Translations under genes and position numbers: made by a program
Notes under the pieces: model-generated
Seen by the model: the letters and a program-made list of their open reading frames with translations, nothing else
What the model was told of the DNA's origin: nothing
Database searches by the model: none
Shown here: piece after piece, positions 1 through 64,000 of the stretch
Layout of the letters: every line of letters starts with the position of its first letter
How positions within the stretch are numbered: position 1 is the first letter of the stretch
DNA from: Polynucleobacter cosmopolitanus
Lineage (GTDB): Bacteria; Pseudomonadota; Gammaproteobacteria; Burkholderiales; Burkholderiaceae
Assembly (NCBI RefSeq): GCF_002224225.1
Contig: NZ_NJGG01000001.1
Coordinates: 248,001 to 312,000, forward strand
Reading direction: 5' to 3'
Length of the DNA stretch: 64,000 nucleotides

Positions 1-193
1 TAGCTGCAGTCGCAGGAGCTGCTGCCGGAGCTTGAGCCGGCTGAGCAGGAGCTGCCTGCTGCTTTTGAGTAACACCTTGAGACTGTTTACCCATGCTTTT
101 TGAACCGCCCATGCGCTTGGCTTCGGCATCAAATGATGCGCCCATCAACACAAAGGAAGAAAGAACTAAATAAACAAAACTTTTCTTCAACAT
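1..193 (-). CDS. Tim44-like domain protein, N-terminal part (cut by window edge)
   Basis: Only the first 64 codons are inside the window; the C-terminus lies beyond base 1. The visible protein starts MLKKSFVYLVLSSFVLMGAS, a hydrophobic signal segment. It continues with EAKRMGGSKSMGKQS and then an Ala/Pro/Gln-rich stretch. The RMGG-S-GKQS signature followed by a low-complexity linker is typical of the Burkholderiales proteins that carry a C-terminal Tim44-like domain and lie directly after ubiE. That domain is not visible, so the family call rests on the signature and the neighbour. It lies 28 bases after ubiE on the same strand and is probably the last gene of that operon. Its cellular role is not established. 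Confidence 0.6.
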   Translation of the reverse strand, partial: MLKKSFVYLVLSSFVLMGASFDAEAKRMGGSKSMGKQSQGVTQKQQAAPAQPAQAPAAAPATAA

Positions 194-221
194 CTTTAAC
201 CTCTCAAAAATTCGATAAGTA

Positions 222-965
222 TCAGTATTTATAACCAATATGCAACGCAACAATACCACCAGTGAGGGAGTGGTATTCAACCTTGTCAAATCCCACACTT
301 TCCATCATGGTCTTTAAAGTTTCTTGATCTGGGTGCATCCGAATTGATTCTGCAAGATAGCGGTAACTCTCTGAGTCACCAGCAACCTTCTCACCAAGCC
401 ATGGAAGTATCTTGAATGAATAAGCGTCATAAATTGGCTTAAGGGCATCTACTGGTTTAGAAAACTCCAAAACCATGGCTTTGCCACCTGGCTTGATCAC
501 TCTTAACATTTCCTTCAGTGCAACTTCTTTGTGAGTCATATTTCGAAGACCAAATGCAACCGTGGTCAAATCAAAATAATTATTTGGAAATGGTATTTGC
601 TCAGCATCCACCTGAACGCATGGCAAATAGTAGCCTTTATCAATTAAACGATTACGACCAAAACCCAGCATTGAGGCATTGATATCGGTTAACCAAACCT
701 GACCACCTGTTTCACGCTCAAGACCGACTGATTTGGCAAAACTCAAGGACAGATCACCCGTACCACCAGCAATATCCAAAACTTTTTGACCAGGTCTCAC
801 CGCTGCTTTACTGATGGTGAAATGCTTCCATAAACGATGCATGCCACCAGACATCAAATCATTCATGATGTCGTACTTATTTGCTACAGAATGAAACACC
901 TCAGCAACCTTGCTTGCCTTTTCAGTTTCATCCACGGTTTTATAACCAAAGTGTGTTTGTGCCAT
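222..965 (-). CDS. ubiE: Ubiquinone/menaquinone biosynthesis C-methyltransferase UbiE
   Basis: The 247-residue protein is a class I SAM-dependent methyltransferase. It C-methylates the benzoquinol ring (demethylmenaquinol or the 2-methoxy-benzoquinol intermediate) in quinone synthesis. The N-terminus carries the family hallmark [20 protein letters not shown] (residues 19-38). SAM motif I is [13 protein letters not shown] (62-74), and FGLRNM and LRVIKPGG follow as later family motifs. Length matches E. coli UbiE (251). It lies 6 bases after the DUF971 gene, in a run with the DUF3683 oxidoreductase and the Tim44-like gene, a common Burkholderiales arrangement. The organism respires with a ubiquinone-linked aa3 oxidase encoded further along. 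Confidence 0.97.
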
Positions 966-971
966 GATTAA

Positions 972-1376
972 TTAATGCCCACAAGAGCGTGGCTCATCCT
1001 TCACCATTGCAATATCTCTACTAGCTCCCGCTTGCTCCATTCGGTCTAGATAGTCCTGCCACATTTCTTCTTGATTGGTGCACATCTCATAAAGATAGTC
1101 CCAACTGAAAATACCTGAGTCATGCCCATCAGAAAACACTGGCTTGATCGCGTAATGACCAACTTGCTCAATGTTATTGATCAAAACATCACGCTTACCG
1201 GTTTGCAAAGTTTCTTGGCCAACGCCATGACCTCTGACTTCAGCAGACGGTGACCACACTCTTAAAAATTCAAACGGCAACTGATATGTTTTGTTCTCAT
1301 AAGCTAACTCCAAAACTTTGGACTGCTGATGAACGATGATGTTCTGAGGCAATGGTGCTTTTTCTGTTGAGCTCAT
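972..1376 (-). CDS. DUF971 family protein
   Basis: The 134-residue protein matches DUF971 (gamma-butyrobetaine hydroxylase-like N-terminal domain), seen in the core LPFEFLRVWSPSAEVRGHG and the later WDYLYEMC segment. DUF971 is a small beta-rich domain, also found at the N-terminus of gamma-butyrobetaine hydroxylase and in Fe-S related proteins. No function is proven for the stand-alone bacterial form. The C-terminus is Cys/His-bearing (EPRSCGH). The start is 2 bases after the stop of the large oxidoreductase and the gene runs on to ubiE after 6 bases, so all three are almost surely co-transcribed. A link to Fe-S or quinone metabolism is only an inference from context. Confidence 0.85.
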   Translation of the reverse strand: MSSTEKAPLPQNIIVHQQSKVLELAYENKTYQLPFEFLRVWSPSAEVRGHGVGQETLQTGKRDVLINNIEQVGHYAIKPVFSDGHDSGIFSWDYLYEMCTNQEEMWQDYLDRMEQAGASRDIAMVKDEPRSCGH

Positions 1377-1378
1377 GA

Positions 1379-4300
1379 TTAAACCAATACTCTTTCAATA
1401 CCGCCTGAATTGGCGCTCTTCACATAATCAGCCATCCAATTAGCCCCTAGCAAATGATTGGCCATCTCAACCACGATGTAATCTGCTTTAGTGCCAGAGT
1501 CTTCATCATAGCGTGACAAGCCTTGCAAACATGAAGGGCAGCTAGTCAATACTTTGACCTGACCATCAAAATCATCTCTCAACTCATCCGCACCTTTTTT
1601 CATTTCGATTTCTTTGCGGAAACGAACCTGTGATGAGATATCAGGACGAGTGACTGCCAATGTGCCAGATTCACCACAGCAACGCTCATTCTTCGCGATG
1701 GCGGTACCGTCTTCAGTGGTCACCAAGCTATTCACTGTCTTTAAGGGATCTTGTAACTTCATTGGGCTGTGGCATGGGTCGTGATACATGTATCTGACTC
1801 CCTTAGCACCCTCAAGCTTAATACCCTTCTCTAACAAGAACTCATGGATATCGATGATTCTGCAGCCAGGGAAAATCTTTTCAAACTCGTAGCCCGCTAA
1901 TTGGTCGTAACAGGTGCCGCAAGAAACCACCACTGTCTTGATGTCCAAGTAATTCAATGTATTGGCCATGCGATGGAAAAGCACGCGATTGTCCGTGATG
2001 ATCTTGTCTGCTTTATCAAAATCGCCAGAACCTCTTTGCGGGTAACCGCAGCACAAATAACCTGGAGGCAATACGGTCTGAACACCGGCGTGCCACAACA
2101 TGGCTTGAGTGGCTAAACCTACTTGAGAAAACAATCTTTCTGATCCACAACCAGGGAAATAGAACACCGCTTCTGTATCAACAGAAGTTGTTTGTGGATT
2201 TCTGATGATAGGCACCACATCAGAATCTTCAATGTCTAACAAAGCTCTGGCAGTCTTCTTCGGCAAATTACCCGGCATCTTTTTATTGATGAAATGAATC
2301 ACCTGCTCTTGAATTGGCGGCTTCGTAACAGTTGAACGAGGCTTGGCTGTTTGCGCTTTGGCAAACTTCTTCAATAAATCGTGCGCTAAACGCTGAGCTT
2401 TGTAACCCCAATCGATCATTAACTTTCTGGTCAATTGAATCGTTTCAGGGTTGGTGGCATTCAAGAAGAACATCGCTGCCGTTGCACCCGGATTGAATTT
2501 CTTCTGCCCCATCTTGCGCAACAAGTTACGCATATTCATGGTGACATCACCAAAGTCAATCTTCACTGGGCATGGCGTTAAACACTTATGACAAACCGTG
2601 CAGTGAGCAGCGACATCGTCAAAGGCTTCCCAATGTTTGACTGAAACACCGCGTCTTGTTTGTTCTTCATACAAGAAAGCTTCAACCAACAAAGATGTGG
2701 CCAAAATTTTGTTACGTGGGCTGTATAACAAGTTAGCGCGTGGCACGTGCGTGGCGCAAACAGGTTTACATTTTCCACAGCGCAAGCAATCTTTGATGCT
2801 TGTCGCAATGGCGCCAATATCGCTTTGCTGCATGATGAGAGATTCATGACCCATCAATCCAAAACTTGGCGTGTAAGCGTTTCTCAAATCGGCGCCCTGC
2901 ATTAATTTGCCTTTATTGAAACGCCCTTCTGGGTCAATTCTCAACTTATAAGATCTAAAGTCTTTGATCTCTTCTTCCGTTAGATATTCAAGCTTGGTAA
3001 TACCAATGCCGTGCTCACCTGAAATCACACCATTCAAAGATCTGGCCAACTTCATGATGCGATCAACTGATTGATGAGCATCTTGAAGCATGTCGTAATT
3101 ATCAGAATTCACAGGAATGTTCGTGTGCACATTGCCGTCACCAGCATGCATGTGCAAGGCCACAAATACACGACTGCGAAGAACCTTCTTGTGGATTGCT
3201 TCACACTCTTTCAAAATCGGCTCAAACGGAACACCACTGAATATATTTCTTAACTCAGCTCTGACTTGAAGTTTCCATGAGGCGCGCAAGCTTCTGTCTT
3301 GCAAGGCTGAGAAGTATTGGTCCATGTTCTGTGACCAGCCTAACCATTCTTGTCTAACAGAGGCAATCAATTGCAAAGCCTGAGCAACACGACCCTCGAG
3401 CAAATCAGCCTCAGGCACATCGCCATCCTCTGATTTACCTAGCGGCAAATTACCTTGCTGAAGGAAACTCTCAAGCTCACTCAAAAGCTGAAGCTTGTTC
3501 TTTAAAGAAAGTTCAATGTTGATGCGCTCGATACCATCGGTGTACTCACCCATGCGATCTAACGGAATCACGACGTCTTCATTCACTTTGAATGCGTTTG
3601 TGTGACGTGCAATCGCAGCAGTTCTGGCGCGATCCAACCAAAACTTCTTGCGAGCTTCTGCACTCACCGCCACGAAACCTTCGCCAACCCTTGTGTTGGC
3701 CATGCGAATCACTTCACTGGCAGCCATCGCCACAGCATTCTCATCATCACCAACGATGTCGCCAATCAAAACCATTTTTGGCAAGACATTGCGCTTTGAC
3801 TTAGTGGCATAGCCAACTGCCTTCAAATAACGCTCGTCCAAATGCTCAAGACCCGCCAAAATAGCGCCGCCTTGTTTGGTTTGTTGATCTAAGTAGGCTT
3901 TGATTTCAACGATGCTTGGAATAGCATCGCGCGCTTGACCAAAGAACTCTAGACAAACTGTGCGAATTTGCTTTGGCATGCGATGCAAGACCCATCTTGC
4001 ACTGGTGATCAAACCATCACAACCTTCTTTTTGAATACCTGGCAAGCCTGATAAAAATTTATCAGTCACATCCTTACCAAGACCCTCTTTACGGAAGGTC
4101 TTACCTTCAATCTTCAACTCTTCAGTCTTGATGACTTTTTGACCAGGGGCATAAGAACCATCTGACCAAACCAATTTAAAAGTGGCAAAGGCGACATCAT
4201 GAATCTTGCCCATGTTGTGGCCAATGCGCTCAATGTCTAACCAGTTGCCGTCCGGATCAACCATTCTCCATGACGCTAAGTTATCAAGAGCGGTGCCCCA

Positions 4301-5212
4301 CAAAACAGCTTTTTTGCCGCCGGCATTCATGGCGATATTTCCACCAATGCAGCTGGCTTCAGCAGACGTAGGATCTACAGCAAAAACATTGCCAGATTTA
4401 TCTGCTGCATCTGAAACTCGCTTGGTCACAACTCCGGCACCAGAATAAATCGTGGCAACCTCTTCACTCAAGCCTGGCAAACGCATCATCTCTACAGGGC
4501 CCAAAGTTTCGAGCTTTTCTGTATTGATAACGGCTGACATTGGAGACAAAGGAATTGCACCGCCCGTGTACCCAGTGCCACCTCCACGAGGAATGATGGT
4601 TAAACCCAGCTCAATACAACCTTTGACCAAGTTAGGAATTTCTTCTTCAGTGTCAGGCGTTAAAACAACGAATGGGTATTCAACACGCCAATCGGTTGCA
4701 TCGGTCACGTGAGAAACGCGAGCCAAACCATCGTAGGCAATATTGTCAGTCGCGGTGAACTTGCCTAAAACCTTGCGAACACGTTTGCGCAAAATCGCAA
4801 CACGATCAAATTCGGCATTGAATTGCTCGACAGCGAGCGTGGCACTATCCATCAATTTGCCAACCTTGTCGGCCAAATCAGTGGTCATTCTCTTTTGAAC
4901 TTCTTTCAAGCGATGATGCAATGCCTCGATCAATTGCTTGCGACGGCCAGGATTGTCCAAAAGGTCGTCTTGTAGGTATGGATTGCGCTGAACAACCCAG
5001 ATATCGCCCAATACTTCGTAAAGCATTCTGGCTGAACGCCCAGTTTTTCTTCCAGACCTTAGTTCGTCAAGAATTTGCCAAGCTTCTTCACCCAATAAAC
5101 GGATAACGATCTCTCTGTCTGAGAAAGATGTGTAGTTATAAGGTATCTCACGCAAACGAGGGGCATTTTGAGGATGCTCTGTCATGCTGTGGAGTGGCAA
5201 AGGTGCGTTCAT
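1379..5212 (-). CDS. Large FAD-linked oxidase / iron-sulfur oxidoreductase fusion (DUF3683)
   Basis: The 1277-residue protein joins several modules. Residues about 20-145 are the DUF3683 region. A PCMH-type FAD-binding domain follows, with [11 protein letters not shown] at 208-218, then an FAD-linked oxidase C-terminal domain containing [14 protein letters not shown] and SGEHGIG. After these come two 4Fe-4S motifs ([11 protein letters not shown] and [12 protein letters not shown]) and two CCG heterodisulfide-reductase-like domains (FPGCGSERL with [16 protein letters not shown] with CCGESG). This amounts to GlcD/D-lactate-dehydrogenase and GlcF-like halves in one chain. It probably oxidises a 2-hydroxyacid and passes electrons to the quinone pool, but the substrate is unknown. 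It heads the run leading to ubiE. Confidence 0.88.
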
Positions 5213-5322
5213 ATCATCACTTTTAACTAAAAAGCCATTTTAAAGGACTATCGAGATCTTCGCCTTATTCTTACTTAAGGCCTCTTTTGAGCCGTTTTGT
5301 GACCTTAAATAGTGCAAGGTCA

Positions 5323-5826
5323 TCAAAGAAAACCAAGCCAACGGCCAATGATTGTCCAAAACTCCTCGGGAATCAGCAATAAAGCATAAGTCATGGTGAC
5401 ATATCGTACAAACTTGCCAACGGCCATATAAATCATGCAAGAAAGCCATGGCAATCTGAGCCAACCAGCGACCGCGCACAAGGGATCCCCAACAATCGGT
5501 AACCAAGATAGCAACAAGGCTGGGGGGCCTAGCTTTTCGAACCATCCCAATAATTTGTGGTCTCTGGGGCCCAAAAGCTTCTCATGCGCCTTGCTAGCCC
5601 CGTAACCCATTAACCAGTTCAGCATGCCGCCCAGAGTGTTACCCGCGGTAGCAACAAAAACAGCTGGCCAAAACATTTCTGGGTTTAACTTGATGTAACC
5701 AAACAAGACTGGCTCCGACCCCAGTGGCAAAAGGGTGGCCGATACAAATGAAATCGAAAAAACAGCCGGCAAGCCCACCGTGGGTAGAGAAAGCCAAACC
5801 AAAAAATTATGTAAATTGATATCCAT
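5323..5826 (-). CDS. YqaA-type inner membrane protein (DedA/SNARE-associated superfamily)
   Basis: The 167-residue protein is mostly hydrophobic with about four membrane segments. It has the family features of YqaA/DedA proteins: SATLLPLGSEPVLF near the N-terminus, AGNTLGGMLNWLMG in the middle and LSWLPIVGDPLCAVAGW later. DedA-superfamily proteins are inner-membrane and several act in lipid carrier recycling or membrane homeostasis, but YqaA itself has no settled function. The gene is divergent from ilvA across 40 bases. A 110-base gap separates it from the oxidoreductase downstream, so the two may be separate transcription units. A 101-codon overlapping frame on the same strand is not convincing. 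Confidence 0.85.
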   Translation of the reverse strand: MDINLHNFLVWLSLPTVGLPAVFSISFVSATLLPLGSEPVLFGYIKLNPEMFWPAVFVATAGNTLGGMLNWLMGYGASKAHEKLLGPRDHKLLGWFEKLGPPALLLSWLPIVGDPLCAVAGWLRLPWLSCMIYMAVGKFVRYVTMTYALLLIPEEFWTIIGRWLGFL

Positions 5827-5866
5827 GTTTGAGCATTTTAGGCTTTTGCCGTGATACGCTCACAGG

Positions 5867-7387
5867 ATGCCTAAAGATTATTTACGAAAAATATTGACCG
5901 CCAAGGTCTATGACGTTGCCCGAGAAACAGAGCTTGAACTAGCTTCACACCTTTCCGCGCGCATTAATAACAAAGTCTTGCTTAAAAGAGAAGATAACCA
6001 ACCGGTTTTCTCCTTTAAGTTAAGGGGTGCTTACAACAAAATGGCTCATTTGAGCCCTGCAGACCTCAAGCGTGGGGTCATAGCAGCATCAGCAGGCAAT
6101 CATGCCCAAGGTGTGGCTTTAGCCGCAGCAAAATTGGACTGCAAAGCCATCATCGTGATGCCCACCACCACGCCTCAAGTAAAAATTGATGCGGTGAGTG
6201 CTCGCGGTGGCAGCTCCGTCAAAATTGTTTTGCATGGCGATTCATACAGCGACGCCTATCAACACGCCCTATCTCTTGAAAAGAAACACCAGCTCACGTT
6301 CGTCCACCCCTTTGATGACCCAGATGTCATTGCAGGCCAGGGAACAATCGCCATGGAGATTCTGCAACAACACCAAGAGCCAATTGATGCCATTTTCTTG
6401 GCCATTGGTGGCGGTGGGTTGATTGCAGGTGTTGGCGCTTACATCAAAGCTATTCGTCCAGAAATCAAGGTCATTGGTGTTCAAACCGTTGACTCTGATG
6501 CCATGAAAAAATCTTTGGAAGCCGGTCGCAGAATTGAATTAAAAGATGTTGGTCTTTTTTCAGACGGCACAGCTGTCAAACTGGTTGGCAAAGAAACTTT
6601 TAGACTTTGCCAGCAAGTGGTTGATGAAATCATCACTGTTGATACAGATGCTATTTGTGCAGCGATCAATGACGTTTTTACGGACACGCGCAGCATCCTG
6701 GAGCCCGCTGGAGCGCTTGCGCTTGCAGGTCTGAAGGCATACGTTGAGCGCGAGAAGTGCAAGAACCAAACTTTGGTTGCGGTTGCTTGCGGTGCGAACA
6801 TCAACTTCAATCGACTCCGCTTCGTGGCTGAAAGAGCCGAGGTTGGCGAATCCAAAGAAGCTGTTTTTGCCGTCACCATTCCAGAACAAAGAGGTTCATT
6901 CAAACGTTTCTGCGAACTTCTTGGTGAGCGCAACGTCACAGAGTTCAACTATCGCATTGCCGATGCTGATCAAGCTCATATTTTTGTGGGCATCGCCACA
7001 CAAAAAGCTTCTGACAGCGCCGTCATTGCCAAATCATTCACCAAATCTGGTTTCAACACCATTGATTTGACTCAAGATGAATTGGCCAAGTCACACTTGC
7101 GCCATATGGTTGGTGGGCGTTCACAGTTAGCAAAAAACGAATTGCTTTATCGCTTTGAGTTCCCAGAGAAGCCTGGTGCTTTGATGAAATTCTTAACCAG
7201 CATGGCGCCCAACTGGAACATCAGTTTGTTCCACTACCGAAACCATGGCGCGGATTACGGACGCATTTTGATTGGTATGCAAGTGCCTTCAAGTGATAAA
7301 AAAGAATTGAAGAAATTTTTAGCAGGTCTTGGCTACCCACACTGGGACGAAAGCGATAATCCTGCTTACAAACTTTTCTTGGCATAA
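5867..7387 (+). CDS. ilvA: Threonine ammonia-lyase, biosynthetic
   Basis: This PLP enzyme deaminates L-threonine to 2-oxobutanoate, the first committed step to isoleucine. The 506-residue length equals the long biosynthetic type (E. coli IlvA 514). The PLP-binding lysine lies in PVFSFKLRGAYNK (K51), and the glycine-rich phosphate loop is AIGGGGLIAG. Two ACT-like regulatory domains occupy the last third: EAVFAVTIPEQRGSFKRF, and later LLYRFEFPEKPGALMKF. They suggest allosteric isoleucine/valine control. It is the first gene of a plus-strand run with the nucleotidase (2-base gap) and queF. Confidence 0.97.
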   Translation: MPKDYLRKILTAKVYDVARETELELASHLSARINNKVLLKREDNQPVFSFKLRGAYNKMAHLSPADLKRGVIAASAGNHAQGVALAAAKLDCKAIIVMPTTTPQVKIDAVSARGGSSVKIVLHGDSYSDAYQHALSLEKKHQLTFVHPFDDPDVIAGQGTIAMEILQQHQEPIDAIFLAIGGGGLIAGVGAYIKAIRPEIKVIGVQTVDSDAMKKSLEAGRRIELKDVGLFSDGTAVKLVGKETFRLCQQVVDEIITVDTDAICAAINDVFTDTRSILEPAGALALAGLKAYVEREKCKNQTLVAVACGANINFNRLRFVAERAEVGESKEAVFAVTIPEQRGSFKRFCELLGERNVTEFNYRIADADQAHIFVGIATQKASDSAVIAKSFTKSGFNTIDLTQDELAKSHLRHMVGGRSQLAKNELLYRFEFPEKPGALMKFLTSMAPNWNISLFHYRNHGADYGRILIGMQVPSSDKKELKKFLAGLGYPHWDESDNPAYKLFLA

Positions 7388-7389
7388 GC

Positions 7390-8301
7390 ATGGCGTTTTC
7401 ACTTGAAGGCAAATTAGTTGTCGCCATTTCCTCGCGGGCCTTATTTGATTTTGAAGAAGAGAATCAAATATTTGAAGCCAGCGATGACAGCGCCTACATG
7501 CAACTTCAATTGAACAGAATTGATCTGCCCGCCAAACCTGGAGTTGCCTACCCATTGGTCAAGAAGTTACTGACCTTTAACGAAGGTGGCCAACAAAATG
7601 TGGAAGTCGTGATTCTTTCTAGAAATGACCCAGTGAGTGGTTTGAGAGTTTTCCGCTCTGCCAAAAATGCCGGCCTAGCCATTGAGCGCGGGGTATTTAC
7701 CCGAGGTCGCGCCCCGTATCACTACTTAAAATCTTTGCAGGCCAATCTTTTCTTATCCGCCAACGCTGATGATGTGCGCGCGACATTGGATGCTGGCTTT
7801 CCTGCAGCCATGGTGTTTCCTCAAAGTAAACAATTGGCTGAATCTAATCCAGATGAAATACGCATCGCTTTTGACGGAGATGCTGTTTTATTTTCAGATG
7901 AAGCTGAAAGAATTTTTCAGGCCAAAGGGCTGGATGCATTCGTTGCCCATGAAAGCCATAAAGTTGAAACACCCCTACCACCGGGTCCGTTCAAACCTTT
8001 ACTAGAAGCGCTGCATCGCCTGCAAGTTTCAGCTAAAAAATCTGGTCAACCAATGAAGATCAGAACTGCCTTGGTCACAGCCAGATCAGCCCCCGCCCAC
8101 GAGAGAGCGATCAGAACTCTGATGGCTTGGGGTGTCACAGTTGATGAAGCGATGTTTCTTGGTGGTTTAGCTAAAAAAGATTTTTTAAAAGAATTTCAAC
8201 CTGACTTTTTCTTTGACGATCAACTGGGTCACTGCGAATTAGCATCAGACGTTGCCCCAACAGGTCAGGTTCTTTCTGGCATTGCCAATCAAATCAAATA
8301 A
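7390..8301 (+). CDS. 5'-nucleotidase (cytosolic 5'-nucleotidase I-like family)
   Basis: The 303-residue protein resembles the 5-nucleotidase family related to eukaryotic cN-I. Signs are [17 protein letters not shown] at the N-terminus, [12 protein letters not shown], the HAD-like core [13 protein letters not shown], and [11 protein letters not shown] near the C-terminus carrying the late acidic pair. The family hydrolyses nucleoside 5'-monophosphates; the preferred nucleotide cannot be read from sequence. It starts 2 bases after ilvA stops and is followed 4 bases later by queF, so the three are probably one transcript. No signal peptide is seen, which fits a cytoplasmic enzyme. Confidence 0.88.
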
Positions 8302-8305
8302 TCAC

Positions 8306-9139
8306 ATGAGCACTCTAGATCAAGCACCATTGGGCAAAAACTCTGACAACCCAAGTCAATACAGCCCCGAACTTCTATTTCCAATCGCAAGAACTGAAAA
8401 TAGATTAAAGATTGGCATTAAAAATGCTGAGCCCCCATTTTTTGGCATTGATATTTGGAATGCCTATGAGCTCAGTTGGTTGAACGCAAAAGGAAAGCCT
8501 CAGCTTGCAATTGCGACCTTTTTTGTTCCGGCCAACTCACCAAACATCATTGAATCAAAATCGTGGAAGTTGTATCTCAACAGCTTGAACAATCATTGCT
8601 TCCAATCAAACGAAGAATTAATTCAAACACTCAAGAACGATTTATCCAAAGCTGCTGGTGCCAGTGTTTCTGTGCAATTAAATTCACCAGAACAGCAATG
8701 CACAAAAGGCATGAAGGAGATGGCTGGAAAATTGTTGGATCGATTAGATTTAGAGATTGACCCCAAGCAATTGCCGGATGCCGCCTTGCTCACATCAGAC
8801 ACAAGCCTAGGCATTGTTGAAGAATCGTTGGTCAGCCATCTACTGCGCTCTAACTGCCCAGTGACCGCTCAACCTGATTGGGCAAGTATTCAAATCAATT
8901 ACGTTGGCCCAACCATTGATGAAGAAGGTTTACTGCGCTATCTGATTTCTTTTAGAGAACATCATGAGTTTCATGAGCACTGCGTTGAAAAAATCTTCAT
9001 GGACATCAAAGAAAAATGCCGCCCTAGCAAGCTATCGGTTTACGCCCGATATACACGCAGAGGCGGCATTGATATCAATCCATTCAGAGCTGATTACAAC
9101 GCTGAGTGGCCGGACAATGTCCGGCACTCACGTCAATAA
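8306..9139 (+). CDS. queF: NADPH-dependent 7-cyano-7-deazaguanine reductase QueF
   Basis: QueF reduces preQ0 to preQ1 in queuosine synthesis. I place the start at the ATG at 8306 (277 aa), because the longer frame from 8252 only adds residues overlapping the nucleotidase; E. coli QueF has 282. The QueF signature is [12 protein letters not shown] (residues 83-94). The catalytic cysteine is in [10 protein letters not shown] (C184) with the paired aspartate at D191. These positions fit the long two-domain (YqcD/QueF-II) form. The last codons contain a perfect GC-rich hairpin, and the stop codon directly abuts the stop of ssb on the other strand. Confidence 0.96.
9109..9125. other. Perfect 7-bp hairpin at the end of queF
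   Basis: GCCGGAC, loop AAT, GTCCGGC lies inside the last codons of queF, just before the abutting stops of queF and ssb. No T-run follows on either strand, so it is not a canonical intrinsic terminator. It may still slow polymerase or protect a 3' end between the convergent genes. Confidence 0.45.
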
Positions 9140-9595
9140 TTAAAACGGAATATCGTCGTCAATATCGCTGATGCTTGGGCTGCTCATTGGAGCAGATGAT
9201 CTGGGTGCTGATGAAGCAGATGAGCCTTGGCTTGGCATACCACCATCAGAAGATCCTGGCGCTTTACCACCCAACATTTGCATTGTTTCTGCAACGATTT
9301 CTGTGGAGTACTTTTCTTGACCACTTTGGTCAGTCCATTTACGCGTTCTTAAACGGCCTTCCACATAAACCTGTGAACCTTTTTTGAGGTATTTTTCTGC
9401 CACCTCAGCCACCTTGCCAAAAAATGCAACGCGATGCCATTCAGTGTTCTCACGCATCTCGCCAGATTGCTTGTCGCGGTAACGATCAGTGGTAGCAATT
9501 GAAATATTCGTCACTGCGTCACCACTTGGTAGGCGACGAGTTTCTGGATCACGGCCAACATTACCCACAATGATTACTTTATTAACTGATGCCAT
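9140..9595 (-). CDS. ssb: Single-stranded DNA-binding protein
   Basis: The 151-residue protein has the SSB OB-fold at residues 1-110. It opens [20 protein letters not shown] and includes [31 protein letters not shown] and [12 protein letters not shown] Gly/Ser/Pro-rich flexible linker follows. The acidic tip DIDDDIPF at the very C-terminus is the docking site for replication and repair partners. SSB coats single-stranded DNA as a tetramer. A GGGAG ribosome binding site precedes the ATG. It lies after an MFS gene on the same strand with uvrA divergent, a familiar ssb-uvrA neighbourhood. Confidence 0.97.
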
Positions 9596-9639
9596 TTTTG
9601 TCTCCCGAAGAAAAGTTTGTTGTACCGAAATTGATCGAA

Positions 9640-10806
9640 TTAAGTTGGTGAGCTAACCTTTGGAGGCAACTCTCTCATCGATAAAGCGATTATAAGCCAG
9701 GCAAAAATCAGTGCTGCACAAGCATAAAAAACACTTGATTCACCACCCCACTGCAATAACCAACCACCGCCCAATCCGCCAATGAATAAGCCAATTGATT
9801 GAGTGGTGTTGTAGATGCCTAAAGCAGTGCCTTTGGCATGACTTGCCCAGCGAGAAACCAAGGACGGTTGCATCGCTTCCAAAATATTGAACCCGATGAA
9901 ATAAATCAGCACCGCTGTTGCAAGGGCTGGCAGGGTGTCAAAGCTGGCTATGATCAGCTGAGCAACCATCATAGAAAGAATGCCGAAGATAAAGGCTGGC
10001 TTGATACGTTTTCTTCTCTCGCTCATCATGATGATGGGTGCCATACAAGCAAAAGAAATCAATACAGCCGGTAAATAGAGATGCCAATGCGAAACCAAAG
10101 GCAAGTCGGCTTTGACCAATAACCTAGGCAAGGTCAAAAACAATGCGATTTGGGCTGCATGTAAAGCAAACACCCCAAAGTTCAATCTCAATAAATCAGT
10201 GTTTAAGAAAACATCAGAAAACTTCGCGGTAAAGGGCGTGTTCGATTTTTCTTGCTGCGGAACCACGAACAAGGCCAACAAAATGGCGCCCACCCCTAAA
10301 ACAGCCATCAGATAAAACATGCCGTCCAAACCGATAGATTCATGCAAAGGAGAAGCCAAAACCAAGGATATGGCAAATGTCAGGGCGATACTGCCTCCAA
10401 CCATGGCCATCGCTCTTGTGCGAGTTTCTTCTTTGGTTAAATCGGCCAACCATGCGGTCACTGCTGCTGAAACAGCACCAGCACCCTGAATCGCTCGCCC
10501 GACAATGACCCACATCAAATCATCATGGCTACCGGCTATAACAGCACCTAAAACAAACAATAAAAGTCCGACCACAACCACAGGTCTGCGACCGTACTTA
10601 TCAGAAAGCATGCCTAGCGGGATATGCAGGCATGCCTGAACAAGGCCGTAGACCCCCAAGGCCAACCCGACTAAAAGGGCTTGATCACCACCAGGCAAGC
10701 CTTTGGCGTGCATGCTAAAGACCGGCAAGATCAAAAAAAGCCCCAACATACGAAGGGCAAAAATGCCGGCTAAAGCCAAAGATGCGCGAAGTTCTGTTTT
10801 TTCCAT
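9640..10806 (-). CDS. MFS transporter
   Basis: The 388-residue protein has the 12 hydrophobic segments of the major facilitator superfamily. The A-like motif [18 protein letters not shown] lies between segments 2 and 3, and [14 protein letters not shown] is an antiporter-type motif in segment 5. This points to a drug- or metabolite-efflux type carrier of the inner membrane. The substrate cannot be deduced. The gene lies between ssb (44 bases downstream) and divergent uvrA (39 bases upstream). The association is positional and common in Burkholderiales. Confidence 0.85.
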
Positions 10807-10845
10807 AAAGAAGAGCTATATTAACTGGTTACGCAGAGAAAAATC

Positions 10846-13701
10846 ATGGATACGATAAAAATCAGAGGTGCTCGCACCCACAACCTTAAAAATATCAACC
10901 TCGATATTCCACGAAACCAGTTGGTGGTTTTAACTGGCCTATCTGGATCGGGTAAAAGTTCTTTGGCTTTCGATACGCTTTACGCTGAAGGACAACGACG
11001 CTACGTAGAATCTTTATCTGCCTACGCCCGTCAGTTTTTACAGTTGATGGAAAAGCCAGACGTTGACTCTATCGAAGGTTTATCACCTGCCATTTCTATT
11101 GAGCAAAAAGCCACCAGCCACAATCCACGCTCCACGGTTGGTACCGTCACTGAAATACACGATTATTTGCGTTTACTTTTTGCGCGCGCCGGAACCCCTC
11201 ACTGCCCAGAACATCAACTGCCTCTTGAAGCCCAAAGTGTTTCACAAATGGTTGATGCAGTGATGTCAATGCCTGAAGACACCAAGCTAATGATCTTGGC
11301 GCCTGTTGTGAGCGAAAGAAAAGGCGAGCACGTTGATCTATTTGAAGACTTGCAAGCACAAGGTTTTGTGCGTTTTCGAATTCGCTCAGGTGGCGGCACT
11401 GCTTTACACAACAAAGCAAAAATATATGAAGTCGATGAGTTGCCTAAGTTAGTTAAAAACGAAAAGCACACCATTGATGTGGTGGTCGACCGTATCAAAA
11501 TAAAAGCAGATATTCAGCAACGCTTAGCGGAGTCTTTTGAAACGGCATTGCGCTTAGCCGATGGCAGAGCCATTGCACTGGAAATGGACACCGATAAAGA
11601 GCAGCTTTTTTCAAGTAAGTTTGCCTGCCCTATTTGCTCCTACTCTTTACAAGAATTAGAGCCAAGATTGTTTTCATTCAACAACCCCATGGGTGCTTGT
11701 CCTAGTTGCGATGGTTTGGGTCATATCAGCTTTTTTGATCCAAAACGCGTGGTAGCGCACCCTGAACTGTCTTTAGCTTCAGGGGCCATCAAAGGATGGG
11801 ATCGCCGCAATCAGTTTTACTTCAGATTGCTACAGAACCTTGCAAAGCATGCCAAGTTTGATTTAGAGGCGCCGTTTGAAGAGTTACCAAAGAAAGCGCA
11901 AGAACTACTTCTCTTTGGATCTAACAATCAAGATATTCCATTTGAGTATTTAAACGAAAAAGGTAAAGTAGTTATTCGAGAACACGCCTTCGAAGGCATT
12001 GTGGCCAACTTTGAGCGACGCTACAGAGAAACTGACTCACCAACCGTGAGAGAAGAGCTGGCGAAATATCAAAATAACAAACCCTGCCCAAGTTGCGAAG
12101 GCACACGCTTAAGGACTGAAGCCAGAAATGTCAAAGTGGGTGATGGCAAACAAGCTCGCGCCATTTATGAGGTCAGCAATTTACCCTTGGGTCAAGCACG
12201 TGACTACTTCCTCTCTTTGGAATTAAAAGGTGCCAAAAAAGAAATCGCAGGAAAAATCATTTCTGAAATCGGGGCGCGCTTAAGCTTCCTCAATGACGTT
12301 GGCTTAAATTATTTATCTTTGGATAGAAGCGCAGACACTCTTTCTGGTGGAGAAGCTCAGCGCATTCGCTTGGCCTCACAAATTGGCTCTGGGTTAACTG
12401 GCGTGATGTACGTTTTAGATGAACCTTCTATTGGTCTACATCAACGCGATAACGATCGACTCATTGGCACACTCAAGCACCTTCGAGATTTAGGCAATTC
12501 AGTGTTAGTGGTTGAGCACGATGAAGACATGATCAGAGCTTCGGACCATGTGATTGATATTGGCCCAGGTGCTGGAGAGCACGGCGGAAGAATCATCGCA
12601 GAAGGCACTCCAAAAGAAATTGAATCCAATCCAGATTCATTAACAGGCGCTTACCTTTCGGGCAAAGAAGCCATTCAGGTTCCTAAAAACAGAACTCCTG
12701 TTGGAGAGCATTCTTTAAAAATATTGGGTGCCACAGGAAACAACCTTAAAAATGTTGATGTTGAGATTCCTTTGGGATTGTTGACCTGCGTAACAGGTGT
12801 GTCAGGGTCAGGCAAATCAACCTTGATCAACGATACGCTGCATCATGCGGTTGCTCAGCATCTCTATGGCTCTAACGCAGAGCCAGCGCAACACAAAGAA
12901 ATCATTGGTCTAGAACATTTTGACAAAGTGATCAACGTTGATCAATCTCCGATTGGCAGAACACCCAGATCAAATCCTGCAACCTACACTGGTCTTTTTA
13001 CTCCGATCAGAGAATTATTCGCGGGAGTTCCAGCTGCTCGTGAGCGTGGCTACGAAGCCGGTAGATTCTCTTTTAACGTCAAAGGTGGCCGCTGCGAAAC
13101 ATGTGAGGGTGATGGCGTCTTAAAAGTTGAAATGCACTTCTTGCCTGATGTTTATGTTCCTTGCGATGTGTGTCACGGCAAACGTTACAACCGAGAAACT
13201 TTGGATATTCGCTACAAAGGTAAAAATATTCACGAAGTTTTATCCATGACCATTGAGCAAGCTCATGAATTCTTTGAGGCAGTACCAACGGTCAAAAGAA
13301 AACTTAAAACCTTGCTCGATGTTGGTTTGGGCTACGTCAAACTAGGTCAAAGTGCCACCACCTTATCTGGGGGTGAAGCACAACGAGTGAAGCTCTCTTT
13401 GGAGCTATCCAAGCGAGACACTGGAAGAACTTTGTATATTTTGGATGAACCTACCACCGGCCTTCATTTCCATGATATTCAGCTCTTGCTCAAGGTGATT
13501 CACACCCTCAAAAAGCATGGCAACACCATTGTTATCATTGAACATAATCTGGACGTGATCAAGACAGCTGACTGGATCATTGATTTGGGCCCAGAGGGCG
13601 GTGGCGGTGGCGGTGAAATCATCGCGGTAGGCACCCCAGAAAAAGTTGCTAAAGTAGCAAAAAGCTACACTGGCAAATACCTGGCCCCCTTATTGAAATA
13701 A
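10846..13701 (+). CDS. uvrA: Excinuclease ABC subunit A
   Basis: UvrA is the damage-recognition ATPase of nucleotide excision repair and loads UvrB. The 951-residue length fits (E. coli 940). Two ABC ATPase modules are visible, with Walker [11 protein letters not shown] (31-40) and a second [10 protein letters not shown] in the C-terminal half. The ABC signatures are [16 protein letters not shown] and [11 protein letters not shown], and ATP-site segments [13 protein letters not shown] and [13 protein letters not shown] follow. Zinc-finger cysteines appear as CPICSYSL with CPSCDGLG, and CETCEGDG with [11 protein letters not shown] looked for a CTGT-N8-ACAG LexA box in the 39-base divergent gap and saw none. 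Confidence 0.98.
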
Positions 13702-13724
13702 GCCTAAAGACATATACTCTAGCT

Positions 13725-14726
13725 ATGACTCATCAAACTTCTGCACAAAATCAGCGAGCCATTGATTTGGCTAGAGAAACTTTGGCCATTGAAGCTGAGG
13801 CCATTTTGACGCTTCAAAAAAATCTCACGCAAAAAAATGCTGAGAAATTCGCCTACGCCATTGAACTGCTCTTGGCTTGCACGGGTCGCATCGTGGTTTC
13901 TGGCATCGGCAAATCTGGCCATATCGGCAGAAAAATTGCAGCGACCTTCGCATCCACTGGTTCACCTGCTTTTTTTGTTCACCCAGCTGAAGCAAGTCAC
14001 GGTGATTTAGGCATGGTTACCCAACATGATGTCTTTGTGGCATTTTCAAATTCTGGTGAAACCAGTGAGCTGACTGCCATTGTTCCTATTATTAAAAGAA
14101 CTGGTGCAAAACTCATTGCATTGACAGGCAATCCAGAATCATCATTGGCATCACTGGCAGATTCACACATCAATGTGTCAGTAGAAAAAGAAGCCTGTCC
14201 ACTCAATTTGGCACCAACTGCCAGCACCACTGCCGCTTTAGCGATGGGAGATGCTTTAGCAGTTGCACTACTCGATGCCAGAGGCTTTAAACCTGAAGAT
14301 TTTGCGCGCTCACATCCAGGTGGCAACTTGGGAAGAAAATTACTCACCCACGTGCGTGATGTGATGAGAGGTGGATCAGAAGCGCCTCGCACAAACATCA
14401 AGGCAAGTATCACAGATGCTTTATTAGAAATCACTTCCAAGCGCATGGGCATGACCGTGGTGGTGGATGACTCACAAAAAGTCCTTGGCATCTTCACAGA
14501 CGGTGATTTGCGTCGTTTGATCGAAAAGAACATTCAGTTTCAAGGCACCTCTTTAAAAGATGCCATGACCCCAAACCCAAGAACCATCTCCCCCGATCTT
14601 TTAGCAGCCGAAGCGGTTGAAATGATGGAGCGTCATCGCATCAATCAGCTCGTGGTTGTGGATGCAAATGGAGTTCTTATGGGAGCTCTTAACCTTCACG
14701 ATCTTTTTGCAGCACAGGTTATTTAA
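13725..14726 (+). CDS. kdsD: D-arabinose 5-phosphate isomerase (KdsD/KpsF/GutQ)
   Basis: KdsD interconverts D-ribulose 5-phosphate and D-arabinose 5-phosphate, the first step of Kdo synthesis. The 333-residue protein has an N-terminal SIS sugar-isomerase domain (VVSGIGKSGHIGRKIAATFA, HPAEASHGDLGM, SNSGETSEL) and two C-terminal CBS repeats. A TATACT box at 13713-13718 just upstream could be a weak promoter. One base separates its stop from the kdsC start, and it leads the Kdo/LPS-transport operon. Confidence 0.96.
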   Translation: MTHQTSAQNQRAIDLARETLAIEAEAILTLQKNLTQKNAEKFAYAIELLLACTGRIVVSGIGKSGHIGRKIAATFASTGSPAFFVHPAEASHGDLGMVTQHDVFVAFSNSGETSELTAIVPIIKRTGAKLIALTGNPESSLASLADSHINVSVEKEACPLNLAPTASTTAALAMGDALAVALLDARGFKPEDFARSHPGGNLGRKLLTHVRDVMRGGSEAPRTNIKASITDALLEITSKRMGMTVVVDDSQKVLGIFTDGDLRRLIEKNIQFQGTSLKDAMTPNPRTISPDLLAAEAVEMMERHRINQLVVVDANGVLMGALNLHDLFAAQVI

Positions 14727-14727
14727 T

Positions 14728-15297
14728 ATGTCGAATGCATTCAGCCCGATGGTCACCAACCCATACACAGAACACCCTCAAGCACTTGATCGCGCTGCGA
14801 ACGTCAAACTTCTTGTTTTAGATGTGGATGGTGTTTTAACTGATGGCAGCTTATTGATCGGTCAAGATGGTAAAGAAGCTCTCAAGATTTTTGATAGTTT
14901 GGACGGTCACGGCATCAAGCTACTTCAGTCAACCGGTGTGATTGTTGCAATCATCACGGGACGCAATTCTTTGATGGTTGAAGGTCGAGCAAAAGAATTG
15001 GGCATCAAACATGTACAAATGGGTGTCTCTGAAAAATTCAAAGCTCTGCAAATATTGTTGGAGCAAACCAAGCTAACGCTGTCAGATTGCGCCGCCATGG
15101 GTGACGATTGGCCAGATTTGTCAGTACTGCCAAAAGTTCATTTTGCTGCATGCCCTGCTCAAGCACATGAAGAAGTGAAAAAACGTGTGCACTTTATTAC
15201 CAAGCGCTCAGGCGGTGCCGGTGCAGTTCGTGAAGTTTGTGACTTGATCTTAGTGGCTCAAGACAACTATCAGCGCTTACTTCAAGAGTCTTTATAA
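14728..15297 (+). CDS. kdsC: 3-deoxy-D-manno-octulosonate-8-phosphate phosphatase
   Basis: KdsC is a C0-type HAD phosphatase that releases Kdo from Kdo-8-phosphate. The start is the ATG at 14728, one base after the kdsD stop (189 aa, E. coli 188). A longer frame from 14656 only runs back into kdsD. The HAD nucleophile motif is LDVDGVLTDGSL, motif II contains ITGRNS, and motif III/IV is AAMGDDWPDLSVL. The protein lacks a cap domain, as the family requires. It sits between kdsD and lptC, so Kdo is made and lipid A-core exported from one operon. Confidence 0.96.
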   Translation: MSNAFSPMVTNPYTEHPQALDRAANVKLLVLDVDGVLTDGSLLIGQDGKEALKIFDSLDGHGIKLLQSTGVIVAIITGRNSLMVEGRAKELGIKHVQMGVSEKFKALQILLEQTKLTLSDCAAMGDDWPDLSVLPKVHFAACPAQAHEEVKKRVHFITKRSGGAGAVREVCDLILVAQDNYQRLLQESL

Positions 15298-15299
15298 CC

Positions 15300-15911
15300 A
15301 TGGGAATCCTGGCCCAGGTTTTAAAGTTCTTGCCAATGCTATTGATGGCATTCTTGACGCTGGGCACTTATTGGATGGTTCAAATGAACGAACCAAACCT
15401 AGATACCGAAAAACAAAAACGTCACGTTCCTGACTACATCATGGATGGTATTGTTGTCACCACTTTGGGCCCTGCAGGTAATACAAAATTTCGTGTGGTT
15501 GGTCAAAAGCTGACGCATTATGAAGATGATGCCAGCTCAGAAATTGATTGGCCCATCGCCAGAAGGTTTCATGAAACAAAACCTGCTATCACCGTTAAAT
15601 CCGATAAGGGCTTTTTGGATGGTGACATGACAGTATTAGATTTGGTCGGCAATGCCAGTCTTACTCGCCCCGCTCAAGCAGCCACGGCAACACAAGCAGG
15701 TAGCGCAAGATTATTCATGAGCTCAAGCAAATTCACAGTGCTCATGAATGACGACATTGTTAAAACAAATCGCCCTGTTAATTTAGAGCAAGGTCAATCG
15801 ATCATGACATCTCAAGAAGGTGCTGTTTTTGATAATGTTCATCAAAAACTAACCATGATTGGCCAGGTCAAGGGGCGCATAGAATCAGAATCCAAAGGTA
15901 ATACACCGTGA
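15300..15911 (+). CDS. lptC: LPS export system protein LptC
   Basis: LptC is the bitopic inner-membrane protein that takes LPS from LptB2FG and passes it to LptA. The 203-residue protein has one N-terminal membrane segment (VLKFLPMLLMAFLTLGTYWM) and a periplasmic domain beginning with VPDYIMDGIVVTTLGPAG, typical of the LptC family (DUF1239). It starts 2 bases after kdsC and its stop overlaps the GTG of lptA (GTGA), so translation is coupled. Sequence conservation is low in this family, but the kdsC-lptC-lptA-lptB context is decisive. Confidence 0.93.
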   Translation: MGILAQVLKFLPMLLMAFLTLGTYWMVQMNEPNLDTEKQKRHVPDYIMDGIVVTTLGPAGNTKFRVVGQKLTHYEDDASSEIDWPIARRFHETKPAITVKSDKGFLDGDMTVLDLVGNASLTRPAQAATATQAGSARLFMSSSKFTVLMNDDIVKTNRPVNLEQGQSIMTSQEGAVFDNVHQKLTMIGQVKGRIESESKGNTP

Positions 15912-16456
15912 GGTTTCGCCTAGCTACATATTCTTTTTGCTTGAGCATCGGTATCGCACTTGGGCTGCTTACCATCCCTGCACACGCGGAAAAAGCCGAC
16001 AAAGACAAACCCATCGCCTTAAGCTCTGACAAAGCTCAATTTGATGACGTCAAACAGATTTACTATCTTGAGCGCAATGTTCTTTTAATCAAAGGCTCAC
16101 TGATCATCAAAGGTGAAAAAGCTGAAGTGAAAATTGATCCTGAGGGCTATCAATTTGTCACCATTTTTGCCAAACCAGGGGAACTCGCCAGTCTTCGACA
16201 AAAAAGAGATACTGGATTTAACGATTTCATTGAGGGTTTTGCCGAGTTAATTGAATATGATGGCAAAACAGACATTGCCATCCTTCAGAAACAAGCCAGA
16301 ATGAATCAAATATCTGGCCCGAGGGTCACCGATCAATTGCATGGCGACAAAATTCATTATGATGGAAACACTGAAAAATATAATGTTGTTTCTAAAGCAT
16401 CTGTGAAATCAACCTTATCACCGCGAAGAAAAGAATTAACAGGACCTTCAAAATAA
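15908..16456 (+). CDS. lptA: LPS transport periplasmic protein LptA
   Basis: LptA forms the beta-jellyroll bridge for LPS across the periplasm. The 182-residue protein starts with GTG at 15908, inside a GTGA overlap with lptC. A signal peptide ends near [11 protein letters not shown]. The mature part contains [21 protein letters not shown] and later [17 protein letters not shown], the OstA-like repeat pattern. The stop TAA shares its last base with the ATG of lptB (TAATG), another translational coupling. Confidence 0.94.
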
Positions 16457-17205
16457 TGAGCAATCACCAATCCACCCTAACTGCTATTGGTCTTCAAAAA
16501 AGATATGGTTCAAGAACTGTTGTTACCGAAGTAGGCGTTGAAGTAAAAAGTGGTGAAGTGGTGGGCTTATTAGGACCGAATGGTGCTGGCAAAACAACTT
16601 CCTTTTACATGATTGTTGGCTTGGTTCCATTGGATGGCGGTGAAATCACTCTTAACGGACAAGACATCACTCATTTACCAATTCATGAGCGAGCCAAGCT
16701 TGGACTATCTTACTTGCCTCAAGAAGCCTCTGTATTTAGAAAGCTGACGGTTGAAGAAAATATTCAAGCTGTTCTAGAGTTACAAGAAGAAAATGACCAA
16801 CCACTTTCCAAAAAGGAAATCCAAAGCAGATTAGATTCATTGTTACAAGAATTACAGATTTCACATTTGCGCAGTAATCCAGCAATGTCATTGTCCGGCG
16901 GCGAACGTCGAAGAGTTGAAATTGCAAGAGCCCTGGCATCACAACCCAAATTCATTCTGTTAGATGAACCGTTTGCTGGTGTGGATCCAATTGCGGTTGG
17001 TGAAATTCAAAGAATTGTGCGATTTTTAAAAGATCGCCAAATTGGCGTATTGATCACCGACCACAATGTTCGAGAAACTTTGGGTATTTGTGATCATGCC
17101 TACATCATCAGTGAAGGTAAAGTGTTGGCCGCAGGCGAACCATCCGCCATCATTGATAACGAAGCCGTTAGAAAAGTCTATCTTGGCGAAAACTTCCGCA
17201 TGTAA
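16456..17205 (+). CDS. lptB: LPS export ABC transporter ATP-binding protein LptB
   Basis: LptB is the cytoplasmic ATPase that powers LPS extraction with LptF and LptG (not in this window). The 249-residue protein contains Walker [16 protein letters not shown]-loop segment [17 protein letters not shown] signature [15 protein letters not shown], Walker [13 protein letters not shown] and switch histidine ITDHNVRET. All catalytic elements look intact. It is coupled to lptA by TAATG and followed 54 bases later by rpoN, as in many proteobacteria. Confidence 0.98.
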
Positions 17206-17238
17206 TTTTTAAGCAAAAAACGTACCAATACAGCAATG

Positions 17239-17256
17239 ACGGTCTAAAATGACCGT
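17239..17256 (+). promoter_or_regulatory. Inverted repeat directly before the rpoN start
   Basis: ACGGTC and GACCGT flank TAAAAT and end 3 bases before the ATG of rpoN, where a Shine-Dalgarno would normally sit; no clear one is visible. The repeat could be an RNA hairpin limiting translation or a DNA operator over a TAAAAT -10 box. Its role is inferred only from position. Confidence 0.35.
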
Positions 17257-17259
17257 AAC

Positions 17260-18626
17260 ATGAAAGCATCTCTTCAGCTCAGATTCTCACAAAATCTGGC
17301 CTTAACACCTCAACTGCAACAATCAATCAAGCTCTTGCAGCTTTCAGCCATGGAGCTTGAGCAAGAACTGATTCAGGCGGCTGAACAGAATCCACTCATT
17401 AATTACGAATCTGAAACCAGCCTTTCGGATAAAGAGCCCTTAGAGAATTTTTCACATCTTAGCCTTGGAGGATCAAGGAGCAATCAATTCAGCGATGAAG
17501 ATGATGATCGCCTTTCAAGAATTAGCTTGCAAGAATCTCTCCTTGATTCATTGATTGCTCAAATCAAGTTATTGCGCATCAGCTCTGAAGAAAAAGCCTT
17601 GGTGGGTTTTGTTGCCGGAAACCTCGATGAGCACGGCTACCTAGATACTGATCTAGAAGAGTTGGCGGAAGAACTTAAGCCGCACATGGACCCGGAGGAT
17701 GGCAGCGCTCTTGAAGAGCTTTGGTCAGATTGCAACAACTTGAACCAGCCGGTGTTGGTGCCAGGGACTTAGCAGAATGCCTTCGCTTACAACTAGAAAA
17801 CTTTCCCGCCGACCATCAATTAACCATGGCCTGGAAAATTGCTCACAAGATTTGTAGTGACTATCTTGATATTTTGGCCAACAAAGATTGGGCCAGAATT
17901 AAAAAGCTTTTAAAAATAGATGATGAAGACCTTCAAGACAGCATTCAATTAATCAAAACCTTAAAACACAACCCTGCATCAGGATTTGACACCCATGTTG
18001 ATTCAACCCTGATTCCTGATGTCATTGTTAAAAATCATAAGGGACAGTGGACGGTCGTCCTAAACCCTGCCGCCGCTCCCAAAATAAGCCTTCACGAGGA
18101 ATATGCAAAAGTTATCAAAGATAACCGCAATAAAGAGGGCATGGATGGTTTGCAGCAAAAACTGCAAGAAGCTAGATGGCTGGTTAAAAATGTGCTACAA
18201 AGAAGTGACACCATCTTAAAAGTTGCAAAAGCAATCGTGGATAGACAGCAAAACTTCTTCAATCATGGGCCGATCGCTATGCGACCGCTGGTTTTGAGGG
18301 AAATTGCAGACACGATTGGCATGCATGAATCCACAGTTTCTCGCGTAACCACTCAAAAATACATGGCCACGCCTGCTGGCTGTTTTGAATTCAAGTACTT
18401 TTTTGGCAGCCAAATATCCACCGATACTGGTGGTTCGGTATCGTCAACCGCCATCAGAAGCTTGATCAAACAGGCTATTGCCGAAGAAAACAAAGAAAAA
18501 CCCCTCTCAGACACTCAAATCGTTGATCTGCTGGCTTCAAAAGGGTTTGTGGTGGCTAGACGAACCATTGCCAAATACAGGGAATCTCTGCGCATCCCTG
18601 CCGTTCATTTGCGTAGAAAACAATAG
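17260..18626 (+). pseudogene. rpoN: RNA polymerase sigma-54 factor, interrupted by a one-base frameshift
   Basis: Two overlapping frames together give a full sigma-54 of about 455 residues (E. coli 477). The first (17260-17772) carries region I, RFSQNLALTPQLQQSIKLLQ, and the start of the core-binding region, then ends in an unrelated tail. The second is in the -1 frame; it is open from 17715 and ends at 18626. It begins LVRLQQLEPAGVGARDLAEC and carries the -12-recognising helix-turn-helix (REIADTIGMHESTVSRVT) and the RpoN box ARRTIAKYRE. Conserved sequence switches frame within about 17715-17722, consistent with one lost base (a G in GAGCT or a T in CTTTGG). Both halves are well conserved, so the lesion is either recent or an error in the read or assembly. 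Confidence 0.9.
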
Positions 18627-18636
18627 GGAGCAATAG

Positions 18637-18963
18637 ATGAATATAAAAATCTTGGGTCATCACGTCGAAATCACCCCTGGGATGCGTTCGCATTTAGAAG
18701 ACAAATTAAAAAAAATCAGCGGCCATTTCGACCAAGTACAGAACATGACGGTCACTTTGTCTATTAATAATGAAAAAGAGAAGGATCTTCGCAATCACGC
18801 TGAAATCACGCTTCACCTGAAAGGCAAAGACCTCTTTGCCGAGGCCCACAATGGCGATATGTATCACGCGATGGACTTAGTCGTAGACAAACTCGACAGA
18901 CAAGTACTCAAGCACAAAGAAAAAGTGCAAGATCATCACCATCAAACCTTGAAAAACACTTGA
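18637..18963 (+). CDS. hpf: Ribosome hibernation promoting factor
   Basis: The 108-residue protein belongs to the HPF/RaiA family (formerly sigma-54 modulation protein). It binds the 30S decoding region in stationary phase and inactivates ribosomes. The family pattern is visible: ILGHHVEITPGMRSHLEDKL, VTLSINNEKEKDLRNHAEIT and the C-terminal MYHAMDLVVDKLDRQVLKHK. This is the short form, without the dimerising C-terminal domain of long HPF. A GGAG-like ribosome binding site precedes the ATG, 10 bases after rpoN. The rpoN-hpf-ptsN order is the usual one. Confidence 0.95.
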   Translation: MNIKILGHHVEITPGMRSHLEDKLKKISGHFDQVQNMTVTLSINNEKEKDLRNHAEITLHLKGKDLFAEAHNGDMYHAMDLVVDKLDRQVLKHKEKVQDHHHQTLKNT

Positions 18964-18990
18964 TTAAATAGGCCAAGGCAATCTTATAAT
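18960..18990 (+). promoter_or_regulatory. Possible sigma-70 promoter for ptsN
   Basis: TTGATT (18960-18965) and a perfect TATAAT (18985-18990) are separated by 19 bases, longer than ideal. The start codon of ptsN follows 11 bases after the -10 box, so the transcript would have almost no leader. Confidence 0.3.
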
Positions 18991-19001
18991 GCACTCCACA
19001 C

Positions 19002-19454
19002 ATGAACGCCTTGGCCCAACTCATCACCCCCAACAATATCTCCTTAGATATTGAGGTTTCTTCTCGTGAAGAGTTATTTATTTTCATTGCACAACAATTT
19101 GAAAAAAATCACGGCATTTCAGCGAATTCAGTCATAGCTTGTTTAGAAGAGCGCGAAGCTCTTGGCTCAACCGCTTTAGGCAATGGCATCGCAATTCCTC
19201 ACGGCAGAGTAAAGTTTCTTGAACAAGCTCATATCGGTTTTGTGCGATTGAAAGAAAGTATCAACTTTCATGCAACTGATAAGCAACCTGTCAAAGCATT
19301 GGTCATCATGCTCGTTCCTGAAGCCGCAACTCAAGCACACCTAGACATTCTTGCAAAAATAGCCCAAACCATTTCAAACAATAAAAATAAAAACATTCTG
19401 CTGACAGAGCCCAGTGCTGATAATATTTATCAATTACTGACCGCCTGGAATTAA
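19002..19454 (+). CDS. ptsN: PTS IIA-like nitrogen-regulatory protein PtsN (EIIA-Ntr)
   Basis: The 150-residue protein is an EIIA of the mannitol/fructose fold. It accepts phosphate from an HPr-type protein and acts as a regulator rather than a transporter part. The phospho-accepting histidine is H67 in [25 protein letters not shown] before it is also typical. It lies between hpf and hprK in the conserved rpoN cluster. The window encodes EI and HPr at 50-52 kb, so the phosphorelay could be complete. Targets in other proteobacteria include potassium transport and sensor kinases; none can be assigned here. Confidence 0.95.
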
Positions 19455-19458
19455 TCAA

Positions 19459-20442
19459 ATGACCCAGCCACTCAATTTAGCCAGCGTCACCGCACAAACG
19501 CTCTTTGATGACAATATTTCTGAGTTGAAATTAAGCTGGATTGCAGGCCTTGAAGGGGCGGATAACAGCTTCAGCGCTGAAGCAGTCAAACTTGCTTCTT
19601 CATCATCAGATCTTGTTGGTCACTTGAATCTTATTCACCCAGACCGCATGCAGGTTTTTGGTGTTCCAGAAATCAACTATTACGAAAAATTAGATCCTGA
19701 TAATCGCAAGCGTGAACTTGCAGGGCTGATATCTTTAAAACCGCCATGCTTGATCGTGGCAGATGGCTGCGAGCCTCATGATGACTTGGTACTTTATTGT
19801 CAAAGATCATCAACACCTTTGTTTAAATCAAGCACATCAGCCGCAGAAGTCATCGACCGCTTGCGCATGTACCTGACCAAAGTTGGCGCACCACGGGTCA
19901 CCATGCATGGCGTATTCATGGACATCTTGGGCATGGGTGTTTTAATCACGGGTGACTCAGGCTTAGGTAAAAGTGAATTAGGTTTAGAGCTTATTTCAAG
20001 GGGTCACGGCTTGGTTGCTGATGATGCCGTTGATTTTGCCCGACTTGGCCCGGATTACATCGAGGGCCGATGCCCGCCAATCTTGAGAGATCTTTTAGAA
20101 GTTCGCGGTCTTGGTCTTTTAGACATCCGCACCATTTTCGGTGAAACAGCTGTTCGACGAAGAATGAAGTTAAGACTCATCGTTCAATTGGTTCGAAGAA
20201 ATGATGGTGAGTTTGAAAGATTACCAATTGATGGTCAGTCAATCGATGTGCTTGGCTTTCCTATTCGCAGCGTGAAAATTCAAGTTGCTGCTGGTCGAAA
20301 CTTAGCCGTGTTGGTTGAAGCAGCTGTGCGTAACACCATCTTGCAACTGCGTGGCATTGACACATTAAAAGAATTCATGGAACGTCAACGTCAGCTGATG
20401 GCATCAGAGGATGCCAATAAAAATCAAAGTCGTCTGATTTAA
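19459..20442 (+). CDS. hprK: HPr kinase/phosphorylase
   Basis: HprK phosphorylates HPr on Ser46 and reverses it by phosphorolysis. The 327-residue protein has a less conserved N-terminal domain, then the catalytic histidine segment [16 protein letters not shown]-loop [21 protein letters not shown] follows closely, with [12 protein letters not shown] and the family signature [15 protein letters not shown]. The HPr in this window keeps both His15 and Ser46, so this enzyme has its substrate nearby. It sits 4 bases after ptsN and 1 base before rapZ. Confidence 0.97.
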
Positions 20443-20443
20443 T

Positions 20444-21349
20444 ATGCGCGTCTTCATCATCACCGGGATCTCTGGCTCAGGCAAATCAGTTGCCTTGAAT
20501 GCCCTAGAGGATGCTGGGTATGATTGTGTCGACAACTTACCGGTCGATTTCATTCACGATTTGGTTCAATCTCTTAGCAAACAAGGTAGAGAAAAGTTAG
20601 CTGTTGCTGTTGATGCACGGCGCGGACAATCAATCAAAGAACTTCCAGCCATCATTGAACAGTTAAAAAAACATCATGATGTGCGCGTTCTGTTTTTAAA
20701 TTCAAACACAGAAACTCTGGTGCAGCGTTTCTCAGAAACACGCAGAAGACACCCGCTATCAAAACCTGATGACAATAGAAGCCCTCAGGTTGCATTGATT
20801 GATGCGATTGAAAAAGAGCGCTTACTCTTGGCTGATCTTGCAGAGACTGCACACAACATTGATACCAGCCACATCAAAGCACACACGCTCAGATCTTGGA
20901 TACAAGATCTCTTAAAAAATGAACGTCCAGGCCTGACCATTTTGTTTGAGTCATTTGGATTCAAACATGGTGTTCCAAGAGATGCGGATTTGGTTTTTGA
21001 TGTTCGATGTCTGCCAAATCCACACTACGATCCACAATTAAGACCATTGACCGGTAACGATCCAGAAGTTGCTAACTTCTTAAGAGAACACCCCGAAGTT
21101 CAAGCGATGGGTGATGACATACGTCGCTTCATAGAAACCTGGCTACCAAAGTATCAAGCGGATAGAAGAAGTTACCTGACCATTGCGATTGGTTGCACTG
21201 GTGGACAACATCGCTCGGTTTATTTGGTCAATTGTTTATTTGATTATTTCAAAAAGAAATCTCAAGCGATTGCTGAAGATGATTTTCACTTACTCATTCG
21301 CCATCGCGAACTAGATCTAAACTCTTTAAAAAAAGAGACATCGGCTTAG
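20444..21349 (+). CDS. rapZ: RNase adapter protein RapZ (YvcJ family)
   Basis: The 301-residue protein has P-loop ITGISGSGKSVALNALEDAG (G8-S15 core) and the C-terminal domain with PNPHYDPQLRPLTG and IGCTGGQHRSVYL, as in E. coli RapZ. In enterobacteria RapZ binds GlmZ RNA and RNase E to control glucosamine-6-phosphate synthesis; whether that RNA circuit exists in Betaproteobacteria is not clear. It follows hprK by one base. Its last 56 bases overlap the 3' end of mutY on the opposite strand. Confidence 0.95.
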   Translation: MRVFIITGISGSGKSVALNALEDAGYDCVDNLPVDFIHDLVQSLSKQGREKLAVAVDARRGQSIKELPAIIEQLKKHHDVRVLFLNSNTETLVQRFSETRRRHPLSKPDDNRSPQVALIDAIEKERLLLADLAETAHNIDTSHIKAHTLRSWIQDLLKNERPGLTILFESFGFKHGVPRDADLVFDVRCLPNPHYDPQLRPLTGNDPEVANFLREHPEVQAMGDDIRRFIETWLPKYQADRRSYLTIAIGCTGGQHRSVYLVNCLFDYFKKKSQAIAEDDFHLLIRHRELDLNSLKKETSA

Positions 21350-22337
21350 GCAAACCCAGGCCACCCACATCATTCAGTGAGAACCACTGTTGATTCTCTT
21401 GTAAACGAACACGCTTCTTTAGATGCACTTTGATGGGCTTGATGGTCATCTGCCGATGTGTGAGCACATGCTTGAACGCAGGCATTGCTTGTGATGGTTC
21501 TTTTACCAGTTCTTGGCTTTCCGGGAAACACCACAAGCCCGCCCAAATTCCTTTTTCTGGCCTTTTTTCTAATAAGACTTGATCTTGATGAATCATCACC
21601 CACCAAGTCATATCAATTTTTTCAACTTTGACTTTTTTAACTTTCAAGGGGATTTGATTAATTCGTTCGCTTAAATACGCAACACAAGATTTCTTAAATG
21701 GGCATGAGCCCTTTTGAGGGTCAATACATGCTGGTTGATATTGAGTGCAATGAGTGGCACCAAAATCCATCAGACCTTGCGTGTAAGCAATCAGATCAGA
21801 CTTTTTATGAGGCAATAAATTTTCAGCATGAGACCACAATTGATTGGTGTGCAGCGTCTTAGTCAAATCTTGATCAAAACCCCAAATTCTGGCTAAGACT
21901 CTTTTTACATTTCCATCCAAGATGGCAGCTCTCTTGCCATATGCAAACACCGCAACCGCAGCCGCTGTAGATCTGCCAATGCCTGGCAAAGACTCCAATA
22001 CCTTAGGATCACTCGGAAAGACCCCATCATGATCAGTCATCACGGATTGTGCACACCGATGTAAATTTCTGGCACGCGTGTAATAACCCATCCCACTCCA
22101 CTGAGCCAAAACTTCATCGACTGTTGCCGCGCCCAAACGCTCAACTGTTGGAAATATTTTTAAGAACTCATCATAACGATTTAGCACGGTTGAAACTTGT
22201 GTTTGTTGCAACATGATTTCTGATAACCAAACACGGTAAGCAGTTCTATTTTTTTGCCAGGGCAAATCATGACGGCCCAATTTTTTTTGCCAATCAATCA
22301 GATCTTGTGTGAAGTTTTTAACTTCTGAAAATATCAT
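21294..22337 (-). CDS. mutY: A/G-specific adenine DNA glycosylase
   Basis: MutY removes adenine mispaired with 8-oxoguanine. I take the ATG at 22337, whose first base is the last base of the mutM stop (TAATG), giving 347 residues; an upstream ATG at 22352 is possible. The catalytic glutamate is in SEIMLQQTQV (E40), the helix-hairpin-helix is LPGIGRSTAAAVAVF and the catalytic aspartate is in ILDGNVKRVLAR. The Fe-S cysteines read C-x6-C-x7-C-x5-C rather than the usual C-x6-C-x2-C-x5-C. The C-terminal NUDIX-like domain is present. It forms an oxidised-guanine repair pair with mutM. Confidence 0.95.
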   Translation of the reverse strand: MIFSEVKNFTQDLIDWQKKLGRHDLPWQKNRTAYRVWLSEIMLQQTQVSTVLNRYDEFLKIFPTVERLGAATVDEVLAQWSGMGYYTRARNLHRCAQSVMTDHDGVFPSDPKVLESLPGIGRSTAAAVAVFAYGKRAAILDGNVKRVLARIWGFDQDLTKTLHTNQLWSHAENLLPHKKSDLIAYTQGLMDFGATHCTQYQPACIDPQKGSCPFKKSCVAYLSERINQIPLKVKKVKVEKIDMTWWVMIHQDQVLLEKRPEKGIWAGLWCFPESQELVKEPSQAMPAFKHVLTHRQMTIKPIKVHLKKRVRLQENQQWFSLNDVGGLGLPKPMSLFLKSLDLVRDGE

Positions 22338-23173
22338 TACTTTTTCTGACATTTGGAACAGAAGTAGGTGGACCGCTGTCCCTGGACTATTTGCTTGATG
22401 GGGGCTTTGCAATTAACGCATGGCAATCCACAACGATCATAGACTTTGGTTTGCAACATGAAGTGCCCGGGATTACCATCGCTGTTCACAAAATCTTTCA
22501 AGCTGCTACCACCCGCTTTGATCGCGCGACTCAGGGTATCTTTGATCGCCAATGCCAACAAAGATGCCCTTGGCTTAGATAACTTTCCCGCTGGCATCTC
22601 AGGATGAATACCCGCTAAAAATAAACTTTCTGAACAATAAATATTGCCAACACCAACCACTGCCTGACCCGCTAGCAACCACTGTTTGATAGAAATTTGT
22701 CGGCCCTTTGCATGTTCGAACAAGTGTGGCCCTGCCTTCTCGTCTGAAAAATCATCTGAAAATGGTTCAACCCCTAATTTAGCAATCAGTGGATGGCATT
22801 CGATTTCACCATCTTCATCTGCCGCCCACAAGACCGCGCCAAACTTTCTGGGGTCATGCAAGCGCAATAATTTTTTACCAAAACCAATTTCAACGCGATC
22901 ATGTTTTTTTAGCTCATCCTTTGGATTTGCCACTCTGAGCACACCGGTCATGCCAAGATGAATCAACAAATACCCATCTTCCATTCTGAATAACAAGTAT
23001 TTGCCACGTCGTTTAATTTGGGTGAGTTTTTTTCCTAGAAGTAGTTTTTTTAAATTCGCAGGCACAGGCCAACGCAAGCGGCCATCGTAAATGGCAACAC
23101 TGGTCACAGCTTTACCGACAACATGAGGCTCTACCCCCTGTTTGGTAACTTCAACTTCTGGCAATTCAGGCAT
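22337..23173 (-). CDS. mutM: Formamidopyrimidine-DNA glycosylase
   Basis: MutM (Fpg) excises 8-oxoguanine and formamidopyrimidines and cuts the backbone. The 278-residue protein starts MPELPEVEV, giving the catalytic Pro2 and Glu3 after Met removal. RRGKYLLFRM is the conserved DNA-binding loop, VGNIYCSESLF is the helix-two-turn-helix region, and the C-terminal zinc finger has CVNC and CSKC pairs. It is translationally coupled to mutY (TAATG) and divergent from the TPR-LolB gene. Confidence 0.97.
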   Translation of the reverse strand: MPELPEVEVTKQGVEPHVVGKAVTSVAIYDGRLRWPVPANLKKLLLGKKLTQIKRRGKYLLFRMEDGYLLIHLGMTGVLRVANPKDELKKHDRVEIGFGKKLLRLHDPRKFGAVLWAADEDGEIECHPLIAKLGVEPFSDDFSDEKAGPHLFEHAKGRQISIKQWLLAGQAVVGVGNIYCSESLFLAGIHPEMPAGKLSKPRASLLALAIKDTLSRAIKAGGSSLKDFVNSDGNPGHFMLQTKVYDRCGLPCVNCKAPIKQIVQGQRSTYFCSKCQKK

Positions 23174-23208
23174 ATGCCAATTGTAGGCGGTGAGATTAGA
23201 ATGTGCTT

Positions 23209-24663
23209 ATGACAATAAAACTTAAACTTTTGCTCAGCACCATCTTTGCCACAGCCAGCCTTCAGGCATGGTCCGCTCCGGCTAAAAGCCTTTCAGCAGA
23301 GCAAATGTTTCAAATTTTGGCATCAGAAATCAGCCTGCAACGCGGAGAAGCATCCACTGCCTACCAAACCTATATGAGCATGGCCCGAACTCTGCGAGAT
23401 GGCCCGCTTGCTCAAAGAGCCATGGAAATAGCGATTGCTGGCAATTCTCCAGAATTGGCTTTAGACGCCGCAAAACTTTGGGATGAAATCAATCCTAAAG
23501 ATGCTAAAGAAATACTGACAACTCTTTTAATGTTGAATCAACGATGGGCTGAGAGTGTCAAGCCAGCCCAACTGCAATTAAGCCAACTAAAAACCATCGC
23601 AGCCAAAGAAAAATTAATCAACTCCTGGCGCCCACTTTTAGCCAGAGCTCAAGATGAAGAGGCCAGCCTCATTGCTTTTTTCAACATCCTGCAAGGATCC
23701 ATTCCTCAAATTAATGATTTAGATATTCTTTACACTTTTTCACTGGGTGCAGAAAAAGCAAAGAATTATGATGCGATGGAAAAAGCATTGCGACGTATCA
23801 TTCAAAAAAAACCTGATGAGAAAAATGCCCTCAATGCCTTGGGTTACTCTTTTGCAGACAGAGGCATAAGACTTCCAGAAGCAGTCAATCTTCTGAAAAA
23901 AGCCCATCAGTTGGCGCCCGATGACATGTATATCTTAGACAGTCTTGCATGGGCTAACTTTCGATTGGGCAACATAAACTTAGCGATTGAACAATTAAAC
24001 AAAGCCTTTGAAACCAAGCCTGAAGCAGAAATTGGCGCCCACTTGGGAGAAGCTCTTTGGGTCAATCAAGATCGCAAAGGTGCGGATGCCATCTGGAGAA
24101 AATCTGAAGCATTGGATGCCAACAATAAAACGTTGAAAGACACGATGACCAGACTTTGGCCAGAGAGAGTGCCCAGCTCGTCAAAAAAATCTCCTCAATT
24201 ATGGGATGGTCGCTTTGCAGTTAAGGTCAGTGGCAAAGATTCTAAGAACGGTGGTAGTGGTGCATTCACCTTGAGTCATGAGGCTCAAACCGACATCTTG
24301 GATATCAGAAACCCAATGGGTGGTGCCTTGGCAAAAATCACCATCAATCCTTCAGGTGCGAAGCTAGAAGACGGTGATAAGATTTTTGAAGCGCATGATG
24401 CTGATGCATTGTTGCAAAGCTATACAGGACTGCCTTTGCCAGCAAGAGGATTGTCAAAATGGTTGAGTGGTGAAGCAAGAGTTGGCGCACCTGCGAGCAT
24501 TGAAAGAGATGAGCGACTGAGGGCTCAAAAAATCATCCAAGATGGTTGGACCATGACATTTCAGTGGACTGAAAAAAATCAAATAAAAAAACTAGACCTT
24601 GCAAGAAAAACAACGGCTGGCCAGATTGAAATAAAAATAATTTTCGAAGAGCTTGATGACTAA
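23209..24663 (+). CDS. TPR protein fused to an outer-membrane lipoprotein-insertion (LolB) domain
   Basis: The 484-residue protein starts at the ATG at 23209; a GTG at 23203 is also in frame. It has a Sec signal peptide (TIKLKLLLSTIFATASLQAW-SA) without a lipobox cysteine. Residues about 30-320 form TPR-like helical repeats, for example LNALGYSFADRG and DSLAWANFRLGN. The C-terminal part is LolB-like: LWDGRFAVKVSGK, LDIRNPMGGALAKI, LTGLPLPARG-like QSYTGLPLPARGLSKWLSG and GWTMTFQW. LolB receives lipoproteins from LolA and inserts them in the outer membrane, and is normally a separate lipoprotein just before ispE. Here the gene overlaps ispE by 8 bases, exactly in that slot. Confidence 0.85.
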   Translation: MTIKLKLLLSTIFATASLQAWSAPAKSLSAEQMFQILASEISLQRGEASTAYQTYMSMARTLRDGPLAQRAMEIAIAGNSPELALDAAKLWDEINPKDAKEILTTLLMLNQRWAESVKPAQLQLSQLKTIAAKEKLINSWRPLLARAQDEEASLIAFFNILQGSIPQINDLDILYTFSLGAEKAKNYDAMEKALRRIIQKKPDEKNALNALGYSFADRGIRLPEAVNLLKKAHQLAPDDMYILDSLAWANFRLGNINLAIEQLNKAFETKPEAEIGAHLGEALWVNQDRKGADAIWRKSEALDANNKTLKDTMTRLWPERVPSSSKKSPQLWDGRFAVKVSGKDSKNGGSGAFTLSHEAQTDILDIRNPMGGALAKITINPSGAKLEDGDKIFEAHDADALLQSYTGLPLPARGLSKWLSGEARVGAPASIERDERLRAQKIIQDGWTMTFQWTEKNQIKKLDLARKTTAGQIEIKIIFEELDD

Positions 24664-25516
24664 CGCATTGCACATCAAGGCCCCCGCAAAAATAAACCGC
24701 TTTCTTCACGTTGTTGGACAAAGAAAAGACGGATATCACTTATTGCAATCTGTTTTCCAATTGATTGATCTTCATGATGATATTTATCTGACTGCTTCAA
24801 CTGACGGACTCGTGCACCGCCCAACAGGCGCTGTGAACGTTCCTCCCGAAGAAGATCTGGTTGTTCGAGCCGCCAAACTACTTCAGGAATACAGTCAAAC
24901 CAAGCAAGGTTGCACCATTCAAGTTGAAAAGCGCATTCCGATGGGAGCTGGTCTTGGTGGAGGATCATCCGATGCAGCCGCAACTCTTTGGGGCCTCAAT
25001 GAATTATGGGGGCTTCAGTTAAGCCGCAAAGAATTGATGAATTTAGGGGTGAAATTAGGTGCCGATGTGCCCTTTTTCTTGTTTGGCCAAAATGCTTTTG
25101 TAGAGGGCATCGGCGAGCTTCTTCAAGCTGTGAGCCTTCCAGAGTCCTGTTTTTTATTGGTTTATCCAAAAGTTCACATTCCAACTGTGGACATCTTCAA
25201 AGACCCAAATTTGACGAGAAATCACCCAACCGTTACAATCTCAGACTTTATTGATTCACCCAATCTTGAACAATTTGGCAGGAACGATTGTGAAGAGGTT
25301 GTGATTCAAAAGTATCAGGAAGTTGCAGCGGTATTAAACTGGCTTCACCAACAGGCTCCGCAATCGAGCCCAAGGATGTCAGGATCAGGTAGCAGCGTGT
25401 TTGTTGCCCTTGAATCTGAGCTAGCCAATGATTTACTGAGTCAACTACCTCATCAATGGATCGGTTTTGTGGTGCGGGGTCTTGCAAGGCATCCGTCATA
25501 CAATCCAAGTTCATAG
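24656..25516 (+). CDS. ispE: 4-diphosphocytidyl-2-C-methyl-D-erythritol kinase
   Basis: IspE phosphorylates CDP-ME in the MEP isoprenoid pathway. The ATG at 24656 gives 286 residues; a TTG one codon earlier is less likely. GHMP-kinase motifs are APAKINRFLHVVGQRKDGYH at the N-terminus, the ATP loop PMGAGLGGGSSDAA, and MSGSGSSVFVAL near the C-terminus. The catalytic aspartate is in GADVPFFLFGQNA. It overlaps the LolB-domain gene by 8 bases and is followed 13 bases later by tRNA-Gln. Confidence 0.97.
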   Translation: MTNALHIKAPAKINRFLHVVGQRKDGYHLLQSVFQLIDLHDDIYLTASTDGLVHRPTGAVNVPPEEDLVVRAAKLLQEYSQTKQGCTIQVEKRIPMGAGLGGGSSDAAATLWGLNELWGLQLSRKELMNLGVKLGADVPFFLFGQNAFVEGIGELLQAVSLPESCFLLVYPKVHIPTVDIFKDPNLTRNHPTVTISDFIDSPNLEQFGRNDCEEVVIQKYQEVAAVLNWLHQQAPQSSPRMSGSGSSVFVALESELANDLLSQLPHQWIGFVVRGLARHPSYNPSS

Positions 25517-25529
25517 GAGTAGATGCGAG

Positions 25530-25606
25530 AGGGGAGTCGCCAAGTTGGTTAAGGCACCGGATTTTGATTCCGGCATGCGAAGGTTCGAATCCTTCTTCCC
25601 CTGCCA
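25530..25606 (+). tRNA. tRNA-Gln (UUG)
   Basis: The 77-base tRNA folds as a cloverleaf with an encoded CCA end. The acceptor stem pairs AGGGGAG with TTCCCCT, followed by discriminator G and CCA. The anticodon stem pairs CCGGA with TCCGG around loop TTTTGAT, giving anticodon TTG at 25564-25566. The T loop is GGTTCGAATCC. It lies between ispE and prs, the usual position in Burkholderiales. Confidence 0.97.
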
Positions 25607-25650
25607 AAACTTGTCGCATAATCTAACTACTCATTCATAAAACACCAAAT

Positions 25651-26622
25651 ATGACAAAAGAACTTATGCAACATGAAACCATGATGGTTTTCACTGGCAA
25701 TGCCAATCCTGCTTTGGCCAAGGCCGTGACTGATCACTTAAATATTCCTCTTGGAAAAGCTGAAGTTGGTCGCTTTTCAGACGGTGAAATTCAAGTAGAA
25801 ATTCAAGAAAACGTTCGTGGTAAACATGTGGTGGTTCTTCAATCAACCTGCGCCCCTGCCAATGACAACCTGATGGAACTGATGATCATGGTTGATGCAT
25901 TGAAGCGTGCATCTGCAGGTAGGATTACCGCAGTGATTCCTTACTTCGGCTATGCCCGTCAAGACAGAAGACCAAGATCTGCCCGCGTGGCGATTTCTGC
26001 TCGCTTAGTGGCCAATATGCTGCAACAAGTAGCGGGCGTTGACCGTGTCTTGACCATGGATTTGCACGCTGACCAAATTCAGGGATTTTTTGATATCCCA
26101 GTTGATAATATTTACGCCTCACCGATTCTTTTGACCGATCTGCAAACCAAAAAGAGCCCAGATTTATTGGTGGTGTCTCCGGACGTTGGTGGTGTTGTTA
26201 GAGCACGAGCTCTGGCCAAACAGTTGGGATGTGATTTGGCGATCATCGATAAACGCCGTCCAAAAGCCAACGTTTCAGAAGTGATGCACGTGATCGGTGA
26301 AGTTGAAGGCCGTCACTGTGTGATCATGGACGACATGATCGATACAGGCGGCACGCTTTGTAAGGCAGCTCAAGTTCTTAAAGAGCGTGGTGCCAAGAGT
26401 GTGGTGGCTTACTGTACCCACCCAGTTCTATCGGGCGGTGCCGTTGGCCGTATCGCTGAATCTGCTTTGGATGAGGTGGTGGTCACTGACACCATCCCAC
26501 TCAATGACGAAGCTAAAAAACTCAATAAAATCAGAGTTTTATCTACAGCACCATTGCTGGCCGAGACACTCTCTCGCATCAGCACCGGTGATTCTGTGAT
26601 GTCACTATTTGCTGATTCTTAA
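25651..26622 (+). CDS. prs: Ribose-phosphate pyrophosphokinase
   Basis: Prs makes PRPP from ribose 5-phosphate and ATP, feeding nucleotide, histidine and tryptophan synthesis. The 323-residue protein has [16 protein letters not shown], the ATP/allosteric region [19 protein letters not shown], the metal site [11 protein letters not shown], the catalytic flap IDKRRPKAN and the PRPP loop [13 protein letters not shown]. Length fits class I enzymes (E. coli 315). The start at 25651 has no obvious ribosome binding site; an in-frame ATG five codons later is the alternative. A hairpin follows, before rplY. Confidence 0.97.
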
Positions 26623-26662
26623 TATATTCCCCTAAGAATCAAGCTTTTTACGATAGAATAGA

Positions 26663-26706
26663 GGGCTTTCCTGTTTGGTCGCGAACAGAAAAGCCTTTAT
26701 TTTTTA
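26663..26706 (+). terminator. Hairpin with T-rich tail between prs and rplY (terminator or attenuator)
   Basis: GGCTTT-C-CTGTT, loop TGGTCGCG, AACAG-A-AAAGCC forms an 11-pair stem with one mismatch, followed by TTTATTTTTT. It fits an intrinsic terminator after prs. It also sits in the rplY leader, with a TAGAAT -10-like box (26654-26659) just before it, so it could attenuate rplY. Confidence 0.6.
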
Positions 26707-26722
26707 ATTATTTGGAGTTCAT

Positions 26723-27370
26723 ATGAAAGTTGTCGCTTACGAACGTAGCGTACAGGGAACGGGTGCGAGCCGCCGCCTGCGCAATGCTGGAAAAACACCC
26801 GGCATTATTTATGGTGGTACTGAAGCCCCTCAAGCTGTAGAGCTAGATCACAATGCACTTTTTCACGCTTTGCGTAAAGAAGCATTTCACTCATCAATTT
26901 TAGACATTGAAGTTGCAGGAAAGACTCAAAAAGCTCTTTTGCGTAACTATCAAATGCACCCTTTCAAGCCATTGGTTTTACACATTGACTTCCAACGTGT
27001 AGATATCAACAAGAAGATTCACGTGAAAGTGCCTTTGCACTTTGTGAATGCTGAGATTGCACCTGCTGTTAAATTAGGTGGCGCTTTGATCAGCCACATC
27101 GCAACTGAAATCGAAGTAATTTGCTTACCTGCAGATTTACCAGAATTTATTCAAGTTGATTTAAGCAAGATCGAAGTTGGTCACTCAGTTCACGTTAAAG
27201 ACATTGCATTACCAAAAGGTCTTTCACTAGTGCCTCACTTAGAAGTTGAAAACCCAGTGGTTGCGAATGCTCGTATTCCAACTGTTAAGGCAGAAACAAC
27301 CGAAGCTCCAGTTGCTCCAGCAGCACCTGTTGCAACAACTGCTAAAGAACCAAAGGAAGAAAAGAAGTAA
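26723..27370 (+). CDS. rplY: 50S ribosomal protein L25/general stress protein Ctc
   Basis: The 215-residue protein is the long, two-domain form of L25 (Ctc/TL5 type). The N-terminal domain binds 5S r[23 protein letters not shown] and [14 protein letters not shown]. The C-terminal beta domain follows ([35 protein letters not shown]). The tail is an Ala/Pro/Glu/Lys-rich stretch ending EPKEEKK. GGAG six bases before the ATG is a good ribosome binding site. The gene lies between a leader hairpin and a strong terminator, so it is probably its own transcription unit. Confidence 0.97.
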
Positions 27371-27388
27371 TCTTTTCAACCTGATGAA

Positions 27389-27414
27389 AAACCCGCATTG
27401 CGCGGGTTTTTTTT
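27389..27414 (+). terminator. Rho-independent terminator after rplY
   Basis: AACCCGC, loop ATTGC, GCGGGTT followed by an unbroken T-run ends the rplY transcript 20-45 bases after its stop codon. Confidence 0.88.
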
Positions 27415-27442
27415 CGCCCCAAAAATAGACTAAAGTAGCGGT

Positions 27443-28033
27443 ATGTTCAAATTAATTGTTGGCCTTGGTAACCCTGGCACCAAACACGAAAAAGATCGGC
27501 ACAATGCTGGCTTTTTGCTGCTGGATGAAATCGCGCGTCTATACCAAGGCAACTGGCAGGATGATCCTAAATTTTTTGGTCAAATCGCTAAAATTAAATT
27601 AGGCTCTGAAGACGCCTACCTGTTAAAGCCCTCAACATTCATGAACAGAAGCGGTCAAGCCGTTGCTGCTTTATCTCGCTTCCACAAAATCAATCCAGAC
27701 GCCATGTTGATCGTCCACGATGAACTGGACTTAAAGCCTGGCGTTGCGCGCCTGAAGTGGGCTGGCGGCTTGGGTGGACACAATGGTTTAAAAGACATCA
27801 GTGCACACCTCAATACCAATGACTACTGGCGCCTGAGGCTTGGCATTGGTCACCCGAGAGACTCTGAAGAAGGAAAAAGAAATTTAGATGTGGCCGACTA
27901 TGTTCTGAAAAAACCAAGACTTGAGGAACAAATTGATATTGACCGAGCAATGTCTTGTTTTCTAAAAGTCATGCCGCTGATTTCAAAGAACGACATGAGC
28001 ACAGCCACCATGGAGCTGCACAGCAACACTTAA
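27443..28033 (+). CDS. pth: Peptidyl-tRNA hydrolase
   Basis: Pth recycles peptidyl-tRNA released from stalled ribosomes. The 196-residue protein has the family N-terminus FKLIVGLGNPGTKHEKDRHN, including the catalytic histidine in RHNAGF. KPSTFMNRSGQAV and DELDLKPGVARLKWAGGLGG follow, with HNGLKDI and RLGIGHP. The stop codon directly abuts the stop of the ferredoxin gene on the other strand. Confidence 0.97.
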   Translation: MFKLIVGLGNPGTKHEKDRHNAGFLLLDEIARLYQGNWQDDPKFFGQIAKIKLGSEDAYLLKPSTFMNRSGQAVAALSRFHKINPDAMLIVHDELDLKPGVARLKWAGGLGGHNGLKDISAHLNTNDYWRLRLGIGHPRDSEEGKRNLDVADYVLKKPRLEEQIDIDRAMSCFLKVMPLISKNDMSTATMELHSNT

Positions 28034-28297
<264 letters not shown>

Positions 28298-28310
28298 CTA
28301 AATAATGTCA

Positions 28311-28799
<489 letters not shown>

Positions 28800-28808
28800 T
28801 TAAGCAAC

Positions 28809-29408
28809 TTATATTATTTTAGGGGCCATCAAAGTACCAATTGCGACCCCGGAACGTATGGTACGACGAATTTCCCAAAAATCCCCATATTCTGCAATTT
28901 CTTTCAACAATTCTTCAGGGTTGATTGTTTTGGGATGCTCCATATAGATAGCACATCCATCATTTTTCTTGGTGATCCTGACCGCTTGCTTAAGCGCATC
29001 AAAAAACAAGCCTGGCTCTGAAAATGGAGGGTCAATAAAGCAAATATCAATCGAATTTTCAGCCTGCTTAGAAGCACTTGCAATGGCGTTCCCTTTGATG
29101 AATTCTGCAAAACCCAAAGCCCCATCCTTGGCCAAATTCTGATAGTTTTCTTTCAGTGCATCGTGCGCTTGTTTCGAGGCATCAATCATGGTGACCTTTT
29201 GAGCACCGCGAGACAGAGCCTCAAAACCCAAAGCACCCGTTCCTGCGAACATATCAAAACAAATCAAATCATCAACACGCTGACCCAAACAATTGAACAA
29301 AGTTTCTCTGGTCCTATCGGCAGTTGGCCTCAAACCTGGCGAATCAATCACCTTGATTGATCTACCACGCCATGCGCCGCCAATGATTCTGACCTTGCCA
29401 GTGGTCAT
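28809..29408 (-). CDS. rsmD: 16S rRNA (guanine966-N2)-methyltransferase
   Basis: RsmD methylates G966 of 16S rRNA. The 199-residue protein opens with VRIIGGAWRGRSIKV and LRPTADRTRETLFNCL, then SAM motif I DMFAGTGALGFEALSRGA and catalytic motif IV FIDPPF. The start overlaps the stop of the upstream M16 gene by 4 bases (ATGA). It is the usual partner of coaD. Confidence 0.96.
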   Translation of the reverse strand: MTTGKVRIIGGAWRGRSIKVIDSPGLRPTADRTRETLFNCLGQRVDDLICFDMFAGTGALGFEALSRGAQKVTMIDASKQAHDALKENYQNLAKDGALGFAEFIKGNAIASASKQAENSIDICFIDPPFSEPGLFFDALKQAVRITKKNDGCAIYMEHPKTINPEELLKEIAEYGDFWEIRRTIRSGVAIGTLMAPKII

Positions 29409-30724
29409 GGAGCTCCAACCACCACAGTCACCATTTGATTGACATCTAAATTCTTTTTAAATGCAGCCACCACCTGCTCTTTGGTCACTTTGCGCAGCTC
29501 ATTGGTCCATTGATCCAGAGTATCCAAAGGCAAATCATTCCAAGCAATACTTGATACGTTATCCAATATTTTTCGATTGCTATCAATCCTCAAAGGAAAT
29601 CCATTCACAAGATTACTTTTAGCAGCTTGAAGCTCTTCATCAGTGGGTCCATTGGCAATAAAATCACCAATGGTTTTTTTCATCACTTCAACCGCTAAGT
29701 CAGCTTGGGCTTTTTGAGTTTGCATGCCTGCTGCATAGGGACCAATCTGTCTTCCAGGTGCCACATAGCTATAGACACTGTATGCCAAACCTCTTTTTTC
29801 ACGAACCTCTTTGACAAGACGTGAAACAAAACCGCCGCCACCCAAAATGTAATTACCTACCAACATAGGGAAGTAGTCTGGATCTTTCCTTGCGATTGCA
29901 GGCATTCCCATTGAGATATGCGCTTGCTGAGCCTCATGAGGAATCTTGATGACTAAATTTGATTGCTTACTTTTATCAAACTTCACAACATCAGGAACAT
30001 GCTGCTGCTCTTTCATCTCTTTGGGTATGGATGCCATCAATCGATCAAGCAACTGATCTAACTCAGCACGCCCAATATCACCGACAACAGTGATCTTGCT
30101 TCCTTTTGCGGCATACCGTGAGGCATAAAAACGCTTTAGATCCTCAGATTTGATTGCTTGAATTGTTTTAATCGTTGGCGAATCAGCAAAAGGATGCTGG
30201 CCATACATTTGACGATCAAATTCTTTTGATAACTTTGTCTCAGGTTTCAAGTCAGCTTCTTTGATTGCTGAGACGGTGCGCTCTTGCTCTCTTTTGAGAA
30301 TTTTAGAGTCGAACACAGGGGCCTTCAGCACAGAGCTTGCCAAATCAATCGCAGCCCCCTTTTTCTTTTCATCACTCAAGGTGCGCAAACGCATACTGGC
30401 TCGCTCAGCACTGGCGCTGAAAGTCAAACCTGCACCAAGATCAGCCAAACGATCTGAAACCTCTGCTTCAGAAATCAGGCGACCATTGACCATTGATCCC
30501 TTATCAATCATGCCAGCTGTCATAGCTGCTAGACCCAACTGATGCTTTGGATCACTCACCGAACCAGCAGACCAATCAATTTGTAAATCGATCATGGGGA
30601 TGGTTCTGGCTTCTACCAAATAAACCAAGGCGCCGCTACCATGGACCCAATGATTGATCTTTGCGCTCGCCTGAACAACTGCAGCACTGAAACCAAAAAT
30701 AATGATTGCTAATAAATGTTTCAT
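29405..30724 (-). CDS. M16 family peptidase-like protein, inactive partner
   Basis: The 439-residue protein has a signal peptide (LAIIIFGFSAAVVQASA) and the M16 fold. The zinc-binding HxxEH motif is absent: the equivalent segment is LGLAAMTAGMIDKGS. The R/Y-type C-terminal motif of inactive M16 subunits is visible as GGGGFVSRLVKEVREKRGLAYSVYSY. Such subunits pair with a catalytic M16 protein to form the peptidase cavity. The catalytic partner is encoded immediately upstream with a one-base gap. Substrates of this periplasmic pair are unknown. Confidence 0.9.
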   Translation of the reverse strand: MKHLLAIIIFGFSAAVVQASAKINHWVHGSGALVYLVEARTIPMIDLQIDWSAGSVSDPKHQLGLAAMTAGMIDKGSMVNGRLISEAEVSDRLADLGAGLTFSASAERASMRLRTLSDEKKKGAAIDLASSVLKAPVFDSKILKREQERTVSAIKEADLKPETKLSKEFDRQMYGQHPFADSPTIKTIQAIKSEDLKRFYASRYAAKGSKITVVGDIGRAELDQLLDRLMASIPKEMKEQQHVPDVVKFDKSKQSNLVIKIPHEAQQAHISMGMPAIARKDPDYFPMLVGNYILGGGGFVSRLVKEVREKRGLAYSVYSYVAPGRQIGPYAAGMQTQKAQADLAVEVMKKTIGDFIANGPTDEELQAAKSNLVNGFPLRIDSNRKILDNVSSIAWNDLPLDTLDQWTNELRKVTKEQVVAAFKKNLDVNQMVTVVVGAP

Positions 30725-30725
30725 C

Positions 30726-32135
30726 TTAGTGCCTCATTCCTGAAGGCATGGCTTGCGCACCAGCAGGTTTCTTTTGAATGGCTTGAGGGTCTAAAGTTGC
30801 GACCGTTAATGAATCATCAACGAGGTATTTCTCAACCACTCTCTGAATGTCTTCTGATTTAACTTTTTGGACATTGAGCAACATATCATCCAAGTACTTC
30901 CATGAAATACCGTTCATTTCCGCAATCGCAATTTCCATGGCCTGCGCAAAAATTGAATCACGTTTGTAGATCTGAGATGAAACCAACTGTGATTTAACCC
31001 GATCCAACTCAGCATTGCTCACACCCTTGGCCTTGATGTCTGCCAATATCTTTCTGATATTTTCTTCAATGAGAGCAAGGCTTTTACCTTTAGCAGGACT
31101 TGCTGAAATTGAAAATAGCTGCGGGCCTCTACCTGACATTCCGTAAGAAGCATCAACGCTATCAGCCAAACGTTGATCTATCACCATTTGTCGATTTAAT
31201 CTTGAGTTTGCATGGCCATCCAAAATAGCAGATAAAACACTCAGAGCATAAGGATCAATCGCGTTCAAATCACTCGGCTCAATTTTTGGAGCTTTCCAAG
31301 CAAAAGTAATTGCTGGATTTTCTGCGGGGGCCTTCACCACAATTCTTCTTGTTCCAATTTGAGGAACTTCAATCTGAGATTTTCTCTCTTTGATTTTTTT
31401 TGCAGGAACTACTCCGTAGTATTTTTCTGCCAAAGCTTTCACTTCATCTGGCATCACGTCGCCACTTACTACCAATACAGCATTGTTTGGGGCATACCAG
31501 TCCTGATACCACTCAAGAGCATCTTGGTAAGTCATGCTCTTTAAATCATCCATCCAACCAATGATTGGGTGACGGTATGGGCTATTGGTAAATGCAGCAG
31601 CCATCAATTGTTCATAAACGATGGCTTGGGATTGATCATCCGTTCTTAAACGACGCTCTTCCATCACCACTTGGATTTCTTTTGCAAATTCTTCTTTATC
31701 GATTCGCAGGTTCTGCATGCGATCAGCCTCTAATGCCATCATGGCTGGTAAATGACTTTTTTCAATTTGCTGAAAATAAGCGGTGTAGTCTTTGCTGGTG
31801 AATGCGTTATCTCGACCGCCAACCGCAGCTACTTTTTTAGAAAACTCACCTGGCTTTAAGTTTTTTGTGCCCTTGAACATCATGTGCTCTAGGACATGAG
31901 CAACGCCTGTTTTTCCATTGACTTCATCCATAGAGCCCGCGCGATACCAAACCATGTGCGCCACGGTTGGCGCACGATGATCCTCGCGCACAATCACTTT
32001 CATTCCATTTGATAACTGAAATTCGTGCGTGTTGAGAGTTTTTTGAGGGGCACTTTGTACATACCCACCGAAAGAAATAATTGCGGCGCCACAAAAAGTT
32101 AACGCTCGGCCTGCCAGGGTTGTTAATATGCTCAT
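30726..32135 (-). CDS. M16 family zinc metallopeptidase, catalytic partner
   Basis: The 469-residue protein has an N-terminal export signal and the active-site motif HVLEHMMFKGTKN (inverted zinc motif HxxEH), with the distal glutamate in the following EEFAKEIQVVMEERR segment. It resembles pitrilysin-like bacterial processing peptidases. With the adjacent inactive subunit it should form a heterodimeric periplasmic peptidase. It is divergent from ftsY across 21 bases. The M16-M16-rsmD-coaD order with divergent ftsY is standard in Burkholderiales. Confidence 0.93.
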   Translation of the reverse strand: MSILTTLAGRALTFCGAAIISFGGYVQSAPQKTLNTHEFQLSNGMKVIVREDHRAPTVAHMVWYRAGSMDEVNGKTGVAHVLEHMMFKGTKNLKPGEFSKKVAAVGGRDNAFTSKDYTAYFQQIEKSHLPAMMALEADRMQNLRIDKEEFAKEIQVVMEERRLRTDDQSQAIVYEQLMAAAFTNSPYRHPIIGWMDDLKSMTYQDALEWYQDWYAPNNAVLVVSGDVMPDEVKALAEKYYGVVPAKKIKERKSQIEVPQIGTRRIVVKAPAENPAITFAWKAPKIEPSDLNAIDPYALSVLSAILDGHANSRLNRQMVIDQRLADSVDASYGMSGRGPQLFSISASPAKGKSLALIEENIRKILADIKAKGVSNAELDRVKSQLVSSQIYKRDSIFAQAMEIAIAEMNGISWKYLDDMLLNVQKVKSEDIQRVVEKYLVDDSLTVATLDPQAIQKKPAGAQAMPSGMRH

Positions 32136-32156
32136 AATTAATCAATTGTATCGGTC

Positions 32157-33050
32157 ATGTTCGGATTACGTAAAACCTTATCAAACCTATTTAACCTTCA
32201 AAAAGTTGATGAACAATGGTACGAATCCCTAGAAGAAGCACTTCTTTTGGGGGATGTTGGCATGAGCGCCACTCAAACCTTGATCAGTCAACTTCGTCGT
32301 GAAGCAAAAAATCAAAAAGCTGAGTCTGCTGAAGATCTCAAGATGATTCTAGCCACATTGGTAGAAAATCTCTTGAGCAAACTTGAAAGACCCCAAAATC
32401 CACTGGATTTTTTACCCAGCACCCCAGGGCAGCCGACCGTCTGGCTGATCGTGGGGGTTAATGGTGCAGGCAAAACAACCAGCATTGGCAAAATTTGTCA
32501 TCACTTTCAACAATCTGGTCGCAAGGTTTTATTGGGGGCAGGCGACACTTTCAGAGCAGCGGCCAGAGAACAACTCATTGCTTGGGGGGAACGCAACCAA
32601 GTGGCCGTCATCGCTCAAGAAAGTGGTGATTCAGCTGCAGTAGCCCATGACGCTGTCAAAGCCGGTCAATCACGTCAGCAAGACATTGTCATCATTGATA
32701 CTGCTGGCAGGCTATCGACCCAAGCCCACCTCATGGATGAGCTCAAGAAAGTCAAACGAGTCATCGGCAAGGCACAAGAATCGGCCCCTCACGAGACTAT
32801 TTTGGTGATTGATGGCAATACTGGTCAAAATGGCATGGCTCAGGTCAAGGCCTTCCATGAAGCCCTCAATCTAACTGGCATCATCGTCACCAAGCTTGAT
32901 GGAACAGCCAAAGGCGGTATTTTGTGTGCGATTGCCTCAGAACTATCAGATAACCCCCCCAGTGTTCTTGCAATTGGTCTTGGCGAACAGCTGTCTGATT
33001 TGAAGCCATTCAATGCCTCAGAATTTGCTAAATCCTTGATTCCAAAATAA
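32157..33050 (+). CDS. ftsY: Signal recognition particle receptor FtsY
   Basis: FtsY is the SRP receptor GTPase that docks Ffh-ribosome complexes at the membrane. The 297-residue protein consists of only the N and G domains. GTPase motifs are [14 protein letters not shown] (G1), GAGDTFRAAAREQL, IIDTAGRLSTQAHLM (G3), TKLDGTAKGG (G4) and the C-terminal GLGEQLSDLKPFN. The start MFGLRKTLSNLFNL supplies the short amphipathic membrane-binding helix. The long acidic A domain of E. coli FtsY (497 aa) is missing. Confidence 0.96.
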   Translation: MFGLRKTLSNLFNLQKVDEQWYESLEEALLLGDVGMSATQTLISQLRREAKNQKAESAEDLKMILATLVENLLSKLERPQNPLDFLPSTPGQPTVWLIVGVNGAGKTTSIGKICHHFQQSGRKVLLGAGDTFRAAAREQLIAWGERNQVAVIAQESGDSAAVAHDAVKAGQSRQQDIVIIDTAGRLSTQAHLMDELKKVKRVIGKAQESAPHETILVIDGNTGQNGMAQVKAFHEALNLTGIIVTKLDGTAKGGILCAIASELSDNPPSVLAIGLGEQLSDLKPFNASEFAKSLIPK

Positions 33051-33064
33051 TTTATTCCTATATA
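33036..33064 (+). promoter_or_regulatory. Possible sigma-70 promoter for rpoH
   Basis: TTGATT (33036-33041), a 17-base spacer and TATATA (33059-33064) straddle the ftsY stop. Transcription from here would start near 33071, placing the CIRCE repeat in the early transcribed region. Confidence 0.35.
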
Positions 33065-33085
33065 AATCATATGGTTATACATAAA

Positions 33086-33112
33086 TTAGCACTCTAACAT
33101 CAGGAGTGCTAA
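33086..33112 (+). promoter_or_regulatory. CIRCE element (HrcA operator) upstream of rpoH
   Basis: TTAGCACTC, nine bases, GAGTGCTAA is an exact match to the CIRCE consensus bound by the heat-shock repressor HrcA. It ends 9 bases before the first possible rpoH ATG. It lies downstream of the likely -10 box, where a bound repressor would block transcription. Confidence 0.93.
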
Positions 33113-33121
33113 CATAGAGGT

Positions 33122-33982
33122 ATGACAAATATGAATGCCATGATTCCAATGCAATTGAATGTGGGCAGTGTTGATGCCTACATCTCAAGCGTTAACCGTC
33201 TGCCAATGCTCAGCGCATCAGACGAGATTCGCCTTGCCCGCGAATTCAGAGATCATGAAAACCTAGACGCAGCTAAAACCTTGGTGATGTCACATCTTCG
33301 TTTGGTGGTGTCTATTGCTCGCCAATACCTTGGCTATGGCATCCCTCACGCAGACTTGATACAAGAGGGCAATATTGGTCTTATGAAAGCAGTGAAGCGC
33401 TACGACCCTGAACAAGGCACTCGTTTGGTGACTTATTCAATTCATTGGATCAAAGCAGAAATTCACGAATACATTCTTCGCAATTGGAGAATGGTAAAAA
33501 TTGCCACAACCAAAGCTCACCGCAAATTGTTTTTCAACTTGCGCAGCAACAAACCGACTTTGAATGCTTTATCTTCATCTGAAATTGATCATCTTGCCAA
33601 AGCACTGGATGTTCGTCAGGAAGATGTGCGAGAGATGGAGAAAAGATTGAGCGGGGGTGATGTGGCCCTTGAGGCAGATTCATCAGATGACGAATCTTAT
33701 GCTCCGATCAACTGGCTATCAGACAATCGCTATGAGCCCTCTGAAGTATTGGCTCGCGAGGAGACTCGCCAATTACAAGGTCCAGGCATTGAAAAAGCCT
33801 TGGCAAGCCTTGATGAGCGCAGCCGTAAAATTGTTGCGTCTCGCTGGTTAGATGTGACAGATGATGGAACTGGTGGCAGCACCTTGCATGATCTTGCTGC
33901 AGAGTTCAATATTTCTGCAGAACGCGTGCGCCAAATTGAAGCGGCCGCGTTAAAAAAAATGAAGCTAGCATTAACTGCCTAA
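33122..33982 (+). CDS. rpoH: RNA polymerase sigma-32 factor (heat shock)
   Basis: RpoH directs heat-shock gene transcription. The 286-residue protein has region 1.2/2.1 (VDAYISSVNRLPMLS), region 2 (VVSIARQYLGYGIPHADLIQ, IQEGNIGLMKAVKRYDP), the RpoH-specific box (KAHRKLFFNLRSNK) and region 4.2 (DLAAEFNISAERVRQIEAAA). The start is uncertain: AGAGG at 33116-33120 is too close to the ATG at 33122 and better spaced for the ATG at 33131. The perfect CIRCE repeat just upstream links its expression to HrcA, so both heat-shock systems are wired together here. Confidence 0.97.
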   Translation: MTNMNAMIPMQLNVGSVDAYISSVNRLPMLSASDEIRLAREFRDHENLDAAKTLVMSHLRLVVSIARQYLGYGIPHADLIQEGNIGLMKAVKRYDPEQGTRLVTYSIHWIKAEIHEYILRNWRMVKIATTKAHRKLFFNLRSNKPTLNALSSSEIDHLAKALDVRQEDVREMEKRLSGGDVALEADSSDDESYAPINWLSDNRYEPSEVLAREETRQLQGPGIEKALASLDERSRKIVASRWLDVTDDGTGGSTLHDLAAEFNISAERVRQIEAAALKKMKLALTA

Positions 33983-34019
33983 ATCATTTTTTAACTCAAC
34001 CGCTTCACACAAAAATAAT

Positions 34020-34628
34020 TCAAAGTAACTTCTTCAAATCTTCCGCTATAGGCTGAGGGCCCTGCTGATGCTTTAAAAATAATCTTAGCTGACCCTTTGT
34101 ATCAAAAACGTAACTGCCTGCTGTATGATCAATGGTGTAGCTTGTAGGGCTCTTGCCCGGCACTTTGCTATAAAAAACTTTGAAGTCTTTGGTGATTTTT
34201 TCTAACTCTTCAGCTGATTGGGGTCTTAAGCCCAAAAAGCGTTTATCAAAAGCCGGAACATACTGAGACAACAACTCTTGCGTATCGCGCTCAGGATCAA
34301 CCGTGACAAACATCACCTGCACACGACTAGCATCCTTACCTAGTAACTCCATCACACCTTGCATTTCGGTCATGGTGGTTGGGCAAACATCTGGGCACTG
34401 TGTGTAACCATAGAACATCACCACCAACTGCCCTTTGAACTCTGATAGCTCTCTTCGCTTGCCGTTATGGTCGGTCAAAGAAAAATCTTTGCCAAATGCC
34501 TTACTGCCAGTGATATCAACATTATTAAATTTGATGTTTTGATTAGAGCAGGCCATGACACCAAAGACAGTCAAAAGAGCAAGCAAGGTGCGAGCAAATA
34601 AACGCTGATTAAGTATTTGAAATGTCAT
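34020..34628 (-). CDS. SCO family copper chaperone for cytochrome oxidase
   Basis: The 202-residue SCO/SenC protein helps assemble the CuA centre of cytochrome c oxidase. It has an N-terminal signal with a probable lipobox (FGVMACS). The copper-binding motif is [15 protein letters not shown] (CxxxC), with the distal histidine in [12 protein letters not shown] thioredoxin fold is expected. Its start overlaps the ctaB stop (ATGA), and it is the last gene of the oxidase assembly operon. Confidence 0.95.
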
Positions 34629-35506
34629 AGGTAGTGGTCTATTAAAAGAGCGGCGAATAACAATGAAAGATAAATGATCGAAAATCTGAACGTTCTTTTA
34701 GCAAGATCATCCGAGTAATTTCTAAAGAGCGCAATCGCATATGCCAAGAACATGCCCCCCAGCACCAAAGCCGATGCCAAATAAAACAAGCCGCTCATCT
34801 TATAAATAAATGGCAGGATCGTGGCTGCAATCAAAACCAAGGTGTAGAGCAAGATGTGCAACAAGGTGAATCTTTCACCATGCGTGATTGGCAACATTGG
34901 CAAGCCAGATTGCCTGTAGTCTTCACGACGGTACAAGGCCAAAGCCCAGAAATGCGGTGGCGTCCAAGTAAAGATGATCAATACCAATAACCAAGCTTCA
35001 GCAGGTAAATCATTGGCCACAGCTGCCCACCCTAAAGCTGGCGGCATGGCTCCAGACAATCCACCAATCACGATATTCTGTGGCGTTGCTGGCTTGAGTA
35101 ACAAGGTATAAATGATTGCATAGCCAACAAAAGTGATCAACGTTGCCCACATGGTCAATGGATTTGCAAAATTCCACAGCAACACCATGCCAGCCAAACC
35201 TATCACCAATGCAAACACAATGATTTGTTTTTGACCCAGTTCACCAGTGGCTGAAGGTCGCCAGGCAGTTCTTCTCATCTTGGCATCAAGCTTTTGCTCA
35301 ACCAAACAGTTCACCGCAAAGGCCGCTCCAGCTAATAACCAAATACCAATAGAGCCGCCAATCAATACAGACCAGGGAACCATTCCAGGCGTTGCTAAAA
35401 ACATCCCGATGATGGCGCAAAAAACAGCCAGCTGCGTGACCCTGGGTTTGGTCAAAGCCCAGTACTGTTGCCATTTTTTCATTGGCGCTAAATTAGCTTG
35501 AGTCAT
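34625..35506 (-). CDS. ctaB: Protoheme IX farnesyltransferase
   Basis: CtaB (CyoE) converts heme B to heme O in the inner membrane. The 293-residue protein is polytopic and carries the UbiA-type prenyl-diphosphate motif as [20 protein letters not shown] (an ND-xx-D variant), then [20 protein letters not shown] and [20 protein letters not shown]. It overlaps both ctaA upstream and the SCO gene downstream by 4 bases. With ctaA it makes heme A for the aa3 oxidase encoded 3-6 kb away. Confidence 0.97.
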
Positions 35507-36612
35507 GAAGAAAGCCTTTCATGATCAATGTTAACAACTCTGATCATCACAAACACCATCGCAGCAGCACCTCCGGTGTGCAATACAGCTGCCAGTAATG
35601 GCCAATCCAAAATAATATTGCTCATACCAGTGATTACTTGCAAGAGACCTAAGCCAAATAATGAGGTTGCCCAAAACTTCATTGTAGATGTCTGATTGGC
35701 TTTTGAAATAATCCACAATTTAAAAGCCAAGTAAAAAACTGCCAATACTGCAAAAATTGCGCCGACCCGATGAGCCCAATGAATTGCTCTCAAGGCTTCA
35801 ATGTTTAAATGGTCTCCATCGGCAGCTTTGCCAAGCTCACGCCACAAAGTAAATCCTTCTGAGAAATTCATCTCCGGATACCATGCGCCGTGACACAGTG
35901 GAAAATCATCACAAGCCAAAACTGCATAGTTGGTACTCACCCAGCCACCCAAGAATATTTGCAAAATCAAAACGGCTAAAACAAACCAGGCAATTTTCTT
36001 AAATGGCACATCAGTTTTAACTGGTCTCAAATTTGCATCCGCGTGCAAACGAGAACTCAGACTTGATAAATAAGTCAGTGCGGCCAACAAAGTTAAGCCC
36101 AGCATCAAATGAATCGTCACAATCACTGGCTGTAACTTGAGTGTCACAGTCCATGCACCAAATGCACCTTGAACACACACCAAGATCAAAATACCGATGG
36201 ATGTTCTGCTGATCTTTGCTCCAATGGCCTGCTTTTTCATCCAAGACCAGACAACCAAGATGATGATTAAAAACCCAACGCCCATGGCAAAGTAACGATG
36301 CAACATTTCTATCCAAGCTTTACTCAAGGTGACTGGCCCTGTGGGCATCAAGCTTTCAGCCTCACGTATTTGCGTCAACGCAGCGATTGGATTTGACACA
36401 CCATAACAACCAGGCCAATCTGGGCAACCCAATCCTGAGTCAGTTAAACGTGTGAAGGCACCAAATAAAATCAAATCAAATGTGAAAAATACTGTTAATA
36501 AAACCAAGCGATGAAAACTAAATTGCTTGAATTTCCACCACATGATCAGCAACAAGACTGCACCAATAGCAGCACCAATCAATAACAATTGTATCCAGGC
36601 GATCAAGCTCAT
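35503..36612 (-). CDS. ctaA: Heme A synthase CtaA (COX15 family)
   Basis: CtaA oxidises the C8 methyl of heme O to give heme A. The 369-residue membrane protein has about eight hydrophobic segments. Typical motifs are [20 protein letters not shown] near the N-terminus, [13 protein letters not shown] and, in the second half, [19 protein letters not shown], with the heme-ligand histidines. Length and the [10 protein letters not shown] motif fit the proteobacterial COX15 group. It overlaps ctaB by 4 bases and abuts the SCO-like gene. Confidence 0.96.
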
Positions 36613-37277
36613 TATTGTGTAGCCTTACCCGTGGCATTCCACTTCAACAACTTTTCCAAATCCTTGGATGTCTTTTTAAAGTCAGGAACTTCTTTGTCAG
36701 TCGCAAACCGCATCATTCTGTCCGCACGTGGATCCAATAAATGAATCGCTGTTTTTTTGCCATCTAACTCAAGCCATTTTTCCACTTCATTTTTTTTAAC
36801 TGGATCCTTTGGCATCCTCACAAAAGTAAATCCCGCCTTCTCTTGGTCATAGGCCTTAGCAATCTCAGGATCAATATCACCTTGATCGGTCACCAACCAG
36901 ACCAACTGCACCCTCTGGCTCTCTCGACCCATGGCAATGCGTACCTGGCGCATCAAATAGAGTAAGTTGACGCACTGATCATTGCCAACCTTGCACTCGA
37001 CGCTTGGACGTGCAATCAACATGGTCCACTTACCTTGAAGTGGCGCCTCGATTGAATCAATAGGCGCACTTTGGACTGGATAAACAAGTTCTCCGATTTT
37101 GGTATTACCCCCCGTTGGCTTGATCACATAAAAAGTAAAGTAAGACACGATGACTGGAGCAGCGCACACTAAAAATAACAAGATCATCTGAATACGTCCA
37201 CGCTTAGTGGCCGCATCAATGCTCTGCCCTTCCGAAGCGGGAATCAGTGGATTCAAATCACTGTCTTTATTCATCAA
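36612..37277 (-). CDS. Membrane-anchored SCO-like/thioredoxin-fold protein of the oxidase assembly operon
   Basis: I do not recognise a characterised family. The 221-residue protein has one N-terminal membrane helix (IQMILLFLVCAAPVIVSYFT) and an extracytoplasmic domain. GKWTMLIARPSVECKVGNDQ, then C-VNLLYLMRQVRIAM and VQLVWLVTDQGD, matches in layout the SCO core (GKW...FFGY...CPDVCP...VQVVFVSVDPERD). The copper CxxxC is replaced by CKVGNDQC (C-x6-C). It lies between SURF1 (11-base overlap) and ctaA, so a role in oxidase assembly is likely. The SCO relation is my reading of the pattern, not a search result. Confidence 0.6.
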   Translation of the reverse strand: MMNKDSDLNPLIPASEGQSIDAATKRGRIQMILLFLVCAAPVIVSYFTFYVIKPTGGNTKIGELVYPVQSAPIDSIEAPLQGKWTMLIARPSVECKVGNDQCVNLLYLMRQVRIAMGRESQRVQLVWLVTDQGDIDPEIAKAYDQEKAGFTFVRMPKDPVKKNEVEKWLELDGKKTAIHLLDPRADRMMRFATDKEVPDFKKTSKDLEKLLKWNATGKATQ

Positions 37278-38019
37278 TTTTTTTCCTTAAGATACCTGTG
37301 ATCAACCAAAATAAAAGTGCAAAAACTGTTAGTGCAAACCACTGAAAAGCATACCCTTGATGCTTTTCAACGCCTGTCGTCATCGAGGGCCAATCTCTTT
37401 GTAAACCATCATTATTGGCCTCTGCCACTTCTCTTAAAACAAATGGCAAATAATCAAAACCCAAATACTTAGATTGTTTTTGTATATCAAGATTTTGCTG
37501 AATTTTTTGACTTTCTGCTGAAGAACCTTGAGTACCCATGCTCATGACGCGTGAAGGATACTCAAACGCTAAACCCTCTATCTGAACAGCTCCTGATGGG
37601 GTACTGATTTTTGGTAATACCTCTCGATTCATGCCGTCGCGTGGAGCCCAGCCGCGGTTAACCCACACGATCTTTTGACTGCCATCTAGCTTCAAAGGTG
37701 TCATCACCAAAAAACCCGTGGAAATACCTGTCTTAGGATCTCTTCCCTGAGGATGCGGTCTGTTTTCCAACCACACAGATTGATCTGCCAAATAGACACC
37801 TCTAGCGATCATCCTGTGATGTTTCACTTCACTCAATTGCCAATCTTTATCATTGGCCAATAAGGGACGTGATTCTTCTTTTTTAGCAATATCAGCTGCA
37901 AGCGTTAACTTTTGCTGCATTCGATCCAACTGCCAAAAACCCAAAGACAATCCTAGCGAGCAAACAATCATGGTTGCAGCTGTTGCAATCGGACGCGATA
38001 AAACTAATCTTCTCAACAT
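37267..38019 (-). CDS. SURF1 family cytochrome oxidase assembly protein
   Basis: The 250-residue protein has two membrane segments, one at each end, around a periplasmic domain, as SURF1/Shy1 requires. Family marks are LGFWQLDRMQQK near the N-terminus, WLENRPHPQGRDPKTGISTG, KIVWVNRGWAPRDGMNRE and the C-terminal HQGYAFQWFALTVFALLFWL. SURF1 helps insert heme A into subunit I. It is divergent from the small twin-membrane-segment gene and overlaps the next gene by 11 bases. Confidence 0.94.
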   Translation of the reverse strand: MLRRLVLSRPIATAATMIVCSLGLSLGFWQLDRMQQKLTLAADIAKKEESRPLLANDKDWQLSEVKHHRMIARGVYLADQSVWLENRPHPQGRDPKTGISTGFLVMTPLKLDGSQKIVWVNRGWAPRDGMNREVLPKISTPSGAVQIEGLAFEYPSRVMSMGTQGSSAESQKIQQNLDIQKQSKYLGFDYLPFVLREVAEANNDGLQRDWPSMTTGVEKHQGYAFQWFALTVFALLFWLITGILRKKIDE

Positions 38020-38043
38020 AAAGCAATGATACGATGTACCCCT

Positions 38044-38253
38044 ATGAATTGGATTATCCCTATAGCTTTCTTGTTAATTTTGGGCAGCCTAGGCTCTGCT
38101 TTGTTTTTTATGATGCGCGATAAAGGCAAAAGCTCAAAAACTGTTTACTCCCTGATGCTACGCATTGGTTTATCTATTGTGCTGTTTGCTGGTATTTGGA
38201 TTGCTCACACCTTGGGCTACATCCAAAGTACTGGCATCCGTGTTTCAGCTTAA
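38044..38253 (+). CDS. Twin transmembrane protein (DUF2909)
   Basis: The 69-residue protein starts at the ATG at 38044; the frame from 38026 adds six poor residues. It has two membrane helices (WIIPIAFLLILGSLGSALFF and IGLSIVLFAGIWIAHTLGYI) joined by a basic loop MRDKGKSSKT. This matches DUF2909, small proteins found next to oxidase assembly genes in Beta- and Gammaproteobacteria. The function is unknown; position suggests oxidase maturation. A terminator follows 50 bases later. Confidence 0.85.
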   Translation: MNWIIPIAFLLILGSLGSALFFMMRDKGKSSKTVYSLMLRIGLSIVLFAGIWIAHTLGYIQSTGIRVSA

Positions 38254-38304
38254 TAAAACAAGCACACTGAACTAAAACGACTGAACCAATATTCACCACT
38301 GTAT

Positions 38305-38333
38305 TAAAAAACGCCGCATTTGCGGCGTTTTTT
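38305..38333. terminator. Bidirectional intrinsic terminator
   Basis: AAAAACGCCGCA, loop TT, TGCGGCGTTTTT is perfectly symmetric, with A and T runs on both sides. It can stop the small plus-strand gene and the minus-strand subunit III transcript, which converge here. Confidence 0.9.
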
Positions 38334-38365
38334 AATCTTTCAATCTTTGCAGACTGATTGGTTTT

Positions 38366-39226
38366 TTACATCCAATAAATCACAACATAAAGACCGAGCC
38401 ATACCACGTCCACAAAGTGCCAGTACCACGCAGCACCTTCAAATGCAAAGTGGTTCTCTGGTGTGAAATGACCCTTCGCGACACGAACCAAAACAACTGC
38501 CAACATGATGGCACCCATTGTGACGTGGAAGCCGTGGAAACCAGTCAACATGAAGAATGTTGAGCCATAGATACCTGAGCTCAACTTCAAGTTCAAATCG
38601 CTGTATGCGTGGATGTACTCATAAACCTGGAAGCACATGAAAATCGCGCCAAGGGCAACAGTCGCTGCCAAACCTTGGATCACTTGCTTGCGGTGACCTT
38701 CACGCATCGCGTGGTGAGCCCAAGTAACGGTTACACCAGAAGACAACAACAAAATAGTGTTGATGGTTGGAATTGGCCATGGACCCATGGTCTTAAAGCT
38801 CTCAACCAAACCAGCTGGACCAGCATTTGGCCAAGTGGCTGCAAAATCTGGCCACAATAGTTTGTTATCAATATCACCTAACCAAGGCATTGCGATACTT
38901 CTTGCGTAGAAAAGAGCTGAGAAGAAAGCGCCGAAGAACATGATTTCTGAGAAGATGAACCAAGCCATAGACCATCTATAAGACACGTCCACGTTCACAC
39001 TATTCATGCCGCTCTCAGCTTCACCAATGGCTTCACCGAACCACACATACAAAGATGCAATGGTCCAAATAACACCAGCCAAGCAAAGGAACATACCAAG
39101 TGTGCTGCCATTAACCCACATCGCTGCACCTGAACCAAAGCCAAGCAAACCTATGCTTGTAACAATTGGATGGCGTGTTGGAGCCGGCACAAAGTAATAC
39201 GGGGCTTTAGTAACACTGGAAGACAT
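38366..39226 (-). CDS. ctaE: Cytochrome c oxidase subunit III
   Basis: The 286-residue protein has seven hydrophobic segments. Signatures are YYFVPAPTRHPIVTSIGLLG at the N-terminus, WFIFSEIMFFGAFFSALFYA with the conserved glutamate, MLTGFHGFHVTMGA, and AAWYWHFVDVVWLGLYVVIY at the end. Subunit III stabilises the proton-pumping core in the inner membrane. The usual short Burkholderiales insertion (WLGDIDNKLLWPDFAATWPN) is present. It is the last gene of the coxB-ctaD-ctaG run and ends at the bidirectional terminator. Confidence 0.97.
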   Translation of the reverse strand: MSSSVTKAPYYFVPAPTRHPIVTSIGLLGFGSGAAMWVNGSTLGMFLCLAGVIWTIASLYVWFGEAIGEAESGMNSVNVDVSYRWSMAWFIFSEIMFFGAFFSALFYARSIAMPWLGDIDNKLLWPDFAATWPNAGPAGLVESFKTMGPWPIPTINTILLLSSGVTVTWAHHAMREGHRKQVIQGLAATVALGAIFMCFQVYEYIHAYSDLNLKLSSGIYGSTFFMLTGFHGFHVTMGAIMLAVVLVRVAKGHFTPENHFAFEGAAWYWHFVDVVWLGLYVVIYWM

Positions 39227-39244
39227 TCTCTCTCTCCTAAAAAA

Positions 39245-39454
39245 TCAATTCGATACAACTGCTTTGACAATGAACAACAATATTGTCATAAAAATAATTG
39301 CGCTCAAAATACCAGCAAGCACAATGTGAACAAAAGTCACAGATGCCATATCAGCATCCTGACCAGACCTCTTTCTTACTCCCAAAAACCCCCACAAAAC
39401 TGCTCTCATGGAGATTAAAAACATCACGATGGAACTTCTTTTTTGATTTTCCAT
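39245..39454 (-). CDS. DUF2970 family small membrane protein
   Basis: The 69-residue protein starts at the ATG at 39454, one base after the ctaG stop; the longer frame from 39487 runs into ctaG. It has SIVMFLISMRAVLWGFLGVR, with the invariant RAVLWGFLGVRK pattern of DUF2970, and a C-terminal membrane helix (VLAGILSAIIFMTILLFIV). DUF2970 genes lie between ctaG and subunit III in many Betaproteobacteria. The function is unknown, presumably oxidase-related. Confidence 0.88.
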   Translation of the reverse strand: MENQKRSSIVMFLISMRAVLWGFLGVRKRSGQDADMASVTFVHIVLAGILSAIIFMTILLFIVKAVVSN

Positions 39455-39455
39455 C

Positions 39456-40049
39456 TTAAATCTTTGAAGGCTTACTGTTGTGCTCACCAGTGATCACTTT
39501 CTGACCAGCACCAACCTCAAAGAATGTGTACGACAAAGTAATATTTTTTATACCTTTTGGCAAAGCCGGATCAATGATAAACACCACGGGCATTTCTCTT
39601 GACTCATTGGGCTTCAACGTTTGTTCGTTAAAACAAAAGCACTCCAACTTGGTGAAATGTTCCGTCGCCTGCATCGGGGCATAACTCGGAATAGCCTGAG
39701 CTGAAACATTTCTATTTTGAGTATTCACAACCTCGTAAACCACCTGAATCATTTCTCCAGGGTGCACTTGCATTGAGTTTTTTACTGAGCGGAATCTGAA
39801 CGGTCCTTGAGTATTTGAATCAAACTCAACCGTGATCAATCTTGATTCATCCACTTGGGTATTTTTGCTGGTCGCATGAACCGCACGCGTACCGTAGTTA
39901 TTTTTGCTGGTGACAACGTTAATGCCAGTCACTTCACATAGAACCCTGTACATTGGAATCAATGCATACCCAAAACCAAACATGGCCACACTGATCACAG
40001 CGAGCTTGACCAGCATTTGACGGTTGTATTGGGTGAGGTTAAATGCCAT
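39456..40049 (-). CDS. ctaG: Cytochrome c oxidase assembly protein CtaG/Cox11
   Basis: Cox11 delivers copper to the CuB site of subunit I. The 197-residue protein has one N-terminal membrane helix (LVKLAVISVAMFGFGYALIP) followed by the periplasmic Ig-like domain. Family motifs are PMYRVLCEVTGIN, with a conserved cysteine, and the copper motif KLECFCFNEQTLKPNE (CFCF). It lies 2 bases after a 41-codon gene and one base before the DUF2970 gene. Confidence 0.97.
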   Translation of the reverse strand: MAFNLTQYNRQMLVKLAVISVAMFGFGYALIPMYRVLCEVTGINVVTSKNNYGTRAVHATSKNTQVDESRLITVEFDSNTQGPFRFRSVKNSMQVHPGEMIQVVYEVVNTQNRNVSAQAIPSYAPMQATEHFTKLECFCFNEQTLKPNESREMPVVFIIDPALPKGIKNITLSYTFFEVGAGQKVITGEHNSKPSKI

Positions 40050-40051
40050 GA

Positions 40052-40177
40052 TTAGCCAAACATGATTTTCTTGGCAACAATTCCTACAAAGAAGGCAATT
40101 GCAACCGTTAACAACACAAGACCCAAGCGACGATTACTCGCTCTTGAGTTTTGTGTTTTTTGATCTGATGTTGTCAT
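40052..40177 (-). CDS. Cytochrome oxidase small assembly protein (41 aa)
   Basis: This very short gene reads MTTSDQKTQNSRASNRRLGL followed by VLLTVAIAFFVGIVAKKIMF and G. It is a basic, soluble start plus one membrane helix. Small single-helix proteins of this kind lie between ctaD and ctaG in Burkholderiales and are annotated as oxidase small assembly proteins. The start is 20 bases after the ctaD stop and the stop is 2 bases before ctaG, which supports real translation. The mechanism is unknown. Confidence 0.8.
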   Translation of the reverse strand: MTTSDQKTQNSRASNRRLGLVLLTVAIAFFVGIVAKKIMFG

Positions 40178-40197
40178 TTAAATTCCGCAAATAGTTA

Positions 40198-41787
40198 TTA
40201 CTTAACTGTTGGTGGAGTTTCAAATGTGTGGAACGGCGCTGGAGAAGGAATTGTCCACTCTAAACCGTTAGCACCATCCCATGGCTTGTCAGCTGCTTTT
40301 TGACCACCACGGTATGTTGGCAACACCACGAACAATAAGAAATAAATCTGCATCAAACCAAAGCCAAGTGAACCAACTGATGCAATTGCATTGAAGTCGG
40401 CGAACTGAACTGGGTAGTCTGCGTAACGACGTGGCATACCAGCAAGACCCAAGAAGTGCATTGGGAAGAATGTGATGTTAAAGAAAATCATTGAGCCCCA
40501 GAAGTGAATTTTTCCGCGGAACTCATTGACCATGTGGCCTGTCCACTTTGGCGCCCAGTAATAGAAACCTGCAAATAAAGCAAATAAAGAGCCAGCTACT
40601 AGAACATAGTGGAAGTGAGCCACAACGTAGTAGGTGTCTTGCAAAATGATATCAATCGGGGCAATGGCCAAAATCAAGCCTGTAAAACCACCCATGGTGA
40701 ATACAAAGATAAAGCCAATTGACCACAACATTGGAGTTTCAAATGTCATTGAACCCTTCCACATTGTTGCAATCCAGTTAAAGATCTTCACGCCTGTTGG
40801 AACAGCAATCAACATTGTTGCGTACATGAAGAACAGCTGACCTGTTACAGGCATACCTGTTGCAAACATGTGGTGCGCCCAAACGATGAATGACAAAATC
40901 GCAATTGATGCTGTCGCATAAACCATTGAGCTGTAACCAAACAATCTCTTACGTGCAAATGTAGGAATGACTTCACTCACAATGCCGAACGCAGGCAAGA
41001 TCATGATGTAAACCTCTGGATGACCGAAGAACCAGAAAATGTGTTGATACATCACAGGGTCACCACCACCAGCTGCTGAGAAGAAGCTAGTACCAAAGTG
41101 ACGGTCTGTAAGAACCATGGTGATCGCACCAGCCAAAACTGGCATAACAGCGATCAATAGGTAAGCAGTGATCAACCATGTCCAACAGAACATTGGCATC
41201 TTCATCAAAGTCATGCCAGGAGCGCGCATGTTCAAAATGGTCACGATGATGTTAATTGAACCCATGATGGATGAAGCACCCATCAAGTGAATAGCAAAAA
41301 TGGCCATGTCCATACCTGGGCCCATTTGCACTGATAGGGGTGCATACAGAGTCCAGCCAGCAGCAGTTGCGCCACCAGGAACTAGGAATGAAGTTAATAG
41401 CAACAAAGCTGCAACTGGCATGATCCAGAAACTGAAGTTATTCATGCGAGCAAATGCCATATCTGAGGCACCCACTTGCAAAGGAATCATCAAGTTTGCA
41501 AAGCCAACGAAGGCCGGCATGATCGCGCCAAAAACCATCACCAGACCGTGCATCGTTGTGAGCTGGTTAAATAGCTCAGGACGAATGAACTGCAAACCAG
41601 GCTGGAATAGTTCTAGGCGAATGCCCATAGCCATGATGCCGCCAGCAATCAAACTGAAAAATGAAAAAATCAGATACAGCGTACCGATATCTTTGTGGTT
41701 GGTGGCATATAACCAACGTCTCCAACCATGCGGATGATCATGTGCGTGGTCGTCATGGTGATCGTGTGCGTGACTTACTGTGCTCAT
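40198..41787 (-). CDS. ctaD: Cytochrome c oxidase subunit I
   Basis: Subunit I is the heme a/a3-CuB catalytic and proton-pumping core. The ATG at 41787 (529 aa) has GGAG six bases upstream; an in-frame TTG at 41799 is unlikely. Motifs include TMHGLVMVFGAIMPA (heme a ligand), WFFGHPEVYIMILPAFG (CuB histidine cross-linked to tyrosine), WAHHMFATGMP and VVAHFHYVLVAGS. The glutamate of the GHPEVY segment marks an A1-type aa3 oxidase. The first 25 residues are strikingly His/Asp-rich. It lies 29 bases after subunit II. Confidence 0.98.
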   Translation of the reverse strand: MSTVSHAHDHHDDHAHDHPHGWRRWLYATNHKDIGTLYLIFSFFSLIAGGIMAMGIRLELFQPGLQFIRPELFNQLTTMHGLVMVFGAIMPAFVGFANLMIPLQVGASDMAFARMNNFSFWIMPVAALLLLTSFLVPGGATAAGWTLYAPLSVQMGPGMDMAIFAIHLMGASSIMGSINIIVTILNMRAPGMTLMKMPMFCWTWLITAYLLIAVMPVLAGAITMVLTDRHFGTSFFSAAGGGDPVMYQHIFWFFGHPEVYIMILPAFGIVSEVIPTFARKRLFGYSSMVYATASIAILSFIVWAHHMFATGMPVTGQLFFMYATMLIAVPTGVKIFNWIATMWKGSMTFETPMLWSIGFIFVFTMGGFTGLILAIAPIDIILQDTYYVVAHFHYVLVAGSLFALFAGFYYWAPKWTGHMVNEFRGKIHFWGSMIFFNITFFPMHFLGLAGMPRRYADYPVQFADFNAIASVGSLGFGLMQIYFLLFVVLPTYRGGQKAADKPWDGANGLEWTIPSPAPFHTFETPPTVK

Positions 41788-41816
41788 AGTTAGCTCCAAT
41801 TACCTATCTAATTTAA

Positions 41817-42971
41817 TTATTTCGCTGCGCGTGCTGTTGTGAAGTCTTTAGGCTGGATTAATTCACCAGTCTTATTACCCCAAGCATTACGTGTGTATGT
41901 CATAACTGCGGCTAATTCAACATCGTTGAGTTGAGTCCACTTTGGCATGGCGCCCTTACCTTGCAACAAGATTTTGTATTGGGCATCCTTAGCACCTAAA
42001 ACAACTTTAGATCCATCTAAAGCTGGGAATGCGCCAGCGCCCTTACCGTTAGGCATATGACATGCCGCGCAGTTAGATGCGTAAACTTTTTCACCACGTT
42101 GCTTTAACTCATCCATTGTGAAAGTTTTTGTTGGGTCATCAGCCAAAGAAGCCATTTGCTTTTTCTTATCAGCAACCCATGCTGTGTACTCTGCATCCGA
42201 CACAACCTTCACAGCGATTGGCATGAACGCGTGTTCTTTACCACATAGCTCTGAACACTGGCCATAGAAGGTGCCTAACTTTTCCGCTCTGAACCAAGCA
42301 TCACGAACAAAGCCTGGAATCGCATCTTGTTTGATGCCGAATGCTGGAATGGTCCATGAGTGAATCACATCGTTAGCAGTTGTGACCATACGAATTTTTT
42401 TGCCCACAGGCACAACCATTTCATTATCAACATCAACCAAATAGGTATTTGATTTTTCAACTTGGTTGTTGATTTGCTCACGTGGTGTTTTCAAAGTTTG
42501 CAAGAATGAAACGCCTTCGCCTTCACCCTTGATGTAATCGTAACCCCACTTCCACTGATAACCAGTCACTTTGATTGTGATGTCAGCGTTGGTTGTGTCT
42601 TTCATCGCCACAACTGTTTTAGTTGCTGGCAATGCCATCGCAATCACGATGATCAATGGCACCACAGTCCAAATGATCTCAACTGTTGTGCTCTCATGAA
42701 AGCTAGCTGCTTTATGACCTAATGATTTACGGTGCTTGAAAATTGAGTAGAACATCACGCCGAACACGGCGATAAAAATAACCGCACAAATGATCAACAT
42801 CATCCAATGAAGATACGCCACCTCTTCAGCAACTTTGGTTGCTGCAGGCTGAAGATTTAACTGAAATCTTGAAGGACCGCCTGGCATGTCATTGATAGCC
42901 AAAGCAAAATTAGCATAGAGCGAGCTCACCAAACCAAATAGCAAACCGACCAGTGATGTGCGATGTTTCAT
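41817..42971 (-). CDS. ctaC: Cytochrome c oxidase subunit II with C-terminal cytochrome c domain
   Basis: Subunit II accepts electrons through CuA. The ATG at 42971 (384 aa) has GGGA six bases upstream; an ATG four codons earlier is also possible. After a signal peptide (SLVGLLFGLVSSLYANFALA) come two membrane helices and the cupredoxin domain with CuA motif GQCSELCGKEHAFMPI. A cytochrome c domain follows, with heme site YASNCAACHMPNGKGAGAFP and a distal methionine in GAMPKWTQLND. The fusion makes this a caa3-like subunit II, common in Burkholderiales. It heads the oxidase operon behind a recognisable promoter. Confidence 0.97.
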   Translation of the reverse strand: MKHRTSLVGLLFGLVSSLYANFALAINDMPGGPSRFQLNLQPAATKVAEEVAYLHWMMLIICAVIFIAVFGVMFYSIFKHRKSLGHKAASFHESTTVEIIWTVVPLIIVIAMALPATKTVVAMKDTTNADITIKVTGYQWKWGYDYIKGEGEGVSFLQTLKTPREQINNQVEKSNTYLVDVDNEMVVPVGKKIRMVTTANDVIHSWTIPAFGIKQDAIPGFVRDAWFRAEKLGTFYGQCSELCGKEHAFMPIAVKVVSDAEYTAWVADKKKQMASLADDPTKTFTMDELKQRGEKVYASNCAACHMPNGKGAGAFPALDGSKVVLGAKDAQYKILLQGKGAMPKWTQLNDVELAAVMTYTRNAWGNKTGELIQPKDFTTARAAK

Positions 42972-43042
42972 CTTCGTTCCCATTAAATAAATTCTTGAAT
43001 CTGTTGCACCGCATTATTAGCAATGCACTTGATATGGCATGA

Positions 43043-43070
43043 ATTATATTTGTAATTTGATCTAGTGCAA
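43043..43070 (-). promoter_or_regulatory. Sigma-70-type promoter for the oxidase operon
   Basis: Read on the minus strand, TTGCAC (43070-43065), 16 bases, then a perfect TATAAT (43048-43043). Transcription would begin near 43036, about 65 bases before the ctaC start. Confidence 0.45.
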
Positions 43071-43140
43071 TAAATTACTAAGCAATTGAGACATTTACAC
43101 AACAACAATTAGGTATTAAGGTATGTGTGCGCTTGCTTAC

Positions 43141-43929
43141 TTATTTTTTAGACCTAACAATTTGATCGGGGCTGATGGTTGTTATTCCAGCTTTCTTTTG
43201 AGCAAGTAAGGCATCCGGCGCCCAAGCATGACCGTAAACAACTTCCAGGGTGATGGTCAACTTCGATTCAGCCCCAATTAAGTGCTTTGCTGAATCAGAG
43301 GAAGCCAACAAACCCAAATCAAATGCTTCCTTGCACAACAAATCAGGATCATCATAGGACAAGGTCAGGTACTCCATGTCCATCACAGGCTCAGAAAAGC
43401 CAGCCTGCATCAATCCATCCCCCACATCGTGCATGTCAAAGCTGCCTGCATTCCTCAGCAAATAGTCATTGGGGAAAAGCTTGGCAAGCTCCTTACCTGT
43501 ATCAGGGCCAAAGTAGCTGAACATCAAAAGACCTTCAGGCTTGAGTTTGCTTTTCCACTGTTTCATCAATGAATTAGGGTCACCTTGAAGATGCAATTCC
43601 AAGTTTGACCAAATCAAATCAAAATCAGCAACCCCAATAGGTGCAGGCTCTTGATACCTATAAAAATATTGGCGAGTGATTTTTTTAAACAACTGCGAAA
43701 GAGCGTTTGAAGAAAATTTTCTATCAAAGCAATGGTGCTCAGCCTCGGGGTAATAAGAACCCAGAACGCTTAAATTTAATGCTCCAAGGTGGCCAATTTT
43801 TTTCGGCTGTAAACGAACAATCTCTAATTTTTCAGCCATGCGTTGCGCAATTTCTAATGCTAGAAATTCAGGAATGGTTCTTGAGCCTGAGCTTGAAAAT
43901 GCGCTTGGCACTGTTGATGTTGTGGGCAT
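43141..43929 (-). CDS. BioC-like methyltransferase with weak SAM motif
   Basis: The 262-residue protein resembles BioC-type malonyl-ACP methyltransferases in its second half: FDLIWSNLELHLQGDPNSLM, WKSKLKPEGLLMFSYFGPDT, MHDVGDGLMQAGFSEPVMD and the late AHLIGA-like KHLIGAESKLTITLEVVYGHAW. The glycine-rich SAM motif I expected near residue 45 is not recognisable: the segment reads KIGHLGALNLSVLGSYYPEA. So either the motif has diverged or activity is lost. It is divergent from comF, an arrangement known in Burkholderiales. No bio genes are in the window, and I give no gene symbol because of the weak motif. Confidence 0.65.
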   Translation of the reverse strand: MPTTSTVPSAFSSSGSRTIPEFLALEIAQRMAEKLEIVRLQPKKIGHLGALNLSVLGSYYPEAEHHCFDRKFSSNALSQLFKKITRQYFYRYQEPAPIGVADFDLIWSNLELHLQGDPNSLMKQWKSKLKPEGLLMFSYFGPDTGKELAKLFPNDYLLRNAGSFDMHDVGDGLMQAGFSEPVMDMEYLTLSYDDPDLLCKEAFDLGLLASSDSAKHLIGAESKLTITLEVVYGHAWAPDALLAQKKAGITTISPDQIVRSKK

Positions 43930-43954
43930 AAGTGTTCAGTATACTGAGCGTTAC

Positions 43955-44662
43955 ATGAATTTACTCCTGCCTACTTCCTGTATTGGGTGCCAGGAGTTTC
44001 AAACGGCAACGATATGCCAAAAGTGTCGTAAACGACTAAAAGATTCCCAGTTAAATAGATGCGCTCAATGCGCTCTACCATTAGCACACCACGAAAAAAA
44101 TTCACTGTGCTTGGATTGCCTAAAAAACCAGCCGCCTTTTGATGCAACACTTTGCCTTGACAGTTATGGTGGATTTTTAACGGACGCCATCCATTCATAC
44201 AAATACCAACATCAAATCGCCATTGCACATGGTCTTTTTGATGCTTGGTTTGATATTCATCCAAAGGAACTAAAGAAAGACCAGTCAGTTGATGTGATAT
44301 TGCCCATTCCCATGAGTCAAGAAAAACTTCACCGCAGAGGCTTTAACCAATCATGGGAGCTTTGTAAGCTGTTTTCAAAAAAACTAAAAATAAAAAGCAA
44401 CTGGAAGGTGTTAAAAAGAATACACATCGAAGGCGATCAAGTATCAGCCAGCAAACAAGAGCGGGCCCATCGCTTAAACAATGTTTTCTTCATCAATCCC
44501 AACAACATTGATCTGATTAAAAATAAAAACATTGTTTTAATTGATGATGTCATGACCACCGGAGCAACTTTGAGTGTGATTGCACAATTACTTAAAGATT
44601 TTGGAGCGCAAAGTGTTCATAATTGGGTCATTCTTAGAACACCTAAAAAATCATCATGCTAA
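43955..44662 (+). CDS. comF: ComF family amidophosphoribosyltransferase-like protein
   Basis: The 235-residue protein starts at the ATG at 43955; the longer frame from 43838 runs across the divergent BioC-like gene. It has an N-terminal zinc ribbon ([28 protein letters not shown]) and a C-terminal phosphoribosyltransferase fold with [14 protein letters not shown]. The double-psi element [20 protein letters not shown] is typical of ComF/GntX. ComF supports natural DNA uptake in several bacteria. It overlaps trmL by 7 bases. Confidence 0.93.
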
Positions 44663-45126
44663 ACATTGTTCTTGTGGAACCAGAAATACCACCCAATACG
44701 GGCAACATCATTCGTTTGTGCGCCAATACTGGAGCGCAACTTCATTTGGTCAAACCATTGGGCTTTCCTCTGGAGGACAAAAGCTTGAAGCGGGCGGGAC
44801 TGGACTATCACGAATACGCCAACATGAAGGTTCATGAAAGTTGGCAAGATTTTCTTCAACAAGAAAAGCCACCTCAAGGCAGGATGTTTGCCATCACAAC
44901 CAAAGGTACTGCAACTTTGGCACAAGCTAAATTTTTAGAAAATGATTTTTTAATTTTTGGTTCTGAAACAAAAGGGCTGGCTCAAGATGTGAGAAATCAT
45001 TTTTTGCCTGAAAGATGCTTGAGATTACCTATGAGGGCAAATAGTCGGAGCCTGAATTTATCAAACTCTGTGGCAGTGATGATCTATGAAGCTTGGCGCC
45101 AAATGGATTTCAAGGGTGGCGAATAG
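44656..45126 (+). CDS. trmL: tRNA (cytidine/uridine-34 2'-O)-methyltransferase TrmL
   Basis: The 156-residue SPOUT methyltransferase modifies the wobble base of tRNA-Leu isoacceptors. It opens [20 protein letters not shown] and includes [20 protein letters not shown] and the knot motifs IFGSETKGL and [20 protein letters not shown], all typical of TrmL (YibK). Length equals E. coli TrmL (157). It overlaps the end of comF by 7 bases. Confidence 0.96.
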
Positions 45127-45153
45127 TTACTTGCTTATTTACTAATTCAATTA

Positions 45154-46182
45154 TTAAGCTTCAGACTTGGCGTCTCTACCCATCAATAACTTGACCGCTG
45201 TTGCTGCATCCAATTCTTTGAACAACACTTCGCACACCATGTGAGTGATGGGCATTTCAATGCCCTTGGATTTTGCAAGATCACTCACCGCTTGAGCACA
45301 CAGCACTCCTTCTGCAACGTGCCCTAGATCCTTCAGTATTTCCGGTAACTTTTTTCCTGTGGCCAGTTGAAGACCAACGCGTCGATTTCTTGATAGGTCA
45401 CCAGTGGCTGTCAAAATCAAATCGCCCACCCCAGTCAAGCCCATGGCTGTTTCAGACTTACCACCCATGGCTGTCATCAAACGCATCATCTCGGCTAAAC
45501 CACGAGTCAATAAAGCAGCTCTGGCATTCAAACCCAAGCCCAAGCCATCACCTATACCCGTTGCAATGGCTAAAACGTTTTTGATGGCACCACCCAACTC
45601 AACACCAACAATGTCGTTGCTGCCATAAATGCGCATATTGCCATGGTGCAAAGCATCTTGTACCTTGGCAATTAATTCATTTGATTCACTTGCAACTGTC
45701 AGTGCACAAGGCATCCCCTTGGCAACCTCTGAAGCAAAACTGGGGCCTGACAGAACAGCTGTGTTGATGCCTCTGTCATTGGCAGAGGCAAGACTTAACT
45801 CACGTGCAATCACCTGATGTGGCATCAATGAAGTTTTTGGCTCCAAGCCCTTACACAACCAAACCCAATTTTTTGGAATCTGTTGAAGCTTCAACAGATG
45901 ATCAACCGTTTCTTTTAAACCAGAAACAGGGGTTGCGATGAACAACAAATCTTCTTGCGCACAATCATCGAATAACTGATTCCAATCACTGCTGATCAAA
46001 AGTTCAGTGGGCAATTGAATGTCTTGAAGGTACTGTTGATTAAATCGCGTCGCTCTAATAGTTTTAGCAAGCTCATCAGAGCGACTCCACAAGGTAACTG
46101 GAAGTCCTTTTTTATTTTTTGAGGCATGCATGGCCATTGCGGTTCCCCATGCACCTGCCCCAAGAAAATAAATGTGCTTCAT
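45154..46182 (-). CDS. gpsA: Glycerol-3-phosphate dehydrogenase [NAD(P)+]
   Basis: GpsA makes sn-glycerol 3-phosphate for phospholipid synthesis. The 342-residue protein has the Rossmann motif FLGAGAWGTAMAMHASKN at the N-terminus, FIATPVSGL, the substrate loop LSGPSFASEVAKGMPCA and the catalytic helix GGAIKNVLAIATGIGDGLGL. GVGDLILTATGDLSRNRRVG is the C-terminal signature. Its ATG overlaps the secB stop (TGATG), so the two are coupled; secB-gpsA is a standard proteobacterial pair. Confidence 0.97.
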   Translation of the reverse strand: MKHIYFLGAGAWGTAMAMHASKNKKGLPVTLWSRSDELAKTIRATRFNQQYLQDIQLPTELLISSDWNQLFDDCAQEDLLFIATPVSGLKETVDHLLKLQQIPKNWVWLCKGLEPKTSLMPHQVIARELSLASANDRGINTAVLSGPSFASEVAKGMPCALTVASESNELIAKVQDALHHGNMRIYGSNDIVGVELGGAIKNVLAIATGIGDGLGLGLNARAALLTRGLAEMMRLMTAMGGKSETAMGLTGVGDLILTATGDLSRNRRVGLQLATGKKLPEILKDLGHVAEGVLCAQAVSDLAKSKGIEMPITHMVCEVLFKELDAATAVKLLMGRDAKSEA

Positions 46183-46673
46183 CAGTTCGGCAGAATAATT
46201 CCGCTGTCGTTAGAAGCTTCCGCTTGAGCGCCCTGCGCCATGCGTTGCTCGTACAAAGCATGGAAATTGATTTCAGCCAAATGAACCGGCTGAAAGCCTG
46301 CACGGCTGATCATGTCCGCAATATTTGCGCGCAAATATGGGAACAAAATGGTTGGGCAAGCAATTGCCAACAAAGGGTTCATTTGCTCGTCAGGCATGTT
46401 GCGAATTTCAAAAATACCTGATTGCTGAGCCTCGACCAAAAAGAGTACCTTGTCTTCAATCTTGGTTGTAACGCTGCCAATCAAAGTGACGTGAAAATTA
46501 ACGTCATCCAATTGTTTAGCTTGGATATCAACCTGAACTTCTAATTTTGGCTCACCTTGATTTAACAAAATCTCTGGGGCATTGGGTTGCTCTAGAGAAA
46601 TATCTTTCAAATAAACGCGTTGAATTTGAAAAACTGGGTCTGTTCCCATTTCGCTGTTGACTGCTTCTGTCAT
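46182..46673 (-). CDS. secB: Protein-export chaperone SecB
   Basis: SecB keeps preproteins unfolded and hands them to SecA. The 163-residue protein contains [26 protein letters not shown]-like [10 protein letters not shown], the proline/aromatic segment [20 protein letters not shown] and [19 protein letters not shown], the SecA-contacting end. It lies 12 bases after grxC and is coupled to gpsA. Confidence 0.97.
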
Positions 46674-46685
46674 ATTTTTTCCTAT

Positions 46686-46943
46686 TTACTTGCCCAATAA
46701 TGGGTCTAATTTACCTGCTTTATCCAATGCTGATAGATCATCAAACCCACCAACATGTGTTTCACCTATGAAAATTTGCGGTACCGTGCGACGCCCAGTT
46801 CTGGTCATCATTTCTTCACGGCGCACCGGATCCACATCAACCAAGATTTTTTCTGTGATTTCAACACCTTTTGAAACCAGCAATCTTTCAGCCATATTGC
46901 AATATGGACAAACTCGGGTGCTGTACATCGTAATTTTTATCAT
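46686..46943 (-). CDS. grxC: Glutaredoxin 3
   Basis: The 85-residue protein is a class I dithiol glutaredoxin. It has the active site STRVCPYCNMAERLL (CPYC), the cis-proline segment RRTVPQIFIGETHVGGFDDL and a short C-terminal helix. It uses glutathione, whose synthesis genes gshA and gshB lie at 52.8-55.0 kb. The rhodanese-grxC-secB-gpsA order with divergent gpmA is a familiar proteobacterial block. Confidence 0.96.
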   Translation of the reverse strand: MIKITMYSTRVCPYCNMAERLLVSKGVEITEKILVDVDPVRREEMMTRTGRRTVPQIFIGETHVGGFDDLSALDKAGKLDPLLGK

Positions 46944-46952
46944 GATTGACTC

Positions 46953-47366
46953 TTATTTGATGAGTGGCATACCCGCTTGATTCCAAGCAGAAATTCCACC
47001 ATCCATGCAAGCAACCTCTTTACAGCCAGCTTTTTTAAGCTTTCCGAGGGCAGTATTTGCTCTAGTTCCGCTCAAACAAACTAAAATGATAGGCTTGTTG
47101 CTATCAATTTTTGCTTGCTTTAAGCCTGAATCAAGCTCTGAAAGTGGCAAATGCTTAGAATTTGCTATATGGCCTGCTTTGTATTCATCAGGCGTGCGGA
47201 TGTCAACAATCTGCGCTTGACGCTGATTAATCCATTGCACAGACTCATGCACACTGAGCAGCTGTTTGTTAAGGCGCCCCAAGATCTGGGGCAATGCCAA
47301 GGCCAATCCCGATGTAAGCAGGGTGGCAAGAAGTAATAAATTATTTGTATTTGTTAAGAAGTCCAT
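46953..47366 (-). CDS. Membrane-anchored rhodanese-like protein
   Basis: The 137-residue protein starts at the ATG at 47366; the longer frame from 47543 runs through gpmA on the other strand. One N-terminal membrane helix (LLLLATLLTSGLALALPQIL) is followed by a single rhodanese domain: VDIRTPDEYKAGHIANSKHL and the active-site loop ILVCLSGTRANTAL with the catalytic cysteine. It resembles E. coli YibN, which has the same neighbours. The sulfur acceptor is unknown. Confidence 0.92.
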   Translation of the reverse strand: MDFLTNTNNLLLLATLLTSGLALALPQILGRLNKQLLSVHESVQWINQRQAQIVDIRTPDEYKAGHIANSKHLPLSELDSGLKQAKIDSNKPIILVCLSGTRANTALGKLKKAGCKEVACMDGGISAWNQAGMPLIK

Positions 47367-47388
47367 CAGTAAATTATAGAATGTGAAT

Positions 47389-48081
47389 ATGAAACAACTC
47401 GTACTTATCCGCCACGGCGAATCCCAATGGAACCTAGAAAACCGTTTTACCGGCTGGGTTGATGTTGATTTAACCCCTACCGGCATCCAGCAAGCTATCC
47501 AAGCTGGAGAGAGTTTAAAGGCTGCCGGGTATGATTTTGACATTGCTTACACATCTGTGCTCAAAAGGGCCATTAGAACCCTTTGGCATGCTCAAGAAGC
47601 CATGGATAGGCTTTGGCTGCCAGTGGTGCACAGCTGGCGCTTAAATGAGCGTCATTATGGCGCCTTGGCAGGTTTGAATAAGACTGAAACGGCCGCCAAG
47701 TATGGCGATGAGCAGGTTCATATTTGGAGAAGGTCCTACGACGTCAGACCTCCCTTGCTGGATCCAAATGACCCAAGAGCGTCATTTAACGACCCGCGCT
47801 ACTCAAAACTTAAAAAAGAAGAAATTCCTCTGGGCGAATGCTTAAAAGACAACGTTGCTCGAGTTTTGCCACTTTGGGAGGAGTCAATTGCCCCAGCCTT
47901 GCGCTCTGGTAAGAGAGTTTTGATCGCAGCTCATGGCAATAGTATCCGTTCCCTAGTAAAGTACCTAGACGACGTATCTGATTCAGACATCATGGAAATC
48001 AATATTCCTAACGGAATACCTCTTGTTTATGAGTTAGATGACAACTTAAAACCAATTAAACATTTTTACTTAGAAAAATAA
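47389..48081 (+). CDS. gpmA: 2,3-bisphosphoglycerate-dependent phosphoglycerate mutase
   Basis: GpmA interconverts 3- and 2-phosphoglycerate. The 230-residue protein (ATG at 47389; a GTG two codons earlier is in frame) has [20 protein letters not shown] with the phospho-accepting histidine. [20 protein letters not shown] and the second histidine in [12 protein letters not shown] complete the active site. It is divergent from the rhodanese gene, with only 22 bases between start codons, and 3 bases before ctpA. Confidence 0.97.
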
Positions 48082-48084
48082 TCT

Positions 48085-49521
48085 ATGCGCCGCTCGATCA
48101 AGAGTATTGCCCTCGTTTGCTCAGGTTTGATTGCTGGAGTTGCATTAACTTTGCAACTTTCAGCCACTGCTCAACAAGGAAGCTCCTCATTACCGCTAGA
48201 TGAACTTCGCAATCTATCAAATGTATTTGGTCAAATCAAACGAGATTATGTTGAATCAGTTGAAGATAAGCGTTTATTGACTGATGCCATCAAAGGCATG
48301 GTGAGCGGACTAGATCCGCACTCTTCTTACTTGGATAAAAAAGATTTTGCTGAAATGCAAGAGCACACCCAAGGTAAGTTTGCTGGCTTGGGCATTGAAA
48401 TCACTTCTGAAGATGGCATTGTCAAAATTCTCAATCCAATTGAAGATACGCCTGCAGCAAAGGCTGGTCTTTTATCTGGTGACTTGATCACTCGCTTGGA
48501 TGACAAGCCTGTGCGCGGCATGACTCTTGATCAAGCTGTGCGTCGCATGCGTGGTGAGCCTGGCACAAAAATCACTTTAACAATTTTCAGAAAAAGTGAA
48601 GACAGAACTTTCCCTATCACCATCACTCGCGCTGAGATCAAAGTTCAGTCTGTTAAAGCTAAATTTGTTGAGCCTGGCATTGCCTACGTGCGCATCACCA
48701 GCTTCCAAGAAAGAACTATTCCAGATCTAGCCAAAAAGTTAAATGAATTGGCTGGGGAAAATCCGCAATTAAAAGGATTGGTTCTGGACCTAAGAAACAA
48801 TGGCGGCGGTCTATTACAAGGCGCTGTTGGAGTATCTGCGGCTTTCTTACCAACGGACACTTTGATTGTTTCGACCAAGGGTCAAACAGAAGAAGCCAAA
48901 CAAGTATTTAAATCAACTTTTGATAACTATCGTTTATCAGAAAACAATGATGCCCTAGCGCAACTGTCTCCGGTCTTCAAAAAAGTACCGCTCGTTGTTC
49001 TTGTGAATGCATTCTCTGCATCAGCCTCAGAAATTGTTGCGGGTGCCTTACAAGATCACAAACGTGCCACCATCATTGGCAAAACAACCTTTGGTAAAGG
49101 CTCAGTACAAACTGTGCGCCCATTGAGCGCGGACTCAGCCTTGAAGCTGACCACTGCTTACTACTACACGCCAACTGGTAAATCAATCCAGGCATTTGGC
49201 ATCAAGCCTGACATTGCCGTTGATCAAAACGCTGAAGGTGATCCTGATGATGTATTGATCACTCGCGAAATTGACAGCGAAAAACATCTTAAGAATAAAC
49301 AATCTTCTGAAGAGAAATTAATCAAAGATCGCGAACAACGTCGTCTTGAGGAATTGCAACGCATTGAAGATTTGAATGCCAAGAAAACACCTGAGCAAAA
49401 AGAAAAAGATCGCAAAAAGCGTCCTGCTGAATTTGGTACAGCAGAAGACTTCATGCTCACTCAGGCAGCTGCTTACTTAAAAGGTCAACCAATTAAAAAA
49501 TCCAAGTCTCGCTTGGAATAA
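48085..49521 (+). CDS. ctpA: C-terminal processing (S41) peptidase
   Basis: The 478-residue protein is a periplasmic serine peptidase of the CtpA/Prc family. A signal anchor (IALVCSGLIAGVALTLQLSA) is followed by a PDZ domain at about 95-180 (FAGLGIEITSEDGIVKILNP, AKAGLLSGDLITRLD). The peptidase core holds the catalytic serine in NAFSASASEIVAGAL and the lysine in GKTTFGKGSVQTV. The C-terminal tail is long, charged and Lys/Glu-rich. The gpmA-ctpA-moeB order is conserved in Betaproteobacteria. Cell-wall hydrolase control is the best-known role of the family, but no substrate is visible here. Confidence 0.96.
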   Translation: MRRSIKSIALVCSGLIAGVALTLQLSATAQQGSSSLPLDELRNLSNVFGQIKRDYVESVEDKRLLTDAIKGMVSGLDPHSSYLDKKDFAEMQEHTQGKFAGLGIEITSEDGIVKILNPIEDTPAAKAGLLSGDLITRLDDKPVRGMTLDQAVRRMRGEPGTKITLTIFRKSEDRTFPITITRAEIKVQSVKAKFVEPGIAYVRITSFQERTIPDLAKKLNELAGENPQLKGLVLDLRNNGGGLLQGAVGVSAAFLPTDTLIVSTKGQTEEAKQVFKSTFDNYRLSENNDALAQLSPVFKKVPLVVLVNAFSASASEIVAGALQDHKRATIIGKTTFGKGSVQTVRPLSADSALKLTTAYYYTPTGKSIQAFGIKPDIAVDQNAEGDPDDVLITREIDSEKHLKNKQSSEEKLIKDREQRRLEELQRIEDLNAKKTPEQKEKDRKKRPAEFGTAEDFMLTQAAAYLKGQPIKKSKSRLE

Positions 49522-49533
49522 AAAAAGTTGGCG

Positions 49534-50286
49534 ATGAACGATCAAGAACTACTTCGATACTCTCGCCACATTCTTCTGGATGATATTGGCATTGAAGGCC
49601 AAGAAAAAATATTGTCAGCTCACGTTGTTGTGATCGGCGCTGGCGGTCTTGGTTCTGCAGCCGCGCCCTATTTAGCAGCAGCCGGCGTTGGGAAAATCAC
49701 TTTGATTGATCATGACGTGGTTGATTTAACCAATCTTCAACGCCAAATCATGCACCGCCAAACTTCTATTGGCATGCCCAAGGTGAGCTCCGCAAAAAAT
49801 ATGTTGCAAGAACTCAATCCCCATCTCAATGTGGTGGCTCTTGAACAAAAAGTAACGAGTGAGTTACTGGATCAGCTTTTACCGACAGCAACGGTTGTTT
49901 TAGATTGCACAGACAATTTTTCAAGTCGACATTTGATCAATGCTTCATGCGTGAAACATCGGATCCCCTTGGTCAGTGGTGCAGCCATTCGTTTTGATGG
50001 GCAACTCACCGTGATCGATCCAAGACAAAAAGGCACACCATGTTATGCCTGTTTATTTCCAAAAGATCAAAAGTTCGATGAGGTGCAATGCTCAACCATG
50101 GGAGTTTTTTCACCTCTTGTTGGCATCATTGGAGCAATGCAGTCAGCTCAAGCGCTTCAGGTGATCACTGGCGTTGGCAAATCTCTTTGCGGCAAATTAC
50201 TGTTGTGGGATGCCAGATCAACGCAGATTGATACGATTGAGTTACATCAACGAGTTAACTGCGAAGTTTGTTCCAACAATTATTGA
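49534..50286 (+). CDS. HesA/MoeB/ThiF family adenylyltransferase
   Basis: This E1-like enzyme adenylates the C-terminal Gly-Gly of a sulfur-carrier protein (MoaD or ThiS type). The ATG at 49534 gives 250 residues. Motifs are ATP-binding VVIGAGGLGSAAAPYLAAAG, DLTNLQRQIMHRQ, LDCTDNFSSRHLIN and zinc pairs CYAC and CEVC. Length fits MoeB or ThiF without a rhodanese domain. No MoaD or ThiS is nearby, so the partner is undecided and I leave the symbol open. The stop codon lies within a perfect inverted repeat. Confidence 0.93.
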   Translation: MNDQELLRYSRHILLDDIGIEGQEKILSAHVVVIGAGGLGSAAAPYLAAAGVGKITLIDHDVVDLTNLQRQIMHRQTSIGMPKVSSAKNMLQELNPHLNVVALEQKVTSELLDQLLPTATVVLDCTDNFSSRHLINASCVKHRIPLVSGAAIRFDGQLTVIDPRQKGTPCYACLFPKDQKFDEVQCSTMGVFSPLVGIIGAMQSAQALQVITGVGKSLCGKLLLWDARSTQIDTIELHQRVNCEVCSNNY

Positions 50287-50313
50287 TTCAATCACTCATT
50301 GACTGAATCAATA
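50281..50313. other. Perfect 10-bp inverted repeat between convergent genes
   Basis: TATTGATTCA and TGAATCAATA flank a 13-base loop. It includes the stop codon of the MoeB/ThiF gene and ends just before the ptsI stop. It could act as a weak bidirectional terminator or mRNA end, but no T-run follows closely. Confidence 0.5.
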
Positions 50314-50317
50314 TTGA

Positions 50318-52075
50318 TCAAGCGTTAATTTTTTGAAATGCTGCCTGAATATCTTCAGGCTCAATCGCTGATAACAAACTATCAACCGCTGATTTCAATT
50401 GCTGGGTATCAGATCGCAAGATTTCTTGTTTAACCGATAAGAGCTGCTTGAAATGAAGTGAGAAATCAGTCAAGCCCATACCCAATAAGACCCTCGTCAT
50501 TGAGGCATCTCCAGCCATCTCGCCACACACAGATACTGGCATTTGAGCATTTTTTGCATCTCTGATAATGCTGGCGATCAATCTTAAAACTGCAGGGTGT
50601 AGTGGGTCATACAAATGCGCAACAGCATTGTCTGCACGATCAATCGCCAAAGTGTATTGAATCAAATCATTGGTGCCAATAGATAAGAAATCCAAGCGAC
50701 GAATGAACAAAGGAAGTGCCAAAGCAGCCGCTGGGATTTCAATCATAGCGCCCACTTGAATACCTGGATCAAAACTAATACTTTCAGCTTCCAGTTGATT
50801 TTTAGCAGTTTGTATCAACTCTAAAGTTTGATCAATTTCTTGAGCATGAGCCAACATCGGTATCAAAATCTTGATCTTGCCAAATACCGAAGCTCTTAAG
50901 ATTGCTCGTATCTGAATCAAAAACATTTCAGGCTCAGACAATGACCATCTGATGGCACGCAAACCCAAAGGTGACAAATAGTTTGCACCACCATTATCTT
51001 TGACGTCTAAAGGCTTATCGGCACCAATATCAATGGTTCTGATGCTGACTGGCAAACCCTTCATGGCTTCAGCTGTTTTGCGATATGCCCAGAATTGCTC
51101 TTCCTCATCTGGCATTTGGCCTTGGCGATTCATGAATAAGAATTCAGATCTGAACAAACCAATGCCAACAGCCCCAGAATCCAATGCCATTGGCGCATCA
51201 TCCGGCATTTCAACGTTGGCCATCAAATCAATGTGCTGACCATCCAGTGTCACTGTTGGTGTGTGCTTGAGTCTTAAAAGTTTTTTCTTTTCAAGTTTTC
51301 TCGCCGACTGCAAATGGCGATACTCTTCAAGAATAAAAGGACTTGGGTCAACAATGACAATGCCACGATCGCCATCGATGATGAGCCAATCATCTTGTCG
51401 AATCAGTTCACTGGCACTTCTAACACCAACAGCAGCAGGAATATCCAAGCTTCTTGCAACGATTGCAGTGTGTGAAGTTTTACCGCCCAAATCAGTGACA
51501 AATCCACCAAAAGCCAATTCTTTAAAGCGCAACATGTCTGGCGGAGAAATGTCATGGGCCACCACAATCACTTCGCTCAGCTCTCTGTTTTCAGAAACTG
51601 TTTTGTAGAAGGCTCCAATGGTTTGATGATCCTCGCCCAAATGAAGGACTTTCATGACCCGCTCAACGACCTGACGAATATCTGCAGCCCTTTCGCGCAA
51701 ATAAGCATCCTCAATCTCTGCAAATTGTTCGAGCACATTTTCCAACTGAGTAGCCAAAGCCCATTCAGCGTTGTATCGTTTTTCTTGAATCAGCTCTAAA
51801 GGTTTTTCTGTCAGCGTTGGGTCCGCCAAAATCATGCCATGCACATCCAAAAATGCAGCCATCTCTTCTGGCGCTGCCTCAGGCAAACCTGCTCTTAGAG
51901 TCTTTAATTCTTGTCTAACAATTTGAAATGCGTCGAGAAGCCTTTTTTGTTCTACTTGTTCGTTACCTTCAGAAATCAAATAATGCTTCACATCCATGGC
52001 GGATGGAGCGATCCTCAGGGCACGACCTATCGCAATACCATTCGTAACAGGAATACCATGAAGCGTAAAAGACAA
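50318..52075 (-). CDS. ptsI: Phosphoenolpyruvate-protein phosphotransferase (PTS enzyme I)
   Basis: Enzyme I takes phosphate from PEP and gives it to HPr. The 585-residue reading (E. coli 575) starts at a TTG at 52075, two codons' distance from the ptsH stop, with GGGGAAGG eight bases upstream. The longer frame to 52159 only overlaps ptsH. The protein opens SFTLHGIPVTNGIAIGRALR. The phospho-histidine is in GGKTSHTAIVARSL, and PEP-binding segments are IGLFRSEFLFMNR and FLSIGTNDLIQYTLAIDRAD. With HPr and EIIA-Man it forms the first half of a relay. Confidence 0.97.
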   Translation of the reverse strand: MSFTLHGIPVTNGIAIGRALRIAPSAMDVKHYLISEGNEQVEQKRLLDAFQIVRQELKTLRAGLPEAAPEEMAAFLDVHGMILADPTLTEKPLELIQEKRYNAEWALATQLENVLEQFAEIEDAYLRERAADIRQVVERVMKVLHLGEDHQTIGAFYKTVSENRELSEVIVVAHDISPPDMLRFKELAFGGFVTDLGGKTSHTAIVARSLDIPAAVGVRSASELIRQDDWLIIDGDRGIVIVDPSPFILEEYRHLQSARKLEKKKLLRLKHTPTVTLDGQHIDLMANVEMPDDAPMALDSGAVGIGLFRSEFLFMNRQGQMPDEEEQFWAYRKTAEAMKGLPVSIRTIDIGADKPLDVKDNGGANYLSPLGLRAIRWSLSEPEMFLIQIRAILRASVFGKIKILIPMLAHAQEIDQTLELIQTAKNQLEAESISFDPGIQVGAMIEIPAAALALPLFIRRLDFLSIGTNDLIQYTLAIDRADNAVAHLYDPLHPAVLRLIASIIRDAKNAQMPVSVCGEMAGDASMTRVLLGMGLTDFSLHFKQLLSVKQEILRSDTQQLKSAVDSLLSAIEPEDIQAAFQKINA

Positions 52076-52076
52076 A

Positions 52077-52346
52077 TTACTGACCTTCCCCAAAACGATC
52101 ATTGATGAGCGCCTGAATCGCATCAAAAGCCTCTTGCGCTTGCTCACCTTCAGTCTCAAGAGTTAAGACGCTGCCCATTCCAGCAGCAAGCATCATGACA
52201 CCCATAATACTTTTAGCATTTACTCTTCTGCCGCTCTTGGACAAAAATATCTCGCACGGGTACTGACCTGCTAGCTGGGTTAATTTAGCCGAGGCGCGAG
52301 CATGCAATCCAAGTTTATTGATGATATTAATATCTGCGCTGGGCAT
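52077..52346 (-). CDS. ptsH: Phosphocarrier protein HPr
   Basis: The 89-residue HPr has His15 and Arg17 in LGLHARASAKL, the site phosphorylated by enzyme I, and Ser46 in NAKSIMGVMML, the site for HPr kinase. Both regulatory residues are intact, which matches the presence of hprK 32 kb away in the window. The gene is 2 bases after the EIIA-Man gene, and its end carries the ribosome binding site for ptsI. Confidence 0.98.
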   Translation of the reverse strand: MPSADINIINKLGLHARASAKLTQLAGQYPCEIFLSKSGRRVNAKSIMGVMMLAAGMGSVLTLETEGEQAQEAFDAIQALINDRFGEGQ

Positions 52347-52348
52347 TC

Positions 52349-52789
52349 TTAATCCTTCACTTCCATCTTATTATTGTCATCAATGTGACCCATGTGGCCA
52401 ATTGGAATAATCCCTTGTTGCCCACCATGCATGGCTTTTTGAGTGGCAGAATCTAAAGGCTCTGTTCTGTAGGCAATCGCCCGCATTAACATCGGTAAAT
52501 TGACTCCTGCAATCACTCTGACATGCCCGGCAAATTCTGTCATATGAGCTAAACGACTGGCCACGTTGGCTGGTGTAGCCCCCATGATGTCTGTGAGCAC
52601 CAGAAGGCCCTTATCAGAATTGATTGACTGGGCTGCTTCTACCGCGCGCTCCAAAGTCAACTTTGCATCTTCGTGCGCCATGACATCAAGGGCCTTTAGA
52701 CGATCTGGCACCTCGCCATACACATGGCGAGTGAATTCTTGTAATGCAGATGCCAAAGGCGCATGAGCGATGATTAAAATGCCGGCCAT
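52349..52789 (-). CDS. PTS mannose-type EIIA domain protein
   Basis: The 146-residue protein is a single EIIA of the mannose family. The phospho-accepting histidine is H9 in GILIIAHAPLASAL, and VLTDIMGATPANVASRLA is the conserved middle motif. No EIIB, IIC or IID gene follows, so it is probably regulatory, as in other Betaproteobacteria that pair it with ptsH, ptsI and hprK. It abuts gshB directly. Confidence 0.95.
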   Translation of the reverse strand: MAGILIIAHAPLASALQEFTRHVYGEVPDRLKALDVMAHEDAKLTLERAVEAAQSINSDKGLLVLTDIMGATPANVASRLAHMTEFAGHVRVIAGVNLPMLMRAIAYRTEPLDSATQKAMHGGQQGIIPIGHMGHIDDNNKMEVKD

Positions 52790-53734
52790 TTAATGAATAT
52801 GTTTCTCTAAATTAGTTAACCACTGTAATGCCACATCATGACCTGTTTGCTCGCTAATTTCAACAAAGCAAGTTGGGCTGGTCACATTTATTTCTGTTAA
52901 AAAACCACCGATAAAATCCAAGCCCACCAAATGCAACCCTCTTGAAGCCAACTGAGGAGCGAGCTCTTCGGCAATACTCAATTCTTGTTGAGTGACGGGT
53001 TGCGCAACACCCTTACCACCGGATGCAAGATTACCTCTCACTTCACCAGCTTGTGGAATACGTGCCAAGCTAAAGGGGACCACTTCGCCACCAATCAACA
53101 ACACCCGCTTATCGCCTGCGGCTATTTCTGGCAGAAACTTTTGAACCATCAACGCTCGCTGACCATTACCGCCCAGAGTTTCGACAATACTGGCTAAATT
53201 CAACCCATTGGCTTGAACCCTAAAAATACCTTGGCCACCCATGCCATCCAAAGGCTTGATGATCACGTCTTGATGATGCTGATGAAATGCTTTGATGTCG
53301 GCCAAATCATGACTGACGACTGTCGGGGGTGCAAACTTCATGAACTCCAAGAGCGCTAATTTTTCAGAATGGTTTCTCAAAGCATCAGGAGCATTGAATA
53401 CTTTTGCACCCTCAAGACATGCTTGCGACAAAAACCAAGTGGCTGTGACATAAGCCAAATCAAAAGGAGGATCTTTCCTCATGATGATGGCATCAAATTC
53501 ATAAAGCTTTCGAACTTGAGCTTTTACTTCCTTGAACCAAGAACCGTCATGAGTAGTTATCTCAATCTGCTTGCAATCTGCTTGAATCAACGAGTCGATA
53601 CTTTTCAGATCATGAATATGACAATGCCAAACTTCATGACCTCGCTGTTGCGAAGCTTTCATCATGGCCAAAGTACTGTCTTTTTTGACGACGAAACTGC
53701 TCAGAGGATCTGCAATAAAGAGAAGCTTCTTCAT
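52790..53734 (-). CDS. gshB: Glutathione synthetase
   Basis: GshB joins gamma-glutamylcysteine and glycine using ATP. The 314-residue ATP-grasp protein opens LLFIADPLSSFVVKKDSTLA, then IIMRKDPPFDLAYVTATWFL, the ATP loop IIKPLDGMGGQGIFRV and the metal-binding LVGLDFIGGFLTEINVTSPT. Length equals E. coli GshB (316). It lies 4 bases after gshA, so both steps are co-expressed, together with the PTS genes behind them. Confidence 0.97.
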   Translation of the reverse strand: MKKLLFIADPLSSFVVKKDSTLAMMKASQQRGHEVWHCHIHDLKSIDSLIQADCKQIEITTHDGSWFKEVKAQVRKLYEFDAIIMRKDPPFDLAYVTATWFLSQACLEGAKVFNAPDALRNHSEKLALLEFMKFAPPTVVSHDLADIKAFHQHHQDVIIKPLDGMGGQGIFRVQANGLNLASIVETLGGNGQRALMVQKFLPEIAAGDKRVLLIGGEVVPFSLARIPQAGEVRGNLASGGKGVAQPVTQQELSIAEELAPQLASRGLHLVGLDFIGGFLTEINVTSPTCFVEISEQTGHDVALQWLTNLEKHIH

Positions 53735-53738
53735 CTGA

Positions 53739-55031
53739 TTATTCTGCCTCTGGATCAGTGCGCTCTAGCTCTAAAGATGCCGCCAATAAAGCGAGTCTTG
53801 CAACCACGCCATAAAGATAAAAACGATTAGGTACTGCAATGCCTGGTTTTGCAGCCACATCCGGAATTGAATTGTGCTCAAACGCCAATGGCACAAAATG
53901 CATGCCCGGCGCATTGAGATTTTCATCAACCCCACGGCCCGTGTGAACTCTGTAAAAACCACCAACCACGTAACGATCCATCATATAGACAACAGGCTCA
54001 GCAACAGCTTCATTGATTTTCTCGAAGGTGTAAACACCCTCTTGAACCAAGACATCAGCAACCTCTAAGCCTTCTTTGATAACGCTCATTTTATTGCGTT
54101 CTTTGCGATTCAAATCTTTGACTTCGCTAGCATCTTTGACAGTCATAATGCCCATGCCATAAGTTCCAGCATCTGCTTTAACAATCACATATGGTTTTTC
54201 TTTGATGCCGTACTCTTTGTATTTTCGTGCAATCTTTTTCAAGATAGTATCGACACTCTCTTGCAAACACTCTTCACCGATGCGCTCATGGAAATTAACG
54301 CCAGTACACTTCGTGAAAAATGGATTGATCATCCACGGATCAATATCAATCACTTTGGAAAACTTCTTAGCCACATCGTCGTAGGCATCAAAGTGATTTG
54401 ATTTACGGCGCACAGCCCAACCCGCATGCAATGGAGGCAATAAATATTGCTCGTGAAGATTTTCTAAAATCTTGGGGATGCCGCCTGATAAATCATTATT
54501 CAAAAGAATCGTGCAAGGATCAAAATCCTTGAGACCTAATCGACGACCTTTATTCCCAATTCTGGCCAACGGCTCCAAAACCAATCTTTGGCCATCTGGC
54601 AAATCGATTGGTGTTGGTTTTGTTATTTCTTCTGACAAACTTCCTAGTCGAACATTCAAACCAGTTTGTCTCAATATTGAAGCTAAGCGTGCCACGTTTT
54701 GCAAATAAAACACATTGCGTGTGTGACGCTCTGGAATCAACAATAAATTTTTTGCATCTGGGCAAATTTTCTCAATAGATGCCATAGACGCCTGAACGGC
54801 CAATGGCATCATTTCTGGAGATAAGTTATTAAACCCTCCAGGGAATAAATTTGTATCAACAGGAGCAAGCTTGAACCCGGCATTGCGCAGATCCACTGAA
54901 CAATAAAACGGGGGCGTGTGCTCTTGCCACTCCAGCCTGAACCATCGCTCGATGGCAGGTGTGGCTTCTAAAACCTTGCTCTCTAATTCAAGCAAAGGAC
55001 CATTCAGGGCAGTAATAAGATGAGGAACCAT
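53739..55031 (-). CDS. gshA: Glutamate-cysteine ligase (GshA family of Betaproteobacteria)
   Basis: The 430-residue protein belongs to the glutamate-cysteine ligase family typical of Burkholderiales (PF08886 type), which is distinct from E. coli GshA. Recognisable parts are RWFRLEWQEHTPPFYCSVDL, NLFPGGFNNLSPEM, LLIPERHTRNVFYLQN, VKADAGTYGMGIMTV and YVVGGFYRVHTGRGVDENLN. It makes gamma-glutamylcysteine, which adjacent gshB converts to glutathione. The gene is preceded by the terminator of the amtB operon and probably has its own promoter. Confidence 0.95.
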   Translation of the reverse strand: MVPHLITALNGPLLELESKVLEATPAIERWFRLEWQEHTPPFYCSVDLRNAGFKLAPVDTNLFPGGFNNLSPEMMPLAVQASMASIEKICPDAKNLLLIPERHTRNVFYLQNVARLASILRQTGLNVRLGSLSEEITKPTPIDLPDGQRLVLEPLARIGNKGRRLGLKDFDPCTILLNNDLSGGIPKILENLHEQYLLPPLHAGWAVRRKSNHFDAYDDVAKKFSKVIDIDPWMINPFFTKCTGVNFHERIGEECLQESVDTILKKIARKYKEYGIKEKPYVIVKADAGTYGMGIMTVKDASEVKDLNRKERNKMSVIKEGLEVADVLVQEGVYTFEKINEAVAEPVVYMMDRYVVGGFYRVHTGRGVDENLNAPGMHFVPLAFEHNSIPDVAAKPGIAVPNRFYLYGVVARLALLAASLELERTDPEAE

Positions 55032-55051
55032 GTTGTCATTCTAAGACAGAT

Positions 55052-55089
55052 AAAAAAAGAGCGGGTTCTAATTAAAGAAACCGCTCTTT
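55052..55089 (-). terminator. Intrinsic terminator after amtB
   Basis: On the minus strand AAAGAGCGG pairs with CCGCTCTTT around a 16-base loop that can extend the stem further with one mismatch. The second arm ends in a seven-T run, which fits termination of the porin-glnK-amtB transcript ahead of gshA. Confidence 0.75.
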
Positions 55090-55160
55090 AAAAGCCCCCC
55101 AGCAAGAAATCTACCGGGGGATATTTACTTCACATTTCACACAGATTTACTACTAAATCA

Positions 55161-56648
55161 TTAACCTTCGTAGGCTGTTTCGCCGTGAGAAGTGATGTCC
55201 AAACCTTCACGTTCAGCATCTTCAGGTACACGCAAACCAATCACCACATCAACCAGTTTGTAGGCAATGAATGACACCACACCTGACCAAACGATGGTAG
55301 TTAATACAGCCTTGGCCTGGATCCATACTTGGCCAGCAATTGAGTAATCAGCTGCTACAGCATTGGCTACGTAGTCATAGATACCTGTGCCACCCAATGC
55401 TGGGGCTGCAAATACACCTGTTAAAAGCGCACCCACAATACCACCCACACCGTGAACACCAAACACATCCAAGCTGTCATCAGCGCCAAGCATGCGCTTC
55501 AAACCAGTCACACCCCATAGGCATAGGAAGCCTGAGATCAAACCGATGATGATGGCGCCCATTGGGCCAACGAAGCCTGCTGCTGGAGTGATTGCAACCA
55601 ATCCGGCAACTGCGCCAGATGCCGCACCCAACATTGATGGCTTGCCTTTACCAATCCACTCCCCCAAAGACCAAGTCAATACAGCAGCTGAAGTTGCTAA
55701 GAATGTATTAGCAAATGCCATTGCTGAACCACCTGAAGCTTCTAGTGCTGAACCAGCATTGAAGCCGAACCAACCGAACCACAAAAGTGATGCGCCAACC
55801 ATGGTCAAAGTTAAGCTATGTGGCTTCATGGCTTCCTTACCGAAACCAAGACGCTTACCGATCACATAAGCACCAACCAAACCAGCCACCGCCGCATTGA
55901 TATGCACCACTGTACCGCCGGCAAAGTCTAATGCACCCATTTGGAACAACCAACCAGAAGCTGCTGTGGCTGCTTCAGCCGCGGCTGCATCAGTGTAAGC
56001 ATCAGGACCTGGCCAGAACCAAACCATGTGAGCGATTGGTAGATAGCTGAATGTGAACCAAAGAACAATGAACAACAACACTGCAGAGAACTTAGCACGT
56101 TCAGCGAACGCACCAATGATCAAACAGCAAGTGATTGTTGCAAACGCACCCTGGAATGAGAAGAATGCAAACTCTGGAATCACAACACCTTTACTGAAGG
56201 TGGCGCCCATTGATTCTGGTGTTAAACCAGCCAAGAAGAGTCGATCAAATCCACCAAAGAATGCGTTGCCTGGAGTGAAGGCAATACTGTAGCCATACAC
56301 CGCCCAAAGAACTGAGATCAACGAGAAGATGACCATGCATTGCATCAACACGGACAACATGTTTTTGCTACGCACTAAGCCACCGTAGAAAAGACCCAAA
56401 CCTGGCAACGTCATCAATATCACTAACGCAGTACAAATCATGATCCAAGCTGTGTCACCTTTATTTGCAACTGGTGCCGGGGCTGCAGGAGCAGCTGGGG
56501 CAGCACTAGCAGCAGCTGCAGCAGGAGCAGTTACAGCTGGCTTTGCTTCATCTTTAGCAAATGCTGGAGATGAGACTGCCATCGTAACGGATCCTAGTGC
56601 CAAAGCTGTTGCACCAGCTGCGAGTAGACGTTTAATCCAATGTGTCAT
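55161..56648 (-). CDS. amtB: Ammonium transporter AmtB
   Basis: AmtB conducts ammonium across the inner membrane and is gated by GlnK. The 495-residue protein has a signal peptide (LLAAGATALALGSVTMAVSS-PAFA), an unusual Ala/Pro-rich linker to about residue 62 and eleven membrane segments. Typical motifs are TLPGLGLFYGGLVRSKNML, FAFFSFQGAFATITCCLI, DFAGGTVVHINAAVAGLVGA (twin-His pore) and DVFGVHGVGGIVGALLTGVF. It follows glnK by 14 bases. The whole operon stands behind a sigma-54-type promoter. Confidence 0.97.
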   Translation of the reverse strand: MTHWIKRLLAAGATALALGSVTMAVSSPAFAKDEAKPAVTAPAAAAASAAPAAPAAPAPVANKGDTAWIMICTALVILMTLPGLGLFYGGLVRSKNMLSVLMQCMVIFSLISVLWAVYGYSIAFTPGNAFFGGFDRLFLAGLTPESMGATFSKGVVIPEFAFFSFQGAFATITCCLIIGAFAERAKFSAVLLFIVLWFTFSYLPIAHMVWFWPGPDAYTDAAAAEAATAASGWLFQMGALDFAGGTVVHINAAVAGLVGAYVIGKRLGFGKEAMKPHSLTLTMVGASLLWFGWFGFNAGSALEASGGSAMAFANTFLATSAAVLTWSLGEWIGKGKPSMLGAASGAVAGLVAITPAAGFVGPMGAIIIGLISGFLCLWGVTGLKRMLGADDSLDVFGVHGVGGIVGALLTGVFAAPALGGTGIYDYVANAVAADYSIAGQVWIQAKAVLTTIVWSGVVSFIAYKLVDVVIGLRVPEDAEREGLDITSHGETAYEG

Positions 56649-56662
56649 TTTGATACCTCGCT

Positions 56663-57025
<363 letters not shown>

Positions 57026-57823
57026 TTAGAATGCTTTAAGAACTGAAACTGCTAAGCCGTCTTTGTAAAGTTTTTTGCCGGCAGCACTAGTTGCATAACC
57101 TTCTGTACCAGGCTTTGTATCGTTAAAGAAATACTTTACGCCCAACATATAACCTTCGTAGTCGTACGTTAAACCAACGTTGTAGTCAGAATATGAAACT
57201 TTGCCGCTTCCATTTACTCCGCCATCATATAAATTGTTTGACCCATTTTTATAATCTGTATAGCCAGCGTGAACTGAGGCTGTTAGCTTAGGCATTACTT
57301 CTTGTGACAAAGTTAGGTCGTAATACATCGTGCCACTTGCATCACCACCAGTTGAAGCAAAATAATTAGTACTCATTACACGGGACACTTTAAATGCTGC
57401 TGGTCCGTATGCGGCGCCAATATAAACTTCACGAGTGTCTGACAAGTTAGGTTTGCTAGCACCAGGATAGTTGTAGTAGATCATCCCGAAATCAAGAGCC
57501 ACACCTGCCAACTCAGTTTTGTAGCCACCATAAAAATCCATCTCTAAATTTGCAGAAGCGTTTGCGGCAGCCCAATCAGAAACATTTGATGCCCATGTGC
57601 CAAGGTAAACGCCTGATTTATGCGCAAAATCAATACCACCTTGAACAGCAGCGTTATCACCATTTTGCTTTAGGCCACGGAAACGATAGTCGCTAGTTGC
57701 ACCAATGTTGTATGCAATCGTGTATTCAGGGGCTGGTGCTGCGGCTTGAGCCAACACTGTGCCAGAAGATAAAGTAGCAGCTGCTGCCAAAGCGATCGCT
57801 GAGAGAGTTAAGTAAGTTTTCAT
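57026..57823 (-). CDS. TorF family putative porin
   Basis: The 265-residue protein starts at the ATG at 57823, which has AGGAG eight bases upstream; the frame from 57850 adds nine unlikely residues. It has a signal peptide (MKTYLTLSAIALAAAATLSS-GTVLAQA). The mature part has alternating hydrophobic strands typical of an outer-membrane beta barrel, with YNIGATSDYRFRGLKQNGDN, ALDFGMIYYNYPGA and NVGLTYDYEGYMLGVKYFF. The N-terminal SDYRFRG motif is characteristic of the TIGR02001/TorF family. It precedes glnK and amtB and may let ammonium or other nitrogen sources cross the outer membrane; that role is inferred. Confidence 0.9.
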   Translation of the reverse strand: MKTYLTLSAIALAAAATLSSGTVLAQAAAPAPEYTIAYNIGATSDYRFRGLKQNGDNAAVQGGIDFAHKSGVYLGTWASNVSDWAAANASANLEMDFYGGYKTELAGVALDFGMIYYNYPGASKPNLSDTREVYIGAAYGPAAFKVSRVMSTNYFASTGGDASGTMYYDLTLSQEVMPKLTASVHAGYTDYKNGSNNLYDGGVNGSGKVSYSDYNVGLTYDYEGYMLGVKYFFNDTKPGTEGYATSAAGKKLYKDGLAVSVLKAF

Positions 57824-57874
57824 ATGTTGCACTCCTAATAAACAATCCAAGGGAAATTCCTTGCAAAGATATTA

Positions 57875-57890
57875 AGCAAAAGCTGTGCCA
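57875..57890 (-). promoter_or_regulatory. Sigma-54 promoter of the porin-glnK-amtB operon
   Basis: On the minus strand TGGCAC (57890-57885), five bases AGCTT, TTGCT (57879-57875) matches the -24/-12 consensus TGGCAC-N5-TTGCW. The invariant GG and GC pairs are exactly ten bases apart. The start codon of the porin lies about 40 bases after the expected transcription start. Confidence 0.88.
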
Positions 57891-57961
57891 GTTCTATTTA
57901 TTTAAATATAAACAATGACTTAGTGAATCTATTAATTTACACAGTCGTTGCTATTGCTTCA

Positions 57962-58015
57962 ATGCACCATTTAAGAATGCACACCATGCACCAAAATGAA
58001 GCACCGTATTGGTGC
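57962..58015 (-). promoter_or_regulatory. NtrC-type enhancer site and half-sites
   Basis: A perfect palindrome GCACC-GTATT-GGTGC lies at 58001-58015, matching the NtrC box. Further GCACC half-sites occur at 57964-57968 and 57989-57992 region (TGCACC twice). They sit about 70-125 bases upstream of the -24 element, a normal enhancer distance. Confidence 0.78.
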
Positions 58016-58074
58016 ATGAGATTCTCATATCTTTGGTAAAAAGATACTATTCAAGAAATTCCTCTGGAGACTGT

Positions 58075-58326
58075 ATGAACCCGCAAGACATCATGGAAAA
58101 AATGCAAAGCATTGCTAATGACATGCAAACCAAAGTTGGCGATGCAATTCGCCAATCTCCTGCTAAAGACTTAGAAAAAAATGTTCGTGGCTTGATGACC
58201 CAAGGATTTCAAAAACTAGATTTGGTCACTCGAGAAGAATTTGATTTACAGACTCAGGTGTTGGCTAAGACACGGGCCAAATTAGAAGAGCTTGAAGCGA
58301 AGGTCAGCGCATTAGAAAAAAAGTGA
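58075..58326 (+). CDS. ubiK: Ubiquinone biosynthesis accessory factor UbiK
   Basis: The 83-residue protein starts at the ATG at 58075 with GGAGA just upstream; the frame from 58009 runs into the NtrC-site region. It matches the BMFP/YqiC family: helical MNPQDIMEKMQSIANDMQTK, then the conserved LVTREEFDLQTQVLAKTRAK and a C-terminal coiled coil ending LEAKVSALEKK. UbiK helps the late aerobic ubiquinone hydroxylation complex in E. coli. It is divergent from the nitrogen operon and nearly touches the MFS gene at its 3' end. Confidence 0.93.
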   Translation: MNPQDIMEKMQSIANDMQTKVGDAIRQSPAKDLEKNVRGLMTQGFQKLDLVTREEFDLQTQVLAKTRAKLEELEAKVSALEKK

Positions 58327-58330
58327 TGGC

Positions 58331-59596
58331 TTATTGAGCAGCCAAGTGATGCTTCAGTGGCTTTGGATAATATAAAAACCAAATAAACGACATCGCTTGT
58401 AGCGCTAAAAATACTAAAAATACTTGGCGAAAAGCATCTGGCTTTCCAAAGCCTTGAGCACTCATCAAATCAATGCCCCAACCAATGCTCCATTGGAAGA
58501 TAAAAGCTCCAACAAAAATCAATAAGTTGTAACTGGTACTGGCCAAGCCAGCATTGCGCGATGGGAATGCTGTGATCACGGTGCTCTGACCCAAAATATG
58601 ACCAGTGGCTGTGATGGCCAACACAATCCATAAAATCCAACTCAATTGAATTTGCCAAGTAATGGCAATCAATTGCGCCACCAAACCAAAACCCAATAAA
58701 TACTTGATGTAATTCAGGGTTTGATATCCCTGACGATTAGCGCGTGGAATGAACCAAGTATTGAAGGCATAACCCAGCAACATCACCCCATTGAATAAAA
58801 ATAAAATTTGCGCACTCTCAATCGAACTATACCCAAGCACATCCATCATCCATGGGCCAATCCAAAGTGTTTGCAAAGCTAAAAAGCCGCCATGATTAAT
58901 AACCCCGATGGGCAACATTCTTAAAAAGAATGGATTTAAAAAAATATCTTTTAAACCAATCGACTGATGATCATCACTCAAAGGTGCATTATTCACATGT
59001 GGATGATCGTCAAATTTAGGCAAACCAAAACGAATGGCAATAAAACCAATCAATACCAATAGCGCCATGACTATAAAAATGCCGCGCCAACCAATATAAG
59101 GCAGGGATAACTGAACAGGCACCGTGGTCATCAAAGCACCCACCGTACCAAATACCAACATCCCTGAGGCAAGCTGCCCTTGCTGCTCCAACGCAAACCA
59201 TCTGCGATAGGCTGTGAATGCAGCCATCAAACAAGCTGAAACACCAATGCCAATCAATAAACGACCAATTGTTAAACCAAATAATGATTCTGAAAAAGCA
59301 AAAACAAGTGTGCCAGCCAAAGCCATTAACAACAAAACACTTTCCACTCTTCTCACGCCAAATTTATCAAGCGCAATACCCAAAGGTATCTGCATCGCTG
59401 AAAAACCAATGAAATAAGCCGCTGACAAAAGACCTAGCTGTGCATTGCTGATTTTTAAATCAGCCATCAACTCAGGAGCAATCACTGCATTCACAGAACG
59501 GAATGCATAAGACAGAATATAAGCAAAGGCAAAAAATATAAATACCTTGAGTGCTAATGCACCCTTCATTGGCAAAGCTGGAGCAGGATGACTCAT
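58331..59596 (-). CDS. MFS transporter
   Basis: The 421-residue protein (ATG at 59596; a GTG two codons earlier is in frame) has twelve hydrophobic segments. The MFS loop 2-3 motif reads GIALDKFGVRRVESVLLL and segment 4 GRLLIGIGVSACLMAAF. It resembles nitrate/nitrite- or anion-type MFS carriers only loosely; the substrate is unknown. It starts 6 bases after a lipoprotein gene and ends 4 bases from the convergent ubiK stop. Confidence 0.85.
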   Translation of the reverse strand: MSHPAPALPMKGALALKVFIFFAFAYILSYAFRSVNAVIAPELMADLKISNAQLGLLSAAYFIGFSAMQIPLGIALDKFGVRRVESVLLLMALAGTLVFAFSESLFGLTIGRLLIGIGVSACLMAAFTAYRRWFALEQQGQLASGMLVFGTVGALMTTVPVQLSLPYIGWRGIFIVMALLVLIGFIAIRFGLPKFDDHPHVNNAPLSDDHQSIGLKDIFLNPFFLRMLPIGVINHGGFLALQTLWIGPWMMDVLGYSSIESAQILFLFNGVMLLGYAFNTWFIPRANRQGYQTLNYIKYLLGFGLVAQLIAITWQIQLSWILWIVLAITATGHILGQSTVITAFPSRNAGLASTSYNLLIFVGAFIFQWSIGWGIDLMSAQGFGKPDAFRQVFLVFLALQAMSFIWFLYYPKPLKHHLAAQ

Positions 59597-59602
59597 GGCC
59601 AC

Positions 59603-60187
59603 TTAGTAAGGCTTGAACCCAGAAAAGAACATCTCGTGAGCATCAGTCTGAATCAACTTTTCAAGAGGTACTTCGCCGCCGATTGTTTGCAAAAGACTTT
59701 GTTGATAAATTTGTATTTGTCCGTCGGGAAACTGACGCTGCACGATTCTAAATCTCAACAATCTTTTTTTAGCATCTGGACCATCACCTTGGATCAAGAA
59801 TTCTTTAGCGCTCAAATCAATGCTGGACTGCCCAGCAGTTTTGATTGTCACCGTCTTTTCAATGGGTGCAGGAGAGTTCTTCAAATTACTCAACATCCCT
59901 GTTTGTAAATACTTTATAAACCCATTGGCATCAAATTTTTGACTGATGTCTTTGGGAATATTAATAACCCCAACCGCATAAAGTGAATTCTCGACCTTGG
60001 AAGCCTCTATCGTCATGGTCAGCTTATGACCATCAAACATCACTGATTTTTCAGCACGGCTTGGCTTGCCTGGATACAGCGCTTCGTAAAGCAAATCGTC
60101 TGAACGAACCGTTCTCCAATCCAAAGTTGGAGAACATGCAGACACCGTCAGCAAAAGCCCAAGAATGATGAATAAGTTTCGCAACAT
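59603..60187 (-). CDS. Predicted lipoprotein of unknown function
   Basis: I do not recognise this family. The 194-residue reading starts at the ATG at 60187 (a longer frame to 60205 adds six residues). It has a lipoprotein signal peptide with lipobox LTVSACS, so the mature protein would be lipid-anchored at the cysteine. WRTVRSDDLLYEALYPGKPS follows the anchor, and the rest is a mixed alpha/beta domain with no catalytic motif I can name. It is transcribed into the MFS gene (6-base gap) and is divergent from the thioredoxin-like gene. Confidence 0.75.
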   Translation of the reverse strand: MLRNLFIILGLLLTVSACSPTLDWRTVRSDDLLYEALYPGKPSRAEKSVMFDGHKLTMTIEASKVENSLYAVGVINIPKDISQKFDANGFIKYLQTGMLSNLKNSPAPIEKTVTIKTAGQSSIDLSAKEFLIQGDGPDAKKRLLRFRIVQRQFPDGQIQIYQQSLLQTIGGEVPLEKLIQTDAHEMFFSGFKPY

Positions 60188-60246
60188 GATTTGTTTAATT
60201 TGCATAAAATAAGATTATGCCCATTCAACCTCACTTCAGCAGATTT

Positions 60247-60747
60247 ATGACAATCAAACATTTTCTAGTAGCTGGACTCATTTCCGTATTCAGCCTTCTA
60301 TCAGGATGTGCATCAGATACTCAACAATCAGTGCCAAACTTCAAGATTTCTGAAATATCAGGGAAAACTTTGACCCAAGCTGATATTGCTGGAAAAGTCA
60401 CCGTCATTAATTTTTGGGCAACCAGTTGCGTGACATGCGTTAAAGAAATGCCTGATTTGGTCAATACCTATGAAAAGTACAAATCACAAGGCTTAGAGTT
60501 CATTGCCTTAGCAATGTCTTATGACCCACCGATGTACGTGGTGAACTTTGCAGAAACGCGCAAACTGCCATTCATTGTTGCCATGGATTCAGACGGGAGT
60601 GCCGCAAAAGCATTTGGGAAAATTCAGCTGACCCCAACGACGCTTGTGATCAACAAGCAGGGAAAAATCATCAAGCGCTATGTGGGCGAACCTGAGTGGA
60701 ATGACTTCCACAAGTTACTAGAAAAATCTTTGGCAGATAAAACCTAG
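60247..60747 (+). CDS. TlpA-like thioredoxin-fold lipoprotein
   Basis: The 166-residue protein starts at the ATG at 60247. It has a signal peptide with lipobox LLSGCAS and a TlpA/ResA-type domain: KVTVINFWATSCVTCVKEMP with the CxxC active site (CVTC), then FIALAMSYDPPMYVVNFAE and the cis-proline segment LTPTTLVINKQGKIIKRYVG. It is probably a membrane-anchored disulfide reductant in the periplasm. Cytochrome c or oxidase maturation is the usual role, but no ccm genes are near. Confidence 0.9.
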   Translation: MTIKHFLVAGLISVFSLLSGCASDTQQSVPNFKISEISGKTLTQADIAGKVTVINFWATSCVTCVKEMPDLVNTYEKYKSQGLEFIALAMSYDPPMYVVNFAETRKLPFIVAMDSDGSAAKAFGKIQLTPTTLVINKQGKIIKRYVGEPEWNDFHKLLEKSLADKT

Positions 60748-60753
60748 TTCTAA

Positions 60754-60781
60754 GCTAGTTCAGATCTAATTCTGAGCTAGC
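60754..60781. other. Hairpin between the convergent tlpA-like gene and lipA
   Basis: GCTAGTTCAGA pairs with TCTGAGCTAGC (one wobble pair) around a 6-base loop. The flanks repeat related CTAG words. No T-run follows, so terminator function is uncertain. Confidence 0.45.
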
Positions 60782-60807
60782 CGATAACTCACCTGCCAAT
60801 TGATTGA

Positions 60808-61761
60808 TTAAACAACACCTGCCTTGTGAGCTTGTTCGTCTGCGTGATAGCTTGATCTGACCATCGCTCCAACCGCTGCATGAGTGAAGCCCATCGCATA
60901 AGCTTCTTTCTCAAACATGGCGAATGTGTCAGGGTGCACGTAACGACGCACCGGTAAATGATGGCCTGATGGCGCCAAGTACTGGCCAATGGTCAGCATA
61001 TCGATGTCATGCTCACGCATGTCTTTCATCACTTCTAAAATCTCTTCGTCTGTTTCACCAAGGCCAACCATCAAACCACTCTTGGTTGAAACATGAGGAT
61101 AGCGAGCCTTGAAGTCTTTTAACAACTTCAATGAGTGCATGTAGTCTGAGCCTGGACGCGCTTCTTTGTATAAGCGTGGCACAGTTTCTAGGTTGTGGTT
61201 CATCACATCTGGCAAGCCATCATTGAAGATATCCAAAGCCTTCTCAAGTCTGCCCCTGAAGTCTGGCACTAAGACTTCAATTTTTGTTTGGGGAGATGAT
61301 TCTTTTGTTTTGGTGATGCAGTTAACAAAATGCTGAGCACCGCCATCACGAAGATCATCACGATCAACGCTGGTGATCACCACATAAGACAGTTTGAGTG
61401 CTGCAATTGTTTTGGCAAGATTATTGGGCTCTTCTAAATCAAGAGGATCTGGTCTTCCATGCCCAACATCACAAAACGGACAACGACGGGTGCATTTATC
61501 ACCCATGATCATGAATGTTGCAGTGCCTTTACCAAAACACTCGCCAATATTTGGGCAGCTGGCTTCTTCACAAACCGTCACCAATTGATTTTCACGAAGG
61601 ATCTTTTTGATCTCATTAAAGCGAGAATTACCAGAAGCAGCTTTCACCCTGATCCAATCAGGTTTTTTTAAAACTTCTTCAATCGGCACAATCTTGATTG
61701 GAATGCGCGATGTTTTATCAGCAGATTTTTGTTTTTGATTTGGATCGTAGGTCTTGGTCAT
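60808..61761 (-). CDS. lipA: Lipoyl synthase
   Basis: LipA inserts two sulfurs into octanoyl groups on lipoyl domains. The 317-residue radical SAM enzyme has the auxiliary-cluster cysteines in [17 protein letters not shown] and the radical SAM motif [30 protein letters not shown] and [17 protein letters not shown] follow. The C-terminal cluster serine is in [10 protein letters not shown]. It overlaps lipB by 4 bases; the two act in sequence on the same carrier proteins. Confidence 0.98.
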
Positions 61762-62405
61762 GACCGCACCTCTAATTGTTGAGATAAATGGCTCACTATA
61801 TTTTTTGCCACAATGTCGATATTGTCGCTCACCCCAAGGCTCTTCATATCAATTGTCTTTAAACCCTCATAACCACAGGGGTTGATTGCCAAAAAGGGCT
61901 TTAGATCCATATCCACATTGAGTGCCAGGCCATGATAACAACATTGCTTGGTCACCTTAAGCCCCAAGGCAGCAATTTTTGCTCCATGCAGTTCTGCAGG
62001 GATGGCTGGCTCACCAGCCAGGTAGATGCCTGGCGCCCCTGATTTTCTTTGACTCACAATGCCAAAATCTGCCAAAGTATCAATGATGGCCTGCTCAATG
62101 CGATGCACCAAGTCTCGAACAAATAGACGTCTGCGGCGCAAATCCAATAACAAATAAATGACCAATTGCCCAGGGCCGTGATAAGTGATCTGACCACCTC
62201 GATCAATTGGAATCAACGGTATTTGTGCATTAGGCTGAAGTAAGTGAGCCGCATCCCCAGCTTGGCCCAATGTGTAAGTCGGCGGATGCTGCAACACCCA
62301 AATCTCATCAGATGTTTCAGTTGAGCGTTGCGCCGTGAAGTTTTTCATCGCCTCAAATGTTGGCAAATACTCCTGCAAACCTAATTGGCGAATGATGATC
62401 GTCAT
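61758..62405 (-). CDS. lipB: Octanoyl-ACP:protein octanoyltransferase
   Basis: LipB transfers octanoate from ACP to lipoyl domains. The 215-residue protein has [20 protein letters not shown], the substrate loop [20 protein letters not shown] and the catalytic lysine/cysteine regions [20 protein letters not shown] and [16 protein letters not shown]. It is flanked by the DUF493 gene (3-base gap) and lipA (overlap). Confidence 0.97.
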
Positions 62406-62408
62406 TAT

Positions 62409-62687
62409 TTATAAAACAACACTCACCATTGGGTGGGTTGATAGGGTTCTGTAAAGCTCATCTAATTGCTCGCGGCTTATGACATGCACCGTCACTGTTA
62501 AACCCAAATAATTACCATTTTTTGATGGCCTACATTCAGTGGTAGTGATGTCGTAATTTTTATCGAACTGTAAAACAATATTCTGAACAGCTTCTTGATA
62601 ACCAGGCACAGACTTACCCATGACTTTGATCGGAAAGTCACACGGGTATTTGATCAACGATTCTTCTGCTGGAATATCCATGCTCAA
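62409..62687 (-). CDS. YbeD/DUF493 family protein
   Basis: The 92-residue protein matches the YbeD (DUF493) family: LIKYPCDFPIKVMGKSVPGY at the N-terminus and YLGLTVTVHVISREQLDELY later, ending HPMVSVVL. It has an ACT-like fold in E. coli. Conserved linkage to lipB suggests a regulatory role in lipoate metabolism, but this is not proven. It overlaps the hydrolase gene by 4 bases. Confidence 0.92.
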   Translation of the reverse strand: MSMDIPAEESLIKYPCDFPIKVMGKSVPGYQEAVQNIVLQFDKNYDITTTECRPSKNGNYLGLTVTVHVISREQLDELYRTLSTHPMVSVVL

Positions 62688-63403
62688 TCAACGCCTCGAG
62701 GATCAGGTTGCCCATGAAAAGCACTCACAATCAAATCACGGATGCAATGTAACTTGCGGTGGAAAAAATGATCGGCGCCCGGTATCACTTGCACTGTTAA
62801 CTCTTGAGGTCTGGCCCAATCTAAAACACTGGTCAAGGGAATCACATCGTCCACTTCTCCATGGATCACAATCGTGTTCTTAGGCACTGGAGCAACATCC
62901 CATTTACCTGTTGCAGAACCCACCATGATGAGTCGCTCAGGCGGCATCTGCATTTCTTCTAAATGCTTCACAACATAACTGCTGACATAACTACCAAAAG
63001 AAAAACCTGCGATCACCAAAGGTAATTCACCCACCAATAATGGCCAACCTTGCCCCTCTAATTCAGAAATCTCTTGCCAACCAAAAGAATCTTTCATCCA
63101 GGCAATGACAGCCAATATATCTTGCGTTTCACCTTTGCCATCGTCGTGCACGCCTTCAGATGCACCAACACCTCTGAAGTTTGGTCTGACAGTCACATAA
63201 TTTAATTGCGCAAGTGTGCGCGCCAAAGTTTGTGCCACTTTATTGTCCATCGTGCCGCCCAACAGCGGATGAGGGTGCGCCACCAAGGCAATGCCTCTTG
63301 GACGAAAGTTTGCTGGGTCATGCTTTAAACCCTCAGGCAAATCTAAAGATGCCTCAATGATTCCAGCAGGCCCCTTCAAATGAATTTTGATGGTTCGATT
63401 CAC
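62684..63403 (-). CDS. Alpha/beta hydrolase
   Basis: The 239-residue protein has an alpha/beta hydrolase core: oxyanion region ALVAHPHPLLGGTMDNK, FRGVGASEGVHDDGKGE, nucleophile elbow AGFSFGSYVSS, a late acid in GEVDDVIPL and the catalytic histidine in PGADHFFHRKL. It belongs to the YqiA/dienelactone-like group conserved beside the 2Fe-2S ferredoxin in Burkholderiales. The substrate is unknown. It abuts the ferredoxin upstream and overlaps the DUF493 gene. Confidence 0.9.
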   Translation of the reverse strand: MNRTIKIHLKGPAGIIEASLDLPEGLKHDPANFRPRGIALVAHPHPLLGGTMDNKVAQTLARTLAQLNYVTVRPNFRGVGASEGVHDDGKGETQDILAVIAWMKDSFGWQEISELEGQGWPLLVGELPLVIAGFSFGSYVSSYVVKHLEEMQMPPERLIMVGSATGKWDVAPVPKNTIVIHGEVDDVIPLTSVLDWARPQELTVQVIPGADHFFHRKLHCIRDLIVSAFHGQPDPRGVD

Positions 63404-63715
63404 TTAATCAATCCTTAATCGATCAACCACTTGGCCTTTAACAAAATGTGTATCAATGATTTCATCAATGTCACTTTGATCAATGGCGGTGTACCAAATC
63501 CCTTCTGGATAAACAACCATCACCGGGCCATGAGCACAGCGGTCCAAACATCCCGCTTTATTAACTCTCACCTTGCCTTCGCCTGACAAGCCCAAGTCCT
63601 TACACCGAAGCTTGGCATGCTCAAATAGGCCTTGAGCGTTGTGCTGGGCACAACAGTCTTTACCGTTTTCACGCTGGTTCAAACAAAAGAATAAGTGGTA
63701 TTTAAAGTGGCTCAT
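63404..63715 (-). CDS. Thioredoxin-like [2Fe-2S] ferredoxin
   Basis: The 103-residue protein starts at the ATG at 63715 (the frame to 63799 overlaps the upstream gene). Cysteines lie in LFFCLNQRENGKDCC and in KAGCLDRCAHGPVMVVYPEG, the pattern of shethna-type, thioredoxin-fold 2Fe-2S ferredoxins related to the NuoE C-terminal domain. The electron partner is unknown. It lies 8 bases after the VanZ-like gene and directly before the hydrolase. Confidence 0.92.
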   Translation of the reverse strand: MSHFKYHLFFCLNQRENGKDCCAQHNAQGLFEHAKLRCKDLGLSGEGKVRVNKAGCLDRCAHGPVMVVYPEGIWYTAIDQSDIDEIIDTHFVKGQVVDRLRID

Positions 63716-63723
63716 TTTGAAAA

Positions 63724-64000
63724 TTATATAGACGACTTGAGTTTCAAGCCTTTTATTAAAGAGAGGCATGCTGCTACTGGCCAAATCCAAGCCAGCCATG
63801 ACATCAAATGGTTAAAGTGCAATAACCGACCTTGGCGCCACTCTTGAATGGTCACTAAATAGTATGGGTTTTGCGGAAAGAAATTCACCAAGAACAACAT
63901 ACCAAGCAAAGCGCAAATACCAATCAAATACAAATAAACCCTGTTCAATTGCAAAGCCCCAAACAATAGAATTGTTGAAAATATCATTCCCCATAATGCA
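63724..64000 (-). CDS. VanZ-like membrane protein, C-terminal part (cut by window edge)
   Basis: The reading frame stays open to base 64000, so the start lies outside the window; 92 residues are visible. They contain two or three hydrophobic segments and end with QEWRQGRLLHFNHLMSWLAW, the C-terminal pattern of Burkholderiales VanZ-family membrane proteins. These lie just before the 2Fe-2S ferredoxin gene in related genomes. Their function is not settled. Confidence 0.6.
   Translation of the reverse strand, partial: ALWGMIFSTILLFGALQLNRVYLYLIGICALLGMLFLVNFFPQNPYYLVTIQEWRQGRLLHFNHLMSWLAWIWPVAACLSLIKGLKLKSSI

Follow-up and report, generated by a model that had tools for sequence, protein, structure and literature searches.

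The closest described systems concern the activators of sigma-54 (RpoN) and the loss of the sigma factor itself. According to the available portion of Francke et al. (PMC3162934), changes in the GAFTGA contact loop, above all at its phenylalanine and threonine, mostly abolish activator activity; among homologues that deviate from GAFTGA, proline is the preferred residue at position 4, and altered loops of this kind occur in the activators of two species that lack sigma-54. In the accessible part of a second source (PMC10274813), the NtrC proteins of Rhodobacter capsulatus and Caulobacter lack a GAFTGA loop and act, by report or by inference, at sigma-70 promoters. Loss of rpoN from passaged Campylobacter jejuni is recorded in the excerpt of a third (PMC7677240). 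Our literature search, which was of limited reach, found no published case of a single genus that offers intact, freshly broken and fully lost states for comparison, and nothing linking Polynucleobacter with sigma-54, rpoN or NtrC on such a loss.

Here we consider an rpoN gene split over two reading frames in a 64,000-nucleotide stretch of DNA (the window) from a freshwater Polynucleobacter. At a probability of roughly 0.84, we read the sequence as that of a genome whose only rpoN would have been inactivated recently by a real 10-bp deletion, with the surrounding sigma-54 machinery still undecayed.

Layout of the split gene

The genome from which the window comes (G000) comprises 1,775,978 bases in 6 contigs and is 99.96% complete. 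The features around the break are as follows:

16456..17205, + strand: upstream neighbour of rpoN, an ABC transporter ATPase (PF00005, E 9.2e-36), which from its context we take to be lptB
17260..17772, + strand: rpoN 5' frame, with the activator-interacting domain (PF00309, E 4.7e-15) and the beginning of the core-binding domain (PF04963, E 1.6e-10), then out-of-frame residues to a TAG
17707..17719, no strand: perfect palindrome of 13 bases at the junction, with 6-bp arms and a 1-base spacer
Between 17713 and 17714, + strand: point of the 10-bp deletion, its placement ambiguous by one base; the ten bases are present in 15/15 aligned relatives
17721..18626, + strand: rpoN 3' frame, with the remaining core-binding domain (PF04963, E 4.6e-36), the DNA-binding domain (PF04552, E 3.8e-65) and the RpoN box; the start codon at 17721 is a mechanical assignment
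18637..18963, + strand: downstream neighbour of rpoN, an hpf-type gene (PF02482, E 1.6e-25)

The three domains of other sigma-54 proteins can all be recognised here, with PF00309, PF04552 and a two-piece PF04963 above the cut-offs of a Pfam search, but they are spread over two frames. The single open frame of a normal rpoN is absent: the core-binding domain is cut by the 10-bp deletion, where the frame shifts, and the first frame closes at the TAG at 17770-17772. The 3' frame sits one base back relative to the 5' frame, and the break is bounded on its other side by a TGA at 17712-17714 in the 3' frame. Both the frames and the Pfam domains agree with the sequence-only reading, made beforehand from the letters and open reading frames, which had placed Region I and the start of the core-binding domain in one frame and the remainder in the -1 frame; its bounds for the switch coincide with the same TGA and TAG. 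After the deletion, translation would leave the frame and stop at 17770-17772, so that no full-length sigma-54 is expected.

In the 15 relatives fetched with the lptB-rpoN-hpf arrangement, rpoN has the same neighbours as here, except that one shows hpf alone where its contig ends. No second rpoN was found in the window genome: PF04552 matches once and PF04963 solely as the two pieces, so rpoN has no backup copy, and a replacement elsewhere in the genome was rejected as an explanation.

Nature and age of the break

We aligned the gene with rpoN from 15 relatives, 13 from genome contigs and two from the Polynucleobacter genus set; five of the 15 are 88-90% identical to the window gene. This comparison with sister genomes, which the sequence-only reading had proposed as a check, showed that 15/15 relatives hold ten bases that are missing here and are unsplit at this place. 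The disabling change is thus absent from close relatives and the split layout is not conserved. Sequence ends and a partial contig (L041) apart, the alignment has further gaps only in two distant relatives, three and six bases in length. The earlier proposal of a one-base frameshift, as a missing G in GAGCT or a missing T in CTTTGG, stands as to the split but not as to its size: the net frame effect of the deletion is the same (-1), whereas ten bases are gone, and a single-base indel at either motif is rejected.

The junction itself offers a clue to how the bases were lost. The nearest relative, Polynucleobacter sp. AM-26B4 (L038, 90% identical), has the same 6-bp arms around an 11-nt loop, ten nucleotides of which are absent from the window gene. 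The mutation probably excised most of the loop between the two short inverted-repeat arms, leaving the perfect palindrome. When 10-bp deletions were simulated in the AM-26B4 gene, 7/1298 left such a palindrome, in a test made after the result had been seen. These observations suggest a hairpin-mediated event.

A palindromic junction would also suit an artefact, in which the strain's rpoN is intact and the consensus dropped ten bases at a hairpin-prone spot during sequencing or assembly. An undecayed rpoN with everything downstream of sigma-54 intact is likewise what a working gene predicts, and the intact activators and promoters described below would be seen with an assembly error too, which counts against the inactivation reading. 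Against an artefact, the missing bases lie outside any homopolymer (the longest between 17701 and 17770 is 3), and the surrounding sequence is clean. When the 64 kb were aligned end to end with two sister genomes, G142 (90.9%) and G027 (89.2%), the window row had ten gaps, of which four are not multiples of three: three between ORFs, and the rpoN deletion. In the sisters' rows, frame-shifting gaps are found between ORFs, at the start or end of an ORF, or, within the Gcw_chp gene, as gaps whose lengths total a multiple of three. Among ORFs of 120 or more residues, the rpoN deletion is the only frame-breaking gap within an ORF body over the 64 kb against the two sisters. An error of sequencing or assembly, which the sequence-only reading had left as the alternative to a true loss, is therefore less likely, and we regard it as improbable. 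Judged from the letters, the simplest reading of ten bases lost outside a homopolymer, in sequence that is otherwise clean, is a real mutation.

Could the split gene still yield a working sigma-54, as two polypeptides with a restart just past the junction, or by recoding? The 3' half is free of stops and of excess amino-acid change, and TTG codons are present at 17721 and 17730. The purine-rich stretch, however, stops two bases before the TTG at 17721, the gene is unbroken in 15/15 relatives, and a frame-restored product would still be without some core-binding domain residues. No X-XXY-YYZ slippery heptamer starts between 17701 and 17770, just as had been noted from the sequence, and with no homopolymer longer than three both programmed frameshifting, against which the absence of a heptamer had already been argued, and transcriptional slippage are rejected. 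The lack of decay in the 3' half is already explained by the recency of the loss. A functional split gene thus seems very improbable, more so than an artefact, and we return to inactivation by deletion.

The age of that inactivation can be gauged from codon changes. Private nonsynonymous and synonymous changes in rpoN number 14:50 on the window genome's own branch, 8:24 in G142 and 9:46 in G027. On its own branch the nonsynonymous share of rpoN is higher than that of 47 further stretches of genes picked from the window (14:50 versus 192:1626, p = 0.012), which counts against recent inactivation, though the sisters are alike in this: their rpoN also lies nominally above their other genes (0.33 versus 0.08 and 0.20 versus 0.14). 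Long-standing relaxed selection on rpoN was rejected, there being no excess of nonsynonymous change relative to the sisters. In a model that divides the own branch into a constrained and a neutral part, at most 7-10% of the branch passed without selection on rpoN, a ceiling that rises to 10-14% when the lower limit of the baseline is used; under this model, the loss would fall within about the last 7-14% of the branch.

At twelve positions the window sigma-54 has a residue found in none of the five near relatives. Most of these positions are variable columns, and the most conserved column to have changed, from V to I, has I in 3/20 relatives (20/29 relatives were compared, the nine left out having an unmatched box pattern). 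No further damage to rpoN was seen in the alignment with relatives, the sister gap check or the codon changes, so the earlier impression that the rest of the gene shows no decay holds. On these comparisons we take the inactivation of rpoN by the 10-bp deletion to be real, recent and mechanistically ordinary.

Sigma-54 partners in the window genome and across the genus

Two strong sigma-54 activators remain in the window genome, both with the contact loop GAFTGA. The first, of NtrC type with receiver, AAA+ and Fis-type HTH domains, follows immediately on a histidine-kinase gene; the second carries a XylR_N domain. A target operon also survives in the window:

57875..57890, - strand: sigma-54-type -24/-12 site, perfect by pattern match, of the Gcw_chp-glnK-amtB operon
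57026..57850, - strand: Gcw_chp-family gene (PF09694, E 2e-43), first after the -24/-12 site and presumably porin-like
56663..57001, - strand: glnK (P-II; PF00543, E 4.4e-33)
55161..56648, - strand: amtB, ammonium transporter (PF00909, E 1.1e-119)

This site is the perfect sigma-54 promoter on which the idea of a strain that has just lost sigma-54 while keeping its promoter was first based; together with the codon changes, it supports that idea. A second perfect -24/-12 site lies at C1:584928-584943 of the window genome (L056, L034), with the XylR_N activator on one side and a phenol-hydroxylase-family gene on the other. The phenol-hydroxylase-family locus is an aromatic-degradation operon, which would be silent without sigma-54. 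With sigma-54 gone, both this operon and glnK-amtB should be uninducible.

The window genome has eight perfect -24/-12 sites, versus two for a reversed control pattern. Across the genus, the mean genome-wide count is 6.6 in 61 genomes with rpoN versus 5.7 in 90 without (Mann-Whitney p = 0.06), and the count was rejected as a sign of a live regulon. This near-equality counts against the inactivation reading; because the counts barely differ, the site before the amtB operon is alone informative.

An rpoN match was found in 61/151 Polynucleobacter genomes, with the same counts from a protein query; when only genomes with completeness of 90% or more and contamination of 5% or less are counted, the figure is 49/117. 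A sigma-54-activator domain is present in 146/151 genomes at E 1e-30. A DNA pattern for the GAFTGA or GSFTGA contact loop matched in 54/61 rpoN genomes and in 0/90 others. The rpoN genomes without a loop match are G025, G057, G075, G086, G102, G137 and G140, five of them less than 90% complete. Of 20 rpoN-less genomes sampled, 19 have GAFPGA and 1 has GAFQGA as the NtrC loop, and rarer activator-loop variants are present in the genus when the list of loops is read by eye. Besides the window gene, a short main copy of rpoN occurs among the 61 genomes in G119 (367 aa) and G075 (368 aa) alone, in each case at a contig end or close to one; small additional fragments occur in G069 and G054. A split rpoN together with intact partners is seen in the window genome alone, as gene loss of an ordinary kind that has been caught early.

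Three further genomes may be recorded separately. G109, which has no rpoN match, carries a loop GAFSGA (C3:169973-169995), an exception to the genus pattern that, from its sequence, could be functional. The complete-looking G103 gave neither an rpoN nor an amtB match and has no strong sigma-54-activator domain; it is perhaps the far end of the loss. G096 has two rpoN genes, at C1:1335586-1336479 and C1:1569311-1570210; a GAFTGA activator lies some 3 kb from the former.

The position of rpoN also varies. At the lptB locus of 28 genomes examined, rpoN comes next in five (G005, G032, G063, G116 and G121), G069 has a decayed remnant, and 22 give no rpoN match there at E 1e-3. Nine of the 28, namely G069 and eight of these 22, have rpoN elsewhere. 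In a protein tree with a midpoint root, whose deeper forks are without resolution, the elsewhere-sited copies form two long-branch groups, each supported at 100/100, apart from the lptB copies. The divergent rpoN of G069 (L029:1015-3098), G128 (L023) and G101 (L027) adjoins relatives of FliL-family and bactofilin genes, with Pfam shown for G069 only; at 11 further loci of such copies neither neighbour was matched.

G069 merits its own description. The sequence after lptB (L134:2358-2639) is a decayed remnant of the resident rpoN, yet beside its divergent second rpoN the genome has kept a GAFTGA NtrC and the perfect amtB-operon site. A GSFTGA activator lies about 33 kb from the divergent rpoN, which, with the FliL-like gene near that rpoN, suggests a flagellar sigma-54 set.

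The amtB promoter divides the genomes in the same way as the NtrC loop. A perfect site is present upstream of amtB in the window genome and in 7/7 genomes with rpoN at lptB, and a site at 9/10 or better in 0/13 rpoN-less genomes. Among the nine genomes with rpoN elsewhere, the pair with a GAFTGA NtrC have amtB sites of 10/10 (G069) and 9/10 (G128); the other seven, whose NtrC-type loop is GAFPGA, have no site before the Gcw_chp gene, G018 having a 9/10 site inside it. Since the elsewhere-sited genomes split by loop, the amtB site follows the NtrC loop and not rpoN as such.

A possible course of sigma-54 loss

The window strain seems to be at the beginning of a process of loss that has run its full course in other Polynucleobacter. 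The end states are seen elsewhere in Polynucleobacter (rpoN gone, NtrC without the GAFTGA threonine, the amtB operon without its site), and the order of steps between them is our reconstruction. The window genome may be a natural early intermediate in a move of nitrogen control off sigma-54: the sigma factor would be lost first; the orphaned NtrC would then lose the GAFTGA threonine, mostly to proline, and work with sigma-70; and glnK-amtB would lose its -24/-12 site. In G069 and G128, which have a GAFTGA NtrC, a divergent second rpoN may have taken over the old NtrC circuit. We offer this scheme tentatively, and think it somewhat more apt to be wrong than right.

Each step is known in kind, as defects in GAFTGA, sigma-70-acting NtrC proteins and loss of rpoN under passage appear in the available portions of published accounts (PMC3162934, PMC10274813, PMC7677240). 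As far as those portions go, the NtrC of rpoN-less Polynucleobacter (GAFPGA in 19 and GAFQGA in 1 of 20) resembles both the NtrC proteins without GAFTGA (PMC10274813) and the defective homologues (PMC3162934). In R. capsulatus and Caulobacter the loop is deleted, whereas in rpoN-less Polynucleobacter it is substituted and in the window genome GAFTGA is kept (PMC10274813, same portion). The passaged C. jejuni strains share with the window genome a recent loss of rpoN, but there, in the text available, a deletion of about 8.5 kb is tied to motility (PMC7677240), whereas here the deletion is of 10 bp and nitrogen and aromatic-compound operons are concerned.

What gives the rpoN break its interest is that the partners of the gene remain intact and that the genus displays the later state. 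The loss of a whole sigma factor is usually noticed long afterwards; here it would have been met near the beginning of a loss that is common in the genus. One genus with cultured members holds intact sisters, the freshly broken window genome and many genomes with completed loss. This allows the order of loss (sigma factor, activator contact loop, promoter) to be tested, and also whether NtrC truly switches its RNA polymerase partner.
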